Assembly (NCBI GenBank): GCA_020073005.1
Contig: JAIQFX010000010.1
Span: 1-64,000, forward strand
From: Terriglobia bacterium
GTDB lineage: Bacteria > Acidobacteriota > Vicinamibacteria > Vicinamibacterales > CAVVIG01
DNA: 64,000 nucleotides
Reading direction: 5' to 3'
Shown here: positions 1-64,000 of the stretch, one piece after another
Layout: each line of letters opens with the position of its first letter
Numbering within the stretch: position 1 is the stretch's first letter
Notes under the pieces: model-generated
Seen by the model: the letters and a program-made list of their open reading frames with translations, nothing else
Database searches by the model: none
What the model was told of the DNA's origin: nothing
Position numbers and translations under genes: made by a program

Positions 1-278
1 TCGAAGTAGCCGTCGATGCTGGTGCTGTGCACGTGCAGGCCGGGCGGCCCGTAGTTGTGGTCGATGTAGTTGACGTCGCCGAAGAACCCCTCATGCTTGC
101 ACCCGCCGACGATGCCGAAGTTGGCCTGGTCGCCGCCTTCTTCGGTGATGACGATCCATCCACCGCCGGTCGTGAAGTCGCACGGCGTCGGCACCACGTG
201 CGCGCTGACCGGCCGGACCGCGAGCGCAAGCGCCGCGATGCCCAGGGCGAGTGCCGCTGCTGAAAACGATCTGCCCAT
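1..278 (-). CDS. Secreted protein of unknown function, C-terminus beyond the window
   Basis: 92 codons are visible and the reading frame runs off the left edge. The product starts with a signal peptide (hydrophobic ALALGIAALALAV, likely cut after VSA) followed by a small beta-rich domain with a GGGWI motif, two cysteines and an ending of the type NYIDHNYGPPGLHVHSTSID. That DH...VHSTSID pattern recurs in many secreted bacterial proteins without known function. The ATG at 278 is preferred over the one at 285 because a strong ribosome site (GAAGGAGG, complement of 288-295) is about 8 bases from 278 and nearly touches 285. It lies 45 bases downstream of the glycosyltransferase gene, so it may be the last gene of the exopolysaccharide operon or have its own promoter. 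Function is not known. Confidence 0.72.
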   Translation of the reverse strand, partial: MGRSFSAAALALGIAALALAVRPVSAHVVPTPCDFTTGGGWIVITEEGGDQANFGIVGGCKHEGFFGDVNYIDHNYGPPGLHVHSTSIDGYF

Positions 279-322
279 AATCCATTCCTCCTTCGGGAAG
301 CTATGACCTCTCATACGGAAGC

Positions 323-1624
323 TCATAGATGAAGCGGATTGGCCTTCTCCTTTCTGGCCGGGTGGGAGAACGCGCGCGCGCGGCGGGGGCGCCGCGCCGC
401 CTCGAGCGCGCGCTCGTAGAAAAGTTCCGTGTCGCGCACCATCCGGTGCAGCGAGAAATGCTCGGCGACGCGTTCGCGCGCGCGCTGTCCGAACGACGCC
501 GCGCGCTCGGGCGACTGCAGGATCGACGCGATCGCGAGACCGAGCGCGTCCGGATCGCGCGGCGGGATGAGCCAGCCTGTGCCGCCGTGCTCGACCACCT
601 CCGGGTTCCCGCCGACGCGCGTGGCGACGACGGGGACGCCGGCCGCCATGGACTCGAGCAGCGTGTTCGACAGGCCCTCGCTGAGCGAGGGCAGGACCGA
701 GACGGCGACCTGCGACAGCAGGCGCGGCACGTCCATCCGGAATCCCGTGAAGACGATGCGCCCGGCGAGGCCGAGGCCGGCCGCGCGCGCCTCGAGCTCG
801 CGCCGGTAGCCGTCGCGGCTGGGGATCGCGGCGTCGCCGATGATCAGGAAGTGCGCGTCGCGCACCTGCAGCGCGACGCGCGCGGCGGCGTCGAGGAAAT
901 CTTCGACGCCCTTCTGGCGATCGAGCCTCGCCAGCATCGCGACGAGCGGCGCGCTCGGCGGCACGCCCAGCTCCTGGCGCAGGGCGAGGTTCGAGCCGCG
1001 GACCGAGAACCGCGACAGGTCGAGGCCGTTGCGGATGACCGTGATGTTCGCGGCGGAGTAGCCGTCGCCGACCAGCCAGCGCTTCACGGCGTCGGCGTTC
1101 ACGAGGATGTGATGCGCGAAGCGGCACGCGATCCGCTGCGCGACGCGCTGCCGCGGCGTCAGGTACGGCCCCGTGTCCCTGATCGACGCGATGACGACCG
1201 GCGTGCCCGCGAGCCTGGCGGCCGGCAGCGCGAAGACGTTCGGATAGAAGTTGTACGTGTGGACGATGTCCACGCGCGCGCGCCGGAGATCCCGCGCGAA
1301 CCGCACTTCCTGGCCGAAGGCGCGGGCGCCGTACAGCTTCCGCACGCGGTACTCGTGGACCCGCAGGCCGCGCGCCTCGACGTCCGCGAGGAACTCGCCC
1401 TCGCGCTTCAGGCACGCGAACTCGAGATCGAAGCGCGCGTGGTCGAGGCCGTCGGTGAGGTTCATCAGGTGCCGCTCGGTGCCGCCGATGGCGAAGAGCG
1501 TCGTGAACGTCAGCAGGCGGACGCGCGCGGATCGATCGGCCTCCGTCTCCGGGGTCCGGGCGAACCGGGCGGCGTCAGATGGCCAGGCGCGGGCGGCGTT
1601 GATGGAAGGCGGCAACAAAGTCAA
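323..1624 (-). CDS. GT4-family glycosyltransferase of the exopolysaccharide operon
   Basis: A GT-B fold glycosyltransferase that would add a sugar from a nucleotide donor to a growing lipid-linked glycan at the cytoplasmic side of the membrane. The N-domain has the GGTERHLMNL loop typical of WcaL/RfaG-like enzymes; the C-domain has IRNGLDLSRF, MLARLDRQKG, the acidic SLSEGLSNTLLESMAAG loop (E-x7-E type) and VVATRVGGNPEVV. Length (about 433 codons) is usual. No ATG or GTG lies before the conserved start; the first possible codon is a TTG at 1624 (others at 1618 and 1615), which overlaps the end of the carrier-protein gene by 50 bases, so the exact start is uncertain. Acceptor and donor sugars cannot be read from sequence. 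Confidence 0.9.
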   Translation of the reverse strand: MTLLPPSINAARAWPSDAARFARTPETEADRSARVRLLTFTTLFAIGGTERHLMNLTDGLDHARFDLEFACLKREGEFLADVEARGLRVHEYRVRKLYGARAFGQEVRFARDLRRARVDIVHTYNFYPNVFALPAARLAGTPVVIASIRDTGPYLTPRQRVAQRIACRFAHHILVNADAVKRWLVGDGYSAANITVIRNGLDLSRFSVRGSNLALRQELGVPPSAPLVAMLARLDRQKGVEDFLDAAARVALQVRDAHFLIIGDAAIPSRDGYRRELEARAAGLGLAGRIVFTGFRMDVPRLLSQVAVSVLPSLSEGLSNTLLESMAAGVPVVATRVGGNPEVVEHGGTGWLIPPRDPDALGLAIASILQSPERAASFGQRARERVAEHFSLHRMVRDTELFYERALEAARRPRRARAFSHPARKEKANPLHL

Positions 1625-1838
1625 CGATGTGCTCGATCGTGCGGAAGTGGTCGATCTCGAGATCCTCGAGCGACACGGTCACGCCCAGCCGCTCCTCCAG
1701 CTGGAGCAGCAGCTGGACGAAGGCCAGCGAGTCGAGAACGCCGGTGTCGAACAGATCGACGCCGGCGTCGGGCGGCTCGATGGCGAGCTGTTCGAAGATC
1801 GCCAGCACGTGCGCGCGGATGGCGGCGTGGTCAGACAT
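1575..1838 (-). CDS. Acyl/peptidyl carrier protein, DltC-like
   Basis: An 87-residue four-helix carrier protein. The phosphopantetheine attachment motif is DTGVLDSLAF with Ser37, and the surrounding LFDTGVLDS...VQLLLQLEE pattern is closest to DltC-type D-alanyl carriers rather than fatty-acid ACPs. It overlaps the upstream GNAT gene by 8 bases (ATGTCTGA) and sits two genes from a DltA-like adenylating enzyme, which is the probable loading partner. The likely role is to hold an activated amino or acyl group for transfer to the polysaccharide. No DltB-type membrane acyltransferase is in the window, so this is not a standard dlt operon. Confidence 0.88.
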   Translation of the reverse strand: MSDHAAIRAHVLAIFEQLAIEPPDAGVDLFDTGVLDSLAFVQLLLQLEERLGVTVSLEDLEIDHFRTIEHIVDFVAAFHQRRPRLAI

Positions 1839-2346
1839 CGTTCAGGAGCCGGTGCTCGGACGCGAGCAGGTCGAACAGAATGCGGTCGTAGTAGCGCCCG
1901 TCGATGCGGTGGCATTCGCGCAGCCGGCCGACCTCGCGGAAGTGCAGCCGCGGCGGAATCGACGCGGAGACGTTGTGCGCGACGACCCAGGTGTTCACCG
2001 AATGCAGGCCGAGCTGCTGGAAGCCGAACGTCAGCAGGCCGGACACGGCGCGCGTCGTGTAGCCCTGCCGCGCGAACGTCCGGTCGCCCAGTACGGCCCA
2101 CACGGTCGCCGACCGGAAGTGCGGATTGACGTGATCGAGCGCGACGACGCCGATCGGGCGGTTGGTCACGTCTTCGGTGAAGACGCGGATCACGTGCGTG
2201 CGGCGCTTCGACATGATCTTCAGCCACGTCGGCGTGATGCTGCCGGAGCCGTCGCCGAAATCCAGCCACTGGTTGTTCGCCTTGTCCGCCAGCCAGCGCG
2301 CCGCCTGTTCGATCACGTCCGCGCGTTCAAGAGGCTTGAGCTGCAC
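1831..2346 (-). CDS. GNAT family N-acetyltransferase (RimJ/RimL-like)
   Basis: A 171-residue single-domain GNAT. Visible features are the beta-4 strand IGVVALDHVNP, the acyl-CoA pyrophosphate loop around FARQGYTTRAVSG, and the late HNVSASIPPRLHFREVGRL segment typical of RimJ/RimL-type enzymes. I start it at a GTG (2346), which has GAGAGGAG about 10 bases upstream; longer versions add an Arg/Ser-rich stretch that is only a shadow of the upstream gene. It overlaps the adenylating enzyme by 20 bases and the carrier gene by 8. In this context it could acylate an amino sugar or an amino group carried by the neighbouring carrier protein; the substrate is inferred. Confidence 0.82.
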   Translation of the reverse strand: MQLKPLERADVIEQAARWLADKANNQWLDFGDGSGSITPTWLKIMSKRRTHVIRVFTEDVTNRPIGVVALDHVNPHFRSATVWAVLGDRTFARQGYTTRAVSGLLTFGFQQLGLHSVNTWVVAHNVSASIPPRLHFREVGRLRECHRIDGRYYDRILFDLLASEHRLLNDV

Positions 2347-3931
2347 GGCGCAGGAACTCCTCTCGCAGCTTGGGCCGGTCGATCTTGTCGTTCGCGTTCT
2401 TCGGCAAGACATCGAAGGGGAGCCAGACGGAGGGGAGCATGTAGCCGGGCAGCACGCTGCTCAGGGCGTTGCGCAGAATCAACGGCGTGACGCGCGTCTC
2501 GGGCATGCGCACGTACGCGCACCCGATGACGGTGCCTTCGAAGCCCGAGCTCGGCACGGCAATGACGGCGCATTCCTGGACGCAGGCGAGTGCGCTGAGC
2601 GCGGTCTCGATCTCCCCCAGCTCGATACGATGCCCGCGACTCTTGATCTGTGTGTCCGCGCGGCCGACGAAATAGATCAGGCCATCCGTGCCCAGGCGCG
2701 CCAGGTCGCCCGTGCGATAGAGGCGCCCCGTGCGGCCCGCCCGGCGATCCGGCACGAAGGCCGCGCGCGTCTTGTTCGGATCGCGCCAGTAGCCCGGGCT
2801 CACGCCGGCGCCGCCGATGTGCAGCTCGCCCACCTCGCCCGGCGCGGTCGGCTGCCCGGCGTCATCGAGGATCACGAGCTCCTCGCCGTCGCACGCGGTG
2901 CCGATCGGCACCGGGCTCAGTGCATCGTCGGGACAGGCCGGGACCGTGTAGTAGCTGCTGGCGATCGTCGCTTCCGTCGGTCCGTACAGATTCGTGAACG
3001 TCACGCGCGGCAGGCGCTGCATCCAGTACACGAGCGACGGCGTCGGAAACACTTCGCCGCACCAGAGCAGACGGCGGAGCGCGGGGAAGTCGTCCTGGCC
3101 GACCGCGTCGAACTTCGCCATGTAGGAGAGCAGCGACGGCACGGAGAACCACTGCGTGAGGCGCTGGTCGCGGATGAACGCGGCGAGACGGTTCGGCAGG
3201 ATCTCGAGCCCGCGCGGCACCATGTGCAGCTCGGCGCCGGCCGCGAGCGTGCCGAAAATGTCGAACGTCGACAGATCGAAATGCAGCGGCGAGTGGCCCG
3301 AGTGCCGGTCGCCCGGCTGGATGTCGAAGTAGCGGACCGCCCAGTCGACGAAGGCGGCGACGTTGCCATGGGTGATGACGACGCCCTTCGGCACGCCGGT
3401 CGATCCGGAGGTGAAGAGGATGTGCGCGGGATCGTCGCTGGAGGCCGCCGACGCCGGCGTCACGGCCGGCTGCGCGAGCACGTCTTCCGCGGTGAAGTCG
3501 ACAAGGAAGCTCGCGTCGCCCGGCGCGGCCCCGTGCAGCCAGCCCAGGCTCATCGCCGGCGTGAGCATGCCGAGCACCGACAGCTCGTTCAGCCGTTCCC
3601 TCGCCGCGCCGCCGGCGAGCAGACACCGCGGCTCGCACGAGTCGATGATGTGCTTGAGGCGCACGGCCGGGTTGCGCTTGTCGAGCGGCACGAACACGCA
3701 GTTGGCCTTGTAGATGCCGAGCAGCGCGACGATTGCGGCGGGGCACTTCGGCCCGAGCCAGGCGATCCGATCGCCGCGGCGGCAGCCGCCTTCGCTGAGC
3801 AGCCGCGCCAACTGCGTCGACTGCGCCTCGAGCTGAGCGTAGGTCAGGCGCGCGTCGTCGAGGACGACGGCCGTCGCGTCCGGGCGCCGGTCGGCCTGGC
3901 GGGTCACGTAATCCTGGAGTCGCGCGATCAT
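2327..3931 (-). CDS. Amino acid adenylation (A-domain) enzyme, DltA-like
   Basis: A stand-alone 534-residue adenylate-forming enzyme that would activate a carboxylic acid with ATP and load it on the carrier protein encoded two genes downstream. Core motifs in order: A3 LFTSGSTGVPKGVV, A4 FDLSTFDIFG, A5 NLYGPTEATI, A7 YRTGDLARL, A8 GRADTQIKSRGHRIELGEIE, A10 NDKIDR with its lysine. The Asp in FDLS corresponds to the residue that binds the alpha-amino group in amino-acid-activating domains, so an amino acid is the likely substrate. ATG 3931 has GGGAG about 10 bases upstream; GTG 3940 would give a 4-base overlap with the LLM gene and is the alternative. No condensation or thioesterase domain is attached. 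Confidence 0.9.
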   Translation of the reverse strand: MIARLQDYVTRQADRRPDATAVVLDDARLTYAQLEAQSTQLARLLSEGGCRRGDRIAWLGPKCPAAIVALLGIYKANCVFVPLDKRNPAVRLKHIIDSCEPRCLLAGGAARERLNELSVLGMLTPAMSLGWLHGAAPGDASFLVDFTAEDVLAQPAVTPASAASSDDPAHILFTSGSTGVPKGVVITHGNVAAFVDWAVRYFDIQPGDRHSGHSPLHFDLSTFDIFGTLAAGAELHMVPRGLEILPNRLAAFIRDQRLTQWFSVPSLLSYMAKFDAVGQDDFPALRRLLWCGEVFPTPSLVYWMQRLPRVTFTNLYGPTEATIASSYYTVPACPDDALSPVPIGTACDGEELVILDDAGQPTAPGEVGELHIGGAGVSPGYWRDPNKTRAAFVPDRRAGRTGRLYRTGDLARLGTDGLIYFVGRADTQIKSRGHRIELGEIETALSALACVQECAVIAVPSSGFEGTVIGCAYVRMPETRVTPLILRNALSSVLPGYMLPSVWLPFDVLPKNANDKIDRPKLREEFLRRAAQAS

Positions 3932-3936
3932 GGACG

Positions 3937-4968
3937 TCACGCTCCCTGCGCGGCCACGCGGCTGAAGACGCCCGCGACCGTGCCGAGTTCGGTCGGGTCG
4001 GGCGGCGTGTCGAGAATGTAGGTGCGGAATCCGCTCTGGACGTAGCGCGAGACGGCGGCGACGACGTCGTCGTAGCTGCCGACCAGGTAGGGGCACATGG
4101 TCTTGTAGGAGTTGAAGGGCCCGAGCCAGTACGGCCCCTTCCCCGTGGCCTGCGTTTCGCCGAGCGTCTTGTGCCACGCCGAGTCGCTGACCTTGAGCGC
4201 GAGCTGCCGCGTCAGCTGGCCGCGCCGATCGTCGGGGAAGCGCTCGTGCGCGATCTTCCACGCTTCCTCCTCGTCGTCGCGTGCGATGATGCCGAGGCGG
4301 ACGCCGAACGCGATCGACGCGTCGCTGCCGGAGCCTTCCTGGTCCGGCGGCTTCGGGTACTTGATGGCGGTCGCGCCGATCGCGCGCGCCGCCTGCATGC
4401 CGGCATCGGACGAGCCGGAGACGAAGATGCCGGGCAGCAGATCGGTCCGCAGCGGCGGCGCCAGCTTGAGCTTGTCGATCGTGTAGAACTCGCCCAGGTA
4501 CGTCACCGGCGCGGGGCTGCTCAGCAGGCGCTTGACGATCAGCGCGTACTCGACGACGCGCGCGTAGCGCTGGTCGTGCGGCGTGGAGTCGTTGAGCGCC
4601 GCGAGATCGTTCTTGAAGCCGCCGGCGACCATGTTCAGGTACACCCGCCGGCCGTAGAGGTAGCCGATGGTCGAGACGATCTTCGCGGCCGCGTACGGAT
4701 GCATGTAGATCGGCTGCACCGCGACGAGCGGGCAGAGCGCCCGCGTGTGGCGGATGATCGTGTGCGCGACGAGCCACGGATCGACCAGCGAGTTGTCCGC
4801 GTAGACGAGGATTCCGGTGCAGCCCCACGCCTCGCTCCAGCGCGCCACGTCGATCACGCGGCGCAGGTAGACGTCCTGCGGCACGTCGCTCGACGCGGGA
4901 CAGCTCGAGAAGAGTTCGATCCCCGGCAGGCCCGGCCGCCGGGCGATGCCGCCGGCCCGCGGCGTCAT
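3937..4968 (-). CDS. LLM-class flavin-dependent monooxygenase
   Basis: A 343-residue luciferase-like TIM-barrel protein related to SsuD-type alkanesulfonate monooxygenases, expected to use reduced FMN and O2 on an unknown substrate. Supporting segments are GIELFSSCPASSDV at the start, WGCTGILVYADNS, GYLYGRRVYLNMVAGG, PGIFVSGSSDAGMQAA and YLVGSYDDVVAAV. LLM enzymes occur in carrier-protein and NRPS clusters as hydroxylases of tethered substrates. Its position directly before the adenylating enzyme suggests it oxidises the activated group or a sugar precursor (inference). The start at 4968 makes an ATGA overlap with the O-antigen ligase gene. Confidence 0.87.
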   Translation of the reverse strand: MTPRAGGIARRPGLPGIELFSSCPASSDVPQDVYLRRVIDVARWSEAWGCTGILVYADNSLVDPWLVAHTIIRHTRALCPLVAVQPIYMHPYAAAKIVSTIGYLYGRRVYLNMVAGGFKNDLAALNDSTPHDQRYARVVEYALIVKRLLSSPAPVTYLGEFYTIDKLKLAPPLRTDLLPGIFVSGSSDAGMQAARAIGATAIKYPKPPDQEGSGSDASIAFGVRLGIIARDDEEEAWKIAHERFPDDRRGQLTRQLALKVSDSAWHKTLGETQATGKGPYWLGPFNSYKTMCPYLVGSYDDVVAAVSRYVQSGFRTYILDTPPDPTELGTVAGVFSRVAAQGA

Positions 4969-6305
4969 GCGGACACCTCCGCGCGGCACGTCGCCTGCGC
5001 GGCCACCGCCAGGCCGGCCATGTAGTAGAAGTACACGTGATAAGCGATCGGATGAAAGAAGGCGGCGATGGCGAAAGCCACGAGACTGATCCACACTCCC
5101 TCCGCGATGGCGAACAAGAACCGCGCGCCCGGCGCGCCGGCGCTGCGCCGCTGGACGTTCGTGACGACGGCGAGACACCGCCGGAGCAGCACGAGGAAGA
5201 GCGCGAGGCCGGGCAGGCCGAGGTCGACCGCGTACTCCAGATACAGGTCGTGCACCTGTCGCCACTTGGCGCCGCGCAGCGCGTTCATCGCAAGCACGTC
5301 GTTGCCGAGGCCCGCGCCGATCACCGGGTGATCGAGGACGTAGCCCGCGGCGATCACCTGATCGTTCCACCGCGACTGCGCGGAACCGGTGGGGTCGGCA
5401 TCCTTGTCGGCAATCGTGCTCAGGCGTTCCATGTAGCCGCCGGGCAGCGCGGGCAGCGCCACGAGCGCGACGACCAGTCCGGCCCAGATCCATCGCGACC
5501 CGGCGCGCCGGCCGATGCGCCAGAGCAGCAGGGCGCCGCTCGCCGCCAGCGTGATGAAGCCGGAGCGTGAAAACGTCGCGACGACGCCCGCGGCTTCGCA
5601 GCACGCGATCGCGGCCAGCGCGGAGCGGCGGCCGCCGGATGGCTCGGTCGTCATCAGCGCGACGGTCAGCGGCAGAATGAGATTCAGCACGAGCGCGAGG
5701 TCGTTCGGGTTCTTCACCAGGCCCGCGTCGTAGCCGATGATCCGCTCCTCGATCGCGTGGTTCGGCGGGTAGAAGTCGCCGTTCGCGAAGTGCGCGACGC
5801 CGGTGAGCGCCAGCGGGATCGCGATGAGGCTCAGCACCCACGCGATCTGGCGGAGCCGCGCGCTGCTGCGGAGGATGCTTCCGAGCAGCCAGAACACGAT
5901 CACCGACTTGAGATAGAGGTCGGTCAGCAGGTTGACGCTGCCGCCCGGCCACAGCGAGAACGGGATCGTGACGACGGCCCACGCGACCAGCGCGAGGCAC
6001 CAGCGCGTCTCCGGGCCGATCGTGAGAACCGCCTCGCCGCGCTTCAGCTTGTCGAACACGTACGCCGAGGCCGCACCCAGCGCCGAGAGCAGCGCGATCC
6101 GCAGCGGCGCCAGCGCCGGGACGAAATCCTGCGGCGCGAGCAGCATCACGACCGTCAGCGCGACGAGCCACCAGAACGGCGCTCCGTGCGCCGCGGGCGT
6201 GCCCGATCCGTGGCGTCCGGCTTCAGCCGGACCGGCCAGCGCGACGGCCGGCGGGTCGGGCCGCCACCAGTCGACGGGCGACGCGGTGCGAGTGGTCGTG
6301 GTCAT
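4965..6305 (-). CDS. O-antigen ligase / Wzy-like polymerase membrane protein
   Basis: A 446-residue polytopic membrane protein with roughly ten to twelve hydrophobic segments, such as PFWWLVALTVVMLLAP, LALVLNLILPLTVALM and LALFLVLLRRCLAV. A large periplasmic loop before the end contains the WaaL/Wzy_C signature region: RWNDQVIAAGYVLDHP and GAGLGNDVL, then HDLYLEYAVDLGLPGL. These proteins polymerise or ligate lipid-linked glycan repeats in the periplasm. The first 40 residues are Pro/Ala-rich and cytoplasmic. ATGA overlaps at both ends (6302-6305 and 4965-4968) tie it to the methyltransferase and LLM genes. Polymerase versus ligase cannot be decided from sequence. Confidence 0.88.
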   Translation of the reverse strand: MTTTTRTASPVDWWRPDPPAVALAGPAEAGRHGSGTPAAHGAPFWWLVALTVVMLLAPQDFVPALAPLRIALLSALGAASAYVFDKLKRGEAVLTIGPETRWCLALVAWAVVTIPFSLWPGGSVNLLTDLYLKSVIVFWLLGSILRSSARLRQIAWVLSLIAIPLALTGVAHFANGDFYPPNHAIEERIIGYDAGLVKNPNDLALVLNLILPLTVALMTTEPSGGRRSALAAIACCEAAGVVATFSRSGFITLAASGALLLWRIGRRAGSRWIWAGLVVALVALPALPGGYMERLSTIADKDADPTGSAQSRWNDQVIAAGYVLDHPVIGAGLGNDVLAMNALRGAKWRQVHDLYLEYAVDLGLPGLALFLVLLRRCLAVVTNVQRRSAGAPGARFLFAIAEGVWISLVAFAIAAFFHPIAYHVYFYYMAGLAVAAQATCRAEVSA

Positions 6306-7274
6306 GCGCGCGCGGCGACCAGGCCCGGTTCGCGCCGCGTGCCGGCGGGGGCGGCGTTCTTGACGCCGCGCATGCGGATCGGTCCGTCGAAGATGTCGAT
6401 CTCGCCGAAGCCGTTCGCCCGGAACCAGCGGCCGACTTCGGGGTAGACCAGCTTCCACTGGTACGCCGGCGAGTACCAGTCGAACGTATCCAGCCACCGC
6501 CAGCGCCAGTCGGGATGCATCGAGATGGGGCAGAGGAGCTGCAGCAGCTTCCCGACGAGGGGCAGGCGGCACGGGTAGTAATAAAGGATGGCGAACGCGC
6601 TGAGGCCCAGCGTCACGCGGTGCGGCAGCCGCGTGGTCAGCTTCCGGATGAGGTCCGACGAGTGCCGGCCGATTGAGTACCGGTCGTACAGGTACACGGC
6701 CAGGCCGCCGCCGGGCTTCACCGTCGCGGCGACCTTCGCGAAGGCGCCCTCGGTATCCGGCGTGTGGTGCAGCACGCCGATCGAATACGCCAGGTCGAAC
6801 GTGTGCTCGCGGAACGGCAGCGCGAAGATGTCGGCCTGCACGAAGCCGGCCGAGGTTGGCGTACGCGGCGTCGACGGCGACGCTCAGATCGACGCCGACG
6901 ACCTCGCCGCCGTACCGGGCGACGACTTCGGCGAAGCGGCCGGATCCGACGCCCGCGTCGAGCACGAGACGCCCGCCGTAGTCCTCGGCCGTCCAGCCCG
7001 TGCTCGCGCGCAGCGTCGCCTCGGATTCGCCGCGGCCGCTGAACGAGTCGAGCTGCAGCGTGCTGAACCACGTCCACTCGCGGCCGAAGCTCTCGGCGTA
7101 GCCGCCGGACCGCACGAAGCGCGGCACGCCGCGGACGATCGGGTACTCCTTCGGGCAGCGCGTGCAGCGCAGCCGCCCCTCGACGACTTCGCGGTGCTCG
7201 ACGACCTGCGCGTCGAGCGTCAATTCGTGCCGGCACGCCGGGCACACGAGGAAGCGCATCGCCGTCCGTTTCAT
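6302..7274 (-). pseudogene. SAM-dependent methyltransferase with Trm112-like zinc ribbon, frameshifted
   Basis: The gene starts at ATG 7274 (ATGA overlap with the sugar transferase) and reads CPACRHELTL...CTRCPKEYPIVRG, a Trm112-like zinc ribbon, then FGREWTWF and the class I SAM motif LVLDAGVGSGRFAEVV with GVDLS. After AAYANLG (about 6855) the frame is lost. The rest of the enzyme (QADIFALPFREHTFDLAYSIGVLHH...) continues in another frame to 6302. The total span is 973 bases, one more than a multiple of three. Relatives have several residues between the two blocks, so a short deletion near 6842-6855 is the simplest cause. Whether it is a true mutation or an assembly error cannot be told here. 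The family methylates sugars or glycan ends in polysaccharide operons. Confidence 0.8.
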
Positions 7275-8323
7275 GCCGCGGTTCTCCCTGTGACGTTCGC
7301 CGCCCGGGCCGCCCCGGCGACCACCGGTCCCGAGTCCTGCCCGCGCAAGACCACGCGCGCGGTCTCGATCAGAATCCGCAGATCGAGCCCGAACGAGAGG
7401 TGCGTGATGTAGTACAGGTCGTAGCGGAGCTTCTCGATCTCTTCGTCGAAGTCGTTGGCGTAGCCGTACCGGATCTGCGCCCACCCGGTGATGCCCGGGC
7501 GCACGAGCGTGCGCAGCGTGTAGTACGGAATGTCCACGCCCGTGGCGTCGTTGAGATTGCGCGACAGCAGCCGCAGCGTCTCGAAGTTCGTCACCGGATG
7601 CGGCCGCGGGCCGACGAGGTTCATGTCGCCGCGCAGGACGTTGACGAGCTGCGGCAGTTCGTCCAGCCTGAACTTGCGCAGCCACTTGCCGACGCGCGTG
7701 ATCCGATCGCCGTTGTCGCGCACCCACTCCGATCCGTGGCCGCCGTCGCGCATCGTCCGGAACTTCAGCAGCGTGAACGGCCGGCCGGCGCGGCCGATGC
7801 GCGGCTGCGCGAAGAGGATCGGCCCGCGCGAGTCGAGCGCGATCGCCAGCGCGATGAGCAGCAGCAGCGGCGAGAGGGCGACGAGGCCGGCGAGCGACAG
7901 GGCGATCCCCATGGCGCGCGTCCACGCGAGGTAGGACCGCGATACCTGCAGCCGCCCGGAGAACACGAGGCTGCTGGGCGTCAGCGTGTCGACCGCCACG
8001 GCGCCCGTCAACCGCTCGTACATCTCGACGCCGTCCTCGACCGCGATCCCGCGCGTCACGCGGTACTCGAGCAGTTCGCGGACCGGCAGCGAGCCCCGCC
8101 GCTCGGCCATCGCGATGGCGATGACGCCGGGCTGGAGGCTGTCGACGAGCCGGTCGAGATCCGCCAGCGTGCCCAGCACGGGATATCGCTGGTCCATCGC
8201 CGTCGCGGCGGTGCGTTCGCTGACCACGCCGATCACGCGGTACCGATCCGGCGCGCCGGCCTCCACGGCGGCGATCAGACGATCGGTGAGGGCGGTCGTG
8301 CCGACGATGAGCAGCCGGAGCAT
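7271..8323 (-). CDS. Exopolysaccharide initiating sugar transferase (polyprenyl glycosylphosphotransferase)
   Basis: A 350-residue enzyme that would transfer a sugar-1-phosphate to undecaprenyl phosphate and so start each glycan repeat. It has an N-terminal Rossmann-like domain (LLIVGTTALTDRLIAAV), a middle block with EDGVEMYERLTGAV and TPSSLVFSG that resembles the EpsB_2-type sugar transferases, one transmembrane hairpin (IALSLAGLVALSPLLLLIALAI), and the catalytic domain with GRAGRPFTLLKFRTM, KWLRKFRLDELPQL and MNLVGPRPHP. It lacks the four leading membrane helices of WbaP/WcaJ. It lies 20 bases after the tyrosine kinase gene and overlaps the methyltransferase by four bases. Confidence 0.93.
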   Translation of the reverse strand: MLRLLIVGTTALTDRLIAAVEAGAPDRYRVIGVVSERTAATAMDQRYPVLGTLADLDRLVDSLQPGVIAIAMAERRGSLPVRELLEYRVTRGIAVEDGVEMYERLTGAVAVDTLTPSSLVFSGRLQVSRSYLAWTRAMGIALSLAGLVALSPLLLLIALAIALDSRGPILFAQPRIGRAGRPFTLLKFRTMRDGGHGSEWVRDNGDRITRVGKWLRKFRLDELPQLVNVLRGDMNLVGPRPHPVTNFETLRLLSRNLNDATGVDIPYYTLRTLVRPGITGWAQIRYGYANDFDEEIEKLRYDLYYITHLSFGLDLRILIETARVVLRGQDSGPVVAGAARAANVTGRTAA

Positions 8324-8343
8324 TGAGCCACCGAAACAGGCGT

Positions 8344-9113
8344 TTATCGGGATGCGCGGCGGCGCGCGGTGGGCCCGTAGCCGTAGTACGCGTTGTAGTA
8401 GCCGCGGAAGGGACGATCGGCGCGGTTGAAGACCAGGCCGAGGGACTTCTCCGGTCCCAGAATCGAGAGCGCTTCAGCGAGCAGCCGGCGCGGCGTCCGA
8501 TGCGCGGCGACGACGATGAGGAACCCGTCGACGCCGGCTTCGATCAACCGGCAGTCGGGCACCGGGACGACGGGCGGCGTGTCGATCACGACGTAGTCGT
8601 AGGCGGCGCGGGCGTCGGCGACCATCGCGCCGAAGCGCGCCGACTGGAACAGCTCGTACGGATTCGCGCCGTTCAGCTGTCCCGCGGTCAGGACCGAGAG
8701 ATTGAACGCCGGACGGCGGCGGACGGCGTCGGCCATCGCCACCGCCGGATCGGACAGCAGTTCGGCCAGGCCCGGCCGCTCCCACTCGCCGCCGCCGAGC
8801 TGCGCGGCCACGGACGGCACGCGCAGGTCCGCGTCCACGAGGAGCACGCGCGCGAGCGGATTGCGGGCGAGCGCCGCCGCCAGATTGATCGCCGTCGTCG
8901 TCTTGCCGTCGTCGGTCGTCGCGCTGGTGACGCCGAGGACGCTGAGGCCGCTCGCCGCGTGGGCGCGCTCGATCGCCTGGCGGAGCACGAGATACTGCTC
9001 GAACTCCGCGGTGTCCGGCGCGGTCAGCCCGATCAGATGCGCGTCGATCCCGGCGCCCGCGTCCGGTTCGGGCCGCACGCCGACGTCCGCCGCGGTCAGC
9101 GCCGAAGGCCGCG

Positions 9114-9117
<4 letters not shown>
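8344..9117 (-). CDS. CpsD/CapB-type bacterial tyrosine kinase
   Basis: A 257-residue cytoplasmic BY-kinase ATPase. It has the Walker A loop TSATTDDGKTTTAINLA, Walker A' VLLVDADLRVPS and Walker B YVVIDTPPV, followed by a C-terminal tyrosine cluster (YYNAYYGYG) that is the expected autophosphorylation tail. In this family the kinase pairs with a separate Wzz-like activator, here encoded by 10951-12495, and the phosphorylation cycle controls polymer length and export. The start at 9117 overlaps the glmS stop (ATGA). The first 40 residues are a variable linker. Confidence 0.92.
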
Positions 9118-10946
<1,829 letters not shown>

Positions 10947-10950
10947 AAAT

Positions 10951-12495
10951 TCAGATCTTTCCGCGCGCCAGCATCAGCACGAGCGGGACGTTGCCGCCCG
11001 CGACGTGGCGCGACACGAGAACGATGACCATCAGGGCGCAGCCGACGCCCGCGGCGGCCACGGCGAACCGCCAGCGCTGCCCGGCGACGTCGCGCGCGGT
11101 CACGATCGGCGGCACGGTGGCGAGGACGGGGATGCGCGTGAACGCGCGCAGGTCGTCGAGCGAGTGGAACGACGTGTCGAGCTGCTCGGCCGCGAACACC
11201 GCGGCGGCGGCCGCGGCGATCGCCAGAACGCACGCCATGAGCAGCAGCTGCAGGCGGTTCGGCGCCGCCGGGTCCGCCGGCGGCAGCGCCGAATCCAGCA
11301 CGCGGAATTGTTCGCCGGACGGACGCGTCTCCAGGTTCTCGGCGAGCCGCGCGTCTTCGTACCGCTTCAGCAGCGAGTAGTAGAGCTCGGCCGTGTTGCC
11401 GTAGTCCCGCGACGTTTCCTTCATCTCCTGTCCGCGCTGCGGCGCGTTCTCCACGCGGTGCTCGTAGGTCGCGATCTGCTTTCTGAGCGCCTGCTCCTCG
11501 CGCGCCAGCCGCTGGATCTCCTGATCGGCTTCCGCGATCGCCGTGCGGGGACGCGCGCTCCCGGCCGTCGCCGCCGGCCGTCCGGCCGCCGTGGCGCCCG
11601 GCGCGCTCTGGAGCCTGGCGATTTCCATCTCGACGCGCCGGACGTCGGGATGCTGTTCGGTGTACCGCGCGCGCAACTGCGCCAGCTCGTCCGTGAGATC
11701 CATGAGGCGCTTCGCAGTCGGGGTGAGGTCGCCGGCGGGACGCGCGGCGGCCGCGGGATCCAGCTGCAGGGCGTCGCGGCGATCCATCGCACGCTGCTGC
11801 TTGTCGCTGTTGAGCCGCAGCTCGGTGTTCAGCCGCTCGATGGCCGCGAGGTTCGCCGTCGTCTGCTCCGGCAGCTCGGCTCCGTAGTGCTCGCGCAGCG
11901 TGACGGCCTGCTTGTCCTGCGCGTCGAGCCGCTGTTTCAGCTCGTCGAGCTGCGTCTTGAGCAGCTCCGCCGTGCGGTGCGCCTGGCCGTGGCGGATGTG
12001 CTGGTTCTCCTCGACGTACGAGGCCGCGAGGCTGTTCGTCACCTGCGCGACGATGAGCGGATCGGTGCCGACGTAGCTGAGCGTGAAGGCGACCGTCGTC
12101 GGGCGGGACATCGAGTTCGGCACCTCCTTGGGCTCGACCTTGATGTCCTTGCGCATGCGATCGACGGCGTCTTCGATGGGCCCGCGCGCCCTCAGGCCGG
12201 GGTAGAGCCCGAATTGCGTGATGAGCGCCTCGAGCCGCATCCGGCTCAGCATTTCCTGACCGATCGTCTGCAGCCGCGTCTCGAGCTCGCCCGTCACCGA
12301 CGATCGCACGAAGGCTTCCGGCACTTCCTCGCGCTGCACCAGCACCGTGGCGCTGGCGCGGTAGACGTCGGGCAGCGCGACGATCACGGCGGCCGACGAC
12401 GCAAGCACGAGGACGCCGACGACGATCGCGATCCATCGTCGCCGCACGATCGCGTCGGTGACGCTCGACGCGGAGCCCTGGAAATCGTCGGTCAT
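10951..12495 (-). CDS. Wzz/GumC-like polysaccharide chain-length protein
   Basis: A 514-residue inner-membrane co-polymerase. It has a TM helix near the start (WIAIVVGVLVLASSAAVIVAL), the Wzz entry motif DVYRASATVLVQ, a long periplasmic coiled coil (roughly residues 165-400), the late proline-rich LDSALPPADPAAPN segment, and second and third hydrophobic segments including VAAAGVGCALMVIVLV. There is no attached kinase domain; the partner kinase is the CpsD-like protein downstream. Starts 13 bases after the exporter gene. It would set polymer length and bridge to the outer-membrane exporter. Confidence 0.92.
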   Translation of the reverse strand: MTDDFQGSASSVTDAIVRRRWIAIVVGVLVLASSAAVIVALPDVYRASATVLVQREEVPEAFVRSSVTGELETRLQTIGQEMLSRMRLEALITQFGLYPGLRARGPIEDAVDRMRKDIKVEPKEVPNSMSRPTTVAFTLSYVGTDPLIVAQVTNSLAASYVEENQHIRHGQAHRTAELLKTQLDELKQRLDAQDKQAVTLREHYGAELPEQTTANLAAIERLNTELRLNSDKQQRAMDRRDALQLDPAAAARPAGDLTPTAKRLMDLTDELAQLRARYTEQHPDVRRVEMEIARLQSAPGATAAGRPAATAGSARPRTAIAEADQEIQRLAREEQALRKQIATYEHRVENAPQRGQEMKETSRDYGNTAELYYSLLKRYEDARLAENLETRPSGEQFRVLDSALPPADPAAPNRLQLLLMACVLAIAAAAAAVFAAEQLDTSFHSLDDLRAFTRIPVLATVPPIVTARDVAGQRWRFAVAAAGVGCALMVIVLVSRHVAGGNVPLVLMLARGKI

Positions 12496-12508
12496 GGAAT
12501 AGGCCGGC

Positions 12509-13144
12509 CTACGGGACGATGACGATGTCGTTGGGCCGCAGGAGCGTGCCTTCCTGCGCCTGGTTTCGCGTGACGAAGTCCGAGTAGTTGAAGGGCAGCC
12601 GCTGCACGCCGGCGCCCGACTGGCGCAGCACGACGATGCGCGCGCGCGCGGCGAATTCGTTGAAGCCGCCGGCCATCGCGATCGCGTCGAGGATCGTGGC
12701 GCGGCTCTTCAGCTCGTACCGCCCCGGCAGCTTCACTTCGCCGAGCACGGAGACCTTGAAGCTGTGGACTTCCTTGACGACGACGGAGACTTCCGGCGAC
12801 GTGATGTACGCGGTCAGGCTCCGGCGGAGCGCGTCGCGCAGCTCGACGGGCGTGAGTCCGGCGGCCTGCATGTCGGGCACGAGCGGCAGCGAGATCCGGC
12901 CGTCGGGCCGCACCGGGACGACGCGGCTCACGGCGTCGTTGTTCCAGACGGAGATGTCGAGCAGATCCTCGGGGCCGATGCGATACGGCTCGACGCCGGG
13001 CGCCGGCGCGGCCGCCGGAACCGCGGCCGGAGGCGGCGCCGGCGCCGCGTCGCGACGGCGATCGCCGGATCGCTGCGCGCGCGCGCCGGTCGCGGCCGTC
13101 AGCAGCGTGAGCACGATCAAGAGGCGCGCGGCGTTTCTGGACAC
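12509..13144 (-). CDS. Wza-like polysaccharide export protein (Poly_export + SLBB)
   Basis: A 211-residue outer-membrane or periplasmic exporter. A signal peptide (LLIVLTLLTAATGARA) is followed by an Ala/Pro linker, the Poly_export domain (YRIGPEDLLDISVWNND, VRPDGRISLPLV) and one SLBB domain (VSVLGEVKLPGRYEL to IAMAGGFNEFA), then PNDIVIVP at the end. No lipobox cysteine is present, unlike E. coli Wza. It sits 10 bases after the barrel protein gene. It would form the periplasmic and outer-membrane channel for the polymer. Confidence 0.92.
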   Translation of the reverse strand: MSRNAARLLIVLTLLTAATGARAQRSGDRRRDAAPAPPPAAVPAAAPAPGVEPYRIGPEDLLDISVWNNDAVSRVVPVRPDGRISLPLVPDMQAAGLTPVELRDALRRSLTAYITSPEVSVVVKEVHSFKVSVLGEVKLPGRYELKSRATILDAIAMAGGFNEFAARARIVVLRQSGAGVQRLPFNYSDFVTRNQAQEGTLLRPNDIVIVP

Positions 13145-13154
13145 GGAGACCTCG

Positions 13155-14369
13155 TTACTGCGCGGCGCGCATGGCTCTCGCGGACGTGCCCGGCGAGCCC
13201 GGCGCGGTGGTGATCGCCCTGATCATGAACACGCGATGCGCGAACGCGAGCGGCCCCGCCTGCGGGATGTCGCCGCGCTCCCACGCGTGCTGGTACGACG
13301 CTTCGATCGAGAGCCAGCGAGTCAGCGCTCTGGTTGCCGCGACGTCGACGAGATAGACGGTCGCGTCCAGGCCCGATACGTGCGCGGCGTCGTGGCTGAT
13401 GCCCGGGCCCGCGCGAAGCTCGAGCCGCCGCGTCGGGCGCACGGTTGCGCTGGCGGTCAGCCGCTCGACTTCAATCGTGCCCGCTTCTCCGAGCGCGACG
13501 GTTTCCGTCCGCTCGACGCTCACGGCCACGTCGCCGGACTTCAGCCGGCGATGAATGTCGGCGGTGAGCTCGGGGCGGACCGCGCCGCCGGAGAATCGCG
13601 GGCCGGCCATGACGGTCGCGCGCGTCAGCGCGGACAGCTCGCGCGTCCACCCGGCCAGCATCGCGCGTGACGTGCCGTTGCCGAGGGCGATCGAGTCCGG
13701 GCTCGCGTCGTTCGTCGGCAAACCGCCGAACGCGAACTGCTGTTCGCGGTATTGCGCGTGCGCGACGTCGGTCGCCGACAGATGCCGGTCGAGGCCGAAT
13801 GTGAACGTGCGCGTGACGATCGACGGCGCGACGCCGGCGAGCGCCGCGCCCGGCGCCGCTTCGGAGAACGCGCTGCGCGCGAACTCGAACTGCACCGACG
13901 CGCGCGTCCGCGCGCTGAGGTCATACGTCATCGACGGCGTCACGGTGAACTGCGTCGCCGGCGCGCGCTGGACGTTCAGGCCCGTCAGCTCGTTGAACTC
14001 CTGCGGCATGTGGGTGGTCAGGTACGACGCCGACGTCGCGAACGTCGCGGTCCGTCCGGCGTGGTAGCGCAGGCTCAGATCCGCCTGCTGGCGGGCGAGC
14101 GCATCGTCGAGAGCCGGATGATCGCGGTACTGCTCGGCGTCGAACGTGTAGCGGCCCGTCAGCTGCAGCGGCGCCGATCGATAGCCGGCGCGGAGGGCCG
14201 GGCTCGTGCGGAGCACGACGTCGGATTCGGCCGACGACTGCGACGAGAAGACGTTGGAATCCGCGACCTCGGCGACCGACAGCGAGGGAATCACGTACGT
14301 CATGCCCTGCGCCCGCGCGGCCGCGGGGACCATCGCCAGCAGGATCGCCAGCAGCGGTGTCGCGTTCAT
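13155..14369 (-). CDS. Outer-membrane beta-barrel protein of the exopolysaccharide operon
   Basis: A 404-residue secreted protein: signal peptide (LLAILLAMVPAAARAQG), then a long series of amphipathic strands with alternating residues, for example LQLTGRYTFDAEQYRD, ADLSLRYHAGRTATFATSASYLT and LRAGPGISHD. Barrels of this kind in exosortase-type or Wzx/Wzy polysaccharide loci are thought to help secretion through the outer membrane (EpsL-like role by position). The start 14369 makes an ATGA overlap with the NusG-like gene. The C-terminus does not end in the usual aromatic residue. Sequence conservation is low, so the role rests on location. Confidence 0.78.
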   Translation of the reverse strand: MNATPLLAILLAMVPAAARAQGMTYVIPSLSVAEVADSNVFSSQSSAESDVVLRTSPALRAGYRSAPLQLTGRYTFDAEQYRDHPALDDALARQQADLSLRYHAGRTATFATSASYLTTHMPQEFNELTGLNVQRAPATQFTVTPSMTYDLSARTRASVQFEFARSAFSEAAPGAALAGVAPSIVTRTFTFGLDRHLSATDVAHAQYREQQFAFGGLPTNDASPDSIALGNGTSRAMLAGWTRELSALTRATVMAGPRFSGGAVRPELTADIHRRLKSGDVAVSVERTETVALGEAGTIEVERLTASATVRPTRRLELRAGPGISHDAAHVSGLDATVYLVDVAATRALTRWLSIEASYQHAWERGDIPQAGPLAFAHRVFMIRAITTAPGSPGTSARAMRAAQ

Positions 14370-14911
14370 GATGTCGAGATGGGCGCGACGTCGGTGCAGT
14401 CGACGACGACCGCCACGCTCTGCTGCAGCAGGTCGACGGAAATCACGAACAGCCCTTTGTCCGGCTGCGTGCGCACCAGGATGCCCTCGACGCCGATCAG
14501 CGGGCCGTGCGTCACGCGGACGCGCCGGCCGACGCGCACGAACGCGTGCGGCATCACGGGCAGGTTGGCGGCGAGGAGGTTCTGGATCGCCTCGATCTGC
14601 GCGTCCGGGATCGGCGCCAGCCGGTCCCAGCCTTCGCCGAGGATGCGCACCAGGCCGCGCGCCTTGCGCACCTCGACGTGCGACGACTTGTCCATCGCGT
14701 GGCGGAGGAACAGATAGCCGGGGAACATCGGAAGACTGACGAGGTGCCGCGCGCCGCCGCGCCGCGACCACACGTTGACGGTCGGGAGAAAGAGCTCGAA
14801 GCCGCGGGCCGAGAGCTGATCGTGCACGAGCCGCTCGGCGTGGCTGCGGGTCCAGAGCGCGTACCAGTGTTCCCGTGCAGCGCCGGCCACGTGCTGTGCG
14901 GACTCGACCAT
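14366..14911 (-). CDS. NusG-family specialised antiterminator (RfaH/UpxY/LoaP type)
   Basis: About 181 residues with an NGN domain (HWYALWTRSHAERLVHDQL, RGFELFLPTV, LFPGYLF-like LPMFPGYLFLRH, VRILGEG) and a C-terminal KOW domain (VRVTHGPLIGVEGILVR). Paralogues of NusG placed first in long polysaccharide operons travel with RNA polymerase and suppress termination inside that operon, so self-regulation of the 14.6-kb unit is likely. ATG 14911 is chosen; a TTG at 14923 with AAAGGGG about 8 bases upstream is the alternative. It is not the housekeeping NusG, which normally sits beside ribosomal-protein genes. Confidence 0.9.
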   Translation of the reverse strand: MVESAQHVAGAAREHWYALWTRSHAERLVHDQLSARGFELFLPTVNVWSRRGGARHLVSLPMFPGYLFLRHAMDKSSHVEVRKARGLVRILGEGWDRLAPIPDAQIEAIQNLLAANLPVMPHAFVRVGRRVRVTHGPLIGVEGILVRTQPDKGLFVISVDLLQQSVAVVVDCTDVAPISTS

Positions 14912-15171
14912 CGTCTCCAGCAAGGCTTCGCCCCTTTCGGTTGCCGCGGCGTCATCGGCCGCGGAACCGGCAACCTGTCGACACGAACCGGGAAACCGCC
15001 GCCCGGAGCCTCGAGCGACGTGCTGCCCGATGACGCGCTTACGGTACGACGCGCGGAAGGCGCCGCCAATTCGGGTGATCCCGGTGATCCAGCGGAGAAA
15101 ACCTAGCGGCGGGCGCAGGCAAATCCTGAAGACGATCGTCCGAGGGGGCGATCTGCCTCGAGTTGCTCCCT

Positions 15172-15177
15172 TATAAT
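15172..15177 (+). promoter_or_regulatory. Possible -10 element before the permease genes
   Basis: The bases TATAAT stand out in a G/C-rich gap and lie 22 bases before the GTG chosen for the permease gene. No convincing TTGACA-like -35 is 16-18 bases upstream, so this is only a weak promoter call. The 250-base gap 14924-15171 also has to hold the promoter of the divergent exopolysaccharide operon; I found no clear element for it. Confidence 0.35.
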
Positions 15178-15198
15178 GTGCGCGACTCGGACCCCGAG

Positions 15199-16164
15199 GT
15201 GAAGGCCACGTTCCTCGTCGCGCGCGTCCTGAACTCGCTGTTCGTCATGGCGCTGGTCGCGCTCGTGACGTTTCTCCTGATCGATCTGGCCCCGGGCAAT
15301 TACCTCGACGAGCTGGCGTCGAACCCGCAGATCTCACGGGCGACCCTTGATCGCGTTCGCGACCAGTACGGACTCGGTCAGCCGTTCTACGTCAAGTTCT
15401 GGCGATGGGGCCGGAGCCTCGCGGCCGGTGACCTCGGCGATTCCTTCGTCTATCAGCGCCCGGTCCGTCAACTGCTCGCCGAACGGCTCGGGAACACGTT
15501 GCTCCTGAATCTCGCGGCGCTCGCGTTTGCCTGGCTTGCGGGCGTGGCCCTCGGCCTTGCCGCGGCCGCTCGACGAGGCTCGGCGCTCGACTGGATCATC
15601 CGTGCGATCACGACCGCCTTGCTGTCGACGCCAGCCGTCGTCGTCGCGATCGTGCTGCTCGCCTGCGCCGCGCAGCTCGGTTTGCCGATCGGCGGCGTGT
15701 CCGCGACGGCCCGCCCGTCCGCCGACGGCGCCCGCCATGTCCTCGACCTCGCGCGCCATCTGATGCTTCCGGCGCTGGCGGTCGCGGCGGCGTGGCTGCC
15801 GGCGATCGCCCAACACACCCGCGCGGCGATCGGGTCGGCGCTTGATGCGCCGCACATGCTTGCCGCGCGCGCGCGGGGGATCGGTCGCGTTCGTCTGGTC
15901 ATGGTCCACGCGACGCGTGAGGCGCTCAGCCCGTTGATCGGCTTTCTGGGTCTGTCGGTGTCGGGGCTGGTGAGCGCATCGCTCATCGTCGAGGTCGTCA
16001 TGGCGTGGCCGGGGATCGGCTCGCTCGCGTACGAAGCCGTGCTGAGGCGCGACATCTTTCTCGTCGTCGATCTCGTTCAGTTCTCCGCACTCTTCCTGCT
16101 GGTGGGCAACACGATCGGCGACGTGCTGCTGAGTCTCGCCGATCCACGAGTCACCCACGCATGA
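15199..16164 (+). CDS. Dpp/Opp-type ABC transporter permease, first subunit
   Basis: A 321-residue inner-membrane protein of the DppB/OppB type with six predicted helices. Supporting features are the N-terminal LLIDLAPGNYLDEL, the RDQYGLGQPFYVKFWRW block, and the EAA loop where the cytoplasmic ATPase docks (ARARGIGRVRLVMVHATREAL), followed by VSASLIVEVVMAWPGIGSL. Together with the next gene it would form the membrane channel of a peptide or related solute importer. The start is set at GTG 15199; a TTG at 15163 would place the TATAAT inside the coding region. No ATPase gene is in the window, so energy must come from one encoded elsewhere. Confidence 0.88.
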   Translation: MKATFLVARVLNSLFVMALVALVTFLLIDLAPGNYLDELASNPQISRATLDRVRDQYGLGQPFYVKFWRWGRSLAAGDLGDSFVYQRPVRQLLAERLGNTLLLNLAALAFAWLAGVALGLAAAARRGSALDWIIRAITTALLSTPAVVVAIVLLACAAQLGLPIGGVSATARPSADGARHVLDLARHLMLPALAVAAAWLPAIAQHTRAAIGSALDAPHMLAARARGIGRVRLVMVHATREALSPLIGFLGLSVSGLVSASLIVEVVMAWPGIGSLAYEAVLRRDIFLVVDLVQFSALFLLVGNTIGDVLLSLADPRVTHA

Positions 16165-17147
16165 GGAAGGTCCGTCTCGCGGCATGGATCTTCCTGGCAT
16201 TCATCGGCGTGATTGCCATCCTTCCGGATTTCTTCTCGCCGTATTCGCCCAGCCATCAATATCGGGACTTCCCCTACGCGCCACCGGGCCGCTATCACGG
16301 CGCGTCAGTGCACTGGTTCGTGCACGGGGAGCCGTACAGATGGCTCGGGCTCGTGCCCGCCTCCGTTCGCCTGTTCGGCTCACCGGAGCCAGGACGCCTG
16401 TTCGTGCTCGGCACCGACGAGTTCGGCCGCGACGCGTTCTCCCGGCTGTGCCACGGCGCCTCGGTGTCGCTGCTTCTGGCGCCGATGGCCGCGCTGCTGT
16501 CGATCGCGCTGGCGGTCGTGTTCGGCGCGTGGGCGGGCATGTGTCGTGGCGTGGTCGACGTATGTGTCACGCGCATCAGCGAAGCGTTCGTCGTCCTGCC
16601 GTGGTTCTACGTGGTGGTCGCGCTTCGTGCGGCGCTCCCGTTGTCGCTGGGCGGACCGACGGCCGTGTTGATCGTGTTTGCGCTCCTGGCTGCGCTCGGG
16701 TGCGCGACGCCAAGCCGCCTGTTCCGCGGACTTGTGCTCTCACTGGCGCATCGCGAATTCGTGCTGGCGGCGCGCGCCACCGGGGCCAGCCGCAGCCGGG
16801 TGCTGAGCCGTCACATCCTTCCGTTCCTCTGGCCGGCCATACGGACGCAACTGTTGATGAGCATTCCTGTTTTCATCATCACCGAGGTGACCCTGTCGTT
16901 TCTTGGTCTCGGTGTCGCAGATCCGATGCCGACGTGGGGCGGAATGCTCGTACCGCTGCAGCAGTACGTCGTCCTCACGTCCTATCCGTGGATGTGGATG
17001 CCGGCCGTGGCCATTGTGAGCGTGTGCCTCGCGCTGCAGATCGTCGCCCGCGAATCGGGCGATCCCTCGTCCGTGCTCTCGACGCCGGCGTCCTGGCAGG
17101 CGAACTACGCGGAATCGGCGCCGATCAGAATGAACGGCGCCCAGTAG
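16161..17147 (+). CDS. Dpp/Opp-type ABC transporter permease, second subunit
   Basis: A 328-residue DppC/OppC-like permease. It has a single leading helix (IFLAFIGVIAILPDFF), a periplasmic insert of about 60 residues, the LGTDEFGRDAFSRLCHGASVSL block that is the DppC hallmark, the EAA loop (AARATGASRSRVLSRHILP) and the final FIITEVTLSFLGLGV...PTWGGML segment. The start makes an ATGA overlap with the first permease. The 3' end overlaps the last 43 bases of the CHAT gene, which is on the other strand. The matching binding protein is probably the one encoded at 19957-21663 on the opposite strand. Confidence 0.9.
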   Translation: MRKVRLAAWIFLAFIGVIAILPDFFSPYSPSHQYRDFPYAPPGRYHGASVHWFVHGEPYRWLGLVPASVRLFGSPEPGRLFVLGTDEFGRDAFSRLCHGASVSLLLAPMAALLSIALAVVFGAWAGMCRGVVDVCVTRISEAFVVLPWFYVVVALRAALPLSLGGPTAVLIVFALLAALGCATPSRLFRGLVLSLAHREFVLAARATGASRSRVLSRHILPFLWPAIRTQLLMSIPVFIITEVTLSFLGLGVADPMPTWGGMLVPLQQYVVLTSYPWMWMPAVAIVSVCLALQIVARESGDPSSVLSTPASWQANYAESAPIRMNGAQ

Positions 17148-19960
17148 TACGGATGGTCGTATTCGCGACGAAGCTCCGCCGTCGCCGCCCGAAGCGCGGC
17201 CGCCTTTCCGAGCCCGGCTTCGATACCACGGTAGAAGAATTTCATGAACTCGGCCGTGCTTCGGTCGTGAACGTCCCAGAGCGTGACCAGCAGCGATCGC
17301 GCGCCCGCCGCGAGCAGCCCCCACGTGAGACCGCGCAGCTCGTCGCCATCCGCCACGACGCTCAGTCCCGTGCCGCAGCCGCTGAGCGTCACGAGATCGA
17401 CGGGAAGCGGAAGACTGGAGATGTCGTACAGCGTGAGGTACGAATCGCCCAGGCGCACGCCGGAAAAGAGCGGGTTGTCTTCGCGGAAGTATCCGTGCGT
17501 GGCGATGTGCACGATGCGGCGGCCGGGGCCCAGGGCCCGCAGCGTGCCGATCGACGCGTCCGCGCCGATGCGCGCCTCCACATGGGGCAGCAGATTCGCG
17601 ACGGCCCGCACTTCGTCGAGGATGAACGGTGCGCGGCCGTCCGGCACGCCGAGGACCAGCGAGCCGTTCCCATGCGGCGCCGATCGCTGGCCACAGAGCG
17701 CGTAGATGCTCGCGCTCGGCGCATACGACAGGTCGGTCGTGTCGGCCACGTATGAATGGCCGTCATACAGCGCGTGAAACGGCACGGAGTGCAGGAGATC
17801 ATGAGGGACGATGACGACGGGGCGGCCGCGCTCGAGCGGGAGCGGCGCGAGCAGCTCCTGATACAACTCGTACAGATGCACCTGCGTGGCGTCGCAGGCG
17901 GACGCGCCGACGCGATCCAGATCGAATTGGAATCTCGAGAGGTGAAACTGCAGCATGCGAAGCGGGCGCCTGACGCGTGAAACCGTTGTCAGCGGTATCA
18001 CCTTCAGATCGTCGCGCGTCAGGAGCACGGCGAGAATGCGATCGCCCGTTCTGAAATACTCGACGAGCGTCGTCTCGGGTTTCAACGTGGCCCGTATCGC
18101 GTCGGGCGTCGCGGCGGCGGCGTCCCGAAGGCCGATCGACGTCCGGTCGCCCGGCGGCATCTCGCGCAGCACCTTGATGAAGGCGTGCTCCCGCCGCCGC
18201 AGTTCCGCCTGCAGGCTCTCGAGGCGCTTCACCGATCGGTCGTCGCGGTTGAGCTGTTCGCGCTCGATGCGGTGGTGGTACCAGTTGAGTTCTTCACGCA
18301 GCGTCCGGATCGGCCGGGCCATCTCGCGCTGCCCGGCGCCGAGCAACGGCATCGGATGGACGCGCTCGAAGAACGCGTCGCGCAGACTCCGCGACTTCGC
18401 ATCCTCGACGTAGCCGAAGATTTCGACGGCCGCGCGCTGCTGATTCGCGTGGTGCAGGCACAGATCGACGAGCCGCTCGTACACGGCCGCTTTCCCGGTC
18501 ATGAACGCGATCTTGAGATCCTCGCCGCAGAGGACGCTGCGCTGCGACTCCAGCCAGTCCCGCGCGGCGCGATACGACGCATAGGCGTCCGCCGGTTTGT
18601 TGGAGGCTTCCTCGATTTGTCCCAGCAGGAAGTGAGCCTCGTGCGCGAGCACCGGCGCCTCGCTCTCGTCGATTCGTGCCAGCGCGCTCCGGCAGTGCGC
18701 GACCGCGTCCGACACCGCGTAGGTCCGCAGCGCGATGCGCGCCAGGAGCAGTTCGCAGATCGCCTCCTTCCGGCGGAGCCCCAGCGTGCGGAAGGCCGCG
18801 AGCGCCGCCAGCGCGAGCTGTCGCGCCTCGACATGCCGTCCCTCGTTCGCGAGCAGGACCGCCTGATACAGATCGATGACGGACGGCCATGCCGCGTTGT
18901 GCTCGCGCTCGAACTGCGCGCGAGCCTGTCCGAGCAGCTCCAGCGCTCGCAGCGGCTCGCCCTGGCGGCTGAGGGCGATCGCCAGGTTCGTCTGCGCCCG
19001 CGCCGTCTCGTACGCGTTGCCGAGGCGCTCGAAGATTGCCTGCGCGTCCCGCGCCATCTCCGCGGCCTCGTCGCGAAGATCCAGCTCGAGGTAGATCTCG
19101 GCCTGGTCGAGGTTGCACAGGGCGGCATGGTACAAATCCCCGGCCGCCGAGCAGGCCACGCGCGCCACGCGGAGCATGTCGAGCGCGCGGTTGTAGTCGC
19201 CGCGGAAGAAGTGCAGATACGCGATGTTGTAGTCGGCCTGGGCGACGAGGGCCTTCATGCCCGCGCGATCGCAGTGCGCGCGCGCGCGCTCGTACGTGGC
19301 GACGGCGCGCTCGAAATCGTTGAGGGCGATGAGGCACACGGCCATGTTGTGCAGCGAGACGCCGATCCCTTCCGCATCGTCGAACGGGATCAGCCGCTCG
19401 AGCGCGCGCTCGTAGCGTTCGAGCGCCTCGGCGAAACGGTCCTGGCGATGCAGAATGTTGGCGACGTTGATCTCGAGGCGCGCCAGCCGGTGGTCGTCGC
19501 CGAGTGCTGTGAAGATCTTCTCCGCCCGCTTCGCCGCGTCCAGGGCCTGCGCGTATCGGCCGAGCAGAAGCTGCGCCTTGATGGACGAGCTGAGCGTGCG
19601 GCCGAGCTCGACGAGGTTGCCGCTTCGCTCGAACAGCCGCGCAGCCTCGTCGAACAGACCGACAGCCGGCCTCAGCTCGTTGCGGAACCGGAGCGCGTTC
19701 GCCTTTGCCCGCAGCGCGCGCGCCATCGCATCGTCGCTCAACACGCGCCGCGCGGCCACGATGGCGGCCTCTGAAAGCGCGGCCGCCTCGTTCACGTCCA
19801 CGTGCACGCGCTCGCGGACCGCGTCCGCCAGCTGCTCGACGATCGACGCATGGATGAATCGCGGATGCGTCCTGAAGAATCGCCTGCGGCTCGCCGCGTC
19901 GGAAAGGCGGGCCAGCTCTTCGACAGATGCGGGACTCAGCCGGGGCGCCGGGGCGCTCAT
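17105..19960 (-). CDS. TPR-repeat protein with C-terminal CHAT protease-like domain
   Basis: A 951-residue cytoplasmic-looking protein with no signal peptide. About residues 60-560 are tetratricopeptide repeats of the A-x2-Y-x2-A type (for example GRYAQALDAAKRAEKIFTAL, RFAEALERYERALERLIP). A basic helical linker (LREELNWYHHRIEREQLNR) leads to a CHAT domain from about 650. The caspase-like dyad is intact: His822 in HIATHGYF and Cys862 in LSGCGTG. CHAT proteases act as regulated proteases, as in Craspase or TPR-CHAT defence, or as separase-like enzymes; the substrate here is unknown. Its start overlaps the stop of the peptide-binding protein gene (ATGA), and it ends the subtilase operon. Confidence 0.9.
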   Translation of the reverse strand: MSAPAPRLSPASVEELARLSDAASRRRFFRTHPRFIHASIVEQLADAVRERVHVDVNEAAALSEAAIVAARRVLSDDAMARALRAKANALRFRNELRPAVGLFDEAARLFERSGNLVELGRTLSSSIKAQLLLGRYAQALDAAKRAEKIFTALGDDHRLARLEINVANILHRQDRFAEALERYERALERLIPFDDAEGIGVSLHNMAVCLIALNDFERAVATYERARAHCDRAGMKALVAQADYNIAYLHFFRGDYNRALDMLRVARVACSAAGDLYHAALCNLDQAEIYLELDLRDEAAEMARDAQAIFERLGNAYETARAQTNLAIALSRQGEPLRALELLGQARAQFEREHNAAWPSVIDLYQAVLLANEGRHVEARQLALAALAAFRTLGLRRKEAICELLLARIALRTYAVSDAVAHCRSALARIDESEAPVLAHEAHFLLGQIEEASNKPADAYASYRAARDWLESQRSVLCGEDLKIAFMTGKAAVYERLVDLCLHHANQQRAAVEIFGYVEDAKSRSLRDAFFERVHPMPLLGAGQREMARPIRTLREELNWYHHRIEREQLNRDDRSVKRLESLQAELRRREHAFIKVLREMPPGDRTSIGLRDAAAATPDAIRATLKPETTLVEYFRTGDRILAVLLTRDDLKVIPLTTVSRVRRPLRMLQFHLSRFQFDLDRVGASACDATQVHLYELYQELLAPLPLERGRPVVIVPHDLLHSVPFHALYDGHSYVADTTDLSYAPSASIYALCGQRSAPHGNGSLVLGVPDGRAPFILDEVRAVANLLPHVEARIGADASIGTLRALGPGRRIVHIATHGYFREDNPLFSGVRLGDSYLTLYDISSLPLPVDLVTLSGCGTGLSVVADGDELRGLTWGLLAAGARSLLVTLWDVHDRSTAEFMKFFYRGIEAGLGKAAALRAATAELRREYDHPYYWAPFILIGADSA

Positions 19961-21663
19961 CGCTGAGGCCTCTGCCAGAACCAGCGGTCGGCGTTCCAGA
20001 GCAGGACCGGTTCGAGCGCGGCCGGCTCGAAGTTGCCGAGATCGCGAGCGGCGGCCGCCAGCACGTGCGGGCTCGCGAGAAAAATCATCGGCAGATTCGC
20101 CGAGACGACCTGCTGCACCCGATCGTACGCCGCCTTGCGCGCCGCAAACGCGGTCGTCGTCATCTGCACGCTCATGAGCCGGTCGACTTCTCGTTCCCAG
20201 GGCTCGAGCGCAGTCGTGCCGGTCGACGCGGTCTTGCTCGTCGACGCGTTCATGTTCCAGACGTGCAGCGTGCCTCCGCTGGTCCACACGTTCATCTCCG
20301 CGTTGGGATCGGCGTCGCCGCTCGCGATGCCCCAGATCGCCGCTTCGAACTTGCGCGTCTTGAGGACGGCGTCGAGGAGCGCGCCGAACTCCATCGGCTC
20401 CACGCGAACTCGGATACCCACCCGGGCGAGATCTTCCTGGATGAGCGTCGCCATCTTCCGCCTGGGCTGATTGCTCGCCGACACCATCAACGGGAACTCG
20501 ACCGGATGCCCATCGCGATCCGCGAGCGCCCCCGCCTCGTTTCGCCGGAAGCCGGCCTCCCGGAGCAGCGCGTCCGCGCGAGCCGGGTCGTACGGATAGT
20601 CGGTCAGCGTGTGAGCGCGCCACAGGCGATTGCCCGGCGTCACCTGCGAGGAAATCGGCGACGCCATGCCGTGATAGACGAGACGCACGATCGCATCGCG
20701 GTCGATGGCGTGGGCGACGGCCTGGCGGAATGTCAGCGATCGAAACCACTTCGCGGACGGGGAAGAGGCGTCCCAGTTGAAGAAGAGGAAGTTGTATTCG
20801 AAGCCCGCGCCGGCGTCGCGCGCATTCAGAAACGGCGCCTGGGCAAGCCGCGCGAAATCGTCGGGCCGCAGGCGTCCGGCCGCCGAGACCTCGTGCGTCA
20901 ACAGGCGCAGCAACTGGGCGTTCTGATCGGCGACGAACTCGATTTCCAGCCGATCGAGATACGGCAGGGGCTTCCCGGCCTCATCTCGCTTCCAGTAGTA
21001 CGGATTGCGCTCCAGCACCACCCGCTGGCCGGGCACGTATTGCTTCAGGCGAAACGGGCCGGCGGTTGCGACGGACTCGGCAGGGGAGCTGGAGGTCCAG
21101 GCCTGCGCGAAGGTTCCCTGCGTGTACGCGCGCTCGAGCTCGTGCTTCGGCAGAATCCAGAACGAGTCGAACAAGCGGTCGCCGGGTGCGTACGGCGCCG
21201 GCAGATCGAAGCGAACCGTCAGCGGCGCGACCTTGACGACGGTGATTGGCACGCCGTCGATCCTCAGCAGGTCGCCCTGCGGCGAGTTCACACGCGGATC
21301 GGAGTACACCGCAAACGTGAACGCGACGTCGTCCGCCGTGAGTGGAGCGCCGTCAGAGAACCGCAGGCCGTCGCGCAGCGTGACCGTGTAATGGAGGCCG
21401 TCGGGCGACGCCTCGCAGCGGCGCGCCAGCGCCAGCTCCGGCTGCAGCGTCTGCCGATTGATGTGCACGAGATCGGCGGACATGACCGACAGGACGTCGC
21501 GCGTCGGCTGATCGGTCGCCGTCACTGGATTGAACGTCCTCGGCTCGCTCGTCTGCGCGACGACGAGCGTACCGCCAGTTTCTCCGCGCGTCGGCGCCGC
21601 ACCGAATGCGCCGACCCCGGACACGGCGACGAGCAACGCCACGGGCATCGATAATCTGTGCAT
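19957..21663 (-). CDS. Peptide/nickel-type ABC transporter substrate-binding protein (SBP_bac_5)
   Basis: A secreted binding protein of about 568 residues. It has a signal peptide (PVALLVAVSGVGAF), the entry segment GGTLVVAQTSEPRTFNPVTA, then GLHYTVTLRDGLRFSDGAPLTADDVAF, GPFRLKQYVPGQRVVLERNPYYW and a late FRRNEAGALADRDGHPVEFPL block, which are typical of cluster C (DppA/OppA) proteins. There is no lipobox cysteine. ATG 21663 is used; a GTG at 21672 is possible. It is translationally coupled to the CHAT gene and lies 38-47 bases after the subtilase gene, a suggestive arrangement for peptide capture after proteolysis. The permeases are on the facing strand. Confidence 0.92.
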   Translation of the reverse strand: MHRLSMPVALLVAVSGVGAFGAAPTRGETGGTLVVAQTSEPRTFNPVTATDQPTRDVLSVMSADLVHINRQTLQPELALARRCEASPDGLHYTVTLRDGLRFSDGAPLTADDVAFTFAVYSDPRVNSPQGDLLRIDGVPITVVKVAPLTVRFDLPAPYAPGDRLFDSFWILPKHELERAYTQGTFAQAWTSSSPAESVATAGPFRLKQYVPGQRVVLERNPYYWKRDEAGKPLPYLDRLEIEFVADQNAQLLRLLTHEVSAAGRLRPDDFARLAQAPFLNARDAGAGFEYNFLFFNWDASSPSAKWFRSLTFRQAVAHAIDRDAIVRLVYHGMASPISSQVTPGNRLWRAHTLTDYPYDPARADALLREAGFRRNEAGALADRDGHPVEFPLMVSASNQPRRKMATLIQEDLARVGIRVRVEPMEFGALLDAVLKTRKFEAAIWGIASGDADPNAEMNVWTSGGTLHVWNMNASTSKTASTGTTALEPWEREVDRLMSVQMTTTAFAARKAAYDRVQQVVSANLPMIFLASPHVLAAAARDLGNFEPAALEPVLLWNADRWFWQRPQR

Positions 21664-21709
21664 CGGGATCACACGGTCACAGATGCCGCGAACCTCACGC
21701 TGATCCGTC

Positions 21710-23020
21710 TTACTGCAATCCGAGCGCCTGCCGCCACGCCGCCACTGCCTGGTAGAGATCGAGCCGGCCGTTCCCCATGTCGCTCGAGAGGAATTTCGCG
21801 TGGGCGATCGCCTGCGCCGCAGCCGACTGGTTGGCGCTGGCGCTCACATCCAGCAGCAGCGACGCGGCGCCGGCCACGAACGGCGCGCTGAACGACGTCC
21901 CCGACGACGCGGCGTACGTACCCCACGGATACGTGGACACAATCCACTCGCCCGGGGCCGCGACCCAGACCTGCGGCTGGCCGTAATTGGAGAACGACGA
22001 GCGCGCATCGGCGTCGCTCGTCGACGCCACGCCCATCACATCGGCGGCATACGCGGCTGGATAGACCGCCACCTCCTGCCCGTCGTTGCCGGCGGCCGCG
22101 ACGGCGATCACGTTGTTCCGGTTCGCGTACTGAAGCGCGTTGCGGAACTCCGGCGACGCCGTCGCGAAGCTGAAGCTCATGTTCAGCACCTGGGCGTTGG
22201 CCCGGACCGCAAAGTAGATGGCGCGGATGGCGTCAGATGTGTACCCGGTGCCGTCCGGACCGAAGGCCTTGAGCGGCAGAATCCACGCCCTCGGCGCCAC
22301 CAGATGGACGATGCCCGCCACCATCGTGCCGTGGCCGAAGGCCGAATAACTCGTCGTATCGACGACATCCGCCGTCGACTGGTCGATGACCGCCATCGTC
22401 GACGCGTTGACGTACGTCGGGCCGACGCCGTCGACGACGTCCGCCGTCGATTGCTGCACGTCGCCGGTTTCGTCCGCCCCATTCCTGTTGCGGGTGAAGT
22501 CGTAGCCAGGCAACAGGACCGGCTGCAGCACCGGCTGATTGGGATCGACGCCGGTGTCGATGACGGCGACGATGCCGGACCCGGCCACCTGGAAGCTGCG
22601 CTGCGCGTCCGCCACGCGGACGATCTGACTGGCGGGCTGATTCACATAGCCGTCCGACACGGTCGTGCCGTAGTAGGGCACGGGCGTCGTATCTGTCAGG
22701 GCCGGCGGCGCCGACGGGCTCGTGCTCTGGAGGATGGAGCCTGTCAAATCCAATTCAACGGCGACGACGCCCGGTTCAAGACTCAATGTCGTGAGGAAGA
22801 TGCTCGGACTGGGGCTGCTGGTCGTGATGAGAAAGACCTGTCCGTCCGGATCTCCCAGCCCGTAGTTGACCGTGCAGTCCAGGAGCGCGCAGAGACTCTG
22901 GATGACCGGCAATCCTCCGGTGACGCGCACGATGACGCGCGTGCCGGCTGCCTGCGCATGCGATGAGGACAGCGCGAGGATCAGCGCCAGGGAGAGCAGA
23001 AGACGAGCGGCTCGTTTCAT
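21710..23020 (-). CDS. Secreted subtilisin-like serine protease (S8 family)
   Basis: A 436-residue protein with a signal peptide (LLLSLALILALSSSHAQA), a propeptide-like first 130 residues and an S8 domain with an intact triad: Asp155 in AVIDTGVDP, His230 in FGHGTMVAG and Ser376 in SGTSFSAP; the oxyanion Asn is in AAAGNDG. Between Asp and His an 8-residue stretch, QSTADVVD, occurs twice (190-197 and 214-221), which is unusual. It begins with an ATGA overlap with the preceding unknown gene. It is predicted to act outside the cytoplasm on protein substrates. Confidence 0.94.
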   Translation of the reverse strand: MKRAARLLLSLALILALSSSHAQAAGTRVIVRVTGGLPVIQSLCALLDCTVNYGLGDPDGQVFLITTSSPSPSIFLTTLSLEPGVVAVELDLTGSILQSTSPSAPPALTDTTPVPYYGTTVSDGYVNQPASQIVRVADAQRSFQVAGSGIVAVIDTGVDPNQPVLQPVLLPGYDFTRNRNGADETGDVQQSTADVVDGVGPTYVNASTMAVIDQSTADVVDTTSYSAFGHGTMVAGIVHLVAPRAWILPLKAFGPDGTGYTSDAIRAIYFAVRANAQVLNMSFSFATASPEFRNALQYANRNNVIAVAAAGNDGQEVAVYPAAYAADVMGVASTSDADARSSFSNYGQPQVWVAAPGEWIVSTYPWGTYAASSGTSFSAPFVAGAASLLLDVSASANQSAAAQAIAHAKFLSSDMGNGRLDLYQAVAAWRQALGLQ

Positions 23021-23652
23021 GACGGTACCGTTGTCAAATCTCGCAGTCTGACGACCACGCGGCCCTGCGACACCGCAAATGTCAGCGACAAATCGGACAC
23101 CGGGCCGCCGAACTCCAGGTCGAACTCACCGAGCTGATTGGTGACGGCGCGAGCGATGGCCTGCGTGTCGCGCTCGAGCAGAACGCGCGCGCCGTCCACA
23201 TGAGGATTCGGATGTTGCGGCGAGGTAATCTGTCCCAGCATCACCGTCTCGTCTCGCAGGTGTCCCGACGATTGCACCTGCAAATCGATCAGATAGTCGT
23301 CACTCGCATACACGAGCTTGTGCGCGCCCGGCTTCGTCGCGCGCAGTCCGACGGGCACTGCCGCGACCTGGCTGTCGAAGAGAAGCCGGGCGTACTGGAT
23401 CACGCGCGAGAACCGATCGGGGGCCTTCCGCACGCTTTCCGCCTCAGCGAACGCTTTCTCTATCGCTTCTTCTGGTGTCTCGCCGTTGTGCCAATGAAGG
23501 CGCGGGTGGTTCGCAATCACATCACCCGTCGAACGGCCGACGATTTGGGCCACGCACGCGACATAGAGATACTCGTCCCTGGGATTGCGAATCCGATCGA
23601 CTTCAATCAGGTACTTGTATTCGCCACTTGCGCTGTCGCGGGCCTCAAACAT
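23017..23652 (-). CDS. Unknown protein, first gene of the subtilase-CHAT operon
   Basis: About 211 residues, soluble, no signal peptide. I do not recognise a named domain. The first third reads like a short alpha/beta stretch (EYLYVACVAQIVGR...EEAIEKAFAEAESV), followed by LLFDSQVAAVPVGLRA and a C-terminal beta-rich part (YLIDLQVQS...VMLGQITSP...NQLGEFDLEF) that resembles the Ig-like or carboxypeptidase-regulatory tail seen next to CHAT and S8 genes in soil bacteria. ATG 23652 is used; an in-frame start at 23733 would add 27 residues. Overlaps the subtilase start by four bases, so the two are coupled. It may be a regulator or anti-sigma-like scaffold, but that is only a guess. Confidence 0.7.
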   Translation of the reverse strand: MFEARDSASGEYKYLIEVDRIRNPRDEYLYVACVAQIVGRSTGDVIANHPRLHWHNGETPEEAIEKAFAEAESVRKAPDRFSRVIQYARLLFDSQVAAVPVGLRATKPGAHKLVYASDDYLIDLQVQSSGHLRDETVMLGQITSPQHPNPHVDGARVLLERDTQAIARAVTNQLGEFDLEFGGPVSDLSLTFAVSQGRVVVRLRDLTTVPS

Positions 23653-23821
23653 GCTGACCCCGTACCGGGAACCGGGGAGCCTCCGGTCGTCACTATGTGG
23701 CCGTCGATGGCCCGCCACAAGACGGGAAACCATGGTCTCCGGGACGGAAAACCATAGCGCCGACGCGAGGTCCGTCGCCGGCGCGACGCGCTACGACGAA
23801 GGATGGATGCCGGGACGCGCG

Positions 23822-24415
23822 TCAGAACGCGACGATGAGCGCGATGCTGGCCCGCCCGAAGTCCAGCTTCGGATTCTGGACGATGAAGCCGACAATCGTC
23901 GCGTCCTGGAACGCGTGGAAGTACCGGATGTCGCCGCGCACGCCCACGTGCGGCGTGGCGAACGCGATCACGCCGCCGCCGACGTCCCAGCCGAAGCTGT
24001 TGTTGTCGGACGTGAGCAGGCTGACCGGCGTGAACTCGGCGTGGCTCTTGATGAGGCCCATGCCGCCGAGCAGGTACGGGCGGACCGGACCGATACGCGG
24101 CACGACCATGACGTTGCTCATCGCCGTGAAGACGCTCGACGTCAGCGTGGGCGCGGTGCCGAAGAAATCCTTCGCGTACGCGAACTCCTCCTCGAAGCCG
24201 AAGATCGGCCCCATCGTGCCGAGCGCCACGCCGTAGTTCATCCGCTTGTCCTGACAATTCGTGATCTGCGGACAGCTCGCGTCGCCGCCGAAGTCGTAGC
24301 CGATGAAAGGACTGACGAATCCCTGCGCGCGCGCGTCGGTGGCGGACGCCGCGATGAACGCCGCGCTCACCGCGACGAGGGCAAGCCATGACCGTCCACG
24401 AATGTGCTTCGGCAT
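23822..24415 (-). CDS. Small outer-membrane beta-barrel protein
   Basis: A 197-residue protein with a signal peptide (LALVAVSAAFIAASATDARAQ) and an eight-strand OmpA/OprF-like barrel pattern: FVSPFIGYDFGG at the start, VRPYLLGGMGLI in the middle, VGVRGDIRYFHAF and a terminal phenylalanine (ASIALIVAF). Two cysteines form a small loop (CPQITNCQ). It lies 24 bases after the preceding gene in the same direction and 169 bases before the start of the subtilase operon; that short gap shows nothing I can name. Confidence 0.8.
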   Translation of the reverse strand: MPKHIRGRSWLALVAVSAAFIAASATDARAQGFVSPFIGYDFGGDASCPQITNCQDKRMNYGVALGTMGPIFGFEEEFAYAKDFFGTAPTLTSSVFTAMSNVMVVPRIGPVRPYLLGGMGLIKSHAEFTPVSLLTSDNNSFGWDVGGGVIAFATPHVGVRGDIRYFHAFQDATIVGFIVQNPKLDFGRASIALIVAF

Positions 24416-24439
24416 CGTGACCTCCAGTCGGCAGCCGGA

Positions 24440-24865
24440 TTACCGCAATCCGAACAAGCCGACGACGTCGATGACGACTTCCGCTCTCGGATTGTAGACG
24501 ACGACGTGTCCGTCCACGACGCCGCGCCGGTACTCGGGCGGCAGCGGCACGAGCTGCCGTTCGAGGACGATGGGCAGCGGCTCCATGCGCCGCTCCCAGC
24601 CGGGCGGCAGGCGGCCGCGCCGCATCAGCTTCTTCTGGAGCCCGGGCGGCAGCGAGCGATAGCGCGGCGCGTAGTACTCGCCGATCAGCCGCGCGTCGCC
24701 CGGCCGGAAGTAGCAGCCGTCCGCATGATGATCGACGTCGCGATCGTCGTCGTCGTGCAGCGCGTGCTGCTTGAAATGCTTCTCGTCGTCGTGCCAGTGG
24801 CCGCCGCCGCGGGCGGCGCCCCCGAGCAGCAGCGTGGACAGAGCCGCGACCACGAATGGCTTCAT
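24440..24865 (-). CDS. Small secreted protein, RcnB-like in pattern
   Basis: A 141-residue protein with a signal peptide (MKPFVVAALSTLLLGGAA), a His/Asp-rich stretch after cleavage (GGGHWHDDEKHFKQHALHDD) that could bind metal, and a C-terminal half with LPPGLQKKLMRRGRLPPGW and VVVYNPRAEVVIDVVG. This LPPG...LPPGW plus Tyr-Asn-Pro-Arg ending recurs in small periplasmic proteins of the RcnB/DUF1236-like sort; no function is established. The start makes an ATGA overlap with the response-regulator gene. Confidence 0.75.
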   Translation of the reverse strand: MKPFVVAALSTLLLGGAARGGGHWHDDEKHFKQHALHDDDDRDVDHHADGCYFRPGDARLIGEYYAPRYRSLPPGLQKKLMRRGRLPPGWERRMEPLPIVLERQLVPLPPEYRRGVVDGHVVVYNPRAEVVIDVVGLFGLR

Positions 24866-25317
24866 GTCGTTCCTCCCGACGGGCGCAGATCCCGGCGCAG
24901 CAGGTTCGCGACCGCCGTCAGGAGCTCGCCGAGGCCGCTGGCCTTGTCGATGAACGTGTCGTCGGACTGGGACGCGACGGCGCTGGGGAAGAGCTGATCG
25001 CCCGACACCATTAAGTACAGGGCCCTGAGATCCGGCGTCCGCTGGCGCAGCCGCCGCGCGATCTCGGCGCCGTTCATGAACGGCATGTACAGGTCGGTAA
25101 TCAGAAGGTCGAACGGCCCGTCCCGGCGATCCGCGCCGAGCGCGCCGTGGCCGTCGAATGCGGTCGTCGTGCGGTAGCCGGCGCGCCGCAGCGCCTGATC
25201 GGCGGACCACAGGACCGCGGGATCGTCGTCGACGATGAGGATGCGGGCGAACTGTTCGCCGCCCGAAATGTGCTGCGTGAATGTCGCAGGCTGCCGCCGT
25301 TCTTCGACAAAGTTCAT
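24862..25317 (-). CDS. Single-domain response regulator receiver protein
   Basis: A 151-residue CheY-like protein: acidic pocket VDDDP (30-33), phospho-acceptor Asp75 in LLITDLYMPFMNG, Ser105 in LMVSGD and Lys125 in FIDKASG. No output domain follows. ATG 25317 is chosen because AAGGAGG lies seven bases upstream; longer frames lack conservation-like features. The cognate kinase is not in the window. It is followed by, and overlaps, a small secreted protein gene. Confidence 0.9.
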   Translation of the reverse strand: MNFVEERRQPATFTQHISGGEQFARILIVDDDPAVLWSADQALRRAGYRTTTAFDGHGALGADRRDGPFDLLITDLYMPFMNGAEIARRLRQRTPDLRALYLMVSGDQLFPSAVASQSDDTFIDKASGLGELLTAVANLLRRDLRPSGGTT

Positions 25318-25620
25318 CGCGTGACCTCCTTCGGCGGCATTCACCGAAGCAGGATGCTTGCCATCGGGCTGCGGCGCGTATTCGTCGCGCGAACGCGGCT
25401 CTCGCGAGGATGTCATTCGCGCACAACTGTGTAAGGAGGTCGGATCGACCGTGTAGTTTTGTCCGCTGCGTGGTGTCGCGCGCGCGCCGGGCCCCGCCTG
25501 TTGCGTAAGCCGCCGCACGTTGTTGTGATCCGTTCTTGCATCCGTTTCGCGGGTCCACGTCATTCCAGCGCACACCGCTGTTTCACGCGGGGAAGGAACG
25601 CGATCAAACAGGAGGGTACG
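25318..25620. other. Divergent intergenic region, no gene seen
   Basis: About 300 bases between the response regulator (minus) and a small conserved protein (plus). It must carry both promoters, but I see no confident -35/-10 or -24/-12 pair. It ends with a strong ribosome site (CAGGAGG) before the ATG at 25621. No long open frame with plausible protein composition is present. Confidence 0.5.
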
Positions 25621-25902
25621 ATGGCTCATGAACAGTCAGCCGTGTCGACGAAACCGCAGCACCGGACGGTGCTGCCCGAGCTCATGTGGGACGACATCAA
25701 CGAGCCCGGCGCCTACGTGGAGATCGGCGCCGGCGATCTCTACCGCATACCGCAGGAGGCGCTCGTGCGGGGATCGAGCCCGATGATCCGCAAGCAGAGC
25801 CTGGGCGCCTCGCGCTTCCTCAAGCTGAGCAACGACATCGCCATCACGACGTTCGAAGCGCGGATGCTCTGCGCCGAGAACAACGTGAAGCCCAACTTCT
25901 AA
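25621..25902 (+). CDS. Small conserved-looking hypothetical protein
   Basis: A 93-residue soluble protein with a well placed CAGGAGG ribosome site. It has an acidic N-terminal half (WDDINEPGAYVEIGAGDLYRI) and a tight C-terminal stretch (SSPMIRKQSLGASRFLKLSND...TTFEARMLCAENNVKPNF) that looks constrained. No signal peptide, helix-turn-helix or known active site. I do not recognise the family. It stands alone between a divergent response regulator and a converging trehalose gene. Confidence 0.75.
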   Translation: MAHEQSAVSTKPQHRTVLPELMWDDINEPGAYVEIGAGDLYRIPQEALVRGSSPMIRKQSLGASRFLKLSNDIAITTFEARMLCAENNVKPNF

Positions 25903-25969
25903 CGCGCGACGCGCGCCACCACAGTTCCTTCCCCGCGCCGAAGCGGCGGTCGCCGTCCGGACGTCCGCG

Positions 25970-27193
25970 TCAGGACATCCCCAGGAACAGCGTCAGGTAG
26001 CGCCTGACGTTGCTCGTGATCAGAAAGTGCTCGCGCACGTGCTCGTGCCCCTGCTCGCCGAGTTTCCGCGCGAGCGCCGGGTGCGAGAGCAGAAAGCGGA
26101 TCTGGTAGGCGGTGCCTTCGACCGAGTGCGCGAGGAGGCCCGTGTGCTTGTGAATCACCTGCGCGGGAATGCCGCCGACCGCGGACGCGACGACGGGCTG
26201 CTTCTTCCACAGCGCCTCGGTGACCGTCAGCCCGAATCCCTCGCGCAGGCTCTTCTGCACGATGATCGTCGACGCGCGCTGCAGCGCGTTGATCTCGATC
26301 GCGCTCCACGGCGGCAGGCTGAGGATGTGGACGTCCGGGTCGCCCTCGGCCGCGTCCCGCACCTCGGCCAGCACGCTCTCGCCCTCGGGATCGTCGCTGG
26401 CGCCGCCGCCCGCGAGCACCAGCTGCAGATCGGTGTAGCGCTTGACGATCTGGTACGCGCGCAGCACGCCGATCGGATCCTTGAGCCGATCGAAGCGGGA
26501 GATCTGCGCCACGATCGGCCGCGCGCGATCGATCCCGAAGCGATCGGCGATCGCGGCGACGGTCTCGGGCTCGAGATCCCGGTTCTTGTCCGACAGCGGA
26601 TCGATGCAGGGGTAGACGAGGTACTGCGGAATCGGCAGCTGCCGCGCGAAGTCCGGCGCCGAGAACAGCGCGCCGTCGTACCGGCAGACGAACGGCCGGA
26701 GGAACTCCCACACGTCGCGATTGGGCCGCGACAGATCGATGTGACAGCGCCAGATCCAGTGCCCCGACGTGCCGGACCGCGCGTCGATGAGCGCCGCCGG
26801 CTGCGGATCGTGGATGACGGTGAACTCGGCGTCGAAGGCGAGGCGCGCGCGGTTCTGCTCCGAGTACGCGAGGAACGTCTCGAAATCCTGCGGCCGCGGG
26901 TCGTACGGGCCGCCGTGCAGCGCGTTGTGGAACGCCTTCGTCACCTCGAAGAAGTCGTTGCCGCCCGTCATGACGTCCCAGCGCGGCGCGAGCCCGAGCT
27001 CCTGGATGAGCGGGATCAGCCGGTTGAGGATCTCGGCGACGCCGCCGCCGACCGCCGTCGAGTTGACCATCTGGACCGAGCGTCCGGCGAGCGGCGCGGC
27101 GATCGCCCGGAGCTCGTCGATTTCCTGCGGGCCGAGCAGCGGGACGTAGTCGTCGAGCGTCATCGCGCGCGGCGCCGTCGCGGCCCCGGTCAT
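25970..27193 (-). CDS. treT: Trehalose synthase TreT (NDP-glucose + glucose), GT4
   Basis: A 407-residue GT-B glycosyltransferase closest to TreT, which joins the glucose of an NDP-glucose to free glucose. Diagnostic blocks are MVNSTAVGGGVAEIL near the start, WDVMTGGNDFFEVTKAFHN, HIDLSRPNRDVWEFL, AQISRFDRLKDPIGVLRAY, LQLVLAGGGASDDPE and VQKSLREGFGLTVTEALWK with the catalytic EGFGLTVTE loop. The start at 27193 makes an ATGA overlap with the DUF5752 gene, a usual neighbour of TreT. Placed downstream of an OtsA-type enzyme, it gives a second route to trehalose. Confidence 0.92.
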   Translation of the reverse strand: MTGAATAPRAMTLDDYVPLLGPQEIDELRAIAAPLAGRSVQMVNSTAVGGGVAEILNRLIPLIQELGLAPRWDVMTGGNDFFEVTKAFHNALHGGPYDPRPQDFETFLAYSEQNRARLAFDAEFTVIHDPQPAALIDARSGTSGHWIWRCHIDLSRPNRDVWEFLRPFVCRYDGALFSAPDFARQLPIPQYLVYPCIDPLSDKNRDLEPETVAAIADRFGIDRARPIVAQISRFDRLKDPIGVLRAYQIVKRYTDLQLVLAGGGASDDPEGESVLAEVRDAAEGDPDVHILSLPPWSAIEINALQRASTIIVQKSLREGFGLTVTEALWKKQPVVASAVGGIPAQVIHKHTGLLAHSVEGTAYQIRFLLSHPALARKLGEQGHEHVREHFLITSNVRRYLTLFLGMS

Positions 27194-27852
27194 GCGGCCA
27201 GCTCCCGGTCGATGAGGCGCGCGAGCGTCGCCTTCGCGCCGTCCAGCGTGTGCGTGACGATGTCGATCCGGTTCGCGAGCTGCGCCAGCCGCTCGAGCCC
27301 GAGCTCTTCCACGAACCACTGCGAGAAGTCGTTCGATTCGAGCTGCAGGCGGAGCCGCGACACGAGGAAGTGGAAGTGGAAGGACGCGTGGCCGCAGCGC
27401 TCGAGCAGCGCCCGGAACTCCTCGAGCGTCCACGCCTCCCGGCCGAGCGGCACCGTCACTTCGACGCTCGCGCAGAAATGAAACGCCTCGAACGCTTCGC
27501 GCACCGCCTCGTCCGGGTAGGTGCGGCAGAAGTCGTCCACGACGCGCAGCAGGTCGACGCGCAGATCCGAGAGCGAGCAATAGGCGCGGACGTCGAGGCC
27601 GGCGAGCTGTTCCGCGAGGCGCGGCCGGTTCAGGCCCGCCAGCGCCCACTGCGCGAAGTCGTTCGAGAAGCCCTCGGTGAGAAAGTGGTGCTGGCCCAGG
27701 CTCTGGAACGTGTGGTGGAAGATCGATTCGTCGCTGCAGCTCTCGAGGCCGTCGCGCAATTCGCCCACCGTGAGCGCCCGCTGGCGCTCGATGCGCGTGA
27801 TGTACGAAGCCGTGACGAACTGAAACGGCCGATGCGCCCGCGCTAGAGCCAT
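27190..27852 (-). CDS. DUF5752 family protein with internal duplication
   Basis: A 220-residue soluble protein of a family found next to trehalose synthases. It is built from two similar halves: each has an F-[HQ]-F-x-[TA]-S stretch, a T-x-[EG]-E-[LF]-R segment, a histidine-rich helix (SIFHHTFQS and ASFHFHFLVS) and ESNDF/EGFSNDF followed by [AS]QW. The conserved His and Asn-Asp residues could form a binding site. The start at 27852 overlaps the upstream gene by 10 bases and the end overlaps treT by 4. Biochemical role unknown; a helper in trehalose metabolism is inferred from context. Confidence 0.85.
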   Translation of the reverse strand: MALARAHRPFQFVTASYITRIERQRALTVGELRDGLESCSDESIFHHTFQSLGQHHFLTEGFSNDFAQWALAGLNRPRLAEQLAGLDVRAYCSLSDLRVDLLRVVDDFCRTYPDEAVREAFEAFHFCASVEVTVPLGREAWTLEEFRALLERCGHASFHFHFLVSRLRLQLESNDFSQWFVEELGLERLAQLANRIDIVTHTLDGAKATLARLIDRELAA

Positions 27853-30122
27853 TCCGCCTCCACTGCCGCGGGTGCGCGCGCGGCCGGCGCGCGGACGTCG
27901 GCGAGCTCCGAGATCAGGTCCGCCGCCCACTTGTAGACGTTGCGCTCGCGGACGCCGCGCCGCATCCGGCGCATGCGCTCGCGCCGCTCCTGGCCCGGCA
28001 TCTCGAGCGCGGTCTTGATCGCCGCGGCGACCTGATCGATGTCGTACGGGTTGACGAGCAGCGCGTCGCGCAGCTCGCACGCCGCGCCGGTGAACTGGCT
28101 GAGCACGAGCACGCCGTCCTCGTCGTCGCGGCATGCCACGTACTCCTTCGCGACGAGGTTCATGCCGTCGTGGAGCGAGGTCACGAGGCAGAAATCCGCG
28201 ATCCGGTACAGCCGCGCGATCTCCTCGTGATTGTGGTGCCGGCGGAAGAGATGAATCGGCCGCCACGTGCCCGTCTGGAAGCGCCGGTTGATGCGCTCGG
28301 CCTCGACCTCGACGTCGACGAGCAGCGTTTGATAGCGTGCGATCTGAATCCGGCTGGGCGCGCCCGCCTGCACGAACGCGAAGCGCTCGAGGTACGCGGG
28401 GCAGCGCTCGAGGAACCGCTCGATGCCGCGGAAGCGCTCGATGATGCCCTTCGTGTAGTCGATGCGATCGACGCCGACGCCGACGTAGAGGCCCTCGACG
28501 CCCAGATCCCGCCGGGTCGCCGCGCGATCCCAGTCGGGCGCCGCGGCGGCGTCGCGCGCCTCGTTCATGAACTCGGGCAGCGCCACGCTGATCGGATGCG
28601 GGCGGACCAGCGTCGCGTGTTCGCCGCGGTAGACCGCGTGCCGCTCCCACTCGACGCGGCACTCGAGACACCGGTCGACCGTCTCGAGAAAATTCCGGCA
28701 GTGCGCCTGGATGTGGAAGCCGACGAGGTCGGCGCCGAGCAGGCCGTCGAGCAGCTCGGTGCGCCACGGGCAGATCCCGAACGCTTCCGGGTTCGGCCAC
28801 GGGATGTGCCAGAACACGCCGATGCGCGCGTCCGGCCGCCGGTGCTTGACCAGCGCGGGCAGCAGCGCGAAGTGATAGTCCTGGATCAGCAGCAGGGGCG
28901 CCTCGTCGCCGGCCATTTCTTCGACGACCGCCTGCGCGAAGTGGTGATTGACCCGCTGGTAGAGCTCCCAATCGCGCGTGCGGAACATCGGGCGCGTGTA
29001 CGCGATGTGGCAGAGCGGCCAGAGGCCTTCGTTGGAGAAGCCGAAGTAGTAGCCGTCCTCTTCCTCCGGCGTCAGCCAGACGCGGCGCAGCGAGTAGCGC
29101 GGCTGATCGGGCGGGACGCGGAGCCGGCTCCGCTCGTCGACAGCCTCGCGGTCGGCGTCGCCCGAGCCGTGCGCGATCCACGTCCCGTCGCACGCGCGCA
29201 GGATCGGCTCGAGCGCGGTGACGAGACCGCTGGCCGGCACCTGGACCTCGATCGCGCGGCCGCGGCGCACGTGCTCGTACGGCTCGCGGTTCGACACGAG
29301 GAACAGACGGCTGCCCTCGAGCCGGTTGTGGACGCCGACGCGCAGGCGCTCGGGCGTCCACAGCGAGTCGGCCGCTTCGCGCAGCCGCGCTTCCTCCTCG
29401 GCCGCCGCCCGCGCCGACGCGAGACTCTGCGCGAGACCGGCGGCTTCGGTCGAGATCGAATCGAGCAGCCCGACGTCGGCGGGATCCGACAGCGGCGTCG
29501 CGCGCCCGAACCGCAGGTCCTTCATCCAGTGCGCCGTCTTCCTGATCGGTCCCAGGACCGACGCGTGGACGACGCCGACGGTGACGAGCGCGATCAGCAG
29601 CACCTGCGGCACGACCTGCAGCAGCGCGCTGTGCCACGCGTGCGCGCTGCGCGCCGCGAAATCGCTGACGTCGTAGAAGAGCGTGACGACGCCGGCTTTC
29701 GTTCGCTCGAGGCGGAACGGCGTGGAGTACGTGAACAGCGCCATGTCGTTCAGCGTGACGAACGCGCCGCAGTGCGGCGCCGAAGCGTCGCACCGCGGCA
29801 CGGCGTCCGGGCGCCCGTTGAGCGCGCGTGCCACCGTCAGCGTGGCGGCGAGCGGCGCCGGCTTGCCGTCCCACACCGCCGCGCCGGCCAGATCCTCGCG
29901 GGAGCCGAAACGCTCCAGCGTCTCGGTCAGCTGACCCGGTCCGCCGCGCCGGAGCGCCGGCTCGGCGGCTTCCTGCAGCCGCTCGGCGGCCGTCTGCGCC
30001 TGCTGCTGCAGGCGTTCGCCGAGCGCGAGCCGTTCGGCGCGCACGTCGGCCCACGTGACGACGAGCGTCAGCAGCGTGACGCCCGTCGCCAGGAGCGCGA
30101 TGAGCCGCAGACTCAGCCGCAT
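27843..30122 (-). CDS. Trehalose-6-phosphate synthase (GT20) fused to an N-terminal membrane sensor region
   Basis: A 759-residue fusion. Residues 1-240 look like a sensor: TM1 ([18 protein letters not shown]), a periplasmic domain with two cysteines (CDASAPHC), TM2 ([20 protein letters not shown]) and a HAMP-like helix. From about 270 there is a full OtsA domain: [12 protein letters not shown] with [67 protein letters not shown] and [14 protein letters not shown]. The enzyme would make trehalose-6-phosphate from NDP-glucose and glucose-6-phosphate at the inner face of the membrane, possibly tuned by an outside signal. No OtsB phosphatase is in the window. Confidence 0.93.
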
Positions 30123-30137
30123 GACGCACCGGCAGGA

Positions 30138-30815
30138 TTACGGAACAGGAACGCGCACCGTGATCGCGGAGAGCAGTCTCGCCGACAGTGGACGGCCGGC
30201 CGCGATGCCGACGTCCGGCCCCTTCTTGTCCAGGGTGTACGCCGCGCCGGCGCCGCCGCCGACCGCGGTGCCGATCAGCGCGCCCTTGCCGCCGCCCAGC
30301 GCGCCGCCGAGCAGGGCGCCGCCCGCCGCGGGCAGCGCGACGGTCAGCAGATCCTTCTTCATCGTGCCGGCCGCGGTGCGCGTGATCGCCGCCGTGCGGA
30401 TGCCGTACTCCTCCGGCACGCCGGCCGGCCGGACGTTGTCGAAGCGGATCGCGATGTGCGCGCGGCCTTTGACTTTCTCCGACCGCTCCGTCGCCGTCAC
30501 CGTCCCCACGACCTCGCTGCCTTGCGGAATCGCGGGGAGGCCGTTGATCACGATCGCGCGCGCCAGGTGCGCGCGCACCGGATCGTCCAGCCGGCTCGTC
30601 GCCGTGCTGACGCCCGTGTCGAGGACGAGCGGCAGCGCCGTCCCCTCGGGAATCGTGACGTCCCGGAAGACGCCCGCCGCGCGCGGCGCCGCGGACACCG
30701 ACGCCGCCGCGGCCGGCACCGCCGCGGGCGCGGCCAGCCGGCGCTCGGCGACCAGGGCGAGCGATCCGCCCGCCGCGAGAATCGCGACCGCCACCACCGA
30801 TGTCATGCGTGTCAT
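30138..30815 (-). CDS. Secreted/anchored protein with glycine-zipper tail, unknown function
   Basis: 225 residues with an N-terminal anchor or signal (SVVAVAILAAGGSLALVA), a beta-rich middle domain (RDVTIPEGTALPLVLDTGV, IPQGSEVVGTVTATERSEKVKGRA) that resembles the barrel-like domain of envelope scaffolds such as TrbI/VirB10, and a glycine-rich segment (GGALLGGALGGGKGALIGTAVGGGAG) typical of envelope zippers. It lies 15 bases before the OtsA fusion gene and 16 bases after a barrel gene, so it is probably in the trehalose operon. Function unknown. Confidence 0.8.
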   Translation of the reverse strand: MTRMTSVVAVAILAAGGSLALVAERRLAAPAAVPAAAASVSAAPRAAGVFRDVTIPEGTALPLVLDTGVSTATSRLDDPVRAHLARAIVINGLPAIPQGSEVVGTVTATERSEKVKGRAHIAIRFDNVRPAGVPEEYGIRTAAITRTAAGTMKKDLLTVALPAAGGALLGGALGGGKGALIGTAVGGGAGAAYTLDKKGPDVGIAAGRPLSARLLSAITVRVPVP

Positions 30816-30831
30816 CGGACGCTCCTTTCAC

Positions 30832-31281
30832 TCAGCGCGGAAACGTGTAGCCCACGCCGAACTTGACGCTCGGACTGTTGATCGCGCCGACCTTCAGCTC
30901 CGTGAACAGGCCGCCCCTGTGCGCGAGCCCGATGAGGATGTTGAATCCGCCGTCGGACTGCGTGGTGTTCGTGAACCGGTAGATGTTGAGCGCCGGCCCG
31001 GCGCCGACGTAGAGATTCCAGTCGGAGCGTTTCTTCTGCTGCACTTCGTACGCGAACTCGAAGTTCAGCGCGGCGAGCGTGACGTTGTCGCCGAGCCCGA
31101 TCTCGAGGTTCGGGCGGAACCGCAGATGGTCCGCGAGCTCGTCGGTCTGGACGTGCACCCCCATGTAGAACTGATTCGGATCGCCGCTCACGCCGGCGCG
31201 CACGCCGACGGCCTGCGCGCTCGCGCGCGAGGCCCACGACACCAGCACCAGCGCCGCCACTGTGATCCAGCGCAGTCTCAC
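30832..31281 (-). CDS. Small outer-membrane or periplasmic beta-rich protein
   Basis: 149 residues: a signal peptide (ITVAALVLVSWASRASAQ) and amphipathic beta strands (YMGVHVQTDELADHLRF, LNFEFAYEVQQ, WNLYVGAGPALNIYRF, GGFNILIGLAHRGGLF) ending in KFGVGYTFPR. Looks like half of an eight-strand barrel. First gene of the likely operon that continues through the zipper protein, OtsA fusion, DUF5752 and TreT. Function unknown. Confidence 0.78.
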   Translation of the reverse strand: MRLRWITVAALVLVSWASRASAQAVGVRAGVSGDPNQFYMGVHVQTDELADHLRFRPNLEIGLGDNVTLAALNFEFAYEVQQKKRSDWNLYVGAGPALNIYRFTNTTQSDGGFNILIGLAHRGGLFTELKVGAINSPSVKFGVGYTFPR

Positions 31282-31371
31282 GGAGACCTCCTTGAATGTG
31301 GGGAGCAGGAGAGAGACGAAAGAGAGCCGCGCGCCGGTCCCGATCTCCGTCGCGCGGCCCCTCGTGCCCAG

Positions 31372-32493
31372 CTACCGCGAGCCGTCGTTGTCGAGGGTCA
31401 CGCGCGTGGCGCCGACAGAGCCGTCCGCCTGGGACATGCCCGTGACCTCAACCCTGACGCCGTTGGCGAGCTGGCCACAAGATCCGCCCCGGAAGATCGT
31501 CGACGCGCTCGTCGAGACCTTCAGCGTGCCGACGGAGAACGTCAGCGCCGGGCATGCGCCCGCGAGGCCGGAAACGGTGCCTTCCATGTGATCGGTTTCG
31601 TGGTCGTCGTTCGGCTCCGGCATGTCGAGCCGCACGCGCGCGGCGGTCAGCGTGCCGTCCGCCTGCTGCGTCCCTTCGACGTGGACGTTCGCGCCGTTGG
31701 CGAGCGTCTCGCACGTCACGCCGCTGAACTTCGTCGTCGCGTCCGTCGTGACCTTCGTCGTGCCGGCCATGAAGGTCAGCGCGGGGCACGTCCCTGCGAG
31801 CCCGCTGACCGTGCCGTTGGCGCGCACGTGCTCCTTGTCGTTGTCCTCGAAGAACACACGGTCGGCGACGATCGATCCGTCGGCCTGACGCGCGCCTTTC
31901 ACGTGCGCGGTCACGCCGTTGGCGAGCTCGGCGCACGTGCCGTCGGTGAACCGCGTCGTCGCGGTCGTGGACACCTTCGTCGTGCCGGCCATGAACGTCA
32001 CCGCCGGGCACGTTCCCGCGAGCGCGGAGACGACGCCGGTGGCCGTGTCGTCCGGCCTGTCCTCGCTCTGCACGTTGACTTCAGACGCGACCGTCGTCGC
32101 GCCGCTCTGCGACGCTTTCACGTGGACGCGCGTGCCGACGGTGAGATCCGCGAACGTCAGCATCGTGTGGCCGTGGCGGATCACGGCGCCGGCAGGCACG
32201 GAGACGGTCGTGCCGCGCACGACGATCGTGTGCGCGGTCGCATCCACCGCAGTGATCACGCCTTCCAACTCGGATGTGTTCTCGTCCGATGATCCGTGGT
32301 CCTTGTCCGAGGCTCCGTGATCGGCGCTGGCGATGGGCGTTGCGCTGGCGGACGTGTTGGGCGCCGCTGCGGCGGATCGCGCCGCGAGCGTGGTGGACGA
32401 CGCCCCGGTCGGCGACGTCGGTGTGTCATGGCTGCACGCGATGCCAAGTGCGAGTACAACAATCGCCATCGATTGGATCACAGATTTCGTCAT
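31372..32493 (-). CDS. DUF5666 repeat lipoprotein
   Basis: A 373-residue predicted lipoprotein: signal peptide ending in the lipobox LGIAC, a Thr/Ser/Ala-rich linker with Asp/His stretches, then four OB-like DUF5666 units. Unit 1 (EGVITAVDATAHTIVV...) is divergent; units 2-4 are close copies, each with [VS]xLAGxCPxxTF, TKV[ST]T, a second cysteine (GTCAEL, VTCETL, GSCGQL) and QADGSxxAxRV. The paired cysteines per unit suggest a disulfide. Extracytoplasmic, function unknown. The 144-base gap to the divergent oxidoreductase gene should hold both promoters. Confidence 0.9.
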   Translation of the reverse strand: MTKSVIQSMAIVVLALGIACSHDTPTSPTGASSTTLAARSAAAAPNTSASATPIASADHGASDKDHGSSDENTSELEGVITAVDATAHTIVVRGTTVSVPAGAVIRHGHTMLTFADLTVGTRVHVKASQSGATTVASEVNVQSEDRPDDTATGVVSALAGTCPAVTFMAGTTKVSTTATTRFTDGTCAELANGVTAHVKGARQADGSIVADRVFFEDNDKEHVRANGTVSGLAGTCPALTFMAGTTKVTTDATTKFSGVTCETLANGANVHVEGTQQADGTLTAARVRLDMPEPNDDHETDHMEGTVSGLAGACPALTFSVGTLKVSTSASTIFRGGSCGQLANGVRVEVTGMSQADGSVGATRVTLDNDGSR

Positions 32494-32637
32494 GAACAAT
32501 TTGCGCGGCGCCGTGTAAGGTTCACACTCACTCTCAGGGCGTCCCCCAGGGGGACACAGGGCGTCGCGTACCTCCGGCGGGGATGTGGCAAGCGCGGTAC
32601 CGGAAAAACATAGCAATGTGAGAGAATCCGCCTCGTC

Positions 32638-33960
32638 ATGAACAGACGCACTTTCCTTACGAGCGGCAGCCTCGCGTTCGCGGGCTACGCGATCGGCGGC
32701 TGCGCGACGACGGGTTCTTCACGCGGCACGACCGCGATGCCGCGACGGCCGCCCGTTCAACTCGCGCAGGTCCGCGCGTCCTTCGATCGCATCATCCGCA
32801 CGACCGTCGGTCTGCGGCCGCACCGCGATTCGGGATTCGTTCTCCGCGCCGACAAGCTCGACGCGAAGACGCTGATCCACAACTACGGCTACGCGGGCAC
32901 CGGCATGTCGCTCGCGTGGGGCGCCGGCATCCTGGTCTCCGAGTTCGCACAAGCGACCGGCGATCGCCGTGTCGCGGTGATCGGCTGTGGATCGCCGGGC
33001 CTGTGCGCCGCCCGGCAACTGCAGCGCCGCGGCTTCGACGTCACGATCTACGCGGCGACGGTGCCGCCGGACACGACGTCGAACATGTCGCTCGCCGGCT
33101 TCACGCCCACGACCGCCCTTGTAAGTAATGACCGGCGGACGCCGGCGTGGGACGCGCAGTTTCTCCGCGCGGCCGAGCTCTCGTACCGGCAACTGCAGTT
33201 GATGGTCGGCCAGAACTACGGCGTCTATTGGATGGACAGCTACAACGCGACCGACAATCCGAATCAGCAGGGGCGCGGCGGCGGCCCCGGTGGTGCCGCC
33301 GGGCCTGGCCCTTCGGCAGGCTCAGGGCAGGGCGGACGCGGCGGCGGCGCTGAAGCCGGCGGCGCGACCGACGCGGATCTGCTGCCGCCGGAGCTGCGGC
33401 CCAATCGCAACCGCGAAGTGCTGGGTCCCGGCGAGCACCCGTTCCCGACGAAGTACGCGATCCGCACGCCCGCGCTGGCGATCGAGCCCAACATCTATAT
33501 GGATGCGCTCGTGCGCGACTTCCTGATGTTCGGCGGCAAGATCGTCATCCGCAAGTTCGACACGCCGCGCGATCTGATGACGCTGAACGAACCGATCGTC
33601 GTCAACTGCACGGGGCTCGGATCGTTCACGCTGTTCGACGACAAGGAGCTGGTGCCGATCAAGGGTCAGCTGACCGCGCTCGTCGCGCAGCCCGAAGTGA
33701 ACTACCGCGCGAACGGCCGCGCGCCCAACGGGGGCAACGCGAGCATGAACTCGCGCAGCGACGGCATCATCATCGGCAACCTGCAGGATCGCGGCAACTG
33801 GTCGCTCGAGCCGGACCAGGACGTCATCCAGCGCAACGTGCAGGCCGCCATCGATTTCTTCGCGCTCGTGCGTCCGCCCGCGCCGGGCGCGCGCTTGACG
33901 AGATCCGAGCCCCCGCAGACAATGCCCAGCGTCAACAGCTTTTTCGACGCGCAGTCGTAG
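32638..33960 (+). CDS. Tat-exported FAD-dependent oxidoreductase, D-amino acid oxidase (DAO) family
   Basis: A 440-residue protein with a Tat-like leader (MNRRTFLTSGSLAFAGYAIGGC) that also offers a lipobox cysteine, the FAD-binding Rossmann motif VAVIGCGSPGLCAARQLQRRGF, a DAO-type SNMSLAGFTP segment, VNCTGLGSFTLF and the late GIIIGNLQDRGNW block. A glycine-rich insert of about 35 residues sits at roughly 215-250 and contains a repeat-like DNA sequence (33308-33328). Predicted to oxidise an amine or amino acid outside the cytoplasm. The next gene, 26 bases on, also encodes a Tat protein. Confidence 0.85.
   Translation: MNRRTFLTSGSLAFAGYAIGGCATTGSSRGTTAMPRRPPVQLAQVRASFDRIIRTTVGLRPHRDSGFVLRADKLDAKTLIHNYGYAGTGMSLAWGAGILVSEFAQATGDRRVAVIGCGSPGLCAARQLQRRGFDVTIYAATVPPDTTSNMSLAGFTPTTALVSNDRRTPAWDAQFLRAAELSYRQLQLMVGQNYGVYWMDSYNATDNPNQQGRGGGPGGAAGPGPSAGSGQGGRGGGAEAGGATDADLLPPELRPNRNREVLGPGEHPFPTKYAIRTPALAIEPNIYMDALVRDFLMFGGKIVIRKFDTPRDLMTLNEPIVVNCTGLGSFTLFDDKELVPIKGQLTALVAQPEVNYRANGRAPNGGNASMNSRSDGIIIGNLQDRGNWSLEPDQDVIQRNVQAAIDFFALVRPPAPGARLTRSEPPQTMPSVNSFFDAQS
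33308..33328. repeat. REP-like palindromic element inside a coding region
   Basis: A 21-base element with arms GCCCT and AGGGC around TTCGGCAGGCTC-type core. It lies in frame within the glycine-rich insert of the DAO-family gene. A partial match (GCCCTTCGGCAG, 47774-47785) occurs at the end of another repeat cluster. Confidence 0.55.
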
Positions 33961-33986
33961 CGCGTCATCGGAGGAGAAAAGAGCGT

Positions 33987-34703
33987 ATGTCACACGATCT
34001 GTCGGCCCGCCGTTCGTTCCTGTCCCGCATGGGTGCCGCCGTCGCGGCGTTCGGGATCGGCTCCGCCGCATCCGCCGAGGCGCAGACGAAGACGTCAGCG
34101 CCGGCGCCCGCTGCCGCCGCCGCGCGCGCGTTCCGGGCGGCGCACCACGTGCAGGACGACTGGATGGACAAATTCCCGGGCAAGCACCGCATCGTCATCG
34201 ATGCCGTGACGCCGCACGGCGCCGGCGAAGCGGTCCTGTTCGCGAACAATCTGTACCTCTCGCACAAGACCGCCTATAACCTGACCGACAAAGATCTGGC
34301 AATCGTGATCGTGATGCGGCACTTCGCGACGCCGTTTGCGTTCACGGACGCGGTCTGGGCGAAGTACGGCAAGCCGATGGGCGCGATGCTCGAGTTCAAG
34401 GATCCCAAGACGAAGGAAGCGCCGTCGACCAATCTGTACCAGTCGTCCGCGTACGGGCTCGAGCTGCCGAACCTGGGCACGACGATCGAGGACGTGCGCA
34501 AGAAGGGCACCTACATCGCGATCTGCGATCAGGCGACGCGCTTCGCCGCGCAGGGGATCGCGGGGATGGTCGGGAGCACGATGGACGCGGTCTACAAGGA
34601 CTTCACGTCCAATACGGTGCCGGACAGCCGCTTCGTTCCAGCCGGCGTCCTCGCCGTGACGCGCGCGCAGGAAAAAGGCTACACGCTCATCTACGCGGGC
34701 TGA
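33987..34703 (+). CDS. Tat-signal protein, DsrE-like fold possible
   Basis: 238 residues with a clear Tat leader (ARRSFLSRMGAAVAAFGIGSAASAEA). The mature part has alternating strands and helices (KHRIVIDAVTPHG, FANNLYLS, DLAIVIVMRHFATPFAF, GTYIAICDQATRFAAQGIAGM, PAGVLAVTRAQEKGYTLIY) like DsrE/DsrF-type small alpha/beta proteins with a single Cys in AICDQA. Proteins of this pattern are often exported and of unknown use. It follows the DAO-family gene by 26 bases, so both are probably co-transcribed. Its 3' end overlaps the facing dioxygenase gene by 13 bases. Confidence 0.75.
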   Translation: MSHDLSARRSFLSRMGAAVAAFGIGSAASAEAQTKTSAPAPAAAAARAFRAAHHVQDDWMDKFPGKHRIVIDAVTPHGAGEAVLFANNLYLSHKTAYNLTDKDLAIVIVMRHFATPFAFTDAVWAKYGKPMGAMLEFKDPKTKEAPSTNLYQSSAYGLELPNLGTTIEDVRKKGTYIAICDQATRFAAQGIAGMVGSTMDAVYKDFTSNTVPDSRFVPAGVLAVTRAQEKGYTLIYAG

Positions 34704-35407
34704 GCCTCGCCGCGTCTGAACGTCACGACGAGGACATCGCGGGCGCCGGGACGCGCCGGATCGAGCGGCGCGACCGGCGTCACGCCGTGCGCCACGCGGT
34801 TGTCGTCGACGAGCGTCGCGTCGCACGGCTCGGTCAGCGTGAACGTGCCGAGCGGCGCGCCGCCGAGGTCGTACACCGTCGTCACGCCGCTGACGATGTT
34901 CTGGCGGTTGACGAGCAGGACGAGGACGAAATCGACGCCGTCGCGGTGCACGCCCTCCGGCGTCGGCTGGCCCGGCGCGTGGGCGGACGCCGCGATCCGG
35001 AACTGATGCGCCTCGACGCGCCACCGCGCGATCGCCGGCGCGAGCGCGCCGAACGCCCGCGCGCAATAGCGCACGACCGTCGTCATCGTCGCGCCTTCGC
35101 CGACCGCCGGCGCGATCGGCGCGAACCAGCGCTCGATCCCTCCGAACAGCGCGTTGTACTCGCGATGCTGATAGTGAGGCTGATGCGGCTGACGCGCGAC
35201 GGCGCCGTCCGCGCCCGCGCTGTAGACCGCGAATCGCCGGCTGCGCGATCGCTGTCCTTCAGCGAGATAGCGATCGATCTCGAGATCGTTCCAGCTCGCG
35301 GCGAAGGCCGGCCAGTCCGTGAGCGGGCCGGCCGCTTCCAGCTCGGCGCGCATGTCCGCGGCGCGAACGAACACGAACCCGCGTTCCGCCAGCGACCGCT
35401 CGAGCAT
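34691..35407 (-). CDS. 2-oxoglutarate/Fe(II) dioxygenase (PF10014-type)
   Basis: 238 residues, no signal peptide. The metal facial triad is visible as HRD in PEGVHRDGVDFVLVLLV and the distal His in DDNRVAHGVTPV; the intervening NRQNIVSGVTTVYDLGG segment matches the 2OG-Fe dioxygenase family that includes L-isoleucine dioxygenase and BsmA. The Arg that would bind 2-oxoglutarate is likely in VLVVTFRRG. Such enzymes hydroxylate free amino acids. The ATG at 35407 is used. It is separated by a short hairpin from the radical SAM gene upstream. Confidence 0.88.
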   Translation of the reverse strand: MLERSLAERGFVFVRAADMRAELEAAGPLTDWPAFAASWNDLEIDRYLAEGQRSRSRRFAVYSAGADGAVARQPHQPHYQHREYNALFGGIERWFAPIAPAVGEGATMTTVVRYCARAFGALAPAIARWRVEAHQFRIAASAHAPGQPTPEGVHRDGVDFVLVLLVNRQNIVSGVTTVYDLGGAPLGTFTLTEPCDATLVDDNRVAHGVTPVAPLDPARPGARDVLVVTFRRGEAQPA

Positions 35408-35443
35408 GGAGTGATCTTGTACGCCGGCGCGGCCCGCCGATGC

Positions 35444-35462
35444 GACCAATTTCGAATTGGTC
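35444..35462 (-). terminator. Hairpin between the radical SAM and dioxygenase genes
   Basis: A perfect 8-bp inverted repeat, GACCAATT / AATTGGTC, with a 3-base loop, unusually A/T-rich for this region. It lies 8 bases beyond the radical SAM stop. There is no U-run, so it may be a weak terminator or an operator. Confidence 0.45.
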
Positions 35463-35469
35463 CGGCGCG

Positions 35470-37260
35470 CTACGCGACCCGCTGCGGCGTCATCGGAAGG
35501 ACGACGCCCCTGCGTGGAGTGGGCCCCGCGGTGAACCCGTCCGGCAGATCGCCCGCGTCGGCGCGGAGGTGCTGCCACTGGTGCGGCTTGATCGTCGCCA
35601 GCAGCTCCTTCCGGCTCTTGATCGTCAGCGGCCGCCCGACGTAGAGCTTCCCGAGCCGGGCCATCAGCGTCTCGGGCGCGGCGCTCGCGAACATGAACAG
35701 CGGCCACGTGAACCCCGGACCGTTGAGCGTGCGCAGTTTCGCGGCCCACAGCCCGAGCGCGCCCAGGCGCCACGCCATCGGCGCCCACCACGCGGTCTGG
35801 CCGGGCCGCAGGTTCATCTTCCAGCACTTCATGATCAGCTGCCACTGCAGCGGCGTCAGCTCGCGCGTCTCGGTGACGCCTTTCTGCTTTTCCATCCGCG
35901 TGTCGTGGAGCGGCGTGAAGATGGACGGAATGAAGAACGCGAACAACCCGCGCCGCTCGACTTCGCAGATCACGTCCAGCGTCGCGCGGCAATCGTCGTC
36001 TGTCTCGTCGGGACTGCCGACGATCAGCGTCATCGCCGGGAACCAGTTGTGCTGGTTCAGCGTGGCGAGGCCCTGCACGATCACGCTCGGCCATTCCTCG
36101 ATCGGAAACGGCACGCCTTTGCTCGGCATGATGCGCTTCGCCATCCGGATGGATCCGGTCTCGAGGCCGATCAGCGGGACGAGCGCCTTGCCCTTCGGAT
36201 GCGTGCTGAGCGACGTGAGGTGGATGGGGCTCTTGTCGAGCAGCAGCGCCGAGAGTTTCTCAATCAACACTGGATCGACGACAGCGGGCGCGATCGTCGC
36301 GTGACTGAGGACGTGCTGCTCCACGCCCGGCGTGTTGACGATGGCTCCGTAGAGATCGAGCAGCGCCTCGCGGTTCGGAAAATAGAACGGCGTCTCCGTG
36401 TGCACCTGGCCCCAGATGAACATGTCCTCGGTGGCCAGCGAGATCTGCGTGTTGCCGTCGCGCACGTTGGCGCGGACGGCGCCCATGATCTTGTGCTTCG
36501 GCAAATCGATCTGCGGGTTCAGGTCCGGAACGCAGAACTGACAGCGCCGGCCGCAGCCGGTCGTCATCTCGACGACGCCGAACGTCGTCCGCTTGTCGGG
36601 GAACAGAATCTCGTCGCGGCTCGCGGGATGCTGGACGTCGACGCGGCGCGGCAGCGGCTCGCCGCGCACCGCCTTGTCGAACAGATCGAGTGCGTCGCTC
36701 GACTCGCTCCGGCCTTCGACGACGCAGTCGACGCCGAGCTCGTCGTACGTGCCGGTCTGGACAATCTGCCATCCGCCCGATCCGCCGACGATCACCTTGA
36801 AGCGGTCGCGATACGGGCTCGCTTTGATCGCCGCGAACATCTGGCGCGCGTGGTACGAATTGATGGGCTGCTTCGACGACCCGAAGATCGACGTGTACAC
36901 GCCCGCCGCGAACGTGACGCCGAGCGGGTTGTGCGTCGACACGCCCACGACGCGCGTGTTGGGGCCGATGAACTTGTCCAGGTCCGCCGGATAACAGCAG
37001 ACGATGTCCTCGGGCCGGTAGCGGCGGAGCAGCGACGCTTCGACTACGCGCGCGCCGGCCGGCATGTAACGCGCGGCGCCGTCGCCGTCGTGCTCGACGT
37101 CGCGCCATTTCGGGTACTTGTCGTTGAGGATGCGCTCGAGCCAGATGGGCAGCGACGCCATGCTCATCTGGATGAAGTAGCCGGCGTGGTCGATGGTTTC
37201 GGTCAGCGGCGCGGTCAGGACAATGAGCCGGCCGCCATCGGGAGGCGCGGTGTGGGTCAT
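35470..37260 (-). CDS. B12-binding-domain radical SAM protein
   Basis: 596 residues. The N-terminal 210 residues are a B12-binding-like Rossmann domain (VVGVSTHNPLGVTF, FKVIVGGSGGWQIVQ, VDCVVEGRSES). The radical SAM core follows with the 4Fe-4S motif TTGCGRRCQFC (C-x3-C-x2-C), the GGNTQISLATEDMF-like segment and GLETGS. The C-terminal 130 residues are helical with Trp-rich stretches (TAWWAPMAWRLGALGLW) that may touch the membrane. The family carries out methylations and ring or lipid modifications; the product here is unknown. The 2OG dioxygenase just downstream could act on the same molecule (inference). Confidence 0.9.
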   Translation of the reverse strand: MTHTAPPDGGRLIVLTAPLTETIDHAGYFIQMSMASLPIWLERILNDKYPKWRDVEHDGDGAARYMPAGARVVEASLLRRYRPEDIVCCYPADLDKFIGPNTRVVGVSTHNPLGVTFAAGVYTSIFGSSKQPINSYHARQMFAAIKASPYRDRFKVIVGGSGGWQIVQTGTYDELGVDCVVEGRSESSDALDLFDKAVRGEPLPRRVDVQHPASRDEILFPDKRTTFGVVEMTTGCGRRCQFCVPDLNPQIDLPKHKIMGAVRANVRDGNTQISLATEDMFIWGQVHTETPFYFPNREALLDLYGAIVNTPGVEQHVLSHATIAPAVVDPVLIEKLSALLLDKSPIHLTSLSTHPKGKALVPLIGLETGSIRMAKRIMPSKGVPFPIEEWPSVIVQGLATLNQHNWFPAMTLIVGSPDETDDDCRATLDVICEVERRGLFAFFIPSIFTPLHDTRMEKQKGVTETRELTPLQWQLIMKCWKMNLRPGQTAWWAPMAWRLGALGLWAAKLRTLNGPGFTWPLFMFASAAPETLMARLGKLYVGRPLTIKSRKELLATIKPHQWQHLRADAGDLPDGFTAGPTPRRGVVLPMTPQRVA

Positions 37261-37316
37261 CGGTCAGAATTTCACGACGGGGGACCTCCGATCGTCAAGT
37301 TCCCGTGCACGGTCAT

Positions 37317-39746
37317 TTACTCGGAGCGCAGCACGGCGAGCGGATCGACGCGGGCGGCCCGGACCGCCGGGATCCAGCTCGCGGCCACGGCGACCAGCCA
37401 CTGCGCGGCGGCGGCGGCGACGTAGGTCGCCGGGCTGGCCGGCGTCACGCCGAAGAGCAGCGAGCGCGCCGCGAGTCCGGCGGCGACGGCCGCGAGCACG
37501 CCGATCGCGATGCCGGGTGTCACGAGCTGAAGCGCTTCGCCGACGACGAGCCGCCGCAGGCCCGGCCCCGTCGCGCCGAGCGCGAGGCGCACGCCGAACT
37601 CCCGCGTGCGCTGCATCACGACGAAGTACGTGACGCCGAACAGCCCGACGGTCGCCAGCAGCACGGCGACGGCGCCGCACACGCCGAAGAAGCCCGCGAC
37701 CGTGCGCGGCAGCCACAACGGCAACGCCATCCGCTCGCGCATCGTCTGGGCCGATTGCACCGGCAGGCCCGGCTCGACCGCGTGGACGGCGTCGCGCATC
37801 GGCAGGATCAGGTCGCGTGGATTCGCGGCCGCGCGGACGACGATGCTCATCGATCCGTCGTAGGTCGCGTCCTTGAGCGTCTGGTAGAAGTGCGGCCGCG
37901 CCGTTTCGCCGAAGGAGCGCTGCGTCACGTCCGGCACGACGCCGACGACCTGCCGCGCGCGCGCGTCGGGGCCTTCGCGGAAGATCTCGCCGAGCGGATT
38001 CCGGCCGGGCCAGAACTGCGACGCCGCGGTGGCGTTCACCACGACCGCGTCCGCGCCATCGTCGCGCGTGAACGCGCGACCCGAGCGAATCGGGATGTTC
38101 ATGGCGCGGAAGAATCCCTCGTCGACCGCGTACGTGTCGGCCTCGGGACACCGGCTGACGCGGCAGTCGCGCCCGTCGAGCGAGATCGCGCGCGTGCGGC
38201 TGACGCCGATGAAGAACGGCAGCCGATCGGCGACGCCGACCTCCTGCACGCCCGGCAGCCGGGCCACGCGCTCGCGCAACGCGGCGAGCAGCAGCCGTGA
38301 CCGCTCGGGCGTGAAGCCGTAGTGCGCGGGATCGATCTGCAGGACGGCCGTGCGTTCCGTCTCGAAGCCCGGCTCGTGCGTGAGCGCGTTGACGAAGCTG
38401 CGCGCGAAGAGCAGCGCGACGGCGAGAAACAGCGTCGAGCCGGCCGTCTGCACGACGATGAACGCGCGGCGCACCTGCGTCTGGCGGCGTCCGCCCGCCG
38501 CGCCCGCGCCGGCCTTGAGCCACGACGTCAGATCGCCGCGCAGCACGTGCCACGCGGGCGCCAGCGCCGGAATGACGGCCGTGACGGCGGCGAGCGCCGC
38601 GGTGTAGCCGAGCAGCCGCCAGTCGGTCGGAAACTGCAGCCGCTCGGGAATCGGCGCCGGCAGGCTGAACGCGGAGAGGAGCGCGGCGCTCCAGCGCGCG
38701 AACAGGATCGCCACGCACGCGCCAAGCGCGGACAGCACGGTATTCTCCGCGAGCAACTGGCTGACGAGGCGCGCGCGGCTCGCGCCGAGGGCGGAGCGGA
38801 TCCCGAGCTCGCGCTGCCGCTCGACCGAGCGGGCGAGCAGCAGGCCCGCCACGTTGAAGCACGCGACGAGCAGCACCGCGCCGACCGCGACGAGGCCGAT
38901 GGTCGCGAAGCGCGCGAGCGGGCGGATCGACGGGTTGCCGTCCGCGATGCGCGCGTACGAGACGCGCGCCTCCTCTGCGGACGCGCCCTCCGGCGGCGCC
39001 ATCAGCGTTTCGTCGCGCACGAGGGGCAGCACGTCGGCCTGGATGGCCTCGGCGGTGGCGCCGGGCTTCGGCCGGGCGATCAGGCTGAGCCAGCGCGTCG
39101 ACGCGGCGCCGAAGACCTTCGGCACGGCCAGCGCGTCGCGCGCGGTCAGCGGCACGAACACGTCCGGCTCGAACACGCCGCCCGGATCCTCGAAGTCGTC
39201 CCGCACGACGCCGAGGACGCGGACGGGGCGCCGGTTCACGATGGGCGCCAGCGCGCTCAGGTCGCGCGATGCGCCGAGGCGCGACTGCCAGAAGCGCTCG
39301 CTCACGAGGATCGCCGGCGCGTCGGCCGTGGTCTCGTCCGCGCGCCACGTCCGGCCGAACGCCAGCGGCACGTGGACGGTGGAGAAGTAGTCGGGCGACA
39401 CGACGAGCGCCCAGATCTGATCGGTTTGCGCGCCGGTCTGGTACGCGAGCGCCATCCGTCCTTCGGCGACGACGCTCTGCAGCGTCGTGGCGTCGCGCCG
39501 CACGCGCTCGAACATCGGCAGCGACGCGTCCGCGTACGGTTGAACGCGCGTTCCAAGATTCAGCCAGCCGATCTCTTCGCCGTGGGCAATTCGCGTCGAC
39601 CGGAAGAGCAGCGCGTTCACGGCGCTGAACGCGACCGTGTTCACGCTGAGGCCGACGGCCAGCGTGAGGACCGCCAGCAGGCTGTAGCCGGGACGGCGGG
39701 TCAGCAGCCGCAACGCCACGCGCACGTCGGTTCTCAGCCAGTCCAT
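37317..39746 (-). CDS. ADOP-type ABC transporter permease (MacB/FtsX-like, duplicated)
   Basis: An 809-residue orphan permease with two MacB-type halves, each with a periplasmic core domain and FtsX segments. It starts with WLRTDVRVALRLLTRRPGYSLLAVLTLA, the hallmark of acidobacterial duplicated orphan permeases. FtsX helices are at about 275-380 (TIGLVAVGAVLLVACFNVAGLLLARS, RQRELGIRSALGASRARL) and again near the end (TRTREFGVRLALGATGPGLRRL-like MQRTREFGVRLALGATG). No ATPase is encoded nearby. Role, by family, is export or mechanical transmission across the envelope; the substrate is unknown. Confidence 0.93.
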   Translation of the reverse strand: MDWLRTDVRVALRLLTRRPGYSLLAVLTLAVGLSVNTVAFSAVNALLFRSTRIAHGEEIGWLNLGTRVQPYADASLPMFERVRRDATTLQSVVAEGRMALAYQTGAQTDQIWALVVSPDYFSTVHVPLAFGRTWRADETTADAPAILVSERFWQSRLGASRDLSALAPIVNRRPVRVLGVVRDDFEDPGGVFEPDVFVPLTARDALAVPKVFGAASTRWLSLIARPKPGATAEAIQADVLPLVRDETLMAPPEGASAEEARVSYARIADGNPSIRPLARFATIGLVAVGAVLLVACFNVAGLLLARSVERQRELGIRSALGASRARLVSQLLAENTVLSALGACVAILFARWSAALLSAFSLPAPIPERLQFPTDWRLLGYTAALAAVTAVIPALAPAWHVLRGDLTSWLKAGAGAAGGRRQTQVRRAFIVVQTAGSTLFLAVALLFARSFVNALTHEPGFETERTAVLQIDPAHYGFTPERSRLLLAALRERVARLPGVQEVGVADRLPFFIGVSRTRAISLDGRDCRVSRCPEADTYAVDEGFFRAMNIPIRSGRAFTRDDGADAVVVNATAASQFWPGRNPLGEIFREGPDARARQVVGVVPDVTQRSFGETARPHFYQTLKDATYDGSMSIVVRAAANPRDLILPMRDAVHAVEPGLPVQSAQTMRERMALPLWLPRTVAGFFGVCGAVAVLLATVGLFGVTYFVVMQRTREFGVRLALGATGPGLRRLVVGEALQLVTPGIAIGVLAAVAAGLAARSLLFGVTPASPATYVAAAAAQWLVAVAASWIPAVRAARVDPLAVLRSE

Positions 39747-39766
39747 ATCGCAACTCCTCCGTTCCT

Positions 39767-39782
39767 CCGTGTCCTCCGTGGT
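39767..39782. repeat. Copy of a 16-base intergenic repeat
   Basis: CCGTGTCCTCCGTGGT, present here once and as an inverted pair at 47149-47196 (two arms of 16 bases, one mismatch). It sits in the short gap between DUF504 and the permease gene. Confidence 0.5.
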
Positions 39783-39792
39783 GTTCGTTCGT

Positions 39793-40062
39793 TCATGAAT
39801 GCCACGGCCGCTGCCAGATTACGGCGCCGTCCTTATAGACCGTGCGCACGCGATGCAGCGGAATGTGATGGACGATGCCGTCCTCGTCCTCGAACGAGAA
39901 GGTGTCGGGCCGCTGGGGATCCATCCGGATGGATGCGAACGGGACGATCTTCTCTTCGCGCGCCACCCGGTCGCGGTAGCCGAGCGCGAAGACGCCCTTG
40001 CCGAACTCGCGGTCCCACTGAATGCGGTGGATGAGTTCGTGGAGCGGCTGCATCGGCGCCAT
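39793..40062 (-). CDS. DUF504 / UPF0248 family protein
   Basis: An 89-residue soluble protein with the family pattern from end to end: PLHELIHRIQWDREFG at the start, YRDRVAREEKIVPFASI in the middle and HHIPLHRVRTVYKDGAVIWQRP at the end. The family is widespread in archaea and bacteria and has no assigned biochemical function; a nucleic-acid role has been suggested for relatives. It lies 46 bases before the permease gene and is divergent from the TonB-dependent receptor. Confidence 0.9.
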   Translation of the reverse strand: MAPMQPLHELIHRIQWDREFGKGVFALGYRDRVAREEKIVPFASIRMDPQRPDTFSFEDEDGIVHHIPLHRVRTVYKDGAVIWQRPWHS

Positions 40063-40229
40063 TTAATAGATGATGCGCCGGCTCAGGCCGGCAGGAATCT
40101 CATTCTCGGTGCGAGATTCGTGCCTGACTTTTCTTGCGGCCTCTCGATATCCGTTCTTGCTTCCGCGCACGTCAGGCGTATGATGACCCGGTTCATCCGC
40201 TTCGTCACTCTGCCTGAGGAGGGGAGATT

Positions 40230-43200
40230 ATGGCCGGTCGTCTGGTCCGCTCCGTCTTCGTCGGCGCCCTCGCGTTGTTGCTCCTTCCCACCGTTGCCCG
40301 CGCTCAAAGCGCCATCGCCGGAGTCGTGAAAGATACGACCGGCGCCGTCTTGCCCGGCGTCACCGTCGAAGTCGCGAGCCCCGCGCTCATCGAGCAAGTC
40401 CGCACGGCGATCACGGACTCGGAAGGGCTCTACAAGATTCTCGACCTGCGGCCCGGCACCTATACCGTCACGTTCACGCTGCCCGGGTTCGCGACCGTGA
40501 AGCGCGCCGGCATCGAGCTGCCCGCGAACTTCACCGCGCCCGTCAACGGCGAGCTGCGCGTCGGCGCGATCGAAGAGACGGTCACCGTCTCCGGCGCGTC
40601 GCCCGTGGTCGACGTGACGCAGGCCGTCACGCAGCAGGTGCTGCCGCAGACGCTGCTCGACGCCGTGCCGACCGGCGGCAGAAACATTCAGTCCGTCGGC
40701 GCGACGCTCGTCGGCGTCACGCAGTCGGGCCCTGACGTCGCCGGGGCGCAGGGGATGCAGCAGACCTACATCGCCGCGCACGGCAGCGATCCGAAAGACA
40801 ACTACATCATGGTGGACGGCATCCGCCTCAACGGCATTGAGGGCGACGGCGCCATCCAGCAGTACTTCAACGAAGGCATGTTCTCCGAGATGAGCTATCA
40901 GACCGGCGGCATCTCCGCCGAGAGCTCGGGCGGCGGCGTCCGGCTGAACATGATTCCGAAGGACGGCGGCAACACGCTCAAGGGGGACGTTTTCTTTTCG
41001 GCCACGGGACAATCGCTTCAGGCCGACCCGCTGACGCCGGCGTTGATCAGCCAGGGACTGCAGGCGGGCAACGCGCTGGTGAGCATTCATGACCTGAACG
41101 TGTCGGCCGGCGGACCGCTGAAGGTCAACAAGGTGTGGTTCTTCGGATCGACGCGGCATTGGGGCGTCAATCAGACGCTGGCGAACTCCTTCTATGGGGC
41201 GACGCCGTTCTCGGCGACCGATACCGCCTTCAACGCCGACCTGTCGAACCAGGCCATCGACAACAACCTGATCAAGAGCTACATGACGCGCGTCACCTGG
41301 CAGGTGAGCCAGAAGAACAAGTTCAGCTTCTACTTCGATCGGCTGATCAAGTTCCGCGGCCACGAGCAGAACAGCGTGGCCGGCGCCAGCACGATCTGGT
41401 CGGAGGACACGTTCAGCACGCGGCAGCCGAAGCAGTACTACATGACTGAGGCGAAGTGGACCGGCGTCTGGTCGACGCGGCTGTTGTTCGAGGCCGGCAT
41501 CGGGATCAACAACGAGTCGTACACGACCGGCGAGCTGCAGCCCGGCCTCGAGGACTGCCTGGCCGCCGGCACGTGCAATCCGATTCCCAAGGTGAATATC
41601 ACCAACGGCCAGACGTGGGGCGCGCCGGACACGCCGTTCTATGTGCACACACCGGTGCGTGGAACCCTCATGACGGCGCTCTCGTACGTGACCGGCTCGC
41701 ACGCCGTTAAAGGCGGCTTCGAGTTGTCGCACGGCAAGAGCGGCCTGCAGCGCAGATTCCAGAACCCCGCCATCAATTTCTACGAGCGGTATCACACCGT
41801 CAACGGCGTCACGACGCCGTTCCAGGTGACGTTGTTCAATACGCCGACCGAGGAGCAGGACAAGCTGAACGCGGACCTCGGCCTCTACCTCCAGGACACC
41901 TGGACGCTGAAGAAACTCTCGCTGACGCCCGGCATCCGGTGGGAGTATTTCAACGCGAGCTACGCCGAGGAAGGCGTGTCCGTGCAGCAGCAGGCGTTGA
42001 TGCTCGCCGAGGGCTACGCGCAGCGGCCGCTCTTCCCGGCCACGACGATGCCGACGTTCAGCAACCTGGCGCCGCGCTTCGGCGCGTCGTACGACCTGTT
42101 TGGCAACGGCAAGACAGCGCTGAAAGCCAGCATCGCGAGGTACAACGCCGCGTTTTCCACGACGACGTTTCCGCAGGCCTACAACCCGATGGTGCTGTCG
42201 ACCGACACGCGGAACTGGCTGAACCCGGCGGCGACGGGCAACATCTTCGTGCCGGGCGTGAGCCAGCTCGGGCCGTCGACGAACTCGTCGTTCGGCCTGG
42301 TCACGCGCATCCCGGATTCCGGGATCACGCGGCCGTACAACCTCGAGATGACGGTCAGCGTGCAGCACGAGCTGAGGCCCGGCATGTCGGTGAGCGGCGG
42401 ATTCTTCCATCGCCACTACTACAACCTGATCTACACGGACAACGCGGCGCTCGACGTGCCCGGCGCCTTCACGCCGACCACCGTGCCCAATCCCTGCGTC
42501 TCCGGCACGCCGCTCGGCGTGTGCGGCGGCACGCAGCCGGCCACGCTGACGCTCTACAAGATCAACCCGGCGCTCATCGGCAAGGGCGCGCCCGTGATCG
42601 ACAAGAACTCGGCGAACAACTACCGCGTGTACAACGGCATCGAGGGCTCCTTCATGGCGCGCCTCGGCGGCGGCGCGCAGGTCTTCGGCGGCTTCCTCAT
42701 GGCGAGGCAGATCTCGAACCTGTGCGATTCGGCCGACGGCACCGGGACGATCAGCTTCGCGCAGGTGAGCGACCCGAACTACACGATCAACTGCGACCAG
42801 ACGCTGTTCGACATCCCGTTCCGCACGCAATTCAAGCTGGGCGGCACGTATCCGCTGCCGTACGGCCTGAACATCAGCGGCACGTTCCAGAGCTATCCCG
42901 GGACGCGCAGCTACGGATCGGGCGCGACGAACTTCGACTACCTGCAGCAGACCTACCAGGTCCCCGCGGCGCTGCTGACGCCGGGGCAGGCAACGGAGGT
43001 CGTCAACTTGAATGCGCCGGGGAGCCTGTATCTCGAGCGCTGGAATCAGCTGGACCTGCGCTTCGCGCGCAAGTTCAAGATGCCGATGGGCAAGGGCACG
43101 TGGCAGGTTCAGGCCGATCTCTTCAACTCCCTGAACTCGCATCCAGTGCTCTCGCAGACGACCAACTACGGAACGGCGATCGGCAGCGTCACGTCGGCGC

Positions 43201-43244
43201 TGCAGCCGCGGATCCTCACGCTCGGCGTGCAGATGCACTTCTGA
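40230..43244 (+). CDS. TonB-dependent receptor, Oar-like, with N-terminal carboxypeptidase-regulatory domain
   Basis: A 1004-residue outer-membrane protein: a signal peptide (VGALALLLLPTVARAQS), a beta-sandwich (AIAGVVKDTTGAVLPGVTVEV...GLYKILDLRPGTYTVTFTLPGF), a plug-like region (NIQSVGATLVGVTQSG, NYIMVDGIRLNG) and a long barrel with repeated aromatic strands, ending in LGVQMHF with the terminal Phe expected for the Bam machinery. It has a strong GAGGAGGGG ribosome site. Oar-like receptors import large or carbohydrate-type ligands with TonB energy in Acidobacteriota and Myxobacteria; the ligand is unknown. A strong hairpin follows the stop. Confidence 0.94.
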   Translation: MAGRLVRSVFVGALALLLLPTVARAQSAIAGVVKDTTGAVLPGVTVEVASPALIEQVRTAITDSEGLYKILDLRPGTYTVTFTLPGFATVKRAGIELPANFTAPVNGELRVGAIEETVTVSGASPVVDVTQAVTQQVLPQTLLDAVPTGGRNIQSVGATLVGVTQSGPDVAGAQGMQQTYIAAHGSDPKDNYIMVDGIRLNGIEGDGAIQQYFNEGMFSEMSYQTGGISAESSGGGVRLNMIPKDGGNTLKGDVFFSATGQSLQADPLTPALISQGLQAGNALVSIHDLNVSAGGPLKVNKVWFFGSTRHWGVNQTLANSFYGATPFSATDTAFNADLSNQAIDNNLIKSYMTRVTWQVSQKNKFSFYFDRLIKFRGHEQNSVAGASTIWSEDTFSTRQPKQYYMTEAKWTGVWSTRLLFEAGIGINNESYTTGELQPGLEDCLAAGTCNPIPKVNITNGQTWGAPDTPFYVHTPVRGTLMTALSYVTGSHAVKGGFELSHGKSGLQRRFQNPAINFYERYHTVNGVTTPFQVTLFNTPTEEQDKLNADLGLYLQDTWTLKKLSLTPGIRWEYFNASYAEEGVSVQQQALMLAEGYAQRPLFPATTMPTFSNLAPRFGASYDLFGNGKTALKASIARYNAAFSTTTFPQAYNPMVLSTDTRNWLNPAATGNIFVPGVSQLGPSTNSSFGLVTRIPDSGITRPYNLEMTVSVQHELRPGMSVSGGFFHRHYYNLIYTDNAALDVPGAFTPTTVPNPCVSGTPLGVCGGTQPATLTLYKINPALIGKGAPVIDKNSANNYRVYNGIEGSFMARLGGGAQVFGGFLMARQISNLCDSADGTGTISFAQVSDPNYTINCDQTLFDIPFRTQFKLGGTYPLPYGLNISGTFQSYPGTRSYGSGATNFDYLQQTYQVPAALLTPGQATEVVNLNAPGSLYLERWNQLDLRFARKFKMPMGKGTWQVQADLFNSLNSHPVLSQTTNYGTAIGSVTSALQPRILTLGVQMHF

Positions 43245-43253
43245 AGAAACACG

Positions 43254-43286
43254 CGCGGCGGGGACGAACGTTTCGTCCCCGCCGCG
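43254..43286. terminator. Strong hairpin between two converging genes
   Basis: A perfect 15-bp stem (CGCGGCGGGGACGAA pairing with TTCGTCCCCGCCGCG) with a 3-base loop. It is 10 bases after the TonB receptor stop and 35 bases from the end of the converging metallopeptidase gene. A bidirectional terminator is likely, although no clear T-run follows. Confidence 0.75.
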
Positions 43287-43320
43287 TGATCCTGCCACGC
43301 GTCAGACGCGCCGGAAATCG

Positions 43321-44580
43321 TCAGCGCGGCGCCTCGCGCATCACTTGAAAATCACCTGAGCGGTTGCCGGGACGAATCACCCAGCCTGGCGCGAGCGTGA
43401 GCGTCCAGCCGTCGCCGCGCACGGCGGGACCCTTCGTCTCCGGCGGAGCCGGCAGCGTCAGCGTCCGCCGATCGCCCGACATCAGCACGGTCGTCGCGTC
43501 GAGGCGGCCCCAGTCGGCGGACGTGCGGAACGCCGGGTACACCGTCCCGACGCCTGGAATCGGCGTCATGCCGGCGGTGGCGAATGCGCTGCTTCGTCCG
43601 TTCGGCACGACGAGCACCGGGCCGTCGACGAAGCGGCGACGCAACTCGGCGACGCGCGCCTGCCGCTCCGCTTCGCGCGTCTCCTCGGCGGTCCGCACTT
43701 CGCGGCTGCCGTATTTCGCCGCCGCGCTGTCCACGTCGCTGGCCGGCTGGAGATGCGCGGCACTCATCAGCAACTGGGCGAGATCGCCGGTGGCTGTGAT
43801 CCGGCGCGTCCAGCCGGGCGACCAGCCATCGAGCAGAAGTCCGTACGCGGCGCCCGACGGATACGCGAACGTGCGGACGAACGTCTGCGTCGCGACGGGC
43901 GCGCGGTTCAGTTGATCGACGGCGTCGGCCGTGGCGGCCGCGCTGGACGCGACCGACGCGACCGTTCCCGTGTACTGCGCGAGCCCCTCGTTCATCTCCA
44001 GCAGCCGTTCGTTCTCCGCCGCGCCGGGAAAACGCGTGTGCCGCGCCGACCGGAAGGCGAGCGCGTCGCGAGCGGCGGTCTCGCGCTCGGGACCTGTCGT
44101 GCTCAGCGCTCGCGCCAGCGCGCGCCACTCGAGCTGCATCCAGTAGCGCCCGTCGGGCGTGTCGAGGTGATCGTTTTGTCCGTCGCCTGCCGCCAATCCG
44201 AGCTGCGGCTGAATGCGGTGGAAGAGCTCGTGCAGCATGAGACGCCCGCGCGCATGCTCGTCCGCGGCATTCACCAGTGGCCACACGAGCGTCGTCCACC
44301 GGACGCCGCCCCAGTCCATCGCCGCGTTGGCGAATCCCAGAGCCGCCGGCTGCGGCGCGGCGGGCCGGGGCTGATTGGTGGCCATCGTGCCGGTGGCCGG
44401 ATCGGCAATCACCATCGGCCCGCACAGCGAGACGCCCCACAGCCGCCCGCCCTCGCGCTCGCAGAGCGCAGCCGCCTCCTTGAGGTACGTCGCCGCGCGC
44501 GCCTGGTCCACCTGCGCGGAGGCTGGGCCCGCACACACGCCGACCGCCGCCAGTGCGATCAGGATCTGCGCCCTTCTCAT
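43321..44580 (-). CDS. Secreted protein, putative gluzincin-type metallopeptidase
   Basis: 419 residues with a signal peptide (LIALAAVGVCAGPASAQ). A zinc-protease signature is visible: H117-E118-L-F-H121 (MLHELFHRIQ) and a downstream Glu198 in LEMNEGLAQYTG, the spacing and context of HExxH...NEGxAxY seen in gluzincins. The remainder is helical with a beta-rich C-terminal domain (VLVVPNGRSS, GTVYPAFRT, GDGWTLTLAPGW). I do not recognise a named family. It is monocistronic, with a converging terminator at its 3' end. Confidence 0.75.
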   Translation of the reverse strand: MRRAQILIALAAVGVCAGPASAQVDQARAATYLKEAAALCEREGGRLWGVSLCGPMVIADPATGTMATNQPRPAAPQPAALGFANAAMDWGGVRWTTLVWPLVNAADEHARGRLMLHELFHRIQPQLGLAAGDGQNDHLDTPDGRYWMQLEWRALARALSTTGPERETAARDALAFRSARHTRFPGAAENERLLEMNEGLAQYTGTVASVASSAAATADAVDQLNRAPVATQTFVRTFAYPSGAAYGLLLDGWSPGWTRRITATGDLAQLLMSAAHLQPASDVDSAAAKYGSREVRTAEETREAERQARVAELRRRFVDGPVLVVPNGRSSAFATAGMTPIPGVGTVYPAFRTSADWGRLDATTVLMSGDRRTLTLPAPPETKGPAVRGDGWTLTLAPGWVIRPGNRSGDFQVMREAPR

Positions 44581-44702
44581 CGCGCTCTCGCGGGCTCAGT
44601 ATAGCCACGCGTGCGGCCGCGGTTTCCCGCGAAAAACGTTGAGCAACCGGACCGTTCCGGGTGTATATAACGTGGCAACCCGCTGCACCTCAGGAGGGAG
44701 CA

Positions 44703-46166
44703 ATGGCGAGATATCGTCTGCCGAGCCTGTCAAGAACGTTGGGGCTGTTCGGCGTGCCGGCGGCGCTGGTGCTTGGCCTCGCGAGCGTCGCGACGCGCGC
44801 GCAGGCGCCCGCGACGTCAAGCGACGTCACGTTCTCGAAAGACATCGCGCCGATCCTGCAGCGCAGCTGCCAGGAATGCCATCACCCGGACGGCGTCGCG
44901 CCGATGTCGCTCGTCACCTACGAGGAAGCGCGGCCGTGGGCGCGCTCGATGAAAGCGCGGACGGCGCTGCGCAGCCAGCGCGGCGCGATGCCGCCGTTCT
45001 TCGTCGAGAAGAACATCGGCATCCAGAAGTTCAAGCACGATCCGTCGCTCAGCGACGAGGAGATCGCCAAGGTCGCCAAGTGGGCCGACAGCGGCGCGCC
45101 GCGCGGCAATCCCGCCGACATGCCGAAGCCGCTGCAGTTCGATGGCGCGGACAAGTGGACGATCGGCGAGCCGGATCTGATCCTGCGATCGAAGGACGTG
45201 ATCGTGCCCGCGATCGGACCGGATCGCTGGGGCGACGTCGGCATGGTCCCGACGGGTCTCACTGAAGATCGCTACGTCTCCGCCGTCGAGGTGCGCGAAG
45301 TCAACGACGTGCCGCGCGGCAACGGGACGTCGACCGTCGGCGGGCGCTACGTCTTCCACCACATGACGTACTCGAGCGTCGTCGAAGGCGAGCGCGGCGG
45401 CAGCGGCGCCGACGAGGGCGGCAGCAGCTGGCCGATCCACGAAGTCGGGCGCAACGCCGACATCTTTCCGCCGGAAGCGGGACGCCTGCTCGCCGCGCAC
45501 TCGTCGCTCGCGCTGAGCGCGGGCCATCTCCACTCGAACGGCCGCGAGACGAAAGCGCATCTCGAGTTCGCGTTCAAGTTCTTCCCGAAGGGCTACAAGC
45601 CGACCTACAAGCGGTCGAGCGTGCGGCTCGGCAACGGCATCGACATCGACGTGCGGCCGAATGAAAGCGGCCAGGAGCTGCACGCGTACTACGTGCTGCC
45701 GGAGCACACCAAATACATCACGTTCGAGCCGCACCTCCACGCGCCGGGCGTGCGCATGTGCCTCGAGGCGATCTGGGGCCACAACATCCAGACGCTCAAC
45801 TGCGTCGGCTACGACCACAACTGGGTGAAGCAGTACGTCTACGACGATGACGCCGCGCCGCTGCTGCCGAAGGGGACGATCGTCCATTTGATCGGCTTCC
45901 TCGACACGACGGCCGCGAACAAGAATCCCGTCGATCCGCGGAACTGGGCGGGCGGTGGACGCCGTTCGGTCTCGAACATGTTCATCGACCTCGGCTACTC
46001 CGTGTCGCTGACCGAAGAACAGTTCCAGGCGGAGATGGCGAAGCGGCGGAAGCTGATGAAGAGCCGGAACGACTATGACATTGGTTGCCCTCTCTGCTGG
46101 GCACCTCCATCGGCTGTGCCCACGCAGTCGACGGCGCAGAGCGGCAAGCAGGAAATTAAGAATTAG
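44703..46166 (+). CDS. Secreted cytochrome c fused to a PHM-like copper monooxygenase domain
   Basis: 487 residues. A signal peptide (LGLFGVPAALVLGLAS) is followed by a one-heme cytochrome c domain (DIAPILQRSCQECHHPDG, motif CQECHH, with GAMPPFF supplying a distal Met). From about 150 there is a two-domain fold like copper type II ascorbate-dependent monooxygenases: FHHMTYSSV, SAGHLHSNGRE, EPHLHAPGVRM (HxH copper ligands), YDHNWVKQYVYDDD and LPKGTIVHLIGFLDT. The heme domain would supply electrons. The last residues QEIKN come from the A/T-rich repeat that overlaps the 3' end. CAGGAGGGAG precedes the ATG. Confidence 0.85.
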   Translation: MARYRLPSLSRTLGLFGVPAALVLGLASVATRAQAPATSSDVTFSKDIAPILQRSCQECHHPDGVAPMSLVTYEEARPWARSMKARTALRSQRGAMPPFFVEKNIGIQKFKHDPSLSDEEIAKVAKWADSGAPRGNPADMPKPLQFDGADKWTIGEPDLILRSKDVIVPAIGPDRWGDVGMVPTGLTEDRYVSAVEVREVNDVPRGNGTSTVGGRYVFHHMTYSSVVEGERGGSGADEGGSSWPIHEVGRNADIFPPEAGRLLAAHSSLALSAGHLHSNGRETKAHLEFAFKFFPKGYKPTYKRSSVRLGNGIDIDVRPNESGQELHAYYVLPEHTKYITFEPHLHAPGVRMCLEAIWGHNIQTLNCVGYDHNWVKQYVYDDDAAPLLPKGTIVHLIGFLDTTAANKNPVDPRNWAGGGRRSVSNMFIDLGYSVSLTEEQFQAEMAKRRKLMKSRNDYDIGCPLCWAPPSAVPTQSTAQSGKQEIKN

Positions 46167-46192
46167 GAATTAAGAATTGGGAATCAGGAATC
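46153..46192. repeat. A/T-rich simple repeat
   Basis: Three or more imperfect copies of GAATTAAG / GAATTAG / GAATCAG in a row, in sharp contrast to the surrounding high-GC DNA. It starts inside the last codons of the cytochrome/PHM gene and runs into the gap before 46231, which continues with GCTGAAA-type words. Confidence 0.6.
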
Positions 46193-46230
46193 AAGAGGCT
46201 GAAAACTGAAAGCCGAGAGCTGAAAGCTAT

Positions 46231-47148
46231 ATGAAGCGATTGTTGTTTGCTGCGCTTCTGGCGTTCGTGTGCTTCGGGATCACGAGCGCGCAGATGCGGT
46301 TCACGTACTCGAGCGGGCAGATCATCGCGCCGGCCTACGAAGGCTGGCGGACCGAAGCCGATGGATCGCTGACGATGGTCTTCGGGTACATGAATGAGAA
46401 CTGGCAGGAAGAGTTCGACATTCCGATCGGCCCCGACAACAACATCGAGCCGGGCGGACCCGATCAAGGGCAGCCGACGCACTTCTATCCGCGGCGCAAT
46501 CCGTTTCTCTTCACGATCAAGATCCCGAAGGACTTCGGCGACAAGGAACTGATCTGGACGCTGAAGACGCACGGCAAGGTCGAGAAGGCGTACGCGTCGC
46601 TGAAGAACGACTACATCATCGACAACCAGGTGATCTCGACCGAGGTCGGCGGCGACTTCGGCAGCCTGCGCGACGAGCTGCGGACGAACATTCCGCCGGA
46701 GCTCAAGGTCGACGGCGAGAAGAAGCGGAGCGTGAAGGCCGGCGCGCCGCTGATGCTGTCGGCGTTCGCGAAGGATCCGGACAATATTCCCGCGCGGCGA
46801 GGGCGCGGCGGGCCGCCGGCGCCGACGATGACGCCGGGCGCGCTGTATCGGGCGCCGTCATCGTTGGTACCCGCGAGCGGACCTGGACTGCGGCTGTCGT
46901 GGATCGTGTACCGCGGCAAGGCGAGCGACGTGACGTTCAGCCCCGAGCAGATGAAGACGTGGACCGACACGCGCGCGTACGCGAACTCGCCGTGGTCGCC
47001 GCCGTACTTCATCCCCGAGCCGCCGCCGGACAACAAGTGGATCACGCAGGTGACGTTCAGCGAGCCGGGGACCTACGTCCTCCGCGCGGTCGCCAGCGAC
47101 GGCGCGATCTTCACGTACGACAATGTGACGGTGATGGTAACGAAATAA
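46231..47148 (+). CDS. Secreted protein of unknown function, Ig-like tail
   Basis: 305 residues: a signal peptide (LLFAALLAFVCFGITSAQ), a beta-rich body (WRTEADGSLTMVFGYMNENW, HFYPRRNPFLFTIKIPKDFGDKELIWTLKTHG), a proline/glycine-rich linker, and a last domain ending in VTFSEPGTYVLRAVASDG, a common immunoglobulin-fold ending. I do not know the family by function. It lies 64 bases after the cytochrome/PHM gene and 70 before the cupin gene, all on the same strand, so the three probably serve the same extracytoplasmic pathway. Confidence 0.78.
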   Translation: MKRLLFAALLAFVCFGITSAQMRFTYSSGQIIAPAYEGWRTEADGSLTMVFGYMNENWQEEFDIPIGPDNNIEPGGPDQGQPTHFYPRRNPFLFTIKIPKDFGDKELIWTLKTHGKVEKAYASLKNDYIIDNQVISTEVGGDFGSLRDELRTNIPPELKVDGEKKRSVKAGAPLMLSAFAKDPDNIPARRGRGGPPAPTMTPGALYRAPSSLVPASGPGLRLSWIVYRGKASDVTFSPEQMKTWTDTRAYANSPWSPPYFIPEPPPDNKWITQVTFSEPGTYVLRAVASDGAIFTYDNVTVMVTK

Positions 47149-47196
47149 ACCACGGAGGACACGGGGGACCTCCGTGCCCTCCGTGTCCTCTGTGGT
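47149..47196. repeat. Inverted repeat of the 16-base element
   Basis: Arms ACCACGGAGGACACGG (47149-47164) and CCGTGTCCTCTGTGGT (47181-47196), one mismatch, 16-base spacer. It begins right after the stop of the upstream gene and can form a hairpin. A third copy is at 39767-39782. Confidence 0.65.
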
Positions 47197-47218
47197 TCAT
47201 TTCTTTCGGAGGAATGAA

Positions 47219-47659
47219 ATGGGCTTGAAACCAGGTTTGTCGCGCGTCAAGGTTATGACTTCGATCGTTGTCGTCGGCGCGATGGTGTGGATCGTCGGCC
47301 AACGCGTCAACGGTCAGGGCACGCAGAGCCTGTTCACGGGCGGGACGCCTTCGTCTGTCGACGCGACGGCGGTTCGCACGACGCGGCTCAAGTTCGCGGC
47401 GGGGAGCCGGTCGAACTGGCACAGCCACTCGTGGGGCCAGTTGCTCATGATCGAAGAAGGCAAGGCCCGCACGCAGGTGCGCGGCGGTCCGGTGCAGGAG
47501 ATGTTGCCGGGCCAGCCGTGGTGGACCGCGGCGGGCGTCGAGCACTGGCACGGCGCGGCGCCGGATCAGAGCGCGCTGCAGCTCACGATCTACGAAGGCA
47601 CGGTGAAGTGGCTCGAGCCGGTGAGCGACAAGGAGTACCTGGCGGCATCCAAGAAATGA
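47219..47659 (+). CDS. Exported cupin-domain protein
   Basis: 146 residues. A leader with one hydrophobic helix (VMTSIVVVGAMVWIVGQRV) precedes a small cupin_2 barrel: FAAGSRSNWHSHSWGQLLMIEEG supplies the first metal motif (H-x-H...E) and WTAAGVEHWHGAAPDQ the second (His). Cupins of this kind are metal-binding lyases, isomerases or sensors; the substrate is unknown. The ribosome site is GGAGGAA; an ATG at 47214 is out of frame. Its TGA overlaps the next gene's ATG. Confidence 0.85.
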   Translation: MGLKPGLSRVKVMTSIVVVGAMVWIVGQRVNGQGTQSLFTGGTPSSVDATAVRTTRLKFAAGSRSNWHSHSWGQLLMIEEGKARTQVRGGPVQEMLPGQPWWTAAGVEHWHGAAPDQSALQLTIYEGTVKWLEPVSDKEYLAASKK

Positions 47660-49530
47660 ACTTCGCTCGCCTGAAAGGCTCGCGCTACAACTCAGGTCTC
47701 GTAGGGCGAGCCTTTCAGGCGAGCCTCTCCGTCGGTCTCCTCGCCTTTCTCGTAGGGCGAGCCTTTCAGGCGAGCCCTTCGGCAGTACCTCAGTCTCCTG
47801 ATGGCGCGGCGATCTTCGCGAGCAACTGCGCGTCGTGTCACGACGGCGCGGCCGGTTCGCGCGCGCCCAGTCCAGAAATTCTCAAGCAGCGATCGCCGGA
47901 AGCGATCCTCGCGGCGCTGACGGCCGGCGGGATGCGTCCGCAGGGCGGACGCCTGAGCGGCGCCCAGCGGCGCGCGGTCGCCGAGTACCTCAGCGGCAAA
48001 GCGTTCGGCTCGGACATCACCGGCGCGCGAATTGGAAAATGTACCGCGCCGGCTGCGCCGCTCTCCAATCCAGCGTCATCTCCGTCATGGCTCGGCTGGT
48101 CGCCCAACATTACTAATACGCGCTTCCAGCCCGCGAGCCAGGCCGGCATGACGGCCGAGCAGGTCGGCACGCTCTCGCTCAAGTGGGCGTTCGGATTTCC
48201 CGACGCGACGTCCGCCTGGTCGCAGCCGACCGTCGCGAGCGGCCGCGTGTTCGTCGGCAGCCAGAACGGGACCGTGTACTCGCTCGACGCGAAGTCCGGC
48301 TGCATCTACTGGACGTTCACCGCGAAGAGCGGCGTGCGGACGGCGCTGTCGTTTGGCGCCCGTGATCAACGTGACGGCGGATACGCCGTCTACTTCGGCG
48401 ACACCGGCGCGAACGTCTACGCGCTCGACGCGGCGACGGGGCGCGAGCTCTGGTCGCGGCGGCTCGACGAGCATCCGTACGCGCGCATCACCGGATCGCC
48501 GACGCTCTATCAGGATCGACTGTTCGTGCCCGTGTCGTCGATGGAAGAGACGGCGGCGAGCCAGCAGGGCTACGAGTGCTGCAGGTTCCGCGGCAGTCTC
48601 AGCGCCCTCGACGCGAAGACCGGCGCCATCGCCTGGCAGACGTACATGGTGCCGCCGGCGCAGGCGGCGGGGAAGAACGCCGCCGGCGTCGCGCTGTGGG
48701 GGCCATCGGGCGTCGGCATCTGGTCCGCGCCGACGATCGACGCGAAGCGCGGCGTCGTGTACGCGGGAACCGGCAACACGTACAGCGCGCCGGCGCAGCC
48801 GACGGCGGACGCTATCGTCGCGTTCGACCTGAAGAGCGGCGCGATCAAGTGGATCAAACAGTTCACGTCGGGCGACGTGTTCGGCTGCCGCGCCGGGAGC
48901 GCGAACTGCGGCGAGAAGGCCGGACCGGATTTCGATCTCGGCACGCCGCCGATGCTGGCGACGCTGCCCGACGGCCGCGACGTCATCGTCGCCGCGCAGA
49001 AGTCGGGGAACGCGTTCGCGATCGATCCGGACAAAGAGGGTGCGCAGCTCTGGCAGTATCACGCCGGCGAGGGATCCATCTGGGGCGGCATCCAGTGGGG
49101 CGCGGCGGTCGACGGCGATCGCGCGTACTTTCCCGTGTCGGACATTCGAACGCCGAAGCCCGGCGGACTGCACGGCGTGAATCTCACGACGGGGGAGCGC
49201 GCGTGGTATTTCCCGCCGCCGCCGGTGAAGTGCGCGGCGGGGACGGGCTGCAGCGCCGCGCTGATTTCCGCGCCGACGCTGATTCCCGGCGTGCTGTTTT
49301 CAGGATCGAACGACGGCGCGCTGCGGGCGCATTCGACGAAGGACGGGTCGGTGCTCTGGGAGTTCGACACCAACCGCGAGTTCGAGACGCTCAACGGCGT
49401 CCGCGCGGGCGGCGGCGCGATTCAAGGTCCAGGGCCGACGATCGCCGGCGGCATGCTGTATCTGAATTCAGGCTACGGCGATCATCTCGGCCGGCCGGGA
49501 AACGTGCTCCTCGCGTTCGAGGTTCAGTAG
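47656..49530 (+). CDS. PQQ-type quinohemoprotein resembling polyvinyl-alcohol dehydrogenase
   Basis: 624 residues. After the N-terminal leader there is a cytochrome c domain (AIFASNCASCHDG, heme motif CASCH) and then an eight-bladed PQQ-type propeller with repeated W-motifs (GTVYSLDAKSGCIYWTF, ANVYALDAATGRELWSR, AIVAFDLKSGAIKWIK, GGLHGVNLTTGERAWYF) and a YECCRFRGS vicinal-Cys segment known from PVA dehydrogenases. This order, heme first and propeller second, is that of PVADH. It would oxidise alcohols in the periplasm. Residues 7-41 of the leader come from REP-like repeats (see 47665-47776), which dilute the signal peptide. Confidence 0.88.
   Translation: MNFARLKGSRYNSGLVGRAFQASLSVGLLAFLVGRAFQASPSAVPQSPDGAAIFASNCASCHDGAAGSRAPSPEILKQRSPEAILAALTAGGMRPQGGRLSGAQRRAVAEYLSGKAFGSDITGARIGKCTAPAAPLSNPASSPSWLGWSPNITNTRFQPASQAGMTAEQVGTLSLKWAFGFPDATSAWSQPTVASGRVFVGSQNGTVYSLDAKSGCIYWTFTAKSGVRTALSFGARDQRDGGYAVYFGDTGANVYALDAATGRELWSRRLDEHPYARITGSPTLYQDRLFVPVSSMEETAASQQGYECCRFRGSLSALDAKTGAIAWQTYMVPPAQAAGKNAAGVALWGPSGVGIWSAPTIDAKRGVVYAGTGNTYSAPAQPTADAIVAFDLKSGAIKWIKQFTSGDVFGCRAGSANCGEKAGPDFDLGTPPMLATLPDGRDVIVAAQKSGNAFAIDPDKEGAQLWQYHAGEGSIWGGIQWGAAVDGDRAYFPVSDIRTPKPGGLHGVNLTTGERAWYFPPPPVKCAAGTGCSAALISAPTLIPGVLFSGSNDGALRAHSTKDGSVLWEFDTNREFETLNGVRAGGGAIQGPGPTIAGGMLYLNSGYGDHLGRPGNVLLAFEVQ
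47665..47776. repeat. REP-like repeat cluster inside a coding region
   Basis: Three copies of a 25-base palindromic word: one in inverted orientation (47665-47690, GCTCGCCTGAAAGGCTCGCG...) and two direct (47701-47725 and 47752-47776, GTAGGGCGAGCCTTTCAGG...). The inverted copy can pair with the first direct copy. All are translated as part of the PVADH-like leader (RAFQAS appears twice). Related words form the array at 56899-57061. Confidence 0.8.
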
Positions 49531-49595
49531 GGGAGCGGGCGCCTCACGATGCTCTTGACCTCGGCGGAGGCTGTCTTTCCGTTGGGCGGAGCGGA

Positions 49596-51587
49596 TCATT
49601 GGTTCACGAGGCGGAGACCAGCTTCAGCGCCAGCGCCTCTGTCTTCGAGAACGATGCCGAACGTCTGCGGGCGTTCGTTTCTGGGATTTCGAGGTCCTGG
49701 AACGTCGGCGCCGTGCACGACGACAGCTATCTTCTTCTCATCCTGGCTGCCAAGGCGCTTCAGTCTCACCGGATACGGCTTGGTCGGCACGCCTCTCTGG
49801 CGGCTCTCTTGTATCTGCTCGTACAGGTTCTTGCTCCCATCGTCAGCGAGCAGATCAACAAACCTCTGCCCCTTCAGCACAGGTAAGCTCGGTTCCTTGG
49901 ACGCGAAGCCGAGGAGTTTTGCAAACGCCTCGTTGTAGTCCACGAATTTATTATCGGCGCCGACGTGGCAGTACGCGACAGGCGCGTTCTCCATGACGGT
50001 CGCCACATTCTTGAACGCGAGTTCCTGCTCGTTCAATCGCAACCCGTAATCGGCGATGACCAGCAGGGTAACGAGCAGAACTGAGAACCACGCACCTCCA
50101 GTCACTGCTGCCAGCCATGAAGTGCGTCGCTGGAACTCGGAGAGGTCCATCTTCGAATACAACAACGAGACACGTTGCCCGGGACCCTGATTCTTGTCAG
50201 GCGGTACACCTGTCGGGATAGAGAACACGAGCGGTCCCTGGCCTGCGCCAGACCCTTCATAGACGTGTAGTTTGCCGAACACCTCAGACGAGTCCGACTC
50301 AGACTTGAGCGCTCTCTTCAGCAGCTCCTGGTCAGCTTCGGAATAGCCGAATCCGAGAAGATGGGAAATCACTTGACTCGGTGTCGGGTCCACCGGGTCG
50401 CCGCAACCAGTGGAATCGCAACGCACCTTGTAGACGTCACCGCCGAAGTCGTCAATACGCCGACGCACTGCACTTTCGGCCGACCGGCTCAACCGAAGGT
50501 CGAGGCAAATGATCGCGTCGTCGGACCCCCCGTTAATCGCCTTTACCCGATGGCATAACGTCTTGACGAAGCCGTTCCCGCCGAGGTCGATGTACAGGCG
50601 TGTCGCGTAAAAGAATCCGCCGACGGTCGTTCCAGACGGAATGAACTTTATCGTCTGCTCAAAATACGGTCGGCCAGGGAAGAACGTAGTCGGTTCGAAT
50701 TGCCGCTGGTAGTAGTCGCGCTGCTCCGTCCAGCTCGGGCCCCGTTCCATTTCACAGATTCGAATCACGCCGGTCCGACTGATCGCATAGGCCTGGATCG
50801 GCTTCAGCTGGTCTGAACCTTTTTCGACGATCGGGCTATCCTGGAAATCGCACAGCAATTTCGCGACGGATTGTGTCCACCGAATGTCGTTCACGACGAT
50901 CGCGTCGGTCGTCGACAGCTCGGCGGATGGATAAGCGCTGACCTCGCCGTTGAGTGACTTGCGGAGCGCGTTCTGAGGCACGAACAGGAATCCCTCATGC
51001 TGATCGGTCAGGAAGAATCGCCCCTTACGCCAGATAACGTCGAGAGTCTTGTCGATCTCAGAAATGGCAGCGCTATCAACTTGTTCTAGTCGCCGCCTTA
51101 CAGATTCCACGAGTGGCTGACTCGTCACATCCTTGTCGATCTCATCGTTCAAGCCGGCAAGCAGAAACCCTTCCAGTCCCTTGAATGTCTCTGGCGTTGG
51201 CTCCTGCGTTTCACTCAGCGCCTTTAGCAGCGCGCCGCTCGTCGTGGAAGTGCGGCTCCACAGCTCGTACGTCAGGACGCCGGCGAATATGACCAGAATT
51301 GCTCCAAAGATCCTGAGAACCCTCGGGCTGTCGATGAATGTCCACCGGAACACCGCTCGAAAGCCTTCTCGGAACAGACTTCGAAACGGCTTGAGGAGGA
51401 CGCCGATAAACGGCGTAAGTAAGTTGATGTGCATGGCTTGAGTTCGAGCGGCCGTAGATTGTACTGAAACCGTCCGGTCTTCAAGAGATTTCACGACCCA
51501 TTTCGCGGCCGAACTGATGCTGGTGCTAATGACGGACGTGATTCCCAAGACAACGTCGAAGCCATCGATGCTGAGCGCGGTAGCCAA
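49596..51587 (-). CDS. Membrane PAS-domain protein without an output domain
   Basis: About 663 residues. TM helices at about 92-110 (IFGAILVIFAGVLTYELW) and 510-530 (GGAWFSVLLVTLLVIADYGL) bracket a large extracytoplasmic region of unknown fold. A PAS domain follows (FKNVATVMENAPVAYCHVGADN, DYNEAFAKLLGF). No kinase, GGDEF or HTH follows, and the frame ends soon after. The start is a TTG at 51587 without a good ribosome site; ATG 51434 is an alternative. The DNA is visibly richer in A and T than the neighbours, suggesting acquisition by transfer. Its 3' end converges on the PVADH-like gene. Confidence 0.78.
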   Translation of the reverse strand: MATALSIDGFDVVLGITSVISTSISSAAKWVVKSLEDRTVSVQSTAARTQAMHINLLTPFIGVLLKPFRSLFREGFRAVFRWTFIDSPRVLRIFGAILVIFAGVLTYELWSRTSTTSGALLKALSETQEPTPETFKGLEGFLLAGLNDEIDKDVTSQPLVESVRRRLEQVDSAAISEIDKTLDVIWRKGRFFLTDQHEGFLFVPQNALRKSLNGEVSAYPSAELSTTDAIVVNDIRWTQSVAKLLCDFQDSPIVEKGSDQLKPIQAYAISRTGVIRICEMERGPSWTEQRDYYQRQFEPTTFFPGRPYFEQTIKFIPSGTTVGGFFYATRLYIDLGGNGFVKTLCHRVKAINGGSDDAIICLDLRLSRSAESAVRRRIDDFGGDVYKVRCDSTGCGDPVDPTPSQVISHLLGFGYSEADQELLKRALKSESDSSEVFGKLHVYEGSGAGQGPLVFSIPTGVPPDKNQGPGQRVSLLYSKMDLSEFQRRTSWLAAVTGGAWFSVLLVTLLVIADYGLRLNEQELAFKNVATVMENAPVAYCHVGADNKFVDYNEAFAKLLGFASKEPSLPVLKGQRFVDLLADDGSKNLYEQIQESRQRGVPTKPYPVRLKRLGSQDEKKIAVVVHGADVPGPRNPRNERPQTFGIVLEDRGAGAEAGLRLVNQ

Positions 51588-51659
51588 CTAGTTGACCGCG
51601 TTGGTCAACCGATTGACCCTTACTGCTGTCGCAGAGAGAACCGTGTTCATGGCCGCAGG

Positions 51660-51778
51660 ACAGTCGCCCGCGGGCGGGTTCGCTTGTTCCTTCGCAACGG
51701 TAGCGAATCCTCGAAGATGTGCGTCATGGGCTGGCCGGCTTCGAGATAGGTGAGCAACGTCTGACGCGGCACACGGCT
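51660..51778 (-). pseudogene. Relic of a DUF433-type antitoxin
   Basis: Reading the complement gives SRVPRQTLLTYLEAGQPM and then THIFEDSLPL, which lines up with the DUF433 (VapB-like antitoxin) signature GTRVPVxTLLDYLEAG...FLEDFP. There is no start codon or completed C-terminus, and the frame then drifts into Arg/Pro-rich sequence. It lies between the PAS protein and the rhodanese gene. Confidence 0.45.
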
Positions 51779-51789
51779 ACGGCGGCTAC

Positions 51790-52647
51790 CTACTTAATCA
51801 GCGCCACTGGCAGGTCCGGACTATTTCCCCATTCTTCCCACGCGCCGTAATAGTTGCGCAGGCGGTCGTAGCCGATGAGGTGCAGCGCGAAGAGATCGAC
51901 CGACGAGCGATGGCCAACCTGGCAGTAGGCGATCACCTCGTGTGACGGCAGAATGCCGCGCGATTCGTACAGCCGGCGGATCTCGTCGGCCGGCTTGAAC
52001 GTCTTGCGCGTCGGATCGAGCAGATCCTCCCAATAGACCGGCACCGCGGACGGGATCGTGCCGGGACGCTTGCTGTTTCGCGTATCGCTGCCGTCCATCT
52101 CGCCCAGCGTCCGCGCGTCCACGATACGTATGTCGCGCGTGTCGGGCTTCCCGATGGACGCGACGACTTCGGCGGCCGTCGCCACCCAGCGTGGATCAGC
52201 TTTCGGCGTGAACGCGGCGCCTGCCACGCTCGGGACGGCAGTCGTCGTGACGCGATGCTCGGCGCTCCACGTGATCCAGCCGCCGTCCATCAGCGCGACG
52301 TTGGCGTGGCCGTAGTAATTGAGGATCCACCACAGGCGGCTCGCGTAGAGACCGCCACGCTCGTCGTACGCAATCACGCGCGTGCGATTCGAAATCCCGA
52401 GCCGCGCCATCATCGCGGCAAACACCTCGGGCGCGGGCACGAACGTCGGCGCGTTCTTCGGATCGCGAATGGACTCGGGATCGAGCGCGACCGCCTCAGG
52501 CACGTGGCCGTCCGCGTATCCCGCGCGCCGCATGTCGACGATGCGCACGTCAGCGTCGCGGCCGTGAGCGGCGACCCACTCGGTGTCCACCAGCTGCTCG
52601 GGATGCGCGTAGCCGACGGCGGCGGCGAGCAGAAGAGTGCTCAACAT
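51790..52647 (-). CDS. Exported two-domain rhodanese (sulfurtransferase)
   Basis: 285 residues. A short signal-like start (LSTLLLAAAVGYA) is followed by an inactive N-terminal rhodanese domain (VRIVDMRRAGYADGHVPEAV) and an active C-terminal domain with Cys242 in IAYCQVGHRSS, the loop that carries the persulfide. The linker DGSDTRNSKRPGTIPSAVPVYW and the late WEEWGNSPDLPV match thiosulfate/3-mercaptopyruvate sulfurtransferases. Predicted to act in the periplasm. Confidence 0.92.
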   Translation of the reverse strand: MLSTLLLAAAVGYAHPEQLVDTEWVAAHGRDADVRIVDMRRAGYADGHVPEAVALDPESIRDPKNAPTFVPAPEVFAAMMARLGISNRTRVIAYDERGGLYASRLWWILNYYGHANVALMDGGWITWSAEHRVTTTAVPSVAGAAFTPKADPRWVATAAEVVASIGKPDTRDIRIVDARTLGEMDGSDTRNSKRPGTIPSAVPVYWEDLLDPTRKTFKPADEIRRLYESRGILPSHEVIAYCQVGHRSSVDLFALHLIGYDRLRNYYGAWEEWGNSPDLPVALIK

Positions 52648-52659
52648 ACGTAACCTGCC

Positions 52660-52957
52660 TCAGAGGCCGAGGAGCGCCTCGATATCCTGACTGCCTCGAA
52701 GTACCCGCAAGATCCGCACGTCGTCCGCCTCGATTCGATAAGCGATGACGTATTCGCCAACTGGGAATGTGCGAATGCCCGGATGGAGGTCCTCGTCGCG
52801 CGATCGGCCCATGAATGGCTGTCGTTCCAACAGGAGGAATCGGTGAGTCAGCGATTCAATGAGTCGATCGGCGATGTCGGCTACAGCTCTCGGTTGCGAC
52901 GTAGTACCAAATGCGGTCGAGGTCGTTTTCGGCCTCTGATGCGAGGCGGCGTTCCAT
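52660..52957 (-). pseudogene. ParE/RelE-type toxin gene, frameshifted
   Basis: The complement starts at ATG 52957 (MERRLASEAENDLDRIWYYV) directly at the stop of the ParD gene (TAATG). After ATES the frame is lost near 52882-52888; the rest of a ParE toxin continues in another frame: ADIADRLIESLTHRFLLLE, GIRTFPVGEYVIAYRIE, VLRGSQDIEALLGL. The span, 298 bases, is one more than a multiple of three. The toxin is therefore probably inactive, unless this is an assembly error. Confidence 0.8.
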
Positions 52958-53238
52958 TAACGCGACGTGGTATGGTCTGCGGCAAGCCTGGCGCGCCCTC
53001 GCTGTTTCACACGTTCCGCAAGCGCCTTCATGGACTCCTCGGTGATGGGGATCCCTTCACCACGGGCCAGCGAGGCTTCGGCTTCATCCAGCGCGGCGAG
53101 GATTTCAAAACGTCTGCGCTCGCGCTCCTCCCAGAGGGACAGCGCCTCTCGCACGGCGTCTTCCTCGCCGCGGAATCGGCCGCTTTCGATCGCCTGCCGC
53201 ACGAACGCTTGCTGGTCTGCAGTGAGCTCGACCTTCAT
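52957..53238 (-). CDS. parD: ParD-type antitoxin
   Basis: A 93-residue antitoxin: a ribbon-helix-helix N-terminus (VELTADQQAFVRQAIESGRFRGEEDAVREALSLW-type pattern), then an acidic and basic helical tail (LDEAEASLARGEGIPITEESMKAL) that would wrap the toxin. Sits upstream of and touches the ParE relic, the usual order. With a broken toxin the antitoxin may persist as an autorepressor or as protection against related toxins. Confidence 0.9.
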   Translation of the reverse strand: MKVELTADQQAFVRQAIESGRFRGEEDAVREALSLWEERERRRFEILAALDEAEASLARGEGIPITEESMKALAERVKQRGRARLAADHTTSR

Positions 53239-53297
53239 ACGCTCAAGGTAGAGTCAGCGGCGATGTGTGTCAAGCGGACAACGCTCCCGCGTTCCGC

Positions 53298-53618
53298 TCA
53301 CGCTCCGGCCGCGCGGTAGTCGACCGACTTCTTGCACGCCGCGTCGACCTCCTCGACGGTGATGAGCGGAATCGTGTTCACGTGCACCGCGCCCGACGCG
53401 TTCACGACGAGGCTCAGCGCGAGCGCAGACGAGGTGTCCGGCATGTCGATGACGACGTAGACGTCCGCGTCGCCGTAGGCGTAGTAGATCGATTCGAGTT
53501 TGCCGCCGAGGCCCTTGATGGCCTTCTCGACGGCGGCCTTGCGCTTCGATCCGCCTTCCTTGATGAGGCCCTTGGTTCCTTCCGCCGTGTACTTCCCGGT
53601 AACCAGCAGCTTCGCCAT
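53298..53618 (-). CDS. GYD-domain protein
   Basis: A 106-residue alpha/beta-barrel-like protein of the GYD family: KLLVTGKYTAEGTKGLIKEGGSKR at the start, ESIYYAYGDADVYVVIDMPD and NTIPLITVEEVDAACKKSV at the end. ATG 53618 is used because AGGAG lies 7 bases upstream. The family has no proven function. It stands alone between the ParD gene and the outer-membrane barrel gene. Confidence 0.88.
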   Translation of the reverse strand: MAKLLVTGKYTAEGTKGLIKEGGSKRKAAVEKAIKGLGGKLESIYYAYGDADVYVVIDMPDTSSALALSLVVNASGAVHVNTIPLITVEEVDAACKKSVDYRAAGA

Positions 53619-53720
53619 TCTGTGGCTCCTTTCGAGCACCTACCGCGTGCAGGAGGCGCAGTATAGCTCCGCCGACCGTGGAAGATGACCGGCGTTGGTG
53701 GGAATTCGAACGTGAGGGAA

Positions 53721-53751
53721 GCCGATGGCGCCGGCGATCGGCGCCATCGGC
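53721..53751 (-). terminator. Hairpin after the outer-membrane barrel gene
   Basis: A 12-bp perfect stem, GCCGATGGCGCC pairing with GGCGCCATCGGC, with a 7-base loop. It lies 8 bases beyond the stop of the minus-strand barrel gene (53759) and is a good candidate for its terminator. No T-run is visible. Confidence 0.65.
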
Positions 53752-53758
53752 CCTGGGG

Positions 53759-54367
53759 TTACTTGACCGCGTTGATGAGCACCGCGCCGTAGACGCGGTG
53801 GCCGTACCGCGTCTCCTGCCCGAAGAACGCCGGCGCCGTGTCGTTCGACTTCACCGACACGAACCGGTAGTCGCCGCGCACGCCCCAGCGCCCGTTCGGC
53901 GCGTACCACTTCACGCCGCCGCCGACGTTGCCGGTCACAAACGTCGTGCTGTTCGCCACGTTGACGCTCGATTGCTCGAACATCGTGAGGCCGCCGACGC
54001 CGCCCGTGACGTACGGCACGACGGCGGTGTGCGTCGGCGCCGAGACGACGACGTTCGCCGTGTAGTTCAGCAGGTTCGGCGTCTTCGCGTTCGTAATGGC
54101 GCCGAACGTCAGGTCCTGCGTCACGCCGATCGTCCCGCCGACTTCGCCTTCGACGCCGACGATCCGGTTGATGTTGTAGGTGACGGCGCCGCCGAGGTTG
54201 TAGCTGCCGAAGCTCGGCCCCTTGTCGCCGCTCGTGAAGAACGTCCCGCCGCCGGGAATGATGGCGACTTCGACGGTGCCCGGTCCGGGCGTGGTCTCCT
54301 GCGCGAACGACTGTCCGGCGCCGAACATGCTCAGCGCCGCCACTGCAATTGCGATCTGACGGGTCAT
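53759..54367 (-). CDS. Outer-membrane beta-barrel protein under a sigma-54 promoter
   Basis: 202 residues: a signal peptide (IAIAVAALSMFGAGQSFAQ), a mature body of amphipathic strands (GTVEVAIIPGGGTFF, SYNLGGAVTYNINRIVGVEGEVGG, VVPYVTGGVGGLTMF, GNVGGGVKWYAPNGRWGVRGDYRF) and a C-terminal VYGAVLINAV. OmpA/OprF-like small barrel. It has an AGGAGG ribosome site. Upstream lie a -24/-12 promoter (54415-54429) and, further up, the 18-bp palindromic site inside the start of the divergent activator gene, so it is probably controlled by that activator. A small inverted repeat (CGTGAT...ATCACG, 54387-54401) lies in its leader. Confidence 0.85.
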   Translation of the reverse strand: MTRQIAIAVAALSMFGAGQSFAQETTPGPGTVEVAIIPGGGTFFTSGDKGPSFGSYNLGGAVTYNINRIVGVEGEVGGTIGVTQDLTFGAITNAKTPNLLNYTANVVVSAPTHTAVVPYVTGGVGGLTMFEQSSVNVANSTTFVTGNVGGGVKWYAPNGRWGVRGDYRFVSVKSNDTAPAFFGQETRYGHRVYGAVLINAVK

Positions 54368-54414
54368 GTCTGCCTCCTGATGAGATCGTGATTCGATCAC
54401 GGCGGCATCAGAGG

Positions 54415-54429
54415 GCAAACACGGTGCCG
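54415..54429 (-). promoter_or_regulatory. Sigma-54 (-24/-12) promoter of the barrel gene
   Basis: Complement reads CGGCACC-GTGT-TTGC, matching the TGGCACG-N4-TTGC consensus with GG and GC exactly in place. It points to the barrel gene, whose ATG is 48 bases beyond the -12 element, leaving a leader of about 35 bases. Confidence 0.7.
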
Positions 54430-54497
54430 AGGAGCCGCGCGCGCGAAAGTGATTGCACGATCGCGTCTTACCGTCGCGCGACATTTTTGGAGGCTGA

Positions 54498-56605
<2,108 letters not shown>

Positions 56606-56609
<4 letters not shown>

Positions 56610-56851
56610 ACCACTTTCTCTTTGCGCGCGCGCAGGCTGCAGCGCTGCAGCCGCGGATGAATCCGGCGCGCGACCGACGGCCACATCTTCGGATCGCTGC
56701 GCGCGAGCGCGTCGATCTCATCGTTCGTCAACTCGAAACCCTGGTCGCGCAGATCGGCCAGCGTCTCGCGCGGACGCTCGACGAACTGCAGACGCAAGTC
56801 CTCGTCGGTCAGCAGCCGGCCGATCATCAACTGCACAGTCTTCTGGGACAT
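56606..56851 (-). CDS. Small NHLP-clan (Os1348-like) protein, possible peptide precursor
   Basis: An 81-residue protein whose first 55 residues follow the nitrile-hydratase-leader/Os1348 pattern: [20 protein letters not shown], then a second helix with a Phe-Glu-Leu-Thr turn ([16 protein letters not shown]). The C-terminal 25 residues are basic and aromatic with one Cys ([16 protein letters not shown]). In this clan such N-termini act as leaders of ribosomal peptides modified after translation; many members have no known modifying enzyme and none is visible here. It has its own sigma-54 promoter (56877-56891), and it overlaps the activator gene's 3' end by 4 bases (converging). Confidence 0.75.
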
Positions 56852-56876
56852 TTCCTGACTCCCTGAAACTTCAGAG

Positions 56877-56891
56877 GCAAGTTGCGCGCCA
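56877..56891 (-). promoter_or_regulatory. Sigma-54 (-24/-12) promoter of the NHLP-like gene
   Basis: Complement reads TGGCGCG-CAAC-TTGC followed by C, differing from the TGGCACG-N4-TTGC consensus by a single base. Predicted transcription begins about 15 bases before the ATG at 56851, with an AGGGAG ribosome site in between. Confidence 0.75.
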
Positions 56892-56898
56892 GAGTCTC

Positions 56899-57061
56899 GC
56901 TCGGCTGAAAGCCTCGCGCTACAACCGCAAAGCCTCGCGCTACAACCGCAAAGCCTCGCGCTACAACCGCAAAGCCTCGCGCTGCAACCGCAAAGTCTCG
57001 CGCTACAACCGCAAAGTCTCGCGCTACAAGCGTTCGCTCAGCTGAAAGCCTCGCGCGACAG
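56899..57061. repeat. Array of five 21-bp repeats flanked by two REP-like words
   Basis: Five directly repeated 21-base units from 56925 to 57029, beginning CCGCAAAG and ending CGCTACAA or CGCTGCAA, differing at two positions. It is flanked by related words containing GCTGAAAGCCTCGCGC (56899-56924 and about 57038-57058). The array lies between the NHLP promoter and candidate activator site 2. The same word family occurs inside the PVADH-like gene. Confidence 0.9.
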
Positions 57062-57089
57062 CTTCATGACATGCGCACGCGCGAGCACA

Positions 57090-57107
57090 GTGCGTATTGG
57101 TGCGCAC
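57090..57107. promoter_or_regulatory. 18-bp palindromic site, candidate activator-binding site 2
   Basis: GTGCGTATTGGTGCGCAC, one base different from the site at 54513-54530. It is about 98 bases upstream of the -24 element of the efflux promoter and about 200 bases upstream of the NHLP promoter on the other strand, so one site could serve both. Confidence 0.6.
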
Positions 57108-57172
57108 TTTCCACGGACGCTCGCGCCGTGACGATCGCATCACTGCTCGCGTAACTCGCTGCGCCTTCGCGC

Positions 57173-57197
57173 GATACGAACGCGCCGCGTCCGTATC
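57173..57197. promoter_or_regulatory. 25-bp near-perfect palindrome beside the efflux promoter
   Basis: Arms GATACGAACGCG (57173-57184) and CGCGTCCGTATC (57186-57197) with one central base and one mismatch, ending 7 bases before the -24 element. A regulator site (repressor or a second enhancer) is the natural reading. Confidence 0.5.
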
Positions 57198-57204
57198 GAC
57201 GAAG

Positions 57205-57219
57205 TGGCGTCCCGCTTGC
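57205..57219 (+). promoter_or_regulatory. Sigma-54 (-24/-12) promoter of the RND efflux operon
   Basis: TGGCGTC-CCGC-TTGC has the invariant GG and GC at the correct 10-base separation. Start of transcription is expected near 57231, giving a leader of about 49 bases with a GAGGGAAGGAG ribosome site before ATG 57280. Confidence 0.7.
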
Positions 57220-57279
57220 CACTCACGCGTTGTCGATTTCGGGGTCGCCCGTTCGTCTATCACGTGAGGGAAGGAGCCC

Positions 57280-58407
57280 ATGGCCAAACGAATGTTTCTG
57301 ATGTTGATCGTCACCGTCGCGTGCATCGCGGCGCTCGGCTTCGTGAAGTTCCGCCAAGTCAAAGCAGTGATGGCGGTCTACGCCGCGTTCCAGCCGCCGC
57401 CCGAAGCCGTGACGACGATCGTCGCCGTCGAGGACAAGTGGCCGGACACGCTGAGCGCGATCGGCACGGTCGCGGCCGCGCGCGGCGTGACCGTGAGCGC
57501 GGATCTGCCGGGCGTCGTCGATCGGATCGGCTTCGAGTCGGGACAGTGGGTGCGCGACGGCGACGTCCTCGCCGAGCTCGACACCAGACAGGAGCGCGCG
57601 CAGCTGACCGCCGCCGAAGCGCAGCGCGATCTCGCCCGCGCGAACTTCGAGCGCATGGAAGGACTGCTGGCGCAGCACGTCATCTCGAAGGCCGAGTACG
57701 ATCAGGCGACCGCGGATCAACGTCAGGCCGACGCGCGCGTCGGCGAAATGCGAGCGGCGATCGATCGCAAGACGATCCGCGCGCCGTTCGCCGGCGTCCT
57801 CGGCATCCGCCAGGTCAACCTGGGTCAGTACCTGTCGGGCGGGAACGCCGTCGTGAACCTGCAGTCGCTCGATCCGATCTACGTGAACTTCGGCGTGCCG
57901 CAGCAGAACGCGGGCAAGGTCGTCGTGGGGCATGGCGTGCGGATCTCGATCGACGACGGATCGCATACGCAGTTCAACGGCCGCGTCTCGGCGATCGACT
58001 CGGTCGTCGATCAGGGCACGCGCAACGTGCAGGTCCAGTCGACGCTCGCCAATCCGGGCGGGAAGCTGCGGCCCGGCATGTTCGTCCAGACCGAGCTCGC
58101 GCTCGGCGGCGGCCAGTCGATCGTGACGCTGCCGCAGTCGGCGATCAACTACGCGCCGTACGGCGACTCGGTCTTCGTCGTGACGGACCTCAAGGACGCG
58201 AAAGGGCAGACCTACCGCGGCGTCCGCCAGCAGATCGTCAAGCTCGGCGCCACGCGCGGGGATCAGGTCGCGATCGTGTCCGGCATTCAGCCCGGCGATG
58301 AGGTCGTGACCTCCGGCGTCTTCAAGCTGCGCAACGGCGCGGCGGTGCTGGTCAACAACAACGTCACGCCGGGCAACAACCCGAAACCCCGGCCGGAGAA
58401 CAGCTGA
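57280..58407 (+). CDS. RND efflux periplasmic adaptor (membrane fusion protein)
   Basis: 375 residues with an N-terminal membrane anchor (MFLMLIVTVACIAALGFV), a lipoyl-like half (VTVSADLPGVVDRIGFESGQWVRDGDVLAELD), a helical hairpin (QLTAAEAQRDLARANFERMEGLLAQ), then IRAPFAGVLGIRQVNLGQYL and the beta-barrel and membrane-proximal segments (GGKLRPGMFVQTELALGG). No lipobox, so it is anchored by the helix. It links the RND pump and TolC across the periplasm. The stop overlaps the pump start (TGATG). First gene of the sigma-54-controlled operon. Confidence 0.95.
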   Translation: MAKRMFLMLIVTVACIAALGFVKFRQVKAVMAVYAAFQPPPEAVTTIVAVEDKWPDTLSAIGTVAAARGVTVSADLPGVVDRIGFESGQWVRDGDVLAELDTRQERAQLTAAEAQRDLARANFERMEGLLAQHVISKAEYDQATADQRQADARVGEMRAAIDRKTIRAPFAGVLGIRQVNLGQYLSGGNAVVNLQSLDPIYVNFGVPQQNAGKVVVGHGVRISIDDGSHTQFNGRVSAIDSVVDQGTRNVQVQSTLANPGGKLRPGMFVQTELALGGGQSIVTLPQSAINYAPYGDSVFVVTDLKDAKGQTYRGVRQQIVKLGATRGDQVAIVSGIQPGDEVVTSGVFKLRNGAAVLVNNNVTPGNNPKPRPENS

Positions 58408-61400
58408 TGCGTTTCACCGATCTCTTCATCAAGCGGCCGGTGCTGTCGATCGTCGTCAGCCTCGTCATTCTGATCGCGGGCGTGCAGTCGATTCGCGCGC
58501 TGAGCGTCCGGCAGTATCCGCGCAGCGACATCGCCGTGATCACAGTGACGACGGCGTACGTCGGCGCCAACGCGGATTTGGTGCGCGGCTTCATCACGAC
58601 GCCGCTCGAGCGCGTCATCGCGAGCGCCGACGGCATCGACTACATGGAGTCGTCGAGCGCGCAGAGCGTGAGCACGATCACCGCACACCTGAAGCTCAAC
58701 TACGACACCAACGCGGCGCTGACGCAGATTCAGGCCAAGGTCGCGCAGGTCCGAAACGACCTGCCGCCCGAGGCCGAGGCGCCGATCATCGAGATGGCGA
58801 CCGCGGACGAGCGGTTCGCCGCCATCTACATCGGCTTCTCGTCGGCGGACCTCGATCCGAACCAGGTCACGGACTACCTGACGCGCGTCGTCCAGCCCAG
58901 GCTGAGCGCGATCAGCGGCGTGCAGCGTGCGGACATTCTCGGCGCGCGGACGTTCGCGATGCGCATCTGGCTCAAGCCGGATCGGATGGCCGCGCTCGGC
59001 ATCTCGCCATCGGCGCTGCACGACGCGCTCGCGCGCAACAACTATCTGTCGGCGCTCGGGCGGACGAAGGGCTCGATGGTGTCCGTCAATCTCGTCGCGA
59101 ACACGGATCTGCGCACGCCGGAAGAGTTCCGCCAGCTCGTCGTCAAGAACGACGGCGGCGTCGTCGTCCGCCTCGGCGAGATCGCCGACGTCGTCCTCGG
59201 CGCCGAGGACTACGAGCAGGACGTGCGGTTCAACGGCGAAGCCGCGACGTTCATGGGCGTGTGGGTGCTGCCGTCGGCCAACACGCTCGACGTCGTGCAG
59301 CAGGTGCGCAGCGAGATCCCGAAGATCCAGGCGCAGCTCCCGGCCGGCATGAAAGTCGCGGTTCCGTACGACTCGACCGAGTATATCCGCGACGCGATCA
59401 GCGAAGTGCTGCGGACGCTGACCGAGACGCTGCTGATCGTCGTCTTCGTCATCTTCCTGTTCCTCGGATCGTTCCGCTCGGTGATCATCCCGGTCGTCGC
59501 GATTCCGATCTCGCTCGTCGGCGCGGTGTTCCTGATGCTGCTCGCCGGCTTCACGATCAACCTGCTGACGCTGCTCGCGGTCGTGCTCTCGGTCGGCCTC
59601 GTCGTGGACGACGCCATCGTCATGGTGGAGAACGTCGAGCGGCACCTGCACGAGGGCAAGACGCCGTATCGGGCGGCGATCGATGCCGCGCGCGAGCTCG
59701 TCGGTCCGATTATCGCGATGACGATCACGCTGGCCGCGGTCTACACGCCGGTCGGCATCCAGGGCGGACTGACCGGGGCGCTCTTCCGCGAGTTCGCGTT
59801 CACGCTGGCCGGCGCGGTGATCGTCTCGGGCGTCGTCGCGCTGACGCTGTCGCCGATGATGGGATCGCGGCTGCTGCGCGCGGGCGACACCGAGCGCGGC
59901 TTCGCCGGCTGGATCAACCGCCGGTTCGACAGCGTGCGCGGCGGCTACACGCGCGCGCTGGCCGCGACACTTCGCTTCCGCCCGGTCGTCCTCGTCCTCT
60001 GGGCGATCATCGCGATCCTGATCGTGCCGTTCTACATGTTCTCGCAGCGCGAGCTCGCGCCCGCCGAGGATCAGGGCGTCGTGTTCTCGTTCATCCAGGC
60101 CGCGGCGGACTCCACGCTCGACCAGACGAAGATGTTCGCGACCCAGGTCCACGACGTCTACCAGTCGTTCCCCGAAACCGCCGGCATCTTTCAGCTGATG
60201 TTTCCGACGGCGGGCTTCGGCGGCATGGTGACGAAGCCGTGGAGCGAGCGGACGAAGACCACGCAGCAGCTGTTGATGGAATCGCAGGGGCCGCTGTCGA
60301 AAATTCCCGGCATCCGCGTGATTCCGACGACGCCTCCGCCGCTGCCAGGCGGCGGCGACTATCCAGTGGACTTCGTGATCGCGTCGGCGGCCGAGCCGCG
60401 GCAGCTGGGCGACATCGCGAATCAGCTCGTCGCGAAGGCGTTCAAGAGCGGGCTGTTCATGTTCGCGGACGCGGACATGAAGTTCGATCAGCCACAGGCC
60501 GAGGTCGTGTTCGACCGCGACAAGCTGCGCTCGCAGGGCATCGACCTGTCGCGCGCCGGCCAGGATCTGTCGACGCTCGTCGGCGGCAATTACGTCAACC
60601 GGTTCAGCATCCAGGGCCGGAGCTACAAGGTCATCCCGCAGGTCGCGCGCGTCGAGCGGCTGACGCCCGATCAGCTCGAGCACACCTACGTCAGCGGTTC
60701 GGACAACAGGCTCGTGCCGCTGTCCACGTTCGCGACGCTGCGCACGTCGTCCGAACCGCGCGAGCTGAAGAAATTCCAGCAGCTGAACGCCGTCCGCGTG
60801 CAGGGCGTGATCCCGCCTGGAGTGCCGCTCGATCAGGCGTTGACGTTCCTCGAGACGCAGGCGAAGACGATGCTGCCGGAAGGCACGACGATTGACTACG
60901 CGGGCCAGTCACGTCAGCTGCGGACCGAAGGCAGTAAGTTCCTGGGCACGCTGGCGCTGTCGGCGATTCTGATCTATCTCGTCCTCGCCGCGCAGTTCGA
61001 AAGCTTCCGCGATCCGTTCATCGTCCTCGCGGGATCGGTGCCGCTCGCGCTTTCGGGCGCGCTGCTGTTCTCGTTCCTCGGCCTGACGACGCTCAACATC
61101 TACAGTCAGGTCGGACTAATCACGCTCGTCGGCCTCGTGTCCAAGAACGGCATTCTGATCGTGCAGTTTGCGAATCAACTGCAGGAGCAGGGCCGGGACA
61201 AGCTGGCGGCGATCATCGAAGCGTCCGCCACGCGCCTGCGGCCGATTCTCATGACGACGGCCGCGACCGTCGTCGGACACTTCCCGCTGATCCTCGCGAC
61301 CGGTCCCGGCGCCGGCGCGCGCAACAGCATCGGCATCATGCTGGTCAGCGGCATGATCATCGGCTCCGCGTTCACGCTCTTCATCGTTCCGTCCATCTAC

Positions 61401-61493
61401 GTGCTCGTCGCGCGCACGCACCGGGCCACCGTGCCCGTGCGGGCCGACGCAGGCGACGCGCGTGTTCCTGAGTTCGCGGCGATTGCGAGTTAA
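58407..61493 (+). CDS. RND efflux pump, hydrophobe/amphiphile (HAE1) type
   Basis: 1028 residues, usual length. Two copies of the 6-helix plus large periplasmic loop unit. Landmarks: DLFIKRPVLSIVVSLVILIAG at the start, the proton-relay Asp pair in SVGLVVDDAIVMVENVERHL, the porter segment GGNYVNRFSIQGRSYKV, and VSGMIIGSAFTLFIVPSIYVLV near the end. Closest in style to MexF/AcrB-like and to pumps of the short-adaptor type; the drug or metabolite cannot be inferred. Coupled to the adaptor by overlap and followed after 3 bases by the TolC gene. Confidence 0.96.
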   Translation: MRFTDLFIKRPVLSIVVSLVILIAGVQSIRALSVRQYPRSDIAVITVTTAYVGANADLVRGFITTPLERVIASADGIDYMESSSAQSVSTITAHLKLNYDTNAALTQIQAKVAQVRNDLPPEAEAPIIEMATADERFAAIYIGFSSADLDPNQVTDYLTRVVQPRLSAISGVQRADILGARTFAMRIWLKPDRMAALGISPSALHDALARNNYLSALGRTKGSMVSVNLVANTDLRTPEEFRQLVVKNDGGVVVRLGEIADVVLGAEDYEQDVRFNGEAATFMGVWVLPSANTLDVVQQVRSEIPKIQAQLPAGMKVAVPYDSTEYIRDAISEVLRTLTETLLIVVFVIFLFLGSFRSVIIPVVAIPISLVGAVFLMLLAGFTINLLTLLAVVLSVGLVVDDAIVMVENVERHLHEGKTPYRAAIDAARELVGPIIAMTITLAAVYTPVGIQGGLTGALFREFAFTLAGAVIVSGVVALTLSPMMGSRLLRAGDTERGFAGWINRRFDSVRGGYTRALAATLRFRPVVLVLWAIIAILIVPFYMFSQRELAPAEDQGVVFSFIQAAADSTLDQTKMFATQVHDVYQSFPETAGIFQLMFPTAGFGGMVTKPWSERTKTTQQLLMESQGPLSKIPGIRVIPTTPPPLPGGGDYPVDFVIASAAEPRQLGDIANQLVAKAFKSGLFMFADADMKFDQPQAEVVFDRDKLRSQGIDLSRAGQDLSTLVGGNYVNRFSIQGRSYKVIPQVARVERLTPDQLEHTYVSGSDNRLVPLSTFATLRTSSEPRELKKFQQLNAVRVQGVIPPGVPLDQALTFLETQAKTMLPEGTTIDYAGQSRQLRTEGSKFLGTLALSAILIYLVLAAQFESFRDPFIVLAGSVPLALSGALLFSFLGLTTLNIYSQVGLITLVGLVSKNGILIVQFANQLQEQGRDKLAAIIEASATRLRPILMTTAATVVGHFPLILATGPGAGARNSIGIMLVSGMIIGSAFTLFIVPSIYVLVARTHRATVPVRADAGDARVPEFAAIAS

Positions 61494-61496
61494 ATC

Positions 61497-63032
61497 ATGC
61501 GCACACCATTTCTGACTCTGATCCTTTCGGCGGCGGCCGCTGTGGCGTCCGCGCAGACGCCGGCGACCGTCGCGCCGGAGACGCTTCGCATCAGCGTCGA
61601 CGATGCGGTGAAGATGGCGCTCGATCGCAACGTCGATCTCGCGGCGGCGCGGATCGATCCGGAAATCAGCGACACGCGCGTCGCGGCGGCGGCCGGCGCG
61701 TTCCGGCCGACGTTCAACACCGGTCTGCAGCGCAACAATCAGCTGCAGCCGCCGGCGAGCCTGCTGTTCCCAACAGCCACGCGCACCGACATCGTCACGT
61801 CGAACGTGGGACTCAGCCAGCAGCTGCCGTGGTTCGGCACGTCCTACAACGTGACGTGGAACGCGGCGCACACCAACAGCGACAGCTTCCTCAACAGCTA
61901 CAACCCGATCCTGCAGTCGGGGCTGTCGCTGAGCGTGTCGCAGCCGCTCGTGCGCGGTCTCGCGATAGACGACGCGCGCAAGCAGGTGGAGACGAGCCGG
62001 ATCGATCGTGATATCGCCGGCACGACGCTGCGCGAGACGGTCGTGCGGACGACGGCGGCCGTGAAGAGCGCGTACTGGAATCTCGTGTCCGCGCGGTCGA
62101 ACGTGGACGCGCGCCGCTCGGTGCTGGCGTCGGCGGAGGAGCTCGTCCGCGTCGACACGGTGAAGGTGGAGGTCGGCCAGTCGCCGCCGCTCGATCTCGT
62201 CGCCGCGCAGGCGGAAGTCGCCGCCGATCGCGAGCAGCTCATCATCGCCGAGACGACCGTCAAGAGCGTCGAGGATCAGCTGCGCGCGCTGATCTTCGAC
62301 ACGAGCGATCGGCACGTGTGGGACGTGGCGATCGAGACCGTCGATTCACCGCCGCTCGACGCCGCGTCACCGGATCTGAACGCCGCCGTGACGAACGCGC
62401 TCGGCGGACGCGCGGATCTGGCGCGCGCGCGCCACGAGATCGCGAGCGCGCGGCTCGACGTGAAGTTCAGCGGCAATCAGCGGCTGCCCGACGTCCGCGC
62501 GAACGCCAACTACACGGCGAGCGGGCTCGGCGGCACGCAGATCCTGCGCACGGGCGGTTTCCCGGGAACGATCGTCGGTCCCGGCGCGGCGACGGCGTTC
62601 GGATCCGTGCTCGGCCAGGTGTTCGGCAGCGATTATCCGACGTGGACCGTCGGCGTCAGCGTCAACTATCCGCTCGGGCAGGCCGTGGAAGAGGCCGCGT
62701 ACGCGCGGACGAAGCTCGCGCAGCGGCAGGCGGAGGAGCGGCTGAAGAGCGCCGAGTCGCGCGCCGTCCAGCAGGTGCGCGACGCGTGGCGGAAGATCGA
62801 GATGAACGCGAAGCGGATCGAGACCGCGCGCGCGGCCCGCGAGCTGGCGGAACAGCGGCTCGACGCCGAGCGCAAGCGGTTCGACGTCGGCATGTCGACG
62901 AGCTTTCTCGTGATCCAGGCGCAGCGCGATCTCGCGCAGGCACGGACGAGCGAGCTGGCGGCGATCCTGGCGTACGATCTCGCGCTCGTCGACTTCGACG
63001 CCGTGCAGCAGGCGAGTCCTGAAGCGTCGTGA
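61497..63032 (+). CDS. TolC-family outer-membrane efflux channel
   Basis: 511 residues: a signal peptide (LILSAAAAVASAQT), two outer-membrane-efflux repeats with the helical signature (VRTTAAVKSAYWNLVSARSNVDARR; RAVQQVRDAWRKIEMNAKRIETAR) and a short barrel segment (TVGVSVNYPLGQAVEEAAYARTKLAQ). Completes an adaptor-pump-channel tripartite system in a single operon. Three bases separate it from the pump gene. No lipobox. Confidence 0.94.
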   Translation: MRTPFLTLILSAAAAVASAQTPATVAPETLRISVDDAVKMALDRNVDLAAARIDPEISDTRVAAAAGAFRPTFNTGLQRNNQLQPPASLLFPTATRTDIVTSNVGLSQQLPWFGTSYNVTWNAAHTNSDSFLNSYNPILQSGLSLSVSQPLVRGLAIDDARKQVETSRIDRDIAGTTLRETVVRTTAAVKSAYWNLVSARSNVDARRSVLASAEELVRVDTVKVEVGQSPPLDLVAAQAEVAADREQLIIAETTVKSVEDQLRALIFDTSDRHVWDVAIETVDSPPLDAASPDLNAAVTNALGGRADLARARHEIASARLDVKFSGNQRLPDVRANANYTASGLGGTQILRTGGFPGTIVGPGAATAFGSVLGQVFGSDYPTWTVGVSVNYPLGQAVEEAAYARTKLAQRQAEERLKSAESRAVQQVRDAWRKIEMNAKRIETARAARELAEQRLDAERKRFDVGMSTSFLVIQAQRDLAQARTSELAAILAYDLALVDFDAVQQASPEAS

Positions 63033-63096
63033 CCGGTGGTAACATCGCGCCCTCGGTCCCCGCCGGCCGTTCACCTCACAGAGGAGGGTTCGCGAC

Positions 63097-64000
63097 ATGA
63101 AACGCTCTTCCGTCCTGTCAGCCTCTCTCGTGCTCGCCGTCGTGATTGTCGCGGGTGCGCTCGTGCTGCCGCGCGTCCACGCTCAGGGCCTGGCCGGCAC
63201 GCCCGAACAAAAGGCCAAGCAGGCCGCCATCGAGAAATCCGTTCCGCAGATGTCGATCACGGAGGACGTGCTCTACCTCTCCATCCCCGGCCAGACGATG
63301 GGACAGACGGTGGGCGTCTCGAAGAATTCGAAAGGGCACCTGTTCGTGTACTCGCGCACCGGCCCGGGCGGCATGGCGCGCGGCGGGACGGCGGCGATGC
63401 TCTTCGAGTTCGACGAGAACAACAAGTTCGTCAAGCAGTGGGGTCCGAACAACTACGCCGCGTCGTTCGCGCACTCGGTCCGCGTCGACAAGTACGACAA
63501 CGTGTGGATGCTGGACGAGGGATCCAGCATGCTCGTCAAGTTCGACACGAATGCGATGCCGCGCATGCAGTTCGGCCGGACGCTCGAGGCGATCGACTAC
63601 CTCGAAGAGTTCCTCGAACGCGGCGAGAAGATTCCCGAAGCCCAGCGCCATCCCGTCGGACGCGTGGGCATCTTCAACCGGCCCACCGACGTGACCTGGG
63701 ATTCGCAGGACAACATCTACGTCTCCGACGGCTACGGCAACTCGCGCATCGTCAAGATCACGAAAGGCGGCCACTGGGTGAAGACGGTGGGCACGTACGG
63801 GTCAGGCCCGGATCAGTTCATCATCCCGCACAGCATCGTCGCGGACGGGCAGGACAACATCTACGTCGCCGATCGCAACAACTGGCGCATCAAGGTTTAC
63901 GACACCGATCTGAATCTGAAGAAGACCTACACGGGCATGGGCTCGCCGTGGGGTCTCTGCGTCAGTCCCGGCACTCCGCAGTATCTGTTCAGCGGCGACG
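63097..64000 (+). CDS. Secreted NHL/six-bladed beta-propeller protein, C-terminus beyond the window
   Basis: 301 codons are visible. Signal peptide (SLVLAVVIVAGALVLPRVHAQG), then propeller blades with the NHL-type pattern VGVSKNSKGHLFVYSR, SVRVDKYDNVWMLDEGSSMLVKFD, DVTWDSQDNIYVSDGYGNSRIVKI and SIVADGQDNIYVADRNNWRIKVYD. This kind of exported propeller includes peptidyl-hydroxyglycine lyase-like proteins of unknown role in Acidobacteriota. A GAGGAGG ribosome site precedes the ATG. It is 64 bases after the TolC gene; it may be the operon's fourth gene or a separate unit. Confidence 0.85.
   Translation, partial: MKRSSVLSASLVLAVVIVAGALVLPRVHAQGLAGTPEQKAKQAAIEKSVPQMSITEDVLYLSIPGQTMGQTVGVSKNSKGHLFVYSRTGPGGMARGGTAAMLFEFDENNKFVKQWGPNNYAASFAHSVRVDKYDNVWMLDEGSSMLVKFDTNAMPRMQFGRTLEAIDYLEEFLERGEKIPEAQRHPVGRVGIFNRPTDVTWDSQDNIYVSDGYGNSRIVKITKGGHWVKTVGTYGSGPDQFIIPHSIVADGQDNIYVADRNNWRIKVYDTDLNLKKTYTGMGSPWGLCVSPGTPQYLFSGD

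Follow-up and report, generated by a model that had tools for sequence, protein, structure and literature searches.

A repeated octapeptide in an Acidobacteriota operon subtilase and its possible role in peptide signalling to a TPR-CHAT protease

Related systems and the window locus

RRNPPA systems (Rap-Phr, NprR-NprX, PlcR-PapR) mediate peptide quorum sensing in Firmicutes. With the exception of Rap, their receptors combine a TPR superhelix with an N-terminal HTH DNA-binding domain. The receptors read peptides imported through Opp, and some of the propeptides contain up to six identical copies of the pheromone (PMC9765709). The Craspase protease Csx29 cleaves Csx30, which inhibits an ECF-like sigma factor (PMC10028731).

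The operon type to which the window locus belongs shares features with both. Like RRNPPA systems it has a secreted precursor, Opp genes and a putative TPR receptor whose TPR profile matches RapF. It differs in that a subtilase whose active site is intact takes the place of the small propeptide, the proposed receptor is a CHAT protease, the proposed output is an ECF sigma factor and the hosts are Acidobacteriota. No HTH was detected in the TPR-CHAT protein by Pfam, and no gene for a small secreted propeptide lies beside the receptor gene; the octapeptide in question is found only inside the subtilase. As in CASP/Craspase, a TPR-CHAT protein, a sigma inhibitor and an ECF-like sigma factor are encoded together, but the inhibitor is of the classical zinc-finger anti-sigma type, with no established likeness to Csx30, and a peptide importer and an octapeptide-bearing subtilase are added. 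None of the conserved operon genes encodes a CRISPR effector, and the NCBIfam Csx29 model scores the CHAT protein of our locus at 35 bits against a cut-off of 300. The sigma and anti-sigma proteins resemble ECF/zinc-finger anti-sigma pairs (RsiW, RslA, ChrR) in their Sigma70 r2 and r4 regions and HxxxCxxC N-terminus, and depart from them in a soluble-looking C-terminal beta domain and in their proposed control by a cytoplasmic CHAT protease. The subtilase has the fold and Asp/His/Ser triad of subtilisin family S8, from which it is set apart by its repeated octapeptides, located at the prodomain junction and within a segment inserted between the catalytic Asp and His. A search of an open-access library of papers found no description of an octapeptide-subtilase/CHAT system. 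The parts belong to known families; their arrangement, and the repeated signal peptide within a protease, match no system found in the papers searched, whichever mechanism is right. The original prediction for this DNA had likewise not recognised the combination as described. It missed the octapeptides, the absence of a sigma gene and the anti-sigma kinship of the unknown protein; given the octapeptide repeats, the system is much more unusual than was stated there.

The window, meaning the whole stretch analysed, comprises 64,000 nt of Terriglobia bacterium contig JAIQFX010000010.1 (GCA_020073005.1), positions 1-64,000. On its plus strand, a DppB/OppB-like ABC permease gene (15163..16164; BPD_transp_1 E=5e-30), which heads the operon in most relatives, overlaps by 4 nt a DppC/OppC-like permease gene (16161..17147; BPD_transp_1 E=6e-16). 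The 3′ end of the latter overlaps the 3′ end of a convergent minus-strand gene for a 951 aa TPR-CHAT protease (17105..19960; CHAT E=5e-59, plus TPRs), in which the CHAT domain (17117-17872) carries the catalytic residues His822 and Cys862. Three further minus-strand genes encode a 571 aa family-5 oligopeptide-type solute-binding protein (19957..21672; SBP_bac_5 E=1e-83) with AppA as its closest solved relative, a 436 aa subtilase (21710..23020; Peptidase_S8 E=4e-35) and a 211 aa anti-sigma-related protein (23017..23652), which retains a conserved C-terminal beta domain at about residues 78-208. An N-terminal hydrophobic signal in the subtilase is followed by a prodomain and by the triad Asp155/His230/Ser376. 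Overlaps of 4 nt (ATGA) join the anti-sigma relative to the subtilase gene and the binding protein to the CHAT gene, and a 37-nt gap separates the subtilase and binding-protein genes. This confirms the original prediction on the four minus-strand genes with their expected domains, both ATGA overlaps, two intact protease active sites, and permeases converging on the CHAT gene from the opposite strand. The His822/Cys862 dyad is invariant in all 33 aligned TPR-CHAT relatives. The 5.86 Mb source genome (G000) has four CHAT genes in total, the other three being L001, L002 and L004.

A full Opp/Dpp operon comprises a binding protein, two permeases and two ATPases; since this cluster has only the first three, the importer ATPases must come from elsewhere. 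The original prediction had suggested looking for co-occurrence of an ATPase pair, which is absent from the cluster; the only OppD/OppF-type pair of the genome lies on another contig (C106), where the surrounding ~8 kb hold neither an Opp permease nor a binding protein. Two side observations concern this part of the window. ARAGORN calls a tRNA-Asp at 15303-15396 (minus strand), antisense within the DppB-like gene, which is probably a false positive, and at 13155-14923 (minus strand) a gene for an UpxY/RfaH-like antiterminator beside a PEP-CTERM-associated beta-barrel protein suggests an adjoining exopolysaccharide locus.

A seven-gene operon in Acidobacteriota

Separate searches of 40 relatives with the 211 aa protein and with the binding protein led to the same contigs in three genomes (G012, G022, G011). 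These read permease, permease, binding protein, a gap, CHAT, a relative of the 211 aa protein and subtilase, the G012 contig starting within the binding protein and that of G011 stopping at the subtilase. In relatives, the gap between binding protein and CHAT holds a gene for an ECF-type sigma factor (Sigma70_r2 and Sigma70_r4). When an alignment of this sigma factor was used to scan 84,980 prokaryote species genomes, 80 loci were found, all but one of the records being Acidobacteriota. Same-strand neighbours included CHAT at 71 loci, the binding protein at 67, the anti-sigma relative at 59 and the subtilase at 53, counts that are lowered by the truncation of many loci at contig ends. The full order is permease, permease, binding protein, ECF sigma, TPR-CHAT, zinc-finger anti-sigma, subtilase; all seven genes are present in 38 loci, and 37 of these share one order. 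In a sample of 297 Acidobacteriota genomes taken across the phylum, 25 contain the sigma factor at E<1e-40. More distant operons are ordered sigma, anti-sigma, CHAT, subtilase, which is the classical sigma/anti-sigma neighbourhood. One operon (L133) lies in a MAG named Anaerolineae, reflecting either horizontal transfer or mis-binning.

The gene set thus recurs in distant genomes and the linkage is not due to chance; far from being scattered in relatives, which would have told against the original prediction, the genes form a conserved operon. Ordinary peptide uptake with unrelated neighbours is ruled out by the conserved gene order. We also considered a defence system and rejected it, as PADLOC gave only generic subtilase models. 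A search upstream of the permease genes for an ECF promoter common to the operons gave only GC-rich dyads, slightly above shuffles.

The protein listed as unknown in the original prediction is the product of a real gene and can now be identified as an anti-sigma relative. Its family profile matches the anti-sigma factors RsiW (E=1.7e-4) and RslA (4e-3) at the N-terminus, and 77 of 89 relatives have an N-terminal zinc finger of HxxxCxxC type. In a structural model (pLDDT 90), four helices make up the N-terminal part and a beta domain comes after them. ChrR is among the structural matches of the model N-terminus, at a high rmsd that makes the match weak by itself; for the C-terminal domain, only common beta-sandwich folds were matched, and Csx30 is not among the matches listed. 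Both Sigma70 regions and the HxxxCxxC motif are thus present in relatives and missing from the window, where the alignment of the protein with the family starts at about residue 78; the 77 residues before that point are unrelated to the family and contain no HxxxCxxC finger. The window is not unique in this respect, since two more anti-sigma-domain proteins (L105:7672-8310 and L141:4481-5062) are also without the finger.

Octapeptide repeats in the operon subtilases

Nearly all subtilases of the main operon type carry 2-15 copies of a single octapeptide with the template QSTxxILD. At least two exact copies were counted in 60 of 62 subtilases, and shuffled proteins never exceeded one; for two of the 62, L069 and L106, the automatic procedure had counted a low-complexity repeat instead, and their octapeptides, QSTVAILD and QEAAVFLE, were read from the sequences. 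There are 33 distinct forms, among them QSTVAILD, QSTTSILD, QSTGVILD, QETTPILD, QHTAAMLD, QSTSTVLE and QSTVSLLN, and every one of them ends in D, E or N. In the window subtilase, two copies of QSTADVVD (22430..22453 and 22358..22381, minus strand) differ by 3 synonymous substitutions and flank a diverged third octapeptide, ASTMAVID (22382..22405, minus strand); in L029, the nearest relative, all three copies read QSTAAVVD. QSTADVVD is confined to the subtilase across the whole source genome, ruling out a separate pheromone gene, and no octapeptide copies were found in other genes of the loci.

Copies are identical within one protein and differ in sequence between operons. None of 408 identical copy pairs shares the same DNA, with a mean of 4.7 of 24 nt different, and it follows that the copies are old and have been kept identical by selection at the protein level. 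Recent tandem duplication is excluded as the source of the repeats by the same count. Between operons, the octapeptide changes in concert. The unit is 8 residues long: identity between copies drops to ~0.25 just outside it, and while identity inside the unit is given by construction of the count, near-copies are nonetheless rare (214 exact copies versus 13 with 1-2 mismatches).

The repeats occupy defined positions. All 64 subtilases with repeats hold copies in the Asp-His insert and none has copies after the catalytic His; 31 also have copies before the catalytic Asp, in 30 cases 52-57 residues ahead of it. A model of the L104 subtilase adopts a pro-subtilisin fold (Z ~40) with the mature part starting at about residue 119, which places the upstream copies within the segment linking prodomain to mature enzyme. 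In this model, that linker and the Asp-His insert have pLDDT values of 58-71, versus >90 for the core, as would be expected of exposed, cleavable segments. Distant operons have the same design at the prodomain junction only (QTSQAFID x3, QRSQAFID x2, QISHAFLD x2 and PRTIVFID x2). In a subtilase at L084:10042-11976 (L084 and L183 being one locus), QSTGAILD occurs 15 times, mostly outside the usual Asp-His insert. Repeats are present in 50 of 53 operons with a binding protein in the fetched stretch versus 10 of 20 without (Fisher p=5e-5), an association that is supportive only, because the operons share ancestry. Repeats also occur at five loci that have no Opp module nearby (L071, L072, L105, L188 and L189). 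The subtilases of L123 and L142 have no repeats and their anti-sigma proteins no zinc ligands, possibly a linked loss.

The octapeptide is operon-specific. Tandem subtilases of one operon, with 60-75% catalytic identity, carry the same octapeptide in seven of seven cases, versus agreement in 3.5% of random operon pairs. In one Terriglobia MAG (L074:1-20549), two complete operons adjoin and have different octapeptides, QSTVSLLN x11 and QSTVAFLD, and might form two separate channels. Over 41 non-redundant operons, octapeptide distance correlates best with that of the TPR region (r=0.52, Mantel p<0.0005, and 0.49 as a partial correlation controlling for sigma and subtilase), followed by the CHAT domain and the subtilase prodomain (both 0.41), the binding protein (0.33), the middle region of TPR-CHAT (0.23), sigma (0.17) and the subtilase catalytic domain (0.16); the values for sigma and binding protein are lowered by untrimmed ORF leaders. 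The fairest comparison is that of TPR and middle regions within one protein, where the TPR value is higher by 0.29 (bootstrap 0.16-0.41). Column-level covariation between octapeptide and TPR is diffuse, with no localised signal, and the highest mean column covariation falls at residues 821-880, near the catalytic Cys of CHAT.

A possible imported-peptide circuit and its alternatives

The TPR profile matches TPRs known to bind peptides in extended form, those of LGN, kinesin light chain (KLC) and RapF, and the CHAT domain matches Craspase TPR-CHAT (E=4e-8). Because the operon joins the logic of RRNPPA systems with that of Craspase, we propose a chain running from peptide release through import, TPR and CHAT to anti-sigma and sigma. 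The subtilase would be exported and the octapeptide freed from the prodomain linker and the Asp-His insert, a release that calls for cleavage after Asp or Glu by some protease. Import of the octapeptide would then fall to the Opp-type binding protein with its permeases, driven by an ATPase pair encoded elsewhere, and binding of the octapeptide to the TPR domain of TPR-CHAT would activate the cysteine protease. CHAT may in turn cut the cytoplasmic zinc-finger anti-sigma protein and free the ECF sigma factor, as with Csx29/Csx30 of type III-E CRISPR. Octapeptide release, import, TPR binding and anti-sigma cleavage are all steps that we infer. The octapeptide looks like a cell-to-cell or self-sensing signal. 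Several observations weigh against the chain: the repeats at five loci lacking a nearby Opp module, the correlations of octapeptide distance with CHAT domain and subtilase prodomain, the diffuse column-level covariation, the negative promoter search, the protease that release would require, and the loss of sigma gene and zinc finger in the window copy with its fast-evolving anti-sigma domain. On balance we lean towards reading the seven-gene Acidobacteriota operon, of which the window gene set is a derived copy, as an imported-peptide signalling circuit. The original prediction, in which outside proteolysis supplies peptides to an importer and an internal CHAT protease responds, is partly supported, right in outline and incomplete: conservation of the operon, CHAT gene included, upholds the link, but what is taken up is probably one specific octapeptide from within the subtilase sequence, not the products of digestion at large, and in relatives an ECF sigma/anti-sigma pair makes up the response arm.

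Two other roles for the octapeptide were weighed. It could be a recognition or cleavage site for CHAT in the subtilase precursor, with CHAT controlling the subtilase and no imported signal. The invariable D, E or N at its end, reminiscent of a caspase- or legumain-like P1 residue, would suit such a site, as would the location of copies at the prodomain junction, the correlation of octapeptide with CHAT-domain distance (r=0.41) and the covariation peak at 821-880. Covariation with the TPR region is no weaker, however, and neither the Opp genes nor the presence of up to 15 copies is explained. Moreover, the subtilases have Sec-type signals and CHAT does not, so that the two could meet only before export. 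We regard a CHAT site as unlikely. Still less probable, in our estimation, is a role within the subtilase itself, self-inhibitory or structural, with Opp importing general digestion products in a sigma-controlled programme of protein scavenging. An Opp system and a secreted protease fit nutrition, and the repeats are confined to the subtilase, yet octapeptide distance barely tracks the catalytic domain of that enzyme (0.16) while tracking the TPR of another protein (0.52), and 2-15 copies of near-perfect identity are unlike a structural loop.

A separate question is whether the window copy still functions. In L029, its closest relative (65% identity in CHAT, 70% in the subtilase and 73% in the binding protein), the subtilase carries QSTAAVVD in three identical copies. 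Compared with that operon, the window copy has lost both sigma gene and zinc finger; its anti-sigma and subtilase genes have moved ahead of the binding protein, and the block is inverted against the permeases. No orthologous sigma factor was found elsewhere in the source genome, where the best match scores 76 bits versus 240-355 for orthologues. The locus could therefore be a decaying remnant without function, a reading compatible with any account of the intact operons and favoured by the loss of the sigma gene and zinc finger and by the diverged third octapeptide. The CHAT gene is also absent from the two other genomes of the genus that were examined. Against decay, the reading frames are all intact with tight 4-nt overlaps, the two QSTADVVD copies are identical despite 3 synonymous differences, and dN/dS relative to L029 is 0.23-0.35 for the binding protein, subtilase and CHAT, which on these values look to be under purifying selection, the fast-evolving anti-sigma domain less so (35% identity, dN/dS 0.58). 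Complete loss of function is in our view rather doubtful, and the window copy is best seen as a member of the seven-gene operon type that has either been rewired or begun to decay. Returning to the signalling circuit, the window lineage would have kept the peptide-to-CHAT arm; with the sigma gene and zinc finger gone, that arm would need another substrate as its output, and the output may have been redirected accordingly.

We put at about even the chance that these operons represent a new class of bacterial peptide communication, in which a secreted protease, its active site intact, doubles as the multi-copy precursor of an octapeptide that, once imported, activates TPR-CHAT and thereby brings about the destruction of an anti-sigma factor. 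If so, peptide signalling would extend beyond the known Firmicutes families into Acidobacteriota, among the most common and the hardest to handle of soil phyla, and the 33 octapeptide forms would be operon-specific dialects that predict who responds to whom. The operon would also present the CHAT/anti-sigma/ECF logic of Craspase in the absence of CRISPR, and with it a testable idea on the origin of that module, while some lineages, the window included, would have kept the receptor arm and redirected its output.
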